The notes below the pieces were generated by a model that saw only the letters and a list, made by a program, of their open reading frames with translations, did not search any database and was not told where the DNA came from. DNA of 23,372 bases from a virus. Positions within the stretch are counted from its first letter, which is position 1, and every line of letters begins with the position of its first letter. Location of the stretch: positions 2,086 to 25,457 of the IMG/VR virus record IMGVR_UViG_3300023196_001581; one strand, written 5' to 3'. Positions 1-23,372 of this stretch are shown one piece after another. The position numbers were made by a program, and so were the translations under genes.

Positions 1-1033
1 TAGGTCCTAGCTTTTCCAGTGTTGCTATGGATTTGAGCTTAGGAGCCTCCCAAATAATTTCTGGGGCCATCCCCTTCTCAACTAAAACGGTGGCGGCTAG
101 GGCCGTGTCAGCAATCTTACGATGGGTTTTTGTGGTAGTGAGCTTGTAACCTGGTGGAACAATGTCTCGTTCTACCGCACGAATTAAAGCAAAATTTTCC
201 ACATCGGTGACCCACGTCTTTAAGTTTTGGGCTTTGGCGAGGACTTGACTGACTTCTTCTTCGCTGAGGAGGGCCGGGGCTTTGAACTCTTGGCGGGCGA
301 GCTCTGTGTTGTAGTCCGAGCGGGCGCGGCACTGCGCTTTTGCGCGGCAGAAGCCACACCAGTCGCCGGGGAGGAACTCGCCTGCGCCGCTCCACGCTTT
401 CTTGGCTTTGGGTTTGACGAAGTAGTTGGCCCAGTCGACAAGTTTACTGATGCTGGTACCATCGGTACTGATACTGTCAAGTCGGGGCTGATGTATCGTG
501 TAACTGACTTCTTTAAGTTCTGGGAATTCTTCTTTAAATTTGCTATACGCACCGAGCGCGTATAGTCGCAGCTGCGGGTTGTCTTGCGCGTAGACGGGAA
601 TTCCTTTTCCAAATTTGAGGTCGATGACGCGAATGGAGTGCTTAGAAAGTATAACCACATCGGCTGTACCAAAGCCGTCAGGTACCCAGTCGCTAAAGTC
701 CACGCGCTGTTCAAATAGCGGGGTATCTCCCTCACCGATTTGGCTGCGGACGTATAGAACGTAACTATCGACGTGAGCCTCAAAATCGTCGTTGTAGTAG
801 GGTGTTGCTTTAATGGCTGCTTCTTCATTTTGATACTCCTCCATTCCAATTTGATTGTAGTATTGTCTTAATTTGATTTCTGCAAATGAGTGGGCCATGG
901 TGCCTTCTTGACTAAAGTCAAAGGCACCAGGGGGTCGTTTTTGTTCTGGGAGTGTTGCTTCCAATTTGGCTGACGGTGTGCAGGATAGCCATCGTTTAGA
1001 GCCGGAAGCACTGAGGAGTGCGTGTGCTGTCAT
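1..1033 (-). CDS. DUF2800 family RecB/Cas4-like PD-(D/E)XK nuclease (partial, runs off left edge)
   Basis: Open from an ATG at 1033 to the window edge, so the C-terminus is missing. It carries the PD-(D/E)XK signature: an EGTMAHS motif (about 43-49), Asp125 in GTADVVI, D138-L-K140 in IDLKFGKG, and a QLRLYALGAY helix (about 154-163). Cys18, Cys226, Cys229 and Cys235 fit the four-Cys iron-sulfur site of Cas4/AddB-type nucleases. The family (DUF2800) is typical of phage replication modules that also hold VRR-NUC and SNF2 helicase genes, as here. Its probable role is DNA end-processing in recombination or replication. The start codon follows a phage-type promoter by about 30 nt; the ribosome site (AAGGC) is weak. 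Family assignment is firm; biochemical role is inferred. Confidence 0.85.
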   Translation of the reverse strand, partial: MTAHALLSASGSKRWLSCTPSAKLEATLPEQKRPPGAFDFSQEGTMAHSFAEIKLRQYYNQIGMEEYQNEEAAIKATPYYNDDFEAHVDSYVLYVRSQIGEGDTPLFEQRVDFSDWVPDGFGTADVVILSKHSIRVIDLKFGKGIPVYAQDNPQLRLYALGAYSKFKEEFPELKEVSYTIHQPRLDSISTDGTSISKLVDWANYFVKPKAKKAWSGAGEFLPGDWCGFCRAKAQCRARSDYNTELARQEFKAPALLSEEEVSQVLAKAQNLKTWVTDVENFALIRAVERDIVPPGYKLTTTKTHRKIADTALAATVLVEKGMAPEIIWEAPKLKSIATLEKLGP

Positions 1034-1063
1034 TTTTGCCTTTTTAGTCTGTTTAGTAGTACA

Positions 1064-1077
1064 TATACTAATGCAAA
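1064..1077 (-). promoter_or_regulatory. phage-type promoter motif, copy 1 (upstream of DUF2800 gene)
   Basis: Reads TTTGCATTAGTATA on the minus strand, an exact match to the consensus built from seven copies in this window (TTTGCATTAGTRTA). It lies 31 nt upstream of the nuclease ATG and directly follows a terminator hairpin, so it restarts transcription after the previous operon. Confidence 0.7.
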
Positions 1078-1106
1078 AAAGGCACCCTTTTGGAGTGCCT
1101 TTTTAA
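1075..1106 (-). terminator. intrinsic terminator, near-symmetric (bidirectional)
   Basis: GGCAC (1081-1085) pairs with GTGCC (1095-1099). Runs of A and T on both sides extend the stem and supply a U-tract in either direction. It sits 26 nt after the stop of the putative small-terminase gene. Its T-run overlaps the TTT of the promoter motif, so end and restart of transcription are packed into about 40 bp. Confidence 0.8.
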
Positions 1107-1131
1107 AAAAAACTTAAAAAAAAATATTTAA

Positions 1132-1527
1132 TTATATTTTAAGCGCAGCGATAAGATCGCCAATTTCCTTGTTAAAATCTACAACAACCTCTTGTTTAAT
1201 GTTGGCCTTAATCTCGCGACTATCTTTATAGTCGTCGGGGTACTGGCCTCGCAAGGCAATCTCTGCAACGCGGCTGTTAAATGCCTTGTTGTCAATGTTA
1301 GCTAGGAGCATCATCTCCCAGTAGCTTTGGCCATAGGTTGTCGCCATGTCCATTGTCTCAGCAAAGAATGGGTCCTCTTGTTTCCATTTAGCCGCTGTGG
1401 CCTTGCTAACTCCCATTGCAGCATACATACTTTTTTGAGACGCGCCTTGTTTACCAAGTTCTAAAATGGTATTAGCCATTTCCTCGGTAAACGTTTTTTT
1501 ATTTGGGGATGTTTTTTTAGTCGCCAT
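1132..1527 (-). CDS. putative terminase small subunit
   Basis: 131 residues. A basic N-terminus is followed by a helix-turn-helix (about residues 27-50, with GASQKSMYAAMGVSKATAAKW), a helical middle, and a C-terminal QEVVVDFNKEIGDLIAALKI segment resembling the portal/large-subunit contact tail of small terminases. That architecture and length fit phage TerS, which binds DNA and recruits TerL for packaging. TerL, however, is encoded 16 kb away on the other strand, and some phages do separate them. The start codon overlaps the stop of the upstream gene (TAATG), implying coupled translation, and a terminator follows. Another HTH protein cannot be excluded. Confidence 0.6.
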   Translation of the reverse strand: MATKKTSPNKKTFTEEMANTILELGKQGASQKSMYAAMGVSKATAAKWKQEDPFFAETMDMATTYGQSYWEMMLLANIDNKAFNSRVAEIALRGQYPDDYKDSREIKANIKQEVVVDFNKEIGDLIAALKI

Positions 1528-1688
1528 TATTTTTTCTTTGGAGGCTTAGCGGTTTTTGCTGCCGCTTTAAAGTTACTAGCTGTTGGGGCGCCTGCGGCTC
1601 CTGGCTTGCGCATCTTTTCGCCTGAGCCCGCTGCGATACGTTCTCTCTTTTTTTGGATATTGGCGTATAAGCCGGGTTTAGCTGCCAT
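1527..1688 (-). CDS. small basic hypothetical protein
   Basis: 53 residues, Lys/Ala/Pro-rich, starting MAAKPGLYANIQKKRERI and containing GSGEKMRKPG and GAPTASNFKAAAKTAK segments. I recall similar short proteins from uncultured aquatic phages, with no known function. A GGAAATAATT-type ribosome site precedes ATG 1688, and the stop overlaps the next ATG as TAATG. It has no cysteines or membrane segment. The charge suggests nucleic-acid or virion association, but that is a guess. Confidence 0.65.
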   Translation of the reverse strand: MAAKPGLYANIQKKRERIAAGSGEKMRKPGAAGAPTASNFKAAAKTAKPPKKK

Positions 1689-1711
1689 AATTATTTCCTA
1701 ATTGTTAATGT

Positions 1712-1787
1712 TGGTGGAGGTGGACGGGATCGAACCGACGACATTATGCTTGCAAAGCATACGCTCTCCCAACTGAGCTACACCCCC
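1712..1787 (-). tRNA. tRNA-Ala (TGC)
   Basis: Full cloverleaf on the minus strand with encoded CCA. The acceptor GGGGGTG pairs with CACCTCC and includes G3:U70, the alanine identity pair. The D arm is TAGCTCAG..GAGAGC, the anticodon loop carries TGC inside ATGCT-TTGCAAG-CAT, and the T arm is GTTCGATCC. All elements are intact, so it is probably functional. Confidence 0.95.
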
Positions 1788-1797
1788 GTGTAAAACT

Positions 1798-1880
1798 TGG
1801 TGCTGGAGGTCAGACTCGAACTGACGTACCTTTCGGGGCGGCTTACAAAGCCGCTGCAATTGCCGCTATGCGACTCCAGC
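1798..1880 (-). tRNA. tRNA with anticodon TGT (nominal Thr) but a long variable arm
   Basis: 83 nt including encoded CCA. The acceptor GCTGGAG pairs with CTCCAGC, A73 is the discriminator, and the D stem is 3 bp (GCA/TGC). The anticodon stem GCGGC/GCCGC closes the loop TTTGTAA, which gives anticodon TGT. The T arm is GTCAG-TTCGAGT-CTGAC. The variable region is 12 nt with a small CC-CGAAA-GG hairpin, which is class II (Leu/Ser/Tyr) form, whereas bacterial tRNA-Thr is class I. It lies 10 nt upstream of the Ala tRNA in the same transcript. Confidence 0.85.
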
Positions 1881-1884
1881 GCTA

Positions 1885-2292
1885 TTAAAACGATTTACCG
1901 TCTCGGTATCTTTGCATTCTAGCATGTCTACCTTTGCCTTTATTTTTGCCTTTGTAAGTAGCTGTTTGGCTATGGCAGTTTGGACAAATTAAACAAAGGT
2001 TTGATGCTATATGATTACTAGAGTTGCCATCTTTATGTTCTACTTCAAAAACAATTGCTTTATTTTGCCAATTTTTTATATTACAAACAGAGCATTTATT
2101 TCCATCTCTATGTATTAAAGCTTTTCTAGTTGCATTGTGATGAATAAAAATATTTAATTTATCATCTAAAAATAATTTAAATTTTTGTTTAAATATAAAA
2201 TCTTGTTGACATTTTAAACTGCAATATTTATTAATACTTCTATGAGAAATATCTTTTAATTTGCCACAACTTAAGCAATTAAATTGCTTCAT
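1885..2292 (-). CDS. HNH homing-type endonuclease
   Basis: 135 residues. An N-terminal Cys4 zinc knuckle (C6, C9, C24, C28) precedes an HNH domain with CSVC (67-70), EVEHKDGN (His86), N98 and CPNCH (103-107) as metal and catalytic ligands. It is a stand-alone DNA nuclease of the homing type, which spreads by cutting allelic DNA. It is noticeably richer in A+T than its neighbours and sits between a tRNA gene and a structured non-coding stretch, which fits recent insertion. A CGGAG ribosome site precedes ATG 2292. Confidence 0.85.
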   Translation of the reverse strand: MKQFNCLSCGKLKDISHRSINKYCSLKCQQDFIFKQKFKLFLDDKLNIFIHHNATRKALIHRDGNKCSVCNIKNWQNKAIVFEVEHKDGNSSNHIASNLCLICPNCHSQTATYKGKNKGKGRHARMQRYRDGKSF

Positions 2293-2316
2293 TTTAACTC
2301 CGATTAGTTTAATGGG

Positions 2317-2370
2317 TGTCGCTAGTTTGGTGAATCGGCACCAAACAGGGGAGCTACCCCGTTCGCGACA
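2317..2370 (-). ncRNA. predicted three-way-junction RNA, tRNA-like
   Basis: TGTCGC (2317-2322) pairs with GCGACA (2365-2370) and encloses two further hairpins: GTTTGGTG/CACCAAAC (2325-2332 with 2339-2346, 8 bp) and GGGG/CCCC (2348-2351 with 2357-2360). On the minus strand the order resembles a tRNA that lacks an anticodon arm: outer stem, a D-arm-like hairpin containing TAGCT, a T-arm-like hairpin, then ACCCA. It lies in the gap before the HNH gene. It may be an RNA of the mobile cassette or a degenerate tRNA. Folding by eye only. Confidence 0.4.
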
Positions 2371-2397
2371 TAGAAGTCCCTTTAAAGGGGCTGTTCC

Positions 2398-2655
2398 TTA
2401 AAACACGATGCCAATACCATTAGCACGTTTTACTATCTTTGTCAGCTCACGCTCATTGGCGTCGCTAACAAACTTATTAATTTCTACAGCCTTCTCAATA
2501 ACCTCTTCCATGGTTGGAAACTTAGGCGCTAAATCGGCTGCTTCTTTGGTTGCCTTGTCTAGCGCATCAAACGCGGCTAGGTTAGCCTTGTATTGCTGCT
2601 CTAAAAAGTCTTTGGCTGTGTTAAATACGGAAAAGCGTAGTTCAAATGGGTTCAT
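2398..2655 (-). CDS. conserved phage hypothetical protein
   Basis: 85 residues, largely helical, beginning MNPFELRFSVFNTAKDFLEQ. This opening recalls small proteins of unknown function found in many T4-like and aquatic phages. It has a good ribosome site (AGGAGATTTAC before ATG) and a long structured leader under phage-type promoter copy 2. The dedicated promoter and leader suggest controlled, possibly high expression. No catalytic motif is visible. Confidence 0.7.
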   Translation of the reverse strand: MNPFELRFSVFNTAKDFLEQQYKANLAAFDALDKATKEAADLAPKFPTMEEVIEKAVEINKFVSDANERELTKIVKRANGIGIVF

Positions 2656-2683
2656 GTAAATCTCCTGTGTGATGTGTGAAAGT

Positions 2684-2714
2684 GCCGGATTCTATGCAGG
2701 TGTCCGGCAACCTG
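2684..2714 (-). promoter_or_regulatory. H-type pseudoknot in the 5' leader of the 2398-2655 gene
   Basis: On the minus-strand RNA, CAGGT (2714-2710) pairs with ACCTG (2701-2697). GCCGGA (2708-2703) pairs with TCCGGC (2689-2684). The two stems interleave with loops of 1, 1 and 7 nt, which is standard H-type geometry. A further hairpin (TGGCC/GGCCA, 2715-2719 with 2728-2732) lies just upstream. The knot ends 28 nt before the start codon. It could be a riboswitch, a translational operator or an mRNA-stabilising leader. Confidence 0.55.
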
Positions 2715-2768
2715 TGGCCTTATTTACGGCCAAAGTGGATAAAGGAGCGCTTCACAGCGTGTCCTATA

Positions 2769-2782
2769 TACACTAATGCAAA
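2769..2782 (-). promoter_or_regulatory. phage-type promoter motif, copy 2
   Basis: TTTGCATTAGTGTA on the minus strand, followed by a leader of about 110 nt with hairpins and the pseudoknot before ATG 2655. Upstream lies AGGGCGGTTTTAC, the same 13 bases and the same 9-nt spacing to TGCATTAG as in copy 6 at 19269. Confidence 0.7.
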
Positions 2783-2800
2783 AAATACTGTAAAACCGCC

Positions 2801-3025
2801 CTAGTCCGGAATGATGATCGTCTTTTTGGGTTTGGACGGGGGTGTTTTGTTTATGGCGCTGTGTAGGTGAGGCATTACATCATTTAGCATCATCTTGGCC
2901 ATTGCCGCAGCCTTTTCTTGATGCTCTATCTCCTGCTGTGCTGTGGTCATTTTAGCTTTACGCTCAACCTCAGCTATGATGTTGTTGCTTATACCTGCTC
3001 GGCTAAGCAGTTGCTTTAGATTCAT
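2801..3025 (-). CDS. hypothetical protein
   Basis: 74 residues, helical and charged, with a middle rich in Ala/Met/Lys and a PPSKPKKTIIIPD tail. Not recognised. Its start overlaps the 3' end of the previous gene by 23 nt, so it belongs to the leftward operon led by the region-4-like gene at 4617. It is the last gene before phage-type promoter copy 2. Confidence 0.6.
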   Translation of the reverse strand: MNLKQLLSRAGISNNIIAEVERKAKMTTAQQEIEHQEKAAAMAKMMLNDVMPHLHSAINKTPPSKPKKTIIIPD

Positions 3026-3236
3026 CTTGTGCCTTTGCTACAGCCTCCAAACTTGCCTGAGCTTTTTCTACTTGTGGGCCGGCTTGTTGCTGAATCATGT
3101 TAATGAATGCCACCAATGTTGTTGCTGGTACTTGGTTAGGTGTATTCAAAATGTTAAGCAATGCGTTTACTTCTTTTACTGCAAACTCCAAAGTGATTGC
3201 AAAATCATCTAACGAGTTTTTAACTTCTTCAGTCAT
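3003..3236 (-). CDS. conserved phage hypothetical protein
   Basis: 77 residues. The core ITLEFAVKEVNALLNIL followed by AFINMIQQQAGPQ matches a very common small phage family of unknown function that I recall as having a VN.iL..L pattern followed by an I..Q tail. It overlaps the upstream gene by 8 nt and the downstream gene by 23 nt. A role in virion or replication cannot be told from sequence. Confidence 0.7.
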   Translation of the reverse strand: MTEEVKNSLDDFAITLEFAVKEVNALLNILNTPNQVPATTLVAFINMIQQQAGPQVEKAQASLEAVAKAQDESKATA

Positions 3237-3519
3237 TTTTACTTCCTTTCTTCTTCTTTGGTTTAAATAAATTTTCTCTTGCTGCTAATTTAATTGGATC
3301 GGTACAATATTCATCCAGTTCAAACACACGACAATACGTGTCCATTAATGCCGCACAGCGCATGTCGTGCAAAACTTTAATGCCTAGTAACGCGTTAGCT
3401 ACATCGTCTGGTGTCATTACCACGGGTGCATCTAAGTAATGCTTAAACAATAGGTTGATATCTTCGCTTGTCTGCCATACCGTATTAATTTTGTCTTCTA
3501 AATCAATTCGTGTATTCAT
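3229..3519 (-). CDS. conserved phage hypothetical protein
   Basis: 96 residues. The N-terminal MNTRIDLEDKINTVW segment and the helical middle (VANALLGIKVLHDMRCAALM) resemble a recurrent uncharacterised phage family that neighbours the preceding gene in other phages. The tail is strongly basic (KPKKKKGSKND). It overlaps the upstream stop by 4 nt and the downstream start by 8 nt, so translation is likely coupled. Confidence 0.7.
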   Translation of the reverse strand: MNTRIDLEDKINTVWQTSEDINLLFKHYLDAPVVMTPDDVANALLGIKVLHDMRCAALMDTYCRVFELDEYCTDPIKLAARENLFKPKKKKGSKND

Positions 3520-3734
3520 TTCTTTTTCTTTGCCTTTTTAATTTCTTTGTCAAAGTCAACACAAAACCAACCGCCAACCAGTTTTATTGCTGGCATTATT
3601 TCTTTGTATGCTTTAATGTCGTCTTCATGCCAAAGGTTATTGTTTTTTAAATTATCCTGCATGCTAACGTAAGAATCAGCTAACGTACTAACTACAACCT
3701 CATCTGCAAAATCGTCGTCAATTTCTATTATCAT
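3516..3734 (-). CDS. conserved phage hypothetical protein
   Basis: 72 residues. Opens MIIEIDDDFADEVVVSTL and ends in a Lys-rich tail (KEIKKAKKKK). The opening is typical of a small acidic-start phage family of unknown function. ATGA overlaps at both ends tie it to the operon. Confidence 0.65.
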   Translation of the reverse strand: MIIEIDDDFADEVVVSTLADSYVSMQDNLKNNNLWHEDDIKAYKEIMPAIKLVGGWFCVDFDKEIKKAKKKK

Positions 3735-3919
3735 ATTCTTTCTCCTGGTTTAAACGGCATACACTGCGCTGCCTTAAGTGTTACCTCTGGGTTAACTTCC
3801 GATTCTAAAAATTTTGTTTTGGTAATTTGACATTGCTGTTCACTTCCATAATCGGTGCTAGTTATAAATCCGCAGGTGTTTCCAATACAAACTATTCCTA
3901 CAAAAATAAAGGCATTCAT
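3731..3919 (-). CDS. small secreted or membrane-anchored phage protein
   Basis: 62 residues from ATG 3919, chosen because it forms an ATGA overlap with the DUF3310 stop; a GTG nine bases upstream is also open. The first about 19 residues (MNAFIFVGIVCIGNTCGF) are hydrophobic, like a signal or anchor. Two further cysteines (CQITKT, AQCMPF) could form a disulfide outside the cytoplasm. Similar small Cys-containing proteins occur in other phages; function unknown. Confidence 0.65.
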   Translation of the reverse strand: MNAFIFVGIVCIGNTCGFITSTDYGSEQQCQITKTKFLESEVNPEVTLKAAQCMPFKPGERI

Positions 3920-4137
3920 TTTCCACACTCGTCAATTTTTGTTCGTTTTTGTAGCTCGCGTTGGATGTACCATACTGCCTTACGTAAATCTTCCACTGCA
4001 TCATTTTTTAAATCAGCCCGCCAAATATACTTAACGGCGTTACCTAAGTTAAAGCTCATGTGCTCAGTAACTTGTATGCACTCAATGCCAGATGGGTGAG
4101 CCGTGTAGTGTTTAGGTTTGTTCACTGGATCGTGCAT
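3916..4137 (-). CDS. DUF3310 family protein
   Basis: 73 residues, and nearly all of it is the DUF3310 pattern: VNKPKHYTAHPSGIECI, then FNLGNAVKYIWRADLKN, then DLRKAVWYIQREL. The family is widespread in phages of many hosts and is often called a nucleotide-kinase-like protein, but no activity is established. AAGGAG lies at good distance from ATG 4137. It overlaps the upstream gene by 26 nt and the downstream gene by 4 nt. Confidence 0.9.
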   Translation of the reverse strand: MHDPVNKPKHYTAHPSGIECIQVTEHMSFNLGNAVKYIWRADLKNDAVEDLRKAVWYIQRELQKRTKIDECGK

Positions 4138-4303
4138 TTCTCATCTCCTTAAGTTCTTTTTCCATAATTTGTAACTCCTCCGAGCTGTCACAAACCCAGA
4201 TCCCCAATAAATCTTTATACATGCTAGTGTCAATATCCTCCACACCAGTAATTGTTTCCATAACATAATAGCCTTTGTATTTATGTTCTACAATAAAGTT
4301 CAT
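4112..4303 (-). CDS. hypothetical protein
   Basis: 63 residues, acidic N-terminal half and a charged helical C-terminus. Not recognised. Its ATG overlaps the stop of the region-4-like gene as ATGA, so it is co-translated with that gene. Confidence 0.6.
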   Translation of the reverse strand: MNFIVEHKYKGYYVMETITGVEDIDTSMYKDLLGIWVCDSSEELQIMEKELKEMRNARSSEQT

Positions 4304-4617
4304 ATCTTTAATTCCTTTTTGATAAAATCAATGCCCTTTGCGAAATGATACCGCCAATACTTTTCTGTTACGTTAATGTTGTGATAATTTTGTCCATCTA
4401 AAAATGATTCAATAACAAACTGTTGTTTGGTTGGCATTTTTTCAACGATCAATCTACGGATGTCTGCAATATCTTCTGGGTCCCATGGAAGCCATCCTTC
4501 CACAATTTGCACCGACGAGTTTTCTGTTTCGTCTTGCTCAATGGGGTCAACGTCTTCGTCTGATAACCTAGGCGCTATAGCATTGATTTTGTGTTTTGTT
4601 TTTGTTCTTTTGCTCAT
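4300..4617 (-). CDS. sigma region-4-like HTH protein, paralogue A
   Basis: 105 residues. A basic N-terminus and an acidic linker lead to a C-terminal helical domain (about 55-105): MPTKQQFVIESFLDGQNYH, then NVTEKYWRYHFAKGIDF, then IKKELKI. This aligns with the C-terminus of the 13234-13539 protein (shared P.KQ, EK.WRYH, KGI, K.L) and has the layout of a shortened sigma70 region 4.2. The window's sigma factor lacks region 4, so this may be a split-off region-4 partner or a co-activator like T4 gp33 (inference). Promoter copy 3 lies 6 nt before the ATG, with no Shine-Dalgarno site. Confidence 0.65.
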   Translation of the reverse strand: MSKRTKTKHKINAIAPRLSDEDVDPIEQDETENSSVQIVEGWLPWDPEDIADIRRLIVEKMPTKQQFVIESFLDGQNYHNINVTEKYWRYHFAKGIDFIKKELKI

Positions 4618-4619
4618 GC

Positions 4620-5963
4620 CTATACTAATGCAAAATTTAGGGCGTTTAAAAGGGCGTCTTGTAAATTTATTTTTCCGTCCAAAACTTTAACTACGTGCCC
4701 GTCAATACTATTAGACACAATTAGATGGTGTATGATAACAGGCTTTTCCTGCCCTTGGCGATAAATCCGGGCGTTGGCTTGGATGTAGTTCTCTGAGCTC
4801 CAGGGTAGGTCATACCAAACGGTTTGTGCCGTCTCTCCAACGTTGCACTGGAGATTAAGCCCGATGCCCCCAGATTGTGGGTGTGCGAGTAACATACGAA
4901 TCTCGCCACGACGCCACGCTTCAATGTTGTCATCGTCCAAGACCACGGCGTCCGGGAAAGTGAGCCGAAGCCTTTGCAGACTGTGCTTGAAGTGGTAGAA
5001 TACAAGCGCTGGGGAGGAGGACTCTTCCATGATCGACTCAAGACGTTCCAATTTAGAACGGTGTACTTCTTGCGCTTCTCCATCTTCGTTATAAACGGCG
5101 CCCGATGTGAACTGGAGAAGTTTGTTCGCCAATGCTGCTGCTGTTGGCGCTGTGATGGTTTGCTTCCCAATTTCAGCGACCATGTCTTTTTTAAGTTGTT
5201 CATACTTTGCCCTTACATTTTTGTCTATCTCAATGTCGTGGTGTAGCTTAGTGCACTCAGGCAGTTGCAGGTAGTCCTCGGCCTTTAACGAGTAACAGAT
5301 ATCAGATATTTTTTGATTCAATATCAGATCACACCCCGGCTTTAACTTCCAGCTATATACCACCCGTGTATGGCGGTTCATTTGGTCAGGTGTCATATAC
5401 TTGTCCCTAAACCGGGTTAGGCTGGTCTCTAAGCGCGCACCTAAGTCCAGTATACCCACCTGTGACCAGAGATCCTGCATGCCTTGAGGGGTAGGTGTGC
5501 CTGTGAGAATTAAACGCCGTGAGAAGCTCTTTAAATGCTTCTTAAGCGCCTTAAAACGTTTGGTGCTGGCATCCTTAAACCGGCTAGACTCGTCAATTAC
5601 TAAGTTAGTAAACACTAACTTATTTGAAAGTTCACAAAGCCACGCCACGTTCTCTAGGTTAATCAGATAAATGTCTGCTTGCGAAGTCAAGGCGGACAAT
5701 CTCTGTGTCGGGTTCCCCATTATTTTCGATACGCGTAAATGGCTCAGATGTTGCCATTTCTTTACCTCCGTGTCCCACACTGTCTCCGCTACTCTCTTGG
5801 GCGCGATGATCAGTGTCTTGCCCTGGAATTGCTCCGCTATTATGGTAAGCGTTGTAGTGGTCTTGCCCAAGCCCGGCGGTAAAAAGAGCCCCATATTTGG
5901 TATCGAAATTGCCTTCTGAATAATTTCCTGTTGGTACTGGTGTAGTTGTGTTCTTTTGAGCAT
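4620..5963 (-). CDS. SNF2-family (SF2) DNA helicase/translocase
   Basis: 447 residues. Superfamily 2 motifs appear in order: Walker A GLGKT (31-35), motif II VIDESSRFKD (122-131, a DES variant of DEAH), motif III LTGTPTP (153-159), motif V SGGIGLNLQ (364-372), and motif VI QANARIYRQGQ (395-405). This is the compact phage SNF2 type, usually found next to a VRR-NUC gene as here. Its likely role is ATP-driven DNA or fork remodelling in replication. ATG 5963 is supported by an in-frame TAG just upstream. The first 305 nt are overlapped by an open frame of the HNH gene. Confidence 0.9.
   Translation of the reverse strand: MLKRTQLHQYQQEIIQKAISIPNMGLFLPPGLGKTTTTLTIIAEQFQGKTLIIAPKRVAETVWDTEVKKWQHLSHLRVSKIMGNPTQRLSALTSQADIYLINLENVAWLCELSNKLVFTNLVIDESSRFKDASTKRFKALKKHLKSFSRRLILTGTPTPQGMQDLWSQVGILDLGARLETSLTRFRDKYMTPDQMNRHTRVVYSWKLKPGCDLILNQKISDICYSLKAEDYLQLPECTKLHHDIEIDKNVRAKYEQLKKDMVAEIGKQTITAPTAAALANKLLQFTSGAVYNEDGEAQEVHRSKLERLESIMEESSSPALVFYHFKHSLQRLRLTFPDAVVLDDDNIEAWRRGEIRMLLAHPQSGGIGLNLQCNVGETAQTVWYDLPWSSENYIQANARIYRQGQEKPVIIHHLIVSNSIDGHVVKVLDGKINLQDALLNALNFALV
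4621..4634 (-). promoter_or_regulatory. phage-type promoter motif, copy 3, inside the helicase stop region
   Basis: TTTGCATTAGTATA on the minus strand. It encodes the last residues of the helicase (FALV), and the following G completes the helicase TAG stop. TGCATTAGT ends exactly 6 nt before ATG 4617 of the region-4-like gene, so the transcript is predicted to be leaderless. Confidence 0.75.
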
Positions 5964-6489
5964 TTTTATCTATGGCCTTTACCATTGCTTTTAATATTGG
6001 TGTCATTATGTTTGTTCCAAACTGTCCTAACGCCGCGTTTACTGAGTACAAAACTATTCTAACATTATCTTTTGTATAACCCTTTAAACTATTTATTCTA
6101 TCTACGCTCGGCGCATAAGGATGTTGAGTTGCTTTATTTACAGGCGGACCTAAATCAAAAGGTAAATTAGTTAGTTCACAAAATCCGTTTTCTATAGCAG
6201 GCAATATGTCATTTACAGTAATTGTGTGTTCAATATTTGATTGCTTGGCCCGGCTTATTGAGTTATATAACAGTGTATGCGCACGACCTTTTGGTGTTAA
6301 AGCCTTTTTTGCGCTTAAAGCATATCCTATTTTTTTAACATTTTCAAAGGCTTTTGGTGACCTCCAATCTTCTTTAAAAAAACCTTCTATATCTAATTTG
6401 GTTAATTTATATGACTTAAATATGAACCCGTCCTGCCTCACATCACCTCGTTTAAATTGCTTACCTGTTTTAGGATTTAGTCGCTTCAC
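5659..6489 (-). CDS. HNH-type homing endonuclease with an out-of-frame 3' extension
   Basis: 276 residues from GTG 6489, chosen for a GAGGAG site 7 nt upstream; an ATG at 6528 is also open but has no such site. The N-terminus (NPKTGKQFKRGDV, then DGFIF) and the core SVDRINSLKGYTKDNV (128-143), followed by a VNAALGQFG helix, are typical of phage free-standing endonucleases of the HNH/Vsr-like kind. It lies between VRR-NUC and helicase, which are usually neighbours, so it looks inserted. The endonuclease domain ends near residue 175. The remaining about 100 residues are read out of frame across the start of the helicase and look like non-native sequence. Confidence 0.75.
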   Translation of the reverse strand: MKRLNPKTGKQFKRGDVRQDGFIFKSYKLTKLDIEGFFKEDWRSPKAFENVKKIGYALSAKKALTPKGRAHTLLYNSISRAKQSNIEHTITVNDILPAIENGFCELTNLPFDLGPPVNKATQHPYAPSVDRINSLKGYTKDNVRIVLYSVNAALGQFGTNIMTPILKAMVKAIDKNAQKNTTTPVPTGNYSEGNFDTKYGALFTAGLGQDHYNAYHNSGAIPGQDTDHRAQESSGDSVGHGGKEMATSEPFTRIENNGEPDTEIVRLDFASRHLSD

Positions 6490-6745
6490 GAATGAACTCC
6501 TCAATGTCGTCGTAGTTACGTAGCACATGAACAGGAAAACCCTGCTCGCCTATTTGATCAAACACTAAAACTTGCCTAGGCGAAAGGACTCCAGTGCTCG
6601 TTTTTAATTCCACTAGGTGTACTTGGTTGTTCAGGAACACTATTCGATCCGGCACCCCCGAGATTGTGCTGATCCACTTGAACGTCAGCCCTCCCGACTC
6701 CACTACCTTTTTTACTAGGTACTTTTCTATTTGTTTTTCTAGCAT
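6470..6745 (-). CDS. VRR-NUC domain nuclease
   Basis: 91 residues, a single VRR-NUC (PD-(D/E)XK) domain. Asp33 in GVPDRIVF, E46-L-K48 in VELK and Gln58 in SPRQ form the active site. Free-standing phage VRR-NUC proteins are predicted structure-specific nucleases that act with the SNF2 helicase in replication or recombination. The start codon lies inside the 3' part of the metalloprotease-like gene (170-nt overlap), and the stop overlaps the HNH start by 20 nt. Confidence 0.9.
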   Translation of the reverse strand: MLEKQIEKYLVKKVVESGGLTFKWISTISGVPDRIVFLNNQVHLVELKTSTGVLSPRQVLVFDQIGEQGFPVHVLRNYDDIEEFIREATKS

Positions 6746-7142
6746 GTTTTTCTTTCTCGTGCATACATATTTTAAAAACTTGACCGGCTAGGTGGCCGGA
6801 TAAGTAGGCACGTGTTTCGTGTACAAAGTTATCGTCTTCACCTATGTGCTCGGCTAGGTGATCAACAGCATGGCTAACCTCGTGAGTGATAGTATCCACA
6901 AGCTCACCCAGATTATCATTAACCAAAGACATATCGAACACAAGGATGATAATGGCGTTCTTACCATCGCCAATAAGATGTGTTTCAGCAATACCACAAT
7001 CGAGTGCACTGGCCTTAAGGGTGACATCGTGATCCTTTAATATTTGTTGAAATACCTTGTCATCAAAGCATAGCTTAACAACATCGGGAAAGAAACCAAC
7101 GTCTAGCTTGTAGTAGTTGTAATTCTTTTTCTTTTTAATCAT
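6576..7142 (-). CDS. HEXXH zincin-like metalloprotease domain protein
   Basis: 188 residues. A basic start and a mixed alpha/beta segment lead to THEVSHAVDH (HEVSH 87-91), with FVHETRAYLSGHL downstream giving a candidate third ligand (Glu109). This is a gluzincin-like layout seen in small phage proteins whose substrate is unknown. The domain ends by about residue 143. The last about 45 residues are low-complexity (Gly/Ser/Pro) and encoded out of frame over the VRR-NUC start, so they may be an accidental extension. ATGA overlap with the upstream gene. Confidence 0.75.
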   Translation of the reverse strand: MIKKKKNYNYYKLDVGFFPDVVKLCFDDKVFQQILKDHDVTLKASALDCGIAETHLIGDGKNAIIILVFDMSLVNDNLGELVDTITHEVSHAVDHLAEHIGEDDNFVHETRAYLSGHLAGQVFKICMHEKEKHARKTNRKVPSKKGSGVGRADVQVDQHNLGGAGSNSVPEQPSTPSGIKNEHWSPFA

Positions 7143-7390
7143 TCTAAAAACACTGGGGTGTGTTCACCAACCCAAGCGCCTCGCATATTACAATCAATGT
7201 ATTCCATGGCGTCGTCTTCTGTCATGCCGTCATGGTCGACCAACAAACAAATTACTTTATTTAAGTCATAGCACACCGCCTCTAACCCAATGCGAGTAGC
7301 GACTCCAATGATTGCAGCATCTAAATACTCTGGGTCCATTACTAACAAATCCGGATACTGTTCTGATAGTTCTTCTCTAATTGGTGTCAT
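7139..7390 (-). CDS. conserved phage hypothetical protein
   Basis: 83 residues, acidic. The C-terminus EYIDCNMRGAWVGEHTPVF, after an acidic DGMTEDDAM helix, is a pattern I recognise from an uncharacterised phage family. It abuts the upstream gene with a one-base TAATG overlap and overlaps the downstream ATG by 4 nt. No catalytic motif is seen. Confidence 0.7.
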   Translation of the reverse strand: MTPIREELSEQYPDLLVMDPEYLDAAIIGVATRIGLEAVCYDLNKVICLLVDHDGMTEDDAMEYIDCNMRGAWVGEHTPVFLE

Positions 7391-7620
7391 TAGTGCCTCG
7401 TACGTTTTTGTTTGCGTTCTAACAGGTCAATGATCTCGGCCTGCTCATCTTCGGGTAAGTCTTCAACGCGCACGGCGTCTTCCAATATTTCTCCAGTTGT
7501 TACTAACTGGACAATCCCCTCCATTAGATTGTCAATGTCCTCTTGGGTCATGTCCATATCTTCCATAAGCTCATCGGCCCATCCGTCTTCAAACTCTACT
7601 GTCTTTGGTTTTTTTGTCAT
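7390..7620 (-). CDS. acidic hypothetical protein
   Basis: 76 residues, very acidic (DGWADELMEDMDMTQEDI) with a short basic tail (ERKQKRTRH). Probably all helical. Not recognised. Start and stop overlap the neighbouring genes by one to four bases. Confidence 0.6.
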   Translation of the reverse strand: MTKKPKTVEFEDGWADELMEDMDMTQEDIDNLMEGIVQLVTTGEILEDAVRVEDLPEDEQAEIIDLLERKQKRTRH

Positions 7621-7790
7621 TGTCTTACCCCAACGTTAAGTTTAGTTAAAAATTCTACGGCCTTGTCAAACTGCTCGTTTAAATTTTCAAGTTCAGTTAC
7701 TTGTTTGCGCAACATCTTGGTAGCTAGTTCCAGGGTGCCCGGCGGGAATACACCGCTGTCAATTAAGTCTGCTAATTCATTTGCGTTCAT
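7617..7790 (-). CDS. small coiled-coil protein, MNANELA paralogue 1
   Basis: 57 residues. Starts MNANELADLIDSGVFPP and continues with KMLRKQVTELENLNEQ, a short coiled coil. The next gene upstream (7787-8080) begins with the same MNANELA and has an equivalent MLRQQQAEIESL segment, so the two are tandem paralogues. The stop overlaps the next ATG (ATGA), and the start overlaps the end of its paralogue by 4 nt. Similar proteins are frequent in phages of aquatic proteobacteria; function unknown. Confidence 0.65.
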   Translation of the reverse strand: MNANELADLIDSGVFPPGTLELATKMLRKQVTELENLNEQFDKAVEFLTKLNVGVRQ

Positions 7791-8080
7791 TTCTCTTGTG
7801 CCTTTCTTAGTATTGCTCTAGCAAAATCCTGAATATCTTTCATGCTTGGTTTTAATGTTGCATCTTTCCGCACATCATCCCAAGTGTTTGCTATTTCCTC
7901 ATCTGTTAGTTCTTTTACTGGCTGTCTATCAAAACCCCAAGGTTCACTTTTAAAATCCCATAACTGATTTCTTAAAGATTCTATTTCAGCTTGTTGCTGT
8001 CGTAGCATTAAAGCAGCATCGTGTGCAAAGCCATAAGGATAAGCACTTTCTACTATTTCAGCTAGTTCATTTGCGTTCAT
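7787..8080 (-). CDS. small coiled-coil protein, MNANELA paralogue 2
   Basis: 97 residues: MNANELAEIVESAYPYGF, then AALMLRQQQAEIESLRNQL (coiled coil), then ELTDEEIANTWDDV and a DFARAILRKAQEK tail. It is a longer paralogue of the 7617-7790 protein and fits a common phage family of unknown function. ATGA overlaps at both ends. Confidence 0.7.
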   Translation of the reverse strand: MNANELAEIVESAYPYGFAHDAALMLRQQQAEIESLRNQLWDFKSEPWGFDRQPVKELTDEEIANTWDDVRKDATLKPSMKDIQDFARAILRKAQEK

Positions 8081-8271
8081 TTTTCGTCGTCCTTTTTCTT
8101 TTTAACTGGCTTAGTTGGCGCCTCGGAGGCTGCAATCATTTTATCTGCTAAATAAAACGCGCGGTTTACTGCCTTCTGGTCCCATTCGTTTGGTGTAGTA
8201 ATGTCGAACTTCCAATCACCGGCGCAAATACCGTTTAAAATTTGTGTTGCTACGTTTAGTCTATCATTCAT
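8077..8271 (-). CDS. conserved phage hypothetical protein
   Basis: 64 residues. VATQILNGICAGDWKFDI and a following helix (AVNRAFYLADKMIAA) match a recurrent uncharacterised phage family. The tail is Lys-rich (PVKKKKDDEK). It overlaps the upstream 46-residue gene by 8 nt. Confidence 0.65.
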   Translation of the reverse strand: MNDRLNVATQILNGICAGDWKFDITTPNEWDQKAVNRAFYLADKMIAASEAPTKPVKKKKDDEK

Positions 8272-8404
8272 TGTTTTCTTCTTCCTCGTTGTTTATTTTT
8301 GGTGGGTGTGCGTATAGCGCCTCGGTTCCTACTAATGCCTCGTCGTAATACATCCACTTACCATCTTTATCTTTGATTCGCCATGCTACTGGTTTGTCGT
8401 TCAT
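8264..8404 (-). CDS. small phage protein of the PVAWR..LYAHPP type
   Basis: 46 residues: MNDKPVAWRIKDKDGKW, then ALVGTEALYAHPP and an acidic tail. The PVAW start and YAHPP end are a hallmark of a large family of tiny phage proteins with no assigned function. Overlap with the downstream gene (8 nt) and the family pattern support it as real. Confidence 0.65.
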   Translation of the reverse strand: MNDKPVAWRIKDKDGKWMYYDEALVGTEALYAHPPKINNEEEENNE

Positions 8405-8405
8405 A

Positions 8406-8651
8406 TTATTTCCTAAGTTGTGATACTGGTTTACGTCTACCAAACAAACGCCTAACCTTTAATGCGTTAATGGTGCCAAACGTTTTGTTACGCCAACCTT
8501 GGTGAGCACGTCTAACCTTCTGCATCTTGGCCCGCTTAACACAACGCAAGGTATTTTTCTTTATGATTACATTCCTGCGCCGACCAAAACCACCAAAGAT
8601 GGTGGTAAAGTCGTTACGCATGACTGTCTTTCTAAAGTTAAAGTTTTTCAA
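8406..8651 (-). CDS. highly basic hypothetical protein
   Basis: 81 residues, with many Arg/Lys (for example GRRRNVIIKKNTLR and KVRRLFGRRKP) and almost no acidic residues. The start overlaps the primase stop as ATGA, implying coupled translation. The charge suggests DNA or RNA binding alongside the primase-helicase. I do not recognise a family. Confidence 0.55.
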   Translation of the reverse strand: MKNFNFRKTVMRNDFTTIFGGFGRRRNVIIKKNTLRCVKRAKMQKVRRAHQGWRNKTFGTINALKVRRLFGRRKPVSQLRK

Positions 8652-10948
8652 AATACGCTCTCGTCAAATGATTCAATTGAGTCGATATACTTTTGTGCTT
8701 TTGGTTTAAGACTAACACCAAGATACACACTTACTCTCTCGCCGTTTTGTCTAATCTCTTCAGACTTAACAAACTGCTCTTGCGTTGCAGCTAAAAACCT
8801 ACGCTTAAATGCCTGCTCTGTACCTGGCGCCATGGACTTCTTCAGCGCCCAGTGTTTGTAACATGCAAACACATCCTCCTTGCGTGTTGTAGCTAACGGA
8901 TCAAAATCAAGGGCCGCATCGGCAAAGACTGCAAGTGGGTTACCCAGTTCGCTCATCAGGTCAAGGTACTCTTTGCCTGATACTGGCTGGACAAAATGTC
9001 CTCCCCTACCGATACGGCGCTTGAGCCCTTCCATAGCCCAATTAAAGATACCCCCCAGCTCAGCACGTAACTTAATTGACAGCTCGGTGTCTTCCTTATT
9101 AAAAAATGATTTTGTCATCTTTAATACAATCATACGGCCTGTCAACGCGTTAGAGTTTTCTGTTAGCTGTAACACCTCGTTAGAGTAAATAACAAGGCGA
9201 GTAGGAAGATAGCCATTCCAAGACTCTTTATTCTTTCTATTGACAGTGATAGTATCCCCACCAACAATACGTAGAAGCTGAGAAACCACAGCACTGCGAT
9301 TGCGCTCAGGAGCGCGAGCGTCTGTAAAACTAGCCAAAAGTTTACCAAGCCAAGGTTGAAGTCCGAATGTGTCACATAGTTCTCCTAGTTCGGGTGCCAC
9401 TGTGTTGTGTTGGCCAAGTAGGTCAACAAGCACCTTGTTAATTGTCCCCTTGCCTGACCGGCGTGGGCCAATGATGTTAAAGAATTTCTGTTGCTTAGTA
9501 TCTCCCGATAAAATGTAGCCAAACATTTCTTGTAGTGTATCTATTGACTCCTGATCATCGGGCCATACCGACTGCAAGAACGTATCCCAGGTCGGACAAA
9601 CGGCTCTCTGATCGTACGCAAACGGCAAAGAGTTCTGTGTAAAGAATCCCAGTGAGTGTGGCAAAAGGATAGAATCTTCTAAGTGAAAAATACCATTCTC
9701 AACAGAAATCAATTTAGACGCGGCGGGTTTGGTCTTGGCGTATTCCTCTAACCAAATTGGTGGCTTGGTGTTAGGATGGTTTGCCAAGTGGACAATGGAT
9801 TTAATTGCATCAATCGCGCCTGATACACTGGCAGGGTTTGGGTTAAATGGTGCCAACGCGCCCTGCTTACCTGACTTCTTACACTTGTCTAAAAACGAAT
9901 AAACCCTAGATCGAATGGTTGCCTCCTCCATAATCTCGTAGTGTGTGCCAACGTAGATAAAAAAATCATCTGCGTAATGCACAAGGGAGTAGCCCTCTTC
10001 ACTGGAGTAAAAATTATCTAAAAAAGTACGGGCATGATTCATGGTGCCTGAGTCTAAAATAATCTCGCCCCTTGCTAATGCCTCGGTGCGCTCCTGTTGG
10101 TTCACTTGGAATATCAACGAGCGCAGGGTGGCACCCGAACCCTTGAACGTCCTCCACTTGTTTTCACATGAGTAGTCACCACTGGCAGTGTAACTGGCGC
10201 CTGTTGCCGACCAACGATCCCACGCCTCGCAAGCCTCAACGTCTGCACTAAACTGGTGGTGCAGTATGGCGCCAACTTTAAGCCACTCTGCATAACCCAT
10301 CTCGGGGTCTAGCTTAGCTAATAGCTCCTCCTCTACGCGAGTGATCGACCACTCATCTAATGGTGCCGAGTAGTCTCCAAATGCGTCGCCTGTGTGCCTC
10401 ATAGTGCGCTCAGGAATGACTGAGGTTAAGTCTTGCACCCCTGCCGGCACGTCACCCTTAAGGTGGTGCCCTGTCACTGTAAAAAATCGTGAGTTTGCAT
10501 ACGCCTCAAACCCAATGGCGTGGTCTGCGTGTGAGGCAAATGGGTTAGATCGTGTAAAAATCTTCACGCCTGTACCCGATGGTGATACCTCCATGTAACC
10601 ATCGACCTTATTTGCCAGTTCTAACATAGCCTGATTACTAAACCCCATTATGCTCGAATCATAGCAATCGTCTAGGTCAATCCCTACTAAATTGTCATCG
10701 TGTGAAAACACAAACCCCACACCATCAAATTTTTGGGTGTTGTAGGCCTGCTCTACTGCTAGAAAATCTGTCCATGTCGCTGGGTTGGTAGATGAGGCCG
10801 AACGGCCTGTGACTTGGAGTGGCATCTTGGCCCATCTCTTGTTGTCTCCATCACCGACCTCGACAAACGACCACATCACCCACCTTGGCACCTTACGAAG
10901 CTCTATGGGGATGTTGCCAAGTTGTACTGGTAAGCTAGTTGGTTTCAT
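8648..10948 (-). CDS. primase-helicase (AEP/PrimPol-like N-terminus with D5-like SF3 helicase)
   Basis: 766 residues. The N-terminus has the archaeo-eukaryotic primase-type pattern: FDGVGFVFSHDDNLVGIDLDDC (metal-binding D91 and D93, split around 73-95), SPSGTGVKIF (122-131) and FFTVTGHHL (155-163). The C-terminal half is a D5/P4-type helicase with Walker A GPRRSGKGT (494-502) and the NEVLQL and TGRMIVLKM segments of that superfamily. It would prime and unwind phage DNA. Its ribosome site GAGGAAT lies just before ATG 10948, and phage-type promoter copy 4 is 19 nt upstream. The neighbouring palindromic element 1 makes this a candidate origin region. Confidence 0.9.
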   Translation of the reverse strand: MKPTSLPVQLGNIPIELRKVPRWVMWSFVEVGDGDNKRWAKMPLQVTGRSASSTNPATWTDFLAVEQAYNTQKFDGVGFVFSHDDNLVGIDLDDCYDSSIMGFSNQAMLELANKVDGYMEVSPSGTGVKIFTRSNPFASHADHAIGFEAYANSRFFTVTGHHLKGDVPAGVQDLTSVIPERTMRHTGDAFGDYSAPLDEWSITRVEEELLAKLDPEMGYAEWLKVGAILHHQFSADVEACEAWDRWSATGASYTASGDYSCENKWRTFKGSGATLRSLIFQVNQQERTEALARGEIILDSGTMNHARTFLDNFYSSEEGYSLVHYADDFFIYVGTHYEIMEEATIRSRVYSFLDKCKKSGKQGALAPFNPNPASVSGAIDAIKSIVHLANHPNTKPPIWLEEYAKTKPAASKLISVENGIFHLEDSILLPHSLGFFTQNSLPFAYDQRAVCPTWDTFLQSVWPDDQESIDTLQEMFGYILSGDTKQQKFFNIIGPRRSGKGTINKVLVDLLGQHNTVAPELGELCDTFGLQPWLGKLLASFTDARAPERNRSAVVSQLLRIVGGDTITVNRKNKESWNGYLPTRLVIYSNEVLQLTENSNALTGRMIVLKMTKSFFNKEDTELSIKLRAELGGIFNWAMEGLKRRIGRGGHFVQPVSGKEYLDLMSELGNPLAVFADAALDFDPLATTRKEDVFACYKHWALKKSMAPGTEQAFKRRFLAATQEQFVKSEEIRQNGERVSVYLGVSLKPKAQKYIDSIESFDESVF

Positions 10949-10967
10949 TTATTCCTCTTTTATTGTC

Positions 10968-10981
10968 TATACTAATGCAAA
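10968..10981 (-). promoter_or_regulatory. phage-type promoter motif, copy 4 (primase-helicase)
   Basis: TTTGCATTAGTATA on the minus strand, 19 nt upstream of ATG 10948 and, unlike the leaderless copies, followed by a Shine-Dalgarno site. The adjacent AATCAATGGCTTAC (10981-10994) belongs to a repeated 14-mer also present in both palindromic elements. Confidence 0.7.
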
Positions 10982-11020
10982 ATCAATGGCTTACGGCTTT
11001 CACGATGTGAAATAAATTCT

Positions 11021-11040
11021 AAATGAGAATGATTATCATC
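11021..11040. promoter_or_regulatory. Fur-box-like operator (element 1, left)
   Basis: AAATGAGAATGATTATCATC resembles the enterobacterial Fur box GATAATGATAATCATTATC. It lies 12 nt outside the left arm of palindromic element 1, and an inverted partner flanks the right arm (16 of 20 bases match). Confidence 0.5.
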
Positions 11041-11052
11041 TGTTTCTAATAG

Positions 11053-11212
11053 AATCAATAACTTAGACTAATTTCGACGGGGTGACGGGGGTAGCGTACC
11101 CTTTTTACTCTTTTTTAAAATAAAAAAAAATAAAACGTAAGTAGGGGGAAAGAACGTGGAAAACACCCCGCAACCCCCGTCACCCCGTCGAAATTAGTCT
11201 AAGTCCTTGATT
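11053..11212. repeat. palindromic element 1: 40-bp inverted repeat around an 80-bp A/T-rich loop
   Basis: Left arm 11053-11092 and right arm 11173-11212 match at 38 of 40 positions. Each arm carries the tandem GACGGGG-TGACGGGGG. The loop contains a hairpin plus T-tract, a long A-rich run and AACGTAAGTA. Bases 11076-11194 are a 119-bp core shared in direct orientation with 16374-16492. Together with flanking Fur-like sites it forms a nested palindrome of about 225 bp. It could be a replication origin with inverted iterons and an unwinding region, or a regulatory or recombination site. No gene is seen between 10949 and 11321. Confidence 0.85.
11089..11106 (+). terminator. intrinsic terminator-like hairpin in element 1
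   Basis: GGGTA (11089-11093) pairs with TACCC (11097-11101) across a GCG loop and is followed by TTTTT. It would stop plus-strand transcripts entering the element. It is conserved exactly in element 2. Confidence 0.5.
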
Positions 11213-11224
11213 CATGGTGTTCTA

Positions 11225-11244
11225 ATTGATAATGGTTCTCATTT
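11225..11244. promoter_or_regulatory. Fur-box-like operator (element 1, right, inverted)
   Basis: The complement reads AAATGAGAACCATTATCAAT, a weaker Fur-like site in mirror orientation to 11021-11040. It lies just outside the right arm of palindromic element 1. Confidence 0.4.
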
Positions 11245-11321
11245 AAGAATGGCGACATAAACTATATGCCCCAAAAAGTACAAAAACACAAACAATATGA
11301 ACCATTTAAAGTGTTTATCTT

Positions 11322-11519
11322 TCATAATATGACATCATATCCTTGATTTTTTAAGAAGTTATATATCCATTCACGAAATTTGATGCGGTATTCGTTGTCC
11401 TGGGGATCTATTGGGTCCCATATCGCGTCAATGATGTGACTACCCAGCTCGTCATAAAACTCGATGACTTGCAGGTTGCCCTCGCTGTCGTATATCTCAC
11501 TCGGTATGGCCCTTGTCAT
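11322..11519 (-). CDS. hypothetical protein
   Basis: 65 residues, acidic, with aromatic-rich segments (VIEFYDELG, FREWIYNFLKNQG). Not recognised. Last gene of the leftward early operon. The start overlaps the previous stop as ATGA, and palindromic element 1 follows about 110 nt downstream. Confidence 0.6.
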   Translation of the reverse strand: MTRAIPSEIYDSEGNLQVIEFYDELGSHIIDAIWDPIDPQDNEYRIKFREWIYNFLKNQGYDVIL

Positions 11520-11860
11520 TCCTCTTCCTTTATGATTGAGTAAGTGTCACGCACCCTTGGCTCCTCCTCATTCCAGTTGTCAGATGTGCCGTAGTCACCC
11601 CGAATAGCACTCATGCGCTCAGACTTTCGGCACTCAGGCTCAATTGCCCACCACTTCTCGGATGCCTCTAGATACTCAAACCACTCATCGTTGCGCTCGT
11701 ACAGTGGGTGGTTGAGCCCTGCGGTCTCTACTGCGGTGTATTGCCTCTGTGGTACGTGGGCGTGCTTAGCGTAGTCCTTTGTACGCACTACACCCGCTTT
11801 ATTGCGCGCGGTAATGAATCGACTATATGCACTGGCCTGCTCTTCTGTTAAATGAATCAT
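11516..11860 (-). CDS. hypothetical protein
   Basis: 114 residues, charged and rich in Glu, Arg and aromatic residues. Segments such as EEQASAYSRFITARNKAG and HVPQRQYTAVETAGLNHPLY suggest a folded helical protein. No family recognised. It is co-translated with the sigma factor upstream (ATGA overlap), so a role connected to transcription control is possible but unsupported. Confidence 0.65.
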   Translation of the reverse strand: MIHLTEEQASAYSRFITARNKAGVVRTKDYAKHAHVPQRQYTAVETAGLNHPLYERNDEWFEYLEASEKWWAIEPECRKSERMSAIRGDYGTSDNWNEEEPRVRDTYSIIKEEE

Positions 11861-12432
11861 TCTTCTATTTCCTCGTAGTGTTTGTCTTCTGCAATACTAT
11901 CTAAACTAACTGGCTCTTTGTTTATATGACCACGCAGTTGGTGAATCTTTGCCGTTGTGGTATCTAAAATAGTAGCCAGCTCGTGGACTGTTGGCTTACG
12001 CCCTAATACTTGAGATAATGCCCTTTCGTTGTAGTTTAGTTTTTTAATAGCCTCGGCGATATTAACTGGTAGCCTGATAATGTTGCTTGTGTTGTCCAGC
12101 TCCCTGCGCACACCCTTGAGTATAAATGACTTGGCATAGGTAGCAAACTTGGCATTGTTGGTCGGTTTCCAACGCCTAGCCGCGATTAGTAACTGCTCGT
12201 TACCCATCGCTAGTATGTCCTCCATTGGCACCTTGCCGTGTTGCCATGCCGTCATCTTGGTTACTACATGCGAGACAAAACGTAAATTATGTGTGACTAA
12301 TTTATTTAATGCCTGATCGTCACCTTTTTGTATACGCTCTGCCAGTGCATGCTCCTCCAGTGTCGATAACGGCTCTATGCCGTATAGAGATTGTAGGTAG
12401 TCAGTCTTAATGTCTTTTGTGCTACTTGTCAT
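11857..12432 (-). CDS. sigma70-family factor lacking region 4
   Basis: 191 residues. Region 1.2 is near 13-36, region 2.1 at about 40-60 (LVTHNLRFVSHVVTKM), 2.2 at 70-90 (MEDILAMGNEQLLIAARRW) and 2.3-2.4 at 91-124 (KFATYAKSFILKGVRREL, then IIRLPVNIAE). Region 3 covers 125-168 (GRKPTVHELATILDTTT), and the chain stops in 3.2 (PVSLDSIAED..) with no region 4. T4 gp55 is likewise a minimal late sigma without a canonical region 4. It would direct core polymerase to phage promoters, probably the TTTGCATTAGTRTA set (inference). It belongs to the operon transcribed from the sigma70 promoter at 13215-13244. Confidence 0.85.
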   Translation of the reverse strand: MTSSTKDIKTDYLQSLYGIEPLSTLEEHALAERIQKGDDQALNKLVTHNLRFVSHVVTKMTAWQHGKVPMEDILAMGNEQLLIAARRWKPTNNAKFATYAKSFILKGVRRELDNTSNIIRLPVNIAEAIKKLNYNERALSQVLGRKPTVHELATILDTTTAKIHQLRGHINKEPVSLDSIAEDKHYEEIEE

Positions 12433-12577
12433 TTGTGCCTTTCCGAATCATATTAATGCCGTCTTTGCCTATTACCATAAGCAATCCAACTAATAACCAA
12501 ACGGCATAAGTAAAAGTAAATTGATACGATAAACTGTTCCATGCTAATAAAATAATTAACGCCCCCACAATCTTCAA
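12422..12577 (-). CDS. small two-helix membrane protein (TTG start)
   Basis: 51 residues. Two hydrophobic stretches (about 3-14, VGALIILLAW, and 24-36, AVWLLVGLLMVIG) with a polar tail. TTG 12577 is preferred: AGGAGG lies 7 nt upstream and the codon overlaps the stop of the preceding gene as TTGA. The 3' end overlaps the sigma start by 11 nt. Candidate roles include a holin-like or superinfection membrane protein, but no family is recognised. Confidence 0.6.
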   Translation of the reverse strand: MKIVGALIILLAWNSLSYQFTFTYAVWLLVGLLMVIGKDGINMIRKGTNDK

Positions 12578-12753
12578 AATGGTGCCTCCTGTAATAAAAG
12601 TGATGCTACTGCGTATGGATTGGCTTTAGGCTCGCGTGGTAGCGTCTTTAAGGCCATGCCTGCGGTTAGGTAGGGGGTAGCCTCCAGTTTAGATACAAAC
12701 TTCCTGCAAGCTCCTCCAAACTCGTCTATGAGGATGTAACGATACTGGCTCAT
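12574..12753 (-). CDS. small hypothetical protein
   Basis: 59 residues: MSQYRYILIDEFGGACRKF, then LEATPYLTAG and PREPKANPYAVASLLLQ. The layout recalls tiny phage proteins of unknown function. ATG 12753 forms an ATGA overlap with the upstream stop, and its own stop overlaps the TTG of the membrane protein. Confidence 0.6.
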   Translation of the reverse strand: MSQYRYILIDEFGGACRKFVSKLEATPYLTAGMALKTLPREPKANPYAVASLLLQEAPF

Positions 12754-12932
12754 AGAGTGTAGCCATCGGCTTGTATTCCCTTAATTGCGTCATCTAACTC
12801 TTCTTCACTTTGGGTTTCCCAACCCCAGTGACCATAACGCAAAACAAAGTCCAATGCACTTTTTGTATCCACTCCGAGTGTCTTGGCTTCCCAGTTAACT
12901 AGCCTATCAATTTTTTCTTGTTTGTTCATCAT
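12750..12932 (-). CDS. small hypothetical protein
   Basis: 60 residues. The first two codons are both ATG; the second gives the better distance to the GGAGG just upstream. Helical, with a YGHWGWETQSEEELDDAI segment. Not recognised. ATGA overlaps on both sides. Confidence 0.6.
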   Translation of the reverse strand: MMNKQEKIDRLVNWEAKTLGVDTKSALDFVLRYGHWGWETQSEEELDDAIKGIQADGYTL

Positions 12933-13192
12933 GCCTCCAGTGGTTTAACTATTACCGCCTTGATGTGTTGGGTGGTTGTCACTGATTTGACAAACTCTTC
13001 ATTGCTGAGTTTGCGTACCAGTGGCGCGCTGATGTTCTCGCGGTCGTACTCTTGGACCTCGGCAAAGAATGACTCGCCTGAGTAGGTACCAATGCCACGC
13101 GAGATAAGTTCTGCTTTGAGCTTGGACTTGATCTCCTCTAGCTCTTGGATCTGTCTGCTGATGGTACCATATTGGTCAATGATGTTGTTCAT
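12929..13192 (-). CDS. conserved phage protein with coiled-coil start
   Basis: 87 residues. A coiled coil (about 5-30, YGTISRQIQELEEIKSKLKA) is followed by ELISRGIGTYSGESFFAEV and a C-terminal segment ending in HIKAVIVKPLEA. This organisation matches a common phage family (coiled coil, then a GxGxYxGexfxA.V pattern) with no proven function. First gene behind the sigma70 promoter; GGAGAAATT lies upstream of ATG 13192. Confidence 0.7.
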   Translation of the reverse strand: MNNIIDQYGTISRQIQELEEIKSKLKAELISRGIGTYSGESFFAEVQEYDRENISAPLVRKLSNEEFVKSVTTTQHIKAVIVKPLEA

Positions 13193-13214
13193 AATTTCTC
13201 CTGTCTAAAATTAG

Positions 13215-13244
13215 ATTATAGTCTAAGTCGTTACTAATTGTCAA
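13215..13244 (-). promoter_or_regulatory. host sigma70 promoter for the early operon
   Basis: On the minus strand, TTGACA (13244-13239), an 18-nt spacer, then TATAAT (13220-13215): both hexamers are perfect. The -35 lies in the last codons of the region-4-like gene. The -10 sits inside a near-palindrome TTAGAC-TATA-ATCTAA, a plausible operator. It drives 13192 to 11322, including the sigma factor. Confidence 0.85.
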
Positions 13245-13539
13245 ATAATTTTTTTCTCATGGATTTTATTCCCTTTTCTAGGTGGTATCTCCATGTCTTT
13301 TCAGATACCCCAATGTCTTCATGTGTATTGCCCCTCATAAAAGCAATAACCATGCGGTGTTGTTTTGGTTCCAGTCTGCTTACCAATTTCCACAACAAAC
13401 GTTGGTTTATTGTTGGTATTTTGGTGTCTACAAGAAATTCAACGGCATCATCATTGATAAGATCAAGCTCCATGATGTCGGGTAGCTCTTCCCATAATTT
13501 TGGGGATATTGGCTTTAGTCGCGCCTGTTTTCTGTACAT
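13234..13539 (-). CDS. sigma region-4-like HTH protein, paralogue B
   Basis: 101 residues. The C-terminal half (about 53-101) reads RLEPKQHRMVIAFMRGN, then HEDIGVSEKTWRYHLEKG and IKSMRKKL. That is a region-4.2-like helix-turn-helix with a shortened first helix. It is homologous to the protein at 4300-4617, while the N-terminal halves differ. It lies directly upstream of the operon holding the region-4-less sigma, which supports a split-sigma arrangement (inference). Its 3' end contains the -35 of that operon's promoter. The start overlaps the preceding stop as TAATG. Confidence 0.65.
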   Translation of the reverse strand: MYRKQARLKPISPKLWEELPDIMELDLINDDAVEFLVDTKIPTINQRLLWKLVSRLEPKQHRMVIAFMRGNTHEDIGVSEKTWRYHLEKGIKSMRKKLFDN

Positions 13540-13685
13540 TATTTGTCCTTTTTAAGATGAAATTCTAACGCATTTTGCATACACTGTTTAATTGCCGCGT
13601 CAACAAGGGCTCGGATCTCTAATTGATCCCAGCGTGTCTCTTTTAAGTGCTCCACTACCAGTGGGTGTAACTGTTCCCATTTCAT
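13539..13685 (-). CDS. small hypothetical protein
   Basis: 48 residues, helical: MKWEQLHPLVVEHLKETRW, then a Lys-ending tail (EFHLKKDK). GGAGGT lies 5 nt upstream of ATG 13685, and the stop overlaps the ATG of the region-4-like gene. Function unknown. The strong ribosome site and tight packing support it. Confidence 0.6.
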   Translation of the reverse strand: MKWEQLHPLVVEHLKETRWDQLEIRALVDAAIKQCMQNALEFHLKKDK

Positions 13686-13686
13686 A

Positions 13687-13845
13687 TTAACCTCCGTATG
13701 CGTCAATGTAATCGGCCACCGCTTGGGCCTCGGTCTCTTTTTCTGTAAACCATAGTGGCTTGGTGTCTAGCACGTCCTGTGCGTCTTCTAACGTAAACTC
13801 ATAGCTTAGTTTGCCTGCCTCTTTAATAATCTTGTTTAGGTCCAT
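13687..13845 (-). CDS. small hypothetical protein
   Basis: 52 residues: MDLNKIIKEAGKLSYEF, then LEDAQDVLDTKPLWFTEKE and ADYIDAYGG. GGAGG upstream of ATG 13845. Not recognised. It lies one base from the next gene and overlaps the previous one by one base. Confidence 0.55.
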   Translation of the reverse strand: MDLNKIIKEAGKLSYEFTLEDAQDVLDTKPLWFTEKETEAQAVADYIDAYGG

Positions 13846-13916
13846 TATGCCTCCTCGTGTAATCTAATGCGGGCTTGTTCAATGTGATTATACCACCAAT
13901 ATATTGAATCACTCAT
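13845..13916 (-). CDS. possible 23-residue peptide gene
   Basis: MSDSIYWWYNHIEQARIRL and a short EEA end. The start lies inside the 3' end of the upstream gene (8-nt overlap) with a GGAAAG ribosome site, and the stop overlaps the next ATG (TAATG). The position between two genes with exact overlaps supports translation, but the size makes this tentative. Confidence 0.4.
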   Translation of the reverse strand: MSDSIYWWYNHIEQARIRLHEEA

Positions 13917-14049
13917 CTTTCCACTCCTCAAAATCATAGTCAAATATATAAAAGTCTGCGTCTATTGCCTGCTGATACGCGTCGGCAAGTGTTGGCGCGT
14001 CAATGACAAGGGTATCCCCCTTGTCGTCCTTAAAGTACGCTGTAATCAT
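13909..14049 (-). CDS. small acidic hypothetical protein
   Basis: 46 residues: MITAYFKDDKGDTLVIDAP, then LADAYQQAIDADFYIFDYD. Acidic, mixed strand and helix. A strong AAGGAGG site precedes ATG 14049, which overlaps the zinc-ribbon stop as ATGA. Function unknown. Confidence 0.6.
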   Translation of the reverse strand: MITAYFKDDKGDTLVIDAPTLADAYQQAIDADFYIFDYDFEEWKDE

Positions 14050-14192
14050 ACAACCTCCTTGTTTTTACAATTCCAACAGAATAGCACACCAGTGCCGTAC
14101 TTGATGGCACGCCTTTGGGTGCAGTGCTTACACTTGATGCCGTTTTGAATGATTGGGCCCATTGTGTGGGCGCCTGATATGAGTCGTGCCAT
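14046..14192 (-). CDS. small zinc-ribbon protein
   Basis: 48 residues with two CxxC pairs (C21/C24 in KCKHC and C39/C42 in FCWNC) spaced 14 residues apart, a treble-clef or zinc-ribbon knuckle. Basic residues between the knuckles (TQRRAIKYG) suggest nucleic-acid contact. Early position fits a small transcription or host-takeover factor (guess). Confidence 0.65.
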   Translation of the reverse strand: MARLISGAHTMGPIIQNGIKCKHCTQRRAIKYGTGVLFCWNCKNKEVV

Positions 14193-14205
14193 TGTGGCCT
14201 CCTAT

Positions 14206-14601
14206 TTAACTTGCTCGGTAGTAACATTGTACCAGTGAACGTGGCAGGCCGCGCTCGGTGCCATTGTCGTGATATACGCCATCTATGAGGGCCACGGCGT
14301 GTCCGCGCTTGATTACTATCCACTTACCCTTATTGTTGTCACGCGCGAACGTGGCGAGGGTTTGGCGGTTGCCGCGTGGCAATTTGTCCATCTCGGCGGT
14401 TGGCTTGCCAGTGAGCCGTTTAATCACGGCGTCGGTTTGTTTGCGGTACATGCCACGGCGTGGCTTGCGCCCTGCCTCCGCACACATGGTGTGCACCTTA
14501 GGATACTCGACGTTGAACGCTAGGCTTAGGGCCCGAACCACGCAGTCATTGATCTCGGTGTTGATTGTGCGTGGGTTGTTTTTAATGTATTGGAAGTCCA
14601 T
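14206..14601 (-). CDS. papain/C39-like cysteine-peptidase-fold phage protein
   Basis: 131 residues. NDCVVRALSLAF places Cys20 at a helix start, and RGHAVALIDGVYHD supplies His101 and Asp107, the order seen in C39/papain-like folds. Between them are AEAGRKPRRGMYRKQTDAV and a basic linker. Such proteins occur in many phages, with proteolysis or deamidation suspected but unproven. GGAG before ATG 14601 follows double-hairpin leader R1. Confidence 0.65.
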   Translation of the reverse strand: MDFQYIKNNPRTINTEINDCVVRALSLAFNVEYPKVHTMCAEAGRKPRRGMYRKQTDAVIKRLTGKPTAEMDKLPRGNRQTLATFARDNNKGKWIVIKRGHAVALIDGVYHDNGTERGLPRSLVQCYYRAS

Positions 14602-14624
14602 AAAATCTCCTGTGTGTTGTGTGT

Positions 14625-14676
14625 GGTCATCATCAGTGCACGCCTAACGTGCATACACCTCGCGGTGTTTCGACCT
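14625..14676 (-). repeat. double-hairpin leader R1 (52 nt)
   Basis: 50 of 52 bases are identical to R2 at 15034-15085. As minus-strand RNA it forms ACACC-GCGA-GGTGT (a GNRA tetraloop) and GCACG-TTAGG-CGTGC. It covers the last codons of the 14644-14868 gene and ends about 24 nt before the ATG of the 14206-14601 gene. Both differences from R2 fall outside the stems. Probably an mRNA processing, stability or translation-control element. Confidence 0.75.
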
Positions 14677-14868
14677 TATTATACTGCCTGCCCATACCTC
14701 TGCAACGTCAACCTCCTCGAGCATATAGTCGAGGGTGTCACTGCTAAGGTCTTCGAGGACCTCACTGCGCTCCATGATCAGGTTTTGGATCAACTGCTCC
14801 TTGGTCATCTCGCGCCACTGGATCAGCTCACTGCGCAGGATGGTTTGTATTCTCTCTTGACGTGTCAT
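14644..14868 (-). CDS. small helical hypothetical protein
   Basis: 74 residues from ATG 14868 (GAGGAG upstream). Charged helices: MTRQERIQTILRSELIQW, then MERSEVLEDLSSDTLDYMLEE and a basic end (RSKHREVYAR) encoded within hairpin leader R1. Not recognised. The gene starts 4 nt after the upstream gene's stop. Confidence 0.6.
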   Translation of the reverse strand: MTRQERIQTILRSELIQWREMTKEQLIQNLIMERSEVLEDLSSDTLDYMLEEVDVAEVWAGSIIRSKHREVYAR

Positions 14869-14872
14869 GGTG

Positions 14873-15016
14873 TTACTCCTCTTCAAAAACATATTGTAAG
14901 TCTTGGTAGATGCGCTCAATCTCGCGCTGAGTGTCTTGGTCAAGATCATCAGTCCACACTGAGCGAATTAGCTCGCGTGCCTGCTCGATTACTGCCTGTT
15001 TTGCTTTAATATCCAT
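14873..15016 (-). CDS. small helical hypothetical protein
   Basis: 47 residues from ATG 15016, acidic and helical: MDIKAKQAVIEQARELI, then DLDQDTQREIERIYQDL. AAGGAG lies just upstream, placed directly after double-hairpin leader R2. Not recognised. Confidence 0.6.
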   Translation of the reverse strand: MDIKAKQAVIEQARELIRSVWTDDLDQDTQREIERIYQDLQYVFEEE

Positions 15017-15033
15017 ATTAACTCCTTTGTGTT

Positions 15034-15085
15034 GGTCATCATCAGTGCACGCATAACGTGCAGACACCTCGCGGTGTTTCGACCT
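15034..15085 (-). repeat. double-hairpin leader R2 (52 nt)
   Basis: Second copy of the element at 14625-14676. Hairpins: ACACC-GCGA-GGTGT and GCACG-TTATG-CGTGC. It fills the gap between the 15089 stop and the AAGGAG ribosome site of the 14873-15016 gene. A related CTCCTTTGTGTTGGT string recurs at 15350 without the hairpins. Confidence 0.75.
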
Positions 15086-15088
15086 GTA

Positions 15089-15340
15089 TTACTCGTAGCA
15101 GATACCCTCATCTAATGCAACCTGATAGGCATCATCGTGACCCAGTGTTTTGACTAGCTCGTAGTCGTCATTTTCAAACTCGTACACCTCAAGACTAAAC
15201 TGCTTAGTTTTGGAGTTGTATTGAAGGATGTCCTTGTCATCTACCGACCACTCGAGGCAGTCACCTGACTGCTCGGGCAACAATCTAGCAGGCACTACTT
15301 TTTTATCGTCAATCAATTTTAAGATCGTAAAATTAGGCAT
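15089..15340 (-). CDS. hypothetical protein
   Basis: 83 residues, acidic, mixed beta/alpha: MPNFTILKLIDDKKVVPARL, then CLEWSVDDKDILQYNS and HDDAYQVALDEG. Not recognised. GGAGATAACACC precedes ATG 15340. Followed by hairpin leader R2. Confidence 0.6.
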   Translation of the reverse strand: MPNFTILKLIDDKKVVPARLLPEQSGDCLEWSVDDKDILQYNSKTKQFSLEVYEFENDDYELVKTLGHDDAYQVALDEGICYE

Positions 15341-15501
15341 GGTGTTATCTCCTTTGTGTTGGTTAGTAATTCCTCGGTGACACTACAATGCAATGCCACC
15401 TGAGCATTACTATCTATTAGCATACGCACTGTGGATAAGTGCACTGGTTCTGCCAGCTCCCCCTTATTTATCTCGGTTGGGTTTGAGTACTGCGACAACA
15501 T
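15319..15501 (-). CDS. possible first early gene, hypothetical
   Basis: 60 residues, overlapping the next start by 22 nt. No Shine-Dalgarno. TATACT lies 4 nt before the ATG and could be the -10 of a leaderless transcript, but no good -35 is seen. A perfect DnaA box lies inside it. It may be coding or just the edge of the non-coding region. Confidence 0.35.
   Translation of the reverse strand: MLSQYSNPTEINKGELAEPVHLSTVRMLIDSNAQVALHCSVTEELLTNTKEITPCLILRS
15430..15438 (-). promoter_or_regulatory. DnaA box (TTATCCACA)
   Basis: A perfect 9-mer match on the minus strand at the edge of the repeat-rich non-coding region. A single box could occur by chance, but its position is compatible with an origin nearby. 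Confidence 0.45.
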
Positions 15502-15883
15502 GGTTAGTATAACGACCTTTTAAAAACTGCGTACGATTATTTTAATGTCCTACTAAACTGTGTGGGTATTATGTGGGAGCGCGAGTCCACCGAATAATGT
15601 GACATTCACGCCCACACTCAACGTCCTCCCCTCGCGCCCGCATAGCCTTACTGGCTGGGCCTCAAGTCCACCAAGCCACGATCGCACAGTGGTCAATGCA
15701 CCAGTGAGCCAAACTGCCTGCGCGCCTCCTAGGCCCCTTCTCGTGCGTCCTATGCGTCAATAGGTGTTTACCCTAACCTGGCGGTTAGTAAGCACTCACT
15801 TACACTTATGCACCACATTGGTGCGCTGGCCCACGTTCCACATTGTGAGATAGCATTTCACATTATGAAACGCATTACCTTAT

Positions 15884-15905
15884 TGCGAATGAGAATCATT
15901 ATTAT
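15884..15905. promoter_or_regulatory. Fur-box-like operator, direct repeat copy 1
   Basis: TGCGAATGAGAATCATTATT followed by AT; 21 of 22 bases match the copy at 15926. It matches the Fur-box core AATGATAATCATTATC at 14 of 16 positions. Confidence 0.55.
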
Positions 15906-15925
15906 CTGCACTGCTCGGGCCTAGA

Positions 15926-15947
15926 TGCGAATGAGAATCATTATCAT
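15926..15947. promoter_or_regulatory. Fur-box-like operator, direct repeat copy 2
   Basis: TGCGAATGAGAATCATTATC followed by AT; it matches the Fur core AATGATAATCATTATC at 15 of 16 positions. It is 42 nt from copy 1 (start to start), four helical turns, so both lie on the same DNA face. Confidence 0.6.
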
Positions 15948-16300
15948 GTAGCCCTGTTGCGCACTGAGCGGATCGGGGCGCGGAACCATTCCACATTATG
16001 AGATGCCATACCACAATGCGGTACAGGCTATGTTAGTGCGCACTAGGTGAGTGGCTCACTGCCTGAGCTACCGCACTGCCCCAGTGCCTACTAACTTAGT
16101 GCACCAATGTGGTGCGCCCCAGTGTGTACTTACTTACTTAGTGCACCAAAACAGTGCATAGGGGGCTTTTCTATAAGGCAATGCACCAATTTGGGTCCTG
16201 TCGGAGGGTCTGAGGCAGAGGCTCCAACCAAACCTGAGTTTTTGTATTTTCTTCCAGAAACACTCTTTTGCAGGGAAAACCCTAACTTCTAAATTTTTTT

Positions 16301-16329
16301 TTGAAAAATTCTAAAAACTAAATGATAAT
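16301..16329 (+). promoter_or_regulatory. sigma70-type promoter overlapped by a Fur box
   Basis: TTGAAA (16301-16306), a 17-nt spacer, then GATAAT (16324-16329). The -10 lies inside the palindrome 16320-16340. Transcription would start near 16336 and meet the terminator-like hairpin of element 2 about 50 nt later. Confidence 0.55.
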
Positions 16330-16340
16330 CATTATCATTT
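16320..16340. promoter_or_regulatory. Fur-box-like palindrome (best copy)
   Basis: 21-bp palindrome, perfect around the central base 16330. Bases 16321-16336 read AATGATAATCATTATC, identical to 16 consecutive positions of the 19-bp Fur consensus. Overlap with a -10 element is the usual layout for Fur repression. Confidence 0.65.
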
Positions 16341-16373
16341 GCGTTACCTAAAATCAATGACTTACAGAGGTTT

Positions 16374-16492
16374 GACGGGGTGACGGGGGTAGCGTACCCT
16401 TTTTACTATTTTTTATAAAATTTTTTAAAAAATAACGTAAGTACTGGGGGAGGGTGAAATATGGTCCGCAACCCCCGTCACCCCGTCGAAAT
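16374..16492. repeat. palindromic element 2 (119-bp core, direct copy of element 1)
   Basis: Same length as the core of element 1, with identical outer blocks (GACGGGGTGACGGGGG.. and ..CCCCCGTCACCCCGTC), the same hairpin plus T-tract, and AACGTAAGTA; only the A/T-rich loop and a G-rich spacer differ. It is preceded by AATCAATGACTTAC (16352-16365) and the Fur-like palindrome, in the same order as element 1. It lies 5,298 bp from element 1 in direct orientation. Confidence 0.85.
16387..16404 (+). terminator. intrinsic terminator-like hairpin in element 2
   Basis: GGGTA (16387-16391) with TACCC (16395-16399), then TTTTT. It would stop transcripts from the 16301 promoter before the late genes, giving either insulation or attenuation. 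Confidence 0.5.
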
Positions 16493-16532
16493 GTAGGTTT
16501 ATTTTTAAAAACAGGACGATACGCTTATATTC

Positions 16533-16546
16533 TTTGCATTAGTGTT
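16533..16546 (+). promoter_or_regulatory. phage-type promoter motif, copy 5
   Basis: TTTGCATTAGTGTT. TGCATTAGT ends 6 nt before ATG 16550, with no Shine-Dalgarno between, so the mRNA is predicted to be leaderless. It heads the rightward packaging/portal operon. Confidence 0.75.
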
Positions 16547-16549
16547 AGT

Positions 16550-16858
16550 ATGAGCAAATACGTTTACCAAATACAAGGGGCACTGGAAAATCCCCAAGGC
16601 CAGTTTATTGGCCTTAGAGTATTGGTATGCAATATAGACTTCTTGGACATGGTTGATGTACCTGTAGAGATACTAGACGCCGAGACTGTTAAGTATATGC
16701 AATTTAGACTTTCCATTACCGCAGAGCCAGTTAACATTGCTGCACTGCCCGTGGAAATGCAAAACAAGATACGCACTCCGTTAGGGAGATGGCTGGACCG
16801 ATGGGTTCTTGAAAACTTTTATGGCGATAACCGCAAACACAAAGATACTAACTCTTGA
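16550..16858 (+). CDS. hypothetical protein, first gene of the rightward late operon
   Basis: 102 residues from ATG 16550, chosen because the promoter motif lies 6 nt upstream; an ATG at 16454 is open but lies inside palindromic element 2. Beta-rich start (MSKYVYQIQGALENPQGQF), hydrophobic middle and a WLDRWVLENFYGDNRK end. Not recognised. It overlaps the Hint gene by 38 nt. Confidence 0.65.
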   Translation: MSKYVYQIQGALENPQGQFIGLRVLVCNIDFLDMVDVPVEILDAETVKYMQFRLSITAEPVNIAALPVEMQNKIRTPLGRWLDRWVLENFYGDNRKHKDTNS

Positions 16859-17813
16859 TTATTGGAAACCAGCGTCTCAGCTGGAAGTAGGTGACTGGGT
16901 ATTTGACCGTAACGGTAATCCTGTCCAGATCAAACTAACTCAACAATATCATAGCGCTGAGTGCTATGAGGTAATGTTTAATGATTTTCTCACCATCACT
17001 GGTGATTTTAAACTGACACTTCCAGTAGAAACTATCAAATACCGTAATAGGCTACACACGTATAAGGGCAAATTGACATTTCGCCGCCCACTAAAACTGT
17101 TTACCGCCGACCAAATTACACAAACCTCACTCTTAGATTCGCGTAACCGCAAAACTTTGTCGGTTCCTACCGCACATCCTTTACAACTCCCCCATAAAGA
17201 TTTACCCATACCCCCATTTCTATTTGGCTTTTGGTATTTTTCACGTAGATCCACTGGAAGATTGGCTGCGGCCCCTGGAACTGCTGAGTATGTACACCAA
17301 AAGTTTAAAGACCATGGGTATAAAGTCAGAACGCATGCCTTAATTGACACGGGAGAGCGTGATTTTTCTACAGAGCCTAGCATTACGCGACAGCTTATAC
17401 CCAATACCCCAAAAATTATACCAAATAATTACTTACTTGCTTCTGCTGAACAACGCCAAGACTTACTCTCTGGGATTGTTTGCGCAAAACCTAGGCAATA
17501 CAACAAAAGACAAGACACTTTTAGGGTAACATCTAAAAATTATGACACAATGCGCAGGGTTCAGTTGCTTGCTGAGTCCCTTGGGTCCCGAGCAAAGCTC
17601 TACCACGACCCACATAAGCAAGACTATACCGTTTTTTTTAAATCTAGGTTACCTTTAATCCCGGGTCAAGCATCACCGCCGGTAAAAGTTCACTATGGCC
17701 GCAGGTATATCACAGAAGTCACACCAATTGCCCAACAGTTGTGTGTTCATTTTGAAACCACTGGCGAAGATAACACTATTTTAGCAGGAGAGGGCTTCAT
17801 ACCATGTCTTTAA
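16821..17813 (+). CDS. free-standing intein-like (Hint) protein with degenerate LAGLIDADG endonuclease
   Basis: 330 residues from ATG 16821. The N-terminus follows intein block A and the adjacent strand region (ITANTKILT, then LEVGDWVFDRNG). The splicing Cys1 position is Ala, directly after the initiator Met. Block B is TITGDFKLTLP with the usual His replaced. Two LAGLIDADG-like helices, FLFGFWYF (133-140) and DLLSGIVCAK (214-223), lack their acidic catalytic residues or retain them poorly. Block F, LCVHFETTGEDN through ILAGEGF, is followed by IPCL in place of the His-Asn/Cys junction. Protein splicing is therefore not expected. The last codons overlap the TerL start by 10 nt in another frame. 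Confidence 0.75.
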   Translation: MAITANTKILTLDYWKPASQLEVGDWVFDRNGNPVQIKLTQQYHSAECYEVMFNDFLTITGDFKLTLPVETIKYRNRLHTYKGKLTFRRPLKLFTADQITQTSLLDSRNRKTLSVPTAHPLQLPHKDLPIPPFLFGFWYFSRRSTGRLAAAPGTAEYVHQKFKDHGYKVRTHALIDTGERDFSTEPSITRQLIPNTPKIIPNNYLLASAEQRQDLLSGIVCAKPRQYNKRQDTFRVTSKNYDTMRRVQLLAESLGSRAKLYHDPHKQDYTVFFKSRLPLIPGQASPPVKVHYGRRYITEVTPIAQQLCVHFETTGEDNTILAGEGFIPCL

Positions 17814-19249
17814 CACCAAAACAAGAAGCAGAACTTAAAAAATTTGCTATTGCAAGGCCACATTGGCCTAAACCACAGCTTGATGCCGCTATTTGGCGTA
17901 TTAAATGGGCCTTACAGGCACTACCACATCAAAAAGAACCAGATGATAACGAATATGACACATTTCTTATGCTTGCCGGACGGGGATCTGGTAAAACGCA
18001 CACTGCGAGCCATTGGATTGGCATTCGTGCTTGGATGTATGACCACACCCGCTGGCTCGTCACAGCGCCCACCTCAAACGATATACGTGCAACTTGTTTT
18101 GAAGGAGACTCCGGACTTCTCAATATCATTCCCGCCAGCCTCATCCGGGACTACAACAAATCCCTTTTTGAAATTACCCTCACCAACGGATCCATCATCC
18201 AAGGAATACCGGCGTCCGAACCGGAACGTTATCGTGGTAAACAATATCATGGAGCCTGGTTCGACGAGCTGTGCGCATTTGACTATCTTGACGATGCCTA
18301 TGACGGTGTACAGTTTACCCTCCGTCTTAAAGACCCCAGAATCCCTCGGGTGCAGCAGATTATCACCACCACCCCAAAACCTAAGGAACTCATTGTAGAC
18401 CTTAACGAAGGTAAAATAGGGGGTGATGTATATGTAGTAAATGCAAGCTCTTTTGACAACCGCGAAAACCTTTCAGAAACCTTTTTTAAACAATTAGATT
18501 CTTATGATGGCACAGATTTAGGTAGGCAGGAGATTTATGGTGAAATCCTTGACCCAGAGTCTTCAGGCATTATTAAACGTAAAATGTTTAAAATGTGGCC
18601 GGCCAACAAACCCACTCCAACCTTAGAATATGTAATTGCCTCGTATGACCCCGCTACTAGCGAAAAAACAATGAACGACCCGACCGCCTGTGAGGTATGG
18701 GGTGTATTTGACAGAGAAGACGCGGGCACTTGTGTTATACTACTTGACTGCTGGGACAACCATTTATCATACCCTGAGCTGCGTCGTAAAGTAATTGATG
18801 ATTTTAAAGAGGTTGTCTATGGTGCGGATAATGACTTTGGTAAAGGTAAAAAAGCAGACCTTATACTCATGGAGGATAAATCAGCTGGTATTTCTTTAAT
18901 TCAAGAACTTCAAGGCGCTGGGGTGCCGGTACGTGGATATAACCCAGGACGCGCCGATAAGGTGCAACGATTAAACATTGTAGCCCCGCTTGTTGCTAAG
19001 GGAAAGGTATTTATACCAGAAGACCCAAACAAACCCGGTGAGTACGCAGATTGGGCAAAACGCTTCCTACGGCAGGTTTGTTCGTTTCCGGAGGCTGGAG
19101 GCCATGACGACTACGTTGACGCCCTCAGCCAGGCCCTACGCGTCCTCAGAGACTCTGGTTGGTTGCAGCTAGATCCCCTGCCGGTACGTGACTATGATTA
19201 TGCAGATGATGACGCCAGAAAGAAGTTTAGCAATCCATACGCCCAATAA
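17804..19249 (+). CDS. terL: terminase large subunit (TerL)
   Basis: 481 residues. ATPase: Walker A AGRGSGKT (58-65), Walker B with WFDEL (152-156) and coupling motif TTTPKP (188-193). RNase H-like nuclease: Asp282 in ASYDPATSEKT, E357/D358 in LMEDKS, and D435/D436/D439 in HDDYVDAL. It powers DNA packaging into the procapsid and cuts the concatemer. The length is typical and no intein is present. AGGAGAGG lies upstream of ATG 17804, which overlaps the Hint stop by 10 nt. Confidence 0.97.
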   Translation: MSLTPKQEAELKKFAIARPHWPKPQLDAAIWRIKWALQALPHQKEPDDNEYDTFLMLAGRGSGKTHTASHWIGIRAWMYDHTRWLVTAPTSNDIRATCFEGDSGLLNIIPASLIRDYNKSLFEITLTNGSIIQGIPASEPERYRGKQYHGAWFDELCAFDYLDDAYDGVQFTLRLKDPRIPRVQQIITTTPKPKELIVDLNEGKIGGDVYVVNASSFDNRENLSETFFKQLDSYDGTDLGRQEIYGEILDPESSGIIKRKMFKMWPANKPTPTLEYVIASYDPATSEKTMNDPTACEVWGVFDREDAGTCVILLDCWDNHLSYPELRRKVIDDFKEVVYGADNDFGKGKKADLILMEDKSAGISLIQELQGAGVPVRGYNPGRADKVQRLNIVAPLVAKGKVFIPEDPNKPGEYADWAKRFLRQVCSFPEAGGHDDYVDALSQALRVLRDSGWLQLDPLPVRDYDYADDDARKKFSNPYAQ

Positions 19250-19268
19250 GGGCGGTTTTACCTGTCTT

Positions 19269-19282
19269 TGTGCATTAGTATA
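19269..19282 (+). promoter_or_regulatory. phage-type promoter motif, copy 6
   Basis: TGTGCATTAGTATA, one mismatch to consensus. TGCATTAGT ends 9 nt before ATG 19289, with no Shine-Dalgarno. AGGGCGGTTTTAC lies upstream at the same spacing as in copy 2. It starts a portal transcript. Confidence 0.7.
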
Positions 19283-19288
19283 ATTAGA

Positions 19289-19846
19289 ATGGACTTTCTT
19301 AAAACCCCCCAACAAATGCTATTAGAACAGTCGCAAGCTCAACCGCAGGCTCCTGTTCAAAACAACATGCTAAAGACCCCACAGCAAATGCTGATGGAGC
19401 AAACTGGCTTGCCCCAACAATACATGTATGCAGACGGCGGGTCAGTTGGAATGTCACCACAAGATATGTTAGCCGCAATTATTGCAGCTAACCAGACACC
19501 CCAAAAGTTTGCAGCAGGCTCGTTAGTTAAAAATATTGCAGGACAATCTGCATTTCAAGTTCCTTTTGCTGGTGATTACGCAGCTAACATTGCAAACAAC
19601 ATGCAAGCACAAAAATACCCTGAGGCTGCGGTAAATGCAGCAGACCTTGGATACTCAGCATTTGCCCCTCTAAACGCACTTACAGCGGGAGCAAGCCTAA
19701 TGGGTTACTCACCAGAGGTTGGGGATGCCACACTTGAAGGTTGGAAAAAGCAAGAAATGGAGCGCCAGTTAATGGAGCAGTACAAGGCTAAGTTAAAAAC
19801 AGACCAACTACAAAAAATTAAAGAAACCAGATTTTACAAAAAATAA
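19289..19846 (+). CDS. probable virion-associated protein with internal repeats
   Basis: 185 residues from ATG 19289, set by the promoter motif just upstream. Gln/Met/Ala-rich. FLKTPQQMLLEQ, MLKTPQQMLMEQ and GMSPQDMLAAI form a threefold repeat near the N-terminus. An ADGGS motif and a KFAAGS segment are followed by an Ala/Asn-rich middle and a charged helical C-terminus. The position between TerL and portal suggests a structural or assembly role (inference). No family recognised. Confidence 0.65.
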   Translation: MDFLKTPQQMLLEQSQAQPQAPVQNNMLKTPQQMLMEQTGLPQQYMYADGGSVGMSPQDMLAAIIAANQTPQKFAAGSLVKNIAGQSAFQVPFAGDYAANIANNMQAQKYPEAAVNAADLGYSAFAPLNALTAGASLMGYSPEVGDATLEGWKKQEMERQLMEQYKAKLKTDQLQKIKETRFYKK

Positions 19847-19849
19847 TTT

Positions 19850-22678
19850 ATGGCACAACCAACAATACCCCTGCAACAAGGCGCTAATCTGCCCGGTTTA
19901 GAAACCGAGGAGAACATTCAAGAAGCGCAGATGCAAGACGTTCAAATGGACTACTACGAAGATGCGCTAGGCTTAGAACCCGGTGACGTTGAAGAAGAAG
20001 TCATTGAGCTAGAAGATGGTAGCGTTGTTGTAAATTTTGTTCCAAAATCATCACCACAAGAAGCTCCAGAATTTTACTCTAACATGGCTGAGGTTTTGGA
20101 CGACGACGTACTAGAAAAACTAGCAACAGAGTATCTTGACCTTATTGACGTCGATAAGGAATCACGCAAACAACGAGATAAACAATACGAAGAAGGTCTT
20201 CGTAGAACTGGCCTCGGCAAGGACGCGCCCGGAGGAGCCACGTTTGACGGAGCTTCCAAAGTCGTCCACCCCATTATGGCAGAGGCATGTGTTGATTTTG
20301 CTGCGTCTTCCTCAAAAGAATTATTACCACCCGACGGTATTGTTAAGTCTAACATCAAAGGTAATGCCGATCGTATTAAAGAAGAAGCAGCTGCCCGTAA
20401 AGTTGACTTTCTTAACTGGCAGTTATCTGAACAAGTTCCTGAGTACCGGGACGAGATGGAACAACTTCTCACACAATTGCCCTTAGGTGGTTCACAGTTC
20501 CTTAAGTGGCGTTTTGATTCTGAACAGATGCGCCCTACCTGCGAATGGGTAGCAATTGATAACATTTATTTACCATACGCGTCAACAAACTTTTACACGT
20601 CACCACGGGTAACTGAAGTTCAAGACATTACAGAAGATACGTTACTACAACGTATTGAGACTGGCATCTATCGTGACATTGATAGTGATTATTCATCTGA
20701 TGCCCCACTCACAGATCAGACAGGCCCACAAAAAGCCAACAACAAAATTGAAGGTAAAGAGGATCCATCTAAAAACATTGACGGATTACGTCGTGTGTAC
20801 GAGATTACCTGCTTTATCCGCTTAGACGACTACGAAGAGACAGACGGCCGCCGCGCACCATATATTTTAACCATCGACGAAACAACCGGCAAGGTGCTGT
20901 CATTATACCGTAACTGGGAATGTAACGACGAAAAATTAGAAAAGCTAGACTGGTATGTTGAATTTAAGTTTATCCCTTGGCGCGGTGCTTACGCCATTGG
21001 GCTTCCTCACCTCATTGGCGGTCTTTCTGCTGCTCTCACCGGTGCTCTGCGCGCTTTATTGGACGCTGCTCACATTAATAACAGCCAAACACTTCTTAAG
21101 CTCAAAGGCGGACGAATTGGTGGCCAAAGTGACCGAATTGAGCCAACACAAGTAATTGAAATTGAAGGCGCTCCAGGTGTTGACGACGTGCGTAAATTGG
21201 CCATGCCAATGCCGTTTAACCAACCGTCTTCTGTGCTGTTTAACCTTTTAGGTTGGCTAACAGACGCAGCTAAAGGAGTAGTTTCTACAGCCGAAGAAAA
21301 AATTGGCGAAGCAAATAACAACATGCCTGTTGGTACAGCACAAGCGCTGATCGAACAAGGGGCTAAGGTATTTTCTAGTATTCACGCCCGCATGCACCGC
21401 TCGCAGGCTAAGTCACTAGCAATTATTTCTAGGCTTAACCACTGGTATCTTAACGAGATGGATAACCAGTCCGGCACTGAAATTCAGGTCCGTGACTTTG
21501 CTTCAAACAATGACATTCGTCCTGTATCTGACCCTAACATTTTTTCAGAGACGCAGCGTGTTGCACAAAACCAAGCCCTTTTACAAATGGCTACGTCCGC
21601 GCCTCCAGGAATGTTTGACATTCGCGCAGTCTATCGCCGTGTCCTTGGTCAACTTAAAGTTCCGTCAATTGACGAGGTATTACCAAACCCAATGGGTGCC
21701 AAAGAGTCTAACCCTGCACTAGAAAACGTTTCTATGACAATGGGTAGACCAGCTGCCGCCTACCCAGACCAAGATCACATCTCGCACATTAAGATTCACT
21801 TAGCGTATGCCGCTGATCCTGCTTATGGGGCCAATCCAGTTATTGGCCCAGTCTTCGCACCAAACGCTTTAGAGCATATTAAACAGCACTTAACACTACA
21901 TTACTTGCAATCTATGCGCTCATACGTGGCGCAGGCTCAAGGTGGCCGGGATACATTGGAACTAAACCAAGAGAAGCCACTGGACCTAGAGGCACAACAA
22001 GCTCTTGCATTAGCCTCACAAATGGTAGCACAAGATTCACAGCAGGACATGGCACCGTATACACAGCAGATCCAGCAATTGGCTCAAAAGGTACAAGAGG
22101 CTCAACAGATGCAACGCCAGACAGCTGCCGAGTCTGATCCAACAGCTCAGGTTATCCTTAAGACCCAAATGGCTGAGACAGAGCGCAAGGCTAAAGAATC
22201 ACAGGCTAAGCTGCAACAGTCTGCGGCTAAAGACAAAATGGAATATGAGTTGGATATTGCCAACTTACAACGTCAAGTCGCTGAGCTCCAGGCTAAGTAC
22301 GAAACGCAAACTCAGATTGATGCTAATAAAAACGCAACTCAAATTGCATTAGCCGACATTAATAACTCATCACGCGAGCGCGTAGCTCAGATGGGTGCGG
22401 ACATTCAACTGTCTCAAGAGCAGCAACGTATGGCTTATGAGCACGCAATGACTGCCTTAGAGGCGACCAACGCAGCTGAGCAAGACATTCGCCAGCATGG
22501 ATTGGAAGTAGAGCGCAATCAAATGGCTCAACAAGCCCAACAAGTTCAGCAACAAATTGCAGCACAACAACAAGCCCAACAAACGGGCTTAGACCACGCA
22601 ACAACAATGGAACAGAATGCCCAAAGGCATGCCCAAGAATTACAAAAACTAACAACACCCCCACAAGGAGCAATATAA
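19850..22678 (+). CDS. portal protein with long Gln-rich coiled-coil tail
   Basis: 942 residues. The N-terminal two-thirds contain segments I recognise from a large-portal family of podovirus-like phages: RRTGLGKDAPGGATFDGASK, VVHPIMAEACVDFAA, LTQLPLGGSQFLKWRFD and DNIYLPYASTNFYTSPRVTE. IPWRGAYAIGLPHLIGGLS and GTAQALIEQGAKVFSSIH follow. The portal ring joins capsid and tail and passes DNA. From about residue 708 the chain becomes Gln/Ala-rich, heptad-like and low in aromatic residues, an unusually long tail. It follows the previous gene by 3 nt and lacks a strong ribosome site. Confidence 0.88.
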   Translation: MAQPTIPLQQGANLPGLETEENIQEAQMQDVQMDYYEDALGLEPGDVEEEVIELEDGSVVVNFVPKSSPQEAPEFYSNMAEVLDDDVLEKLATEYLDLIDVDKESRKQRDKQYEEGLRRTGLGKDAPGGATFDGASKVVHPIMAEACVDFAASSSKELLPPDGIVKSNIKGNADRIKEEAAARKVDFLNWQLSEQVPEYRDEMEQLLTQLPLGGSQFLKWRFDSEQMRPTCEWVAIDNIYLPYASTNFYTSPRVTEVQDITEDTLLQRIETGIYRDIDSDYSSDAPLTDQTGPQKANNKIEGKEDPSKNIDGLRRVYEITCFIRLDDYEETDGRRAPYILTIDETTGKVLSLYRNWECNDEKLEKLDWYVEFKFIPWRGAYAIGLPHLIGGLSAALTGALRALLDAAHINNSQTLLKLKGGRIGGQSDRIEPTQVIEIEGAPGVDDVRKLAMPMPFNQPSSVLFNLLGWLTDAAKGVVSTAEEKIGEANNNMPVGTAQALIEQGAKVFSSIHARMHRSQAKSLAIISRLNHWYLNEMDNQSGTEIQVRDFASNNDIRPVSDPNIFSETQRVAQNQALLQMATSAPPGMFDIRAVYRRVLGQLKVPSIDEVLPNPMGAKESNPALENVSMTMGRPAAAYPDQDHISHIKIHLAYAADPAYGANPVIGPVFAPNALEHIKQHLTLHYLQSMRSYVAQAQGGRDTLELNQEKPLDLEAQQALALASQMVAQDSQQDMAPYTQQIQQLAQKVQEAQQMQRQTAAESDPTAQVILKTQMAETERKAKESQAKLQQSAAKDKMEYELDIANLQRQVAELQAKYETQTQIDANKNATQIALADINNSSRERVAQMGADIQLSQEQQRMAYEHAMTALEATNAAEQDIRQHGLEVERNQMAQQAQQVQQQIAAQQQAQQTGLDHATTMEQNAQRHAQELQKLTTPPQGAI

Positions 22679-22887
22679 TGGCCGAAAAAAACCTACAAGG
22701 CTTTCGTCAAACTTATCAAGAAACTGGAAAACTGTCATCCGGCGGCGGCCCAGAGTCTAAAAAATTAGATGCAGGTCCATCTGGATCCAAGCGTCCTAAC
22801 AACGCCGTTAAAGGTAAACCTGCTCGTTCATCTAAAGTTGGACCAGACAAGAACCTAAAAGACATCGGTGGTGGTAATTTCTATTAA
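22678..22887 (+). CDS. small basic hypothetical protein
   Basis: 69 residues, Gly/Ser/Lys-rich and probably disordered: MAEKNLQGFRQTYQETGKL, then PSGSKRPNNAVKGKPARSSK and GGGNFY. AAGGAG lies upstream. Its ATG overlaps the portal stop (TAATG). Possibly a minor virion or scaffold-associated protein by position only. Confidence 0.65.
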   Translation: MAEKNLQGFRQTYQETGKLSSGGGPESKKLDAGPSGSKRPNNAVKGKPARSSKVGPDKNLKDIGGGNFY

Positions 22888-22892
22888 TGTTT

Positions 22893-22912
22893 AGGGCGGA
22901 TTTCTCCGCTCT
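22893..22912 (+). terminator. hairpin between portal operon and promoter copy 7
   Basis: AGGGCGGA pairs with TCCGCTCT (8 bp with one G-U) across TTTC. There is no T-run, so termination may be partial. It directly precedes promoter copy 7. Confidence 0.45.
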
Positions 22913-22926
22913 ATTGCATTAGTGTA
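22913..22926 (+). promoter_or_regulatory. phage-type promoter motif, copy 7
   Basis: ATTGCATTAGTGTA. TGCATTAGT ends 6 nt before ATG 22930, with no Shine-Dalgarno, the same geometry as copies 3 and 5. GGGCGG lies 21 nt upstream of the core, as in copies 2 and 6. Confidence 0.75.
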
Positions 22927-22929
22927 AGT

Positions 22930-23121
22930 ATGAAAGACTTTATTTCCGAAGTTATTTCGCGGACGCGAGATGAGCAAACAAGATTGGCGGAAACCCTCAC
23001 CGCTGGAAGTAATGTCAACTCCTTTGATGATTACCAACGATTAGTTGGCAGACATGAAGGATTTAAAGTGGTATTAGACATTATTAATGAAATTTTGAGG
23101 GAAGACGAAGAAGACCTGTAG
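22930..23121 (+). CDS. small helical phage protein
   Basis: 63 residues: MKDFISEVISRTRDEQTRL, then DDYQRLVGRHEGFKVVLDI and an acidic tail. The pattern of an amphipathic start helix, a YQ.L.GR..G turn and a second helix recalls a common small protein encoded near phage portal and head genes; function unknown. Predicted leaderless translation from promoter copy 7. The co-chaperonin gene follows 20 nt downstream. Confidence 0.7.
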   Translation: MKDFISEVISRTRDEQTRLAETLTAGSNVNSFDDYQRLVGRHEGFKVVLDIINEILREDEEDL

Positions 23122-23141
23122 AGGTCAAGGAGCACTGGACA

Positions 23142-23372
23142 GTGTTTGATATAAAAGGCAATGAAGAGCCGGATACAAGATCAGAGGAAGAATGTTTTCC
23201 CCCAATCGACACCGGTATTGATGTAGCTGGAGACCGTGTTTTAGTTCAACTACGACGCGAAAAGTCAACCAGTAAAGGTGGAATCATCCTAGTTGATGAG
23301 ACCAGACAAACGTTACGATTCAATGAAACAGTAGCAAAAGTGGTGCAAGTCGGACCACTAGCATACCGCAAC
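23142..23372 (+). CDS. GroES-like co-chaperonin (partial, runs off right edge)
   Basis: Frame open to the window edge, 77 residues seen. GTG 23142 is the best start: AAGGAG lies 9 nt upstream and no ATG is available before an in-frame stop at 23088. The sequence GDRVLVQLRREKSTSKGGI followed by ILVD is the Cpn10 first strand and mobile loop, and ETVAKVVQVGPLAY is the next conserved strand pair. Phage co-chaperonins such as T4 gp31 work with host GroEL to fold the capsid protein. An extra acidic about 25-residue N-terminus precedes the Cpn10 fold. The C-terminus is not seen. Confidence 0.82.
   Translation, partial: MFDIKGNEEPDTRSEEECFPPIDTGIDVAGDRVLVQLRREKSTSKGGIILVDETRQTLRFNETVAKVVQVGPLAYRN

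What the first reader, a model, noticed from the sequence alone, without database searches (positions are those of the whole stretch)
4615..4634. Promoter motif locked 6-9 nt before start codons: leaderless phage mRNAs
In copies 3, 5 and 7, TGCATTAGT is followed by exactly 6 nt and then ATG; in copy 6 by 9 nt. None of the four has a Shine-Dalgarno site. If transcription starts about 6-10 nt after the motif, the RNA begins at or next to the AUG. The other three copies have normal leaders, so one promoter class would feed two translation modes.
Basis: partly seen in the sequence, partly recalled or inferred. Interest (0 to 1): 0.7.

Follow-up and report, generated by a model that had tools for sequence, protein, structure and literature searches.

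The report
Phage sigma promoter making leaderless mRNAs
A family of freshwater viruses of bacteria appears to use its own promoter-reading protein to start some messages exactly on the first letter of the gene, so ribosomes would have to begin with no landing site; the exact spacing is kept across many relatives, but no RNA has been measured.

Summary
TGCATTAGT occurs 7 times; ATG follows after exactly 6 nt at 4617(-), 16550(+), 22930(+) and after 9 nt at 19289(+); none has a Shine-Dalgarno site.

About 230 related viral loci turn the interpretation into a well-supported inference. Motif-N6-ATG is kept before the 16550 ortholog (60 distinct sequences) and in 28 of 30 for 22930. Promoters not running into ATG still have pyrimidine at -1 and A at the same +1 (134 of 152). 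Many also carry AGGGCGG at exactly -37..-31; in an IMG/VR pattern scan 104 of 125 sites share one spacing, followed by TAGG (51) or TATG (45 of 100). So the start site is the A of ATG, or 3 nt before it at 19289.

Beyond the finding: replication-gene promoters have the extended -10 only, while portal, g63 and others add the -35. A region-4-like protein (4300-4617), itself leaderless, may read it (inferred).

No RNA data; host unknown.

The parts
4624..4632 (-). Copy 3: extended -10 TGCATTAGT; predicted +1 at 4617 = A of ATG of r4A; no -35 (CCCTTTT at 4648-4654). Overlaps the 3' end of the SNF2 helicase gene, whose stop lies at 4620-4622
   Evidence: orthologs with 0- or 4-nt leaders
4300..4617 (-). 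r4A, 105 aa, sigma-region-4-like HTH protein, leaderless gene
   Evidence: Pfam Sigma70_r4_2 in 12 of 37 family members, best 4.5e-5; leading Foldseek hits mostly sigma region 4, weak E-values
16513..16519 (+). -35-like element of copy 5, AGGACGA
16535..16543 (+). Copy 5: extended -10; predicted +1 at 16550 = A of ATG
   Evidence: motif-N6-ATG in all 60 distinct sequences of relatives
16550..16858 (+). g102, leaderless gene of unknown function, first gene of the rightward arm
   Evidence: ATG in 126 of 126 orthologs, no SD; codon signature starts at ATG
19249..19255 (+). -35 element of copy 6, AGGGCGG
19271..19279 (+). Copy 6: extended -10; predicted +1 at 19286, 3-nt leader AGA
19289..19846 (+). 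g185, near-leaderless gene; orthologs have leaders of 0, 3, 10-11 or about 21 nt
22893..22899 (+). -35 element of copy 7, AGGGCGG
   Evidence: 12 of 12 nonredundant g63 promoters
22915..22923 (+). Copy 7: extended -10; predicted +1 at 22930 = A of ATG
   Evidence: 28 of 30 distinct sequences of relatives
22930..23121 (+). g63, leaderless gene of unknown function
   Evidence: ATG in 60 of 60 orthologs
1067..1075 (-). Copy 1: extended -10 of the DUF2800 gene, +1 at 1060, 27-nt leader, no -35
2772..2780 (-). Copy 2: extended -10, +1 at 2765, long leader before ORF 2398-2655; -35 AGGGCGG at 2796-2802
10971..10979 (-). Copy 4: extended -10 of the primase gene, +1 at 10964, 16-nt leader with SD, no -35
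11857..12432 (-). Phage sigma factor, 191 aa, regions 1.2, 2, 3; no region 4; proposed reader of the motif
   Evidence: motif class follows its tree
13234..13539 (-). r4B, 101 aa, 27% identical paralog of r4A, ordinary SD start

Best explanation
TGCATTAGT is the extended -10 element (TG at -15/-14, hexamer ATTAGT at -12..-7) of promoters read by host core RNA polymerase carrying the phage's own region-4-less sigma (11857-12432). Transcription starts on an A after a 6-nt discriminator. In g102, g63 and r4A that A is the first base of the AUG, so the mRNA is leaderless; at g185 the leader is 3 nt. Other promoters of the class start at the same position but make leaders, many with an SD. A subset (portal, g63 and others) adds a -35 box, AGGGCGG at -37..-31, that replication-gene promoters lack. 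Shown by sequence comparison: fixed spacing, Y-1/A+1 initiator, fixed -35, absence of SD, co-variation of the -10 with sigma.
For: Spacing kept in 60 of 60 and 28 of 30 distinct upstream sequences. Y-1 and A+1 in 134 of 152 promoters that do not run into ATG. -35 at one offset in 52% of 162 nonredundant promoters, at most 3% at any other offset; 104 of 125 IMG/VR sites with one gap, followed by TAGG 51 or TATG 45 of 100. No SD in 63 of 63 leaderless members against SD in 45 of 87 leadered; ATG only. Four motif classes, one per genome in 113 of 119 contigs; class changes 3-5 on sigma trees against 7 (r4A), 8 (terminase), 9 (primase), 12 (helicase). Class-B sigmas differ at positions aligned to sigma70 440, 442, 455, 457, 461. 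No T7-type polymerase in 15 records, T7 control positive.
Against: No RNA data. L220 carries an A-type sigma with B-type promoters (recombinant or misassembled). L216, L234 and L239 mix classes C and D. The sigma tree covers clades, so co-variation is partly shared descent. The E458-equivalent, expected to read G(-14), is the majority residue in all classes but not invariant. Region-4 likeness of r4A is weak by E-value. About half of g102 sequences have an upstream in-frame start before the first stop. r4A could be translated by coupling to the helicase gene that ends 2 nt before it.
Confidence: 0.82

Rival explanations
1. Transcription does start at the AUG, but the genes are mainly translated from longer read-through transcripts begun upstream, so leaderless initiation is incidental.
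For: r4A begins 2 nt after the helicase stop, which would allow translational coupling. Most genes here are packed in operons.
Against: g102, g63 and r4A have no SD on any longer transcript either, so g102 and g63 would be poorly initiated there; the ATG is kept at +1 in relatives although the discriminator sequence varies.
Confidence: 0.1
2. Transcription starts well upstream of the motif and the motif is an operator or processing site; the mRNAs have normal leaders.
For: No start site has been measured. Sigma70-like matches exist upstream of 16550, but overall no more than in shuffles.
Against: The -35, -10 and initiator have the fixed spacing of a promoter whose +1 is the A of ATG; leadered members keep the same Y-1 A+1; no SD upstream of the leaderless starts.
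Confidence: 0.05
3. The motif is a promoter of a phage single-subunit RNA polymerase of T7 type, as the TATAG-like ends suggest.
For: TATAGG at the start point of several copies resembles T7-type promoters.
Against: No PF00940 match in 15 records up to 66 kb while T7 gives 1e-109; a -35 at -37..-31 is typical of sigma promoters; sigma is present in 15 of 19 records and co-varies with the motif.
Confidence: 0.02
4. TGCATTAGT-N6-ATG is a translation signal (a non-SD ribosome site) rather than a promoter.
For: Fixed distance to ATG in several genes.
Against: The same motif with the same -35 and initiator lies up to about 110 nt from any start (copy 2) and many relatives have TAGG in place of TATG.
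Confidence: 0.01

Closest known systems
phiEco32 gp36 sigma and its single-element promoters tAATGTAtA (PMC8948821)
   Same: Phage sigma without region 4; promoters of one -10-like element; start 6-8 bp downstream; middle and late genes
   Different: Different sequence; phiEco32 has no reported -35 subset or separate region-4-like protein (it uses gp79); no reported systematic fusion to ATG in the paper read
T4 gp55/gp33 late transcription, described as a split sigma (PMC2988020)
   Same: Promoter-reading part and region-4 mimic are separate small phage proteins; recognition resembles an extended -10
   Different: gp33 has no sequence similarity to sigma and T4 late promoters have no -35; T4 needs the gp45 clamp; leaders are ordinary to my knowledge
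Phage 7-11 sigma gp47, bipartite promoters GTAAtg-(16)-aCTA (PMC8948821)
   Same: Bipartite phage sigma promoters upstream of late genes
   Different: One protein holds both parts; no -10-only class
Leaderless phage mRNAs such as lambda cI (PMC9031893; general remark in PMC5312081)
   Same: 5'-terminal AUG, no SD
   Different: Single cases read by host sigma70; here a whole phage-sigma promoter class is fused to ATG at several genes and conserved
phiKZ non-virion polymerase late promoters, TATG with G as start (PMC5312081)
   Same: TATG at the start point
   Different: Read by a phage multisubunit polymerase, start on G; here a sigma-type promoter with inferred start on A

Membership tests
sigma-70 family (11857-12432) | Homology to regions 1.2, 2 and 3 | tested here: met
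   Profile matches bacterial SigA/RpoD chains at 1e-34 over regions 1.2-3; Pfam r3 8e-8, r2 6.6e-5 just under cut-off
sigma-70 family (11857-12432) | Region 4 (reads -35) | tested here: not met
   Protein ends after region 3; as in phiEco32 gp36 per PMC8948821
extended -10 promoter | TG one base before the hexamer, A+1 after a 6-8 nt discriminator | tested here: met
   G(-14) invariant by class definition, T(-15) in three of four classes, A+1 89% in non-ATG set
extended -10 promoter | Measured transcription start at the expected +1 | not testable with these tools
   No RNA data held
leaderless mRNA | No SD and no 5' UTR by sequence | tested here: met
   0 of 63 with SD; +1 inferred on A of ATG
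leaderless mRNA | AUG rather than GUG/UUG start | tested here: met
   126 of 126 and 60 of 60
leaderless mRNA | Translation from 5'-terminal AUG in the host | not testable with these tools
   Host unknown (one search gives only a weak betaproteobacterial hint)
T4-type split sigma (gp55/gp33) | Separate region-4-like partner protein | tested here: inconclusive
   r4A: Pfam r4_2 in 12 of 37 members; Foldseek hits sigma region 4 but E 0.5 or worse
T7-type promoter | Single-subunit RNA polymerase gene in the phage | tested here: not met
   None in 15 records; T7 control positive
phiKZ-type nvRNAP promoter | Phage multisubunit RNA polymerase | not tested
   Not searched; the sigma-type layout makes it unlikely

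The most novel reading that the evidence does not exclude
A phage sigma cut in two runs a two-step programme on one -10 element: the region 1.2-3 half alone fires extended -10 promoters of replication genes, including the leaderless gene of the region-4 half; that half then joins and opens promoters carrying AGGGCGG. Leaderless starts at promoter-proximal genes would tie part of this programme to 5'-AUG initiation.
Probability: 0.5. Interest if true: 0.78.

Novelty: new variant of a known kind. Interest (0 to 1): 0.64.

Why it matters
Leaderless phage mRNAs are known as scattered cases. Here a fixed fusion of promoter and start codon is conserved across many uncultured freshwater phages, so when and why a phage would use 5'-AUG initiation becomes testable. 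The natural co-switching of a sigma factor and all its promoters among four versions is a ready data set for how sigma reads the -10, and the split by presence of a -35 suggests a simple logic for a divided sigma.

Tried and rejected
T7-type polymerase promoter: no polymerase gene, control positive. TAGTAT as the -10 hexamer: the two bases after the motif vary and +1 would miss the conserved A. N-terminal extension upstream of ATG: no codon signature upstream, in-frame stops before any other start in 39 of 77 g102 and 31 of 40 g63 sequences. 5' stem-loops in leadered transcripts as an independent marker of +1: only about twofold enrichment, not used. Collection scan of motif-to-ATGAA distance: swamped by chance matches. 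Annotated phage relatives: r4A has no match, g63 one distant match in the Manatee Spring record MW202545; no motif before the annotated starts printed from that record. Literature search for the motif string: only unrelated papers among the ten listed of 94. Host: three phage contigs in one betaproteobacterial MAG bin, too weak to name a host.

Full report
CHECK. The seven copies and their spacings are as described. The 9-mer with one mismatch is not rare by count (12 against 8.1 expected), so the claim rests on position. The window is 2086-25457 of a 25,457-nt viral record, with an eighth copy just outside. The leftward arm holds DUF2800, an SNF2-type helicase, a primase-helicase and a sigma factor; the rightward arm holds terminase and portal.

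RELATIVES. Terminase, sigma and primase searches of IMG/VR gave about 170 new loci, and about 230 with full-contig stretches added. Upstream of the 16550 ortholog (g102), 128 loci with 60 distinct 20-nt sequences all show a class of the motif, then N6, then ATG (one row of three loci is a shifted tblastn start); for the 22930 ortholog (g63) 28 of 30 distinct sequences do. In one of the two exceptions, L077, the same promoter is followed by an 11-nt leader with an SD. So leaderless and leadered forms can interconvert. The 4617 ortholog (r4A) has leaders of 0 or 4 nt; the 19289 ortholog of 0, 3, 10-11 or about 21 nt.

START SITE. Of 215 nonredundant promoters, 63 have ATG exactly at position 16 counted from the motif's first T. 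The other 152, with no translational reason to keep an A there, still have a pyrimidine at 15 (95%) and A at 16 (89%), both in 134 (sites were not selected on these letters, though each genome's motif class was). Aligning upstream sequences on that A revealed a -35 box, AGGGCGG or close, at -37..-31: 52% of 162 nonredundant promoters at that offset, at most 3% at any other offset from -70 to -23. The start site is therefore inferred to be the A of ATG.

TRANSLATION. Anti-SD pairing of -4.5 kcal/mol or better is absent in all 63 leaderless members and present in 45 of 87 leadered ones; starts are ATG in 126 of 126 and 60 of 60 orthologs. The codon-position pattern of variation begins at the ATG. 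A review states that leaderless initiation in E. coli and Caulobacter strongly prefers AUG (PMC9031893), which fits. Translation in the true host is not shown.

READER. The motif has four versions: A TTGCATTAGT, B [GA]CGTATTAGT, C TTG[CT]ATTATT, D TTGCATTAAT. One version per genome is seen in 113 of 119 contigs with two or more sites. All keep G(-14), ATTA and T(-7). The class changes 3 to 5 times on sigma trees, against 7 (r4A), 8 (terminase), 9 (primase) and 12 (helicase). L073, L083, L204 and L177 have primases grouping with A/C/D genomes but B-type sigma and B promoters; in L073/G012 this includes the primase's own promoter. Class-B sigmas differ at residues 109, 111, 124, 126 and 130, which by my alignment correspond to sigma70 440, 442, 455, 457 and 461, the part that from general knowledge contacts the upstream half of the -10 and the TG; the E458-equivalent is the majority residue in all classes but not invariant. 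Exception: L220, with an A-type sigma and B-type promoters, close to L218 and L219, which have an A-type promoter at g102. No T7-type polymerase was found in 15 records, with T7 as positive control.

TWO TIERS. Promoters of primase (0 of 28 nonredundant), DUF2800 (0 of 15), a DUF2815-like gene (0 of 5, named by resemblance) and r4A (0 of 3) lack the -35; those of g63 (12 of 12), portal (16 of 16), the ORF behind copy 2 (19 of 19), g185 (6 of 6) and two other gene clusters (13 of 15, 7 of 7) have it; g102 has a degenerate one (20 of 51). The sigma lacks region 4. r4A looks like a free region 4: Pfam Sigma70_r4_2 in 12 of 37 members, best 4.5e-5; its HTH part is modelled at pLDDT about 90 and the leading Foldseek hits are mostly sigma region 4, though at E 0.5 or worse. 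That r4A reads the -35, and that the two tiers are middle and late genes, are inferences. I give the two-tier split as a sequence fact and the cascade about even odds.

COMPARISON. phiEco32 gp36 works alike for the -10 part: no region 4, single-element promoters, start 6-8 bp downstream (PMC8948821). T4 gp55/gp33 has been called a split sigma, but gp33 has no sequence similarity to sigma (PMC2988020). Leaderless phage mRNAs as such are not new (PMC5312081, PMC9031893). New, as far as these searches reached, are the conserved fusion of one phage-sigma promoter class to start codons, its natural specificity classes, and the subset with a -35.

Noticed in passing
L220 against L218 and L219: Nearly the same sigma and primase, but B-type promoters at r4A and DUF2800 in L220 and an A-type promoter at g102 in the others: recombinant or misassembled contig.
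   Followed up: partly
window 13234-13539 (-): Second region-4-like paralog (r4B), seen as such only in this genome, 27% identical to r4A, with a normal SD start.
   Followed up: partly
window 2765 downstream; L089, L176, L011, G011: Several leadered transcripts could form a stem-loop beginning at +1 to +3 (for example AGGACA...TGTCCT); enrichment is only about twofold.
   Followed up: partly
window 11018-11194 and 15884-16492: Repeated blocks before the primase and between the two arms: AATGAGAATCATTATCAT (4 copies) and GACGGGGTGACGGGGGTAGCGTACCC with its inverted counterpart CCCGTCACCCCGTCGAAAT; perhaps a replication origin or operator.
   Followed up: no
window 16809-17813 (+): 334-aa ORF before terminase that reads like an intein/Hint and LAGLIDADG protein (weak Pfam LAGLIDADG_3, E 0.0055).
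   Followed up: partly
window 1712-1880 (-): Two tRNA genes, Ala(tgc) and Thr(tgt), beside an ORF at 1885-2292 with HNH-like cysteines/histidines.
   Followed up: no
window 14624-14676 and 15033-15085: 53-nt direct repeat, 96% identical, 409 nt apart.
   Followed up: no
L106 (MW202545) before 8356 and 13929: This distant relative lacks the motif but repeats TAGTCAGACTAGTA upstream of the g63-like gene and another, perhaps its own regulatory site.
   Followed up: no
sigma residue 92: N in classes A and B (G at -8), G/A/K in class C (T at -8), K in class D (A at -8): a possible determinant of -8.
   Followed up: no

What the first reader, a model, noticed from the sequence alone, without database searches (positions are those of the whole stretch)
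11076..16492. Twin 119-bp palindromic elements in direct orientation, 5.3 kb apart
The cores 11076-11194 and 16374-16492 have the same length, the same GACGGGG tandem in inverted arms, the same hairpin/T-tract and the same AACGTAAGTA, yet different A/T-rich loops. Conservation of length and arms but not loop sequence implies selection on structure. They bracket the whole early region. Options are two origins, an insulator pair, or sites for recombination that would release the early cassette.
Basis: partly seen in the sequence, partly recalled or inferred. Interest (0 to 1): 0.8.

Follow-up and report, generated by a model that had tools for sequence, protein, structure and literature searches.

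The report
Twin iteron origins of a lake phage
The two look-alike palindromes are very probably a matched pair of docking sites, most likely DNA-replication origins, for the phage's own primase-helicase; in dozens of related lake phages both copies change their short repeated 'address' together, in step with the part of that protein predicted to read it.

Summary
Elements at 11076-11194 and 16374-16492 share inverted G-rich arms around an AT-rich centre, and this is a family trait. All 81 terminase loci with enough DNA carry element 2 upstream of terminase (79 by detector, two by eye). 78 of 97 primase loci carry element 1 upstream of the primase-helicase gene. Each arm holds two or three tandem 9-mers (period-9 autocorrelation 0.69; other periods 0.21-0.29). 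The 9-mer differs between phages (29 forms in 54) but is shared by both elements of one genome (k-mer overlap 0.52 within, 0.05 between; 0 of 10,000 permutations). In the primase-helicase only the C-terminal winged helix tracks the 9-mer, most strongly its wing (partial r 0.45; rest of the protein ≤0.12; control genes ≤0.25). It folds like RFX domains, and the protein is a P4-family primase. IHF-like sites flank the elements. Best reading: paired origins (AT-rich unwinding region between inverted iterons) loaded by the primase-helicase. Related designs are known (SaPI, P4, SPP1); the twin layout with co-evolving specificity is a new variant. The hairpin/T-tract and the direct orientation are not conserved, and no tyrosine or serine recombinase was found. 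Replication itself is untested.

The parts
11076..11194 (.). Element 1 (E1): inverted 9-mer iteron arrays around an AT-rich centre, upstream of the primase-helicase gene
   Evidence: such an element upstream of primase in 78 of 97 primase loci, window included
11075..11092 (+). E1 left iterons: CGACGGGGT (11075-11083) and GACGGGGGT (11084-11092)
   Evidence: sequence; period 9 established across relatives
11173..11190 (-). E1 right iterons, inverted: GACGGGGGT (11173-11181) and CGACGGGGT (11182-11190)
   Evidence: sequence
11101..11136 (.). E1 AT-rich centre, candidate DNA-unwinding element
   Evidence: sequence; in complete relative G002 the two centres are among the most AT-rich 0.07% and 0.33% of 50-bp windows
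11053..11065 (+). IHF-consensus site AATCAATAACTTA, left of E1
   Evidence: enriched in flanks of relatives
11200..11212 (-). IHF-consensus site AATCAAGGACTTA, right of E1
11024..11038 (+). Fur 7-1-7-like box left of E1
11227..11241 (+). Fur-like box (1 mismatch) right of E1
10966..10981 (-). Promoter-like motif TTTGCATTAGTATAGA of the primase operon
   Evidence: 7 in the window, all in the direction of the adjacent genes, 0.33 expected
8648..10948 (-). P4-family primase-helicase (PriCT_2, D5_N, DUF5906, C-terminal winged helix aa ~662-766): proposed iteron-binding initiator
   Evidence: winged helix covaries with iterons
8651..8965 (-). Winged-helix domain (aa 662-766); iteron-tracking residues 712, 731, 733, 740
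   Evidence: AF2 pLDDT 89; top PDB folds are RFX DNA-binding domains
16374..16492 (.). Element 2 (E2): second iteron palindrome, 1.3 kb upstream of terminase
   Evidence: same place in relatives
16373..16390 (+). E2 left iterons: TGACGGGGT (16373-16381), GACGGGGGT (16382-16390)
   Evidence: sequence
16471..16488 (-). E2 right iterons, inverted
   Evidence: sequence; identical to E1 right arm (D14)
16399..16434 (.). E2 AT-rich centre
   Evidence: sequence
16352..16364 (+). IHF-consensus site AATCAATGACTTA, left of E2
   Evidence: such a site in this flank in 32 of 58 distinct E2s vs 0.4% in shuffles
16323..16337 (+). Fur box TGATAATCATTATCA, left of E2
16533..16548 (+). Promoter-like motif TTTGCATTAGTGTTAG of the rightward (packaging) operon

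Best explanation
E1 and E2 are a matched pair of initiator-binding sites, most likely two replication origins (or one origin plus a required or late-acting second site). The phage's P4-family primase-helicase binds the 9-mer iterons with its C-terminal winged-helix domain. The two iteron arrays of one element point at each other, so two helicase rings could load on either side, melt the AT-rich centre and start forks both ways, with IHF bending the flanks. Shown here: both elements, their conservation and positions in relatives, the 9-bp period, sharing of the 9-mer between the two copies of one genome, co-variation with the winged helix (wing strongest), IHF-consensus enrichment, family of the protein and predicted fold of its domain. 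Inferred: physical binding, melting, helicase loading, and origin function of either copy.
For: Two copies and no third in the complete circular relative G002; in complete G003 and G004 E1 by detector and a degenerate E2 by eye. E2 in all 81 terminase loci with enough DNA. Period 9 only. Arms shared within a genome 0.52 vs 0.05 between, 0.065 even at 80-90% primase identity, 0 of 10,000 permutations; interior 0.287 vs 0.166. Partial Mantel over the whole primase: aa 731-750 r 0.448 and 721-740 r 0.408, 0 of 2,000 permutations; the six best windows (0.156-0.448) all lie in aa 661-750, every other window is at most 0.118. Terminase and the gene after E2 reach only 0.25. With E2 arms instead, aa 731-750 again ranks first among primase windows (0.285, 22 genomes). 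Winged helix pLDDT 89, top PDB folds RFX domains; P4-family primase above the NCBIfam cut-off; similarity to PDB 7ola over both halves. IHF sites. Precedents: SaPI Rep C-terminus recognises iterons and the Cch2 C-terminal domain binds its putative origin (PMC7581432); P4 alpha winged helix binds origin repeats (PMC4234260).
Against: No replication data. Cumulative GC skew does not turn at the elements. Both elements sit next to promoter-like motifs, so a transcriptional role is not excluded. Residue-by-base co-variation is not resolved (effective n 25.6; only 2 of the top 20 pairs fall at aa 690 or later), so a recognition code is only suggested. No such element was detected around the primases of isolates with ~28-30% identical primases (9NA, Carvaje, Isfahan, Henu15) nor in the stretches read of ctpbd312. 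The AF2 model of the full-length protein is poor (pLDDT 59).
Confidence: 0.77

Rival explanations
1. The elements are operators: the primase-helicase (through its winged helix) or another factor binds them to control the two flanking promoters, the primase operon and the packaging operon, and replication starts elsewhere.
For: E1 and E2 lie ~95 and ~41 bp from promoter-like motifs; Fur-like and other operator-like palindromes crowd the neighbouring control region.
Against: Does not explain the AT-rich centre between inverted iteron arrays at both places, nor why a primase-helicase related to self-loading initiators is the covarying protein. Autoregulation could coexist with origin function.
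Confidence: 0.13
2. A sub-case of the best explanation: one element is the working origin and the other is a fork barrier or second-stage site that switches replication to concatemers, as proposed for SPP1 oriR.
For: SPP1 has two distant, similarly built sites (direct repeats plus AT-rich DUE) bound by one initiator, and fork stalling at gp38 bound to oriR is the proposed switch (PMC6316719). E2 lies at the entry of the packaging operon in the relatives.
Against: Nothing here distinguishes the copies; both keep the full architecture in most genomes.
Confidence: 0.25
3. DNA or RNA hairpins (terminators, insulators) selected for folding.
For: Long palindromes; GGGTAGCGTACCCTTTTT looks like a terminator in the window copies.
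Against: That hairpin is in 3 of 115 elements; arm sequence tracks a DNA-binding wing; left and right iterons often differ by transitions (CATAGTAGT vs CACAGTAGT).
Confidence: 0.04
4. Site-specific recombination sites that release the early cassette.
For: Two direct copies bracket the cassette in the window.
Against: No tyrosine or serine recombinase in five related genomes of 58-66 kb; interiors flipped in many relatives; the cassette is present in every locus with both elements.
Confidence: 0.02

Closest known systems
SaPI replicon (SaPI5 Rep / PriRep1 and its origin)
   Same: Primase-helicase with a C-terminal DNA-binding domain that reads iterons. [quoted passage not shown] SaPI5 Rep has primase and helicase domains. 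The window primase aligns to PDB 7ola over both halves including the winged-helix region (from memory 7ola is SaPI5 PriRep1).
   Different: The SaPI origin lies directly downstream of rep; here there are two copies, one upstream of the primase and one upstream of terminase. Gene content is that of a stand-alone phage, not a satellite.
Phage P4 alpha protein with ori and crr
   Same: Alpha's winged helix binds the origin repeats, then unwinds and primes (PMC4234260). From memory, P4 needs two cis sites, ori and crr, bound by the same protein. NCBIfam places the window protein in the P4 family.
   Different: P4 alpha has a TOPRIM-type primase (PMC4234260); here the N-terminal part matches that of 7ola. 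Both sites here share one inverted layout around an AT-rich centre.
Phage SPP1 oriL / oriR
   Same: Two origins ~13 kb apart, each direct repeats plus AT-rich DUE, one initiator (PMC6316719).
   Different: In SPP1 the origin binder (gp38) and the DnaB-family helicase (gp40) are separate proteins.
RFX winged-helix DNA-binding domains
   Same: Best PDB fold matches of the winged helix (8zjr, 1dp7). From memory RFX1 reads DNA mainly with its wing, the part that covaries most here.
   Different: 9-15% identity; eukaryotic transcription factors.

Membership tests
P4-family phage/plasmid primase (TIGR01613) | Score above curated cut-off | tested here: met
   150.7 bits vs 108.7
Iteron-type replication origin | Tandem short direct repeats | tested here: met
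   period-9 autocorrelation 0.687
Iteron-type replication origin | AT-rich unwinding region next to the iterons | tested here: met
   among the top 0.07% and 0.33% AT-rich windows of G002
Iteron-type replication origin | Cognate initiator binds the iterons | tested here: inconclusive
   co-variation only; no binding assay
Iteron-type replication origin | Replication starts there | not testable with these tools
   GC skew uninformative
SaPI-type replicon | Initiator is a helicase with a C-terminal DNA-binding domain | tested here: met
SaPI-type replicon | Origin directly downstream of rep | tested here: not met
   E1 lies upstream of the primase, E2 5.3 kb further
P4 ori/crr system | Two cis sites read by one protein, both needed | tested here: inconclusive
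   two sites with shared iterons; need for both untested
Site-specific recombination pair | Cognate recombinase in the genome | tested here: not met
   no PF00589 or PF00239 match in five relatives' genomes; other recombinase types not searched

The most novel reading that the evidence does not exclude
The phage clade diversifies its origin specificity: 29 iteron forms in 54 genomes, each kept alike at two distant sites and in step with an RFX-like winged helix. This would be an orthogonality arms race that keeps co-infecting relatives or satellites from using each other's initiator, and a natural protein-DNA recognition code readable from metagenomes (for example residue 731 Leu with T at base 3 in 20 of 20 genomes).
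Probability: 0.4. Interest if true: 0.78.

Novelty: new variant of a known kind. Interest (0 to 1): 0.62.

Why it matters
It gives an uncultivated, widespread freshwater phage group a concrete replication system: a candidate initiator, its binding sites and a testable specificity. The many natural pairs of iteron and winged helix are a ready data set for how an RFX-type wing chooses its DNA, and for why a phage keeps two matched sites. It also shows that rapid, concerted change of a palindrome's arms can mark a co-evolving protein-DNA pair rather than a folded structure.

Tried and rejected
Exact 16-mer scan of IMG/VR: 18 hits, of which three contigs are true relatives; the rest are about what chance would give. 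GC skew as origin evidence: does not turn at the elements. Same element in isolates with distant primases: not detected. Residue-to-base code by mutual information: not resolved at effective n 25.6. Sequence search of the winged helix alone against PDB: only chance hits; the fold search was needed. Rfam: two tRNAs only, no RNA family at the elements. Of the twelve 'E2-less' terminase loci, ten start too close to terminase for the test to apply, L053 has the element shifted to ~1.9 kb and L072 a degenerate one. The four key residues were chosen on the E1 data, so their identity gap is partly circular; the window scan over the whole protein and the E2-arm test are less so. The 81 terminase loci and 97 primase loci include several records of near-identical phages (58 distinct E2 sequences; 57 primases under 97% identity).
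Full report
WHERE IT LIES. The window is bases 2086-25457 of a 25,457-bp IMG/VR virus record. Its terminase has 414 relatives among IMG/VR contigs and is 55% identical to that of an environmental phage from Manatee Spring, USA, and ~42% to Caulobacter phages. Three bacterial-genome contigs with an 85-86% identical terminase all come from one bin labelled 'uncultured beta proteobacterium', so a betaproteobacterial host is a guess. Genes left of 11 kb and the early cassette (11.3-15.5 kb) run leftward; the packaging and structural genes run right from 16.5 kb.

OBSERVATION. Both elements are present as described. A detector for this shape (inverted arms, 85-150 bp, AT-rich centre) found 22 in 395 kb of relatives and none in the same DNA shuffled in 60-bp blocks.

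RELATIVES. Upstream of the primase-helicase, 78 of 97 primase loci (window included) carry an element. Of those without, L219 and L135 show one by eye, and in several others the stretch searched looks like coding sequence. Upstream of terminase, 79 of the 81 loci with enough DNA carry element 2 by detector and the other two by inspection; most start 1.39-1.52 kb from the terminase start. The complete circular relative G002 (65,804 bp) has two elements and no third; in G003 and G004 E1 was detected and a degenerate E2 seen by eye.

THE ARMS ARE ITERONS. Across 57 genomes (primases under 97% identical) the arms repeat with period 9 (identity 0.687; periods 5-8 and 10-14 give 0.21-0.29). The 9-mers follow a loose consensus WGHNNNRGT and come in 29 majority forms in 54 genomes. 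In 25 genomes with both elements, arm k-mer overlap is 0.52 within a genome and 0.05 between genomes, 0.065 even between genomes with 80-90% identical primases; no permutation of 10,000 reached it. The interiors are far less genome-specific (0.287 vs 0.166). The two elements were detected independently of each other, so the sharing is not built in.

WHAT READS THEM. I slid 20-residue windows along the primase-helicase and asked which track arm similarity once the rest of the protein is accounted for. aa 731-750 (partial r 0.448) and 721-740 (0.408) lead. The next four (0.156-0.207) lie in aa 661-730, in or next to the same C-terminal domain; every other window is at or below 0.118, and the median over all windows is 0.00. 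The control genes, terminase and the gene after E2, reach 0.25 at most. Using E2 arms instead (22 genomes), aa 731-750 is again first among primase windows at 0.285, followed closely by aa 671-690 at 0.257. The best columns are 731, 740, 712 and 733. In the AF2 model of this domain (pLDDT 89) they fall in the wing and at the start of the second helix of the helix-turn-helix. The best PDB fold matches are RFX DNA-binding domains, which, from memory, read DNA mainly with the wing. 28 of 44 members match Pfam Pox_D5. A residue-to-base code is only suggestive (731 Leu with T at base 3 in 20 of 20).

THE PROTEIN. It is a P4-family primase (TIGR01613 above cut-off) with PriCT_2, D5_N and DUF5906. 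It aligns over both halves, including the winged helix, to PDB 7ola, which I recall as SaPI5 PriRep1. [quoted passage not shown] P4 alpha binds its origin repeats with a winged helix (PMC4234260).

SURROUNDINGS. Four of the five IHF-consensus matches in the window are at or near the elements. In relatives the left flank of E2 has one in 32 of 58 distinct cases, against 0.4% in shuffled flanks. Fur-like boxes flank E1 on both sides and E2 on the left.

MECHANISM. Two opposed iteron arrays would seat two helicase assemblies facing each other across an AT-rich stretch, with IHF bending. That is the plan of a bidirectional origin. Why two? Either both fire, or the second is an auxiliary site (P4 crr, from memory) or a late switch, as proposed for SPP1 oriR (PMC6316719). 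The data here do not choose. Control of the flanking operons by the same protein is possible in addition.

NOVELTY. Iteron origins, primase-helicase initiators and twin phage origins are each known. What I did not find described in the library searched is this architecture in such phages, nor co-evolution of origin and wing across dozens of specificities. Hence a new variant of a known kind.

Noticed in passing
window 15540-16370; same region in 55 relatives: A ~1-kb non-coding control region packed with operator-like palindromes that resemble host regulator sites. NtrC-like GCACCANNNTGGTGC: 114 hits in 45 of 55 control regions and none in 626 kb of the other DNA; window 15810-15824 and 16101-16115. 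Could mean the phage reads host nitrogen status; the binding protein is untested.
   Followed up: partly
window 15890-15904, 15932-15946, 16323-16337, 11024-11038, 11227-11241: Fur 7-1-7-like boxes: 5 in the window with up to one mismatch, 0.11 expected; 22 hits in 16 of 55 control regions vs 5 elsewhere.
   Followed up: partly
control regions of relatives, e.g. L026, L028, L030: Sigma54-promoter-like TGGCACRNNNNTTGCW (14 vs 0 elsewhere) and palindromes TTAGTNAGYRCTNACTAA (23 vs 0), TTYCACANTRTGRAA (35 vs 20) and TGTTGCNNNGCAACA (12 vs 0).
   Followed up: partly
window 1062, 2767, 4619, 10966 (-); 16533, 19269, 22913 (+): Promoter-like motif TTTGCATTAGTNTA, 7 copies all in the direction of the adjacent genes, 0.33 expected; the early cassette encodes a sigma factor (11857-12432) that might read it.
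   Followed up: partly
window 16809-17813: Free-standing protein just before terminase that matches an internal (intein-like) part of terminase families; possibly a detached Hint domain.
   Followed up: no
L135, G004 (L072), L077, L089: Extra copies of the genome's own iteron outside the palindrome, reminiscent of plasmid control iterons.
   Followed up: no
window 14624-14676 and 15033-15085: A 53-bp repeat, 96% identical, in the early cassette (D6).
   Followed up: no
L229, L230, L231: Three different phage contigs of this group sit in one betaproteobacterial MAG bin; probably mis-binned phages, but a host clue.
   Followed up: no
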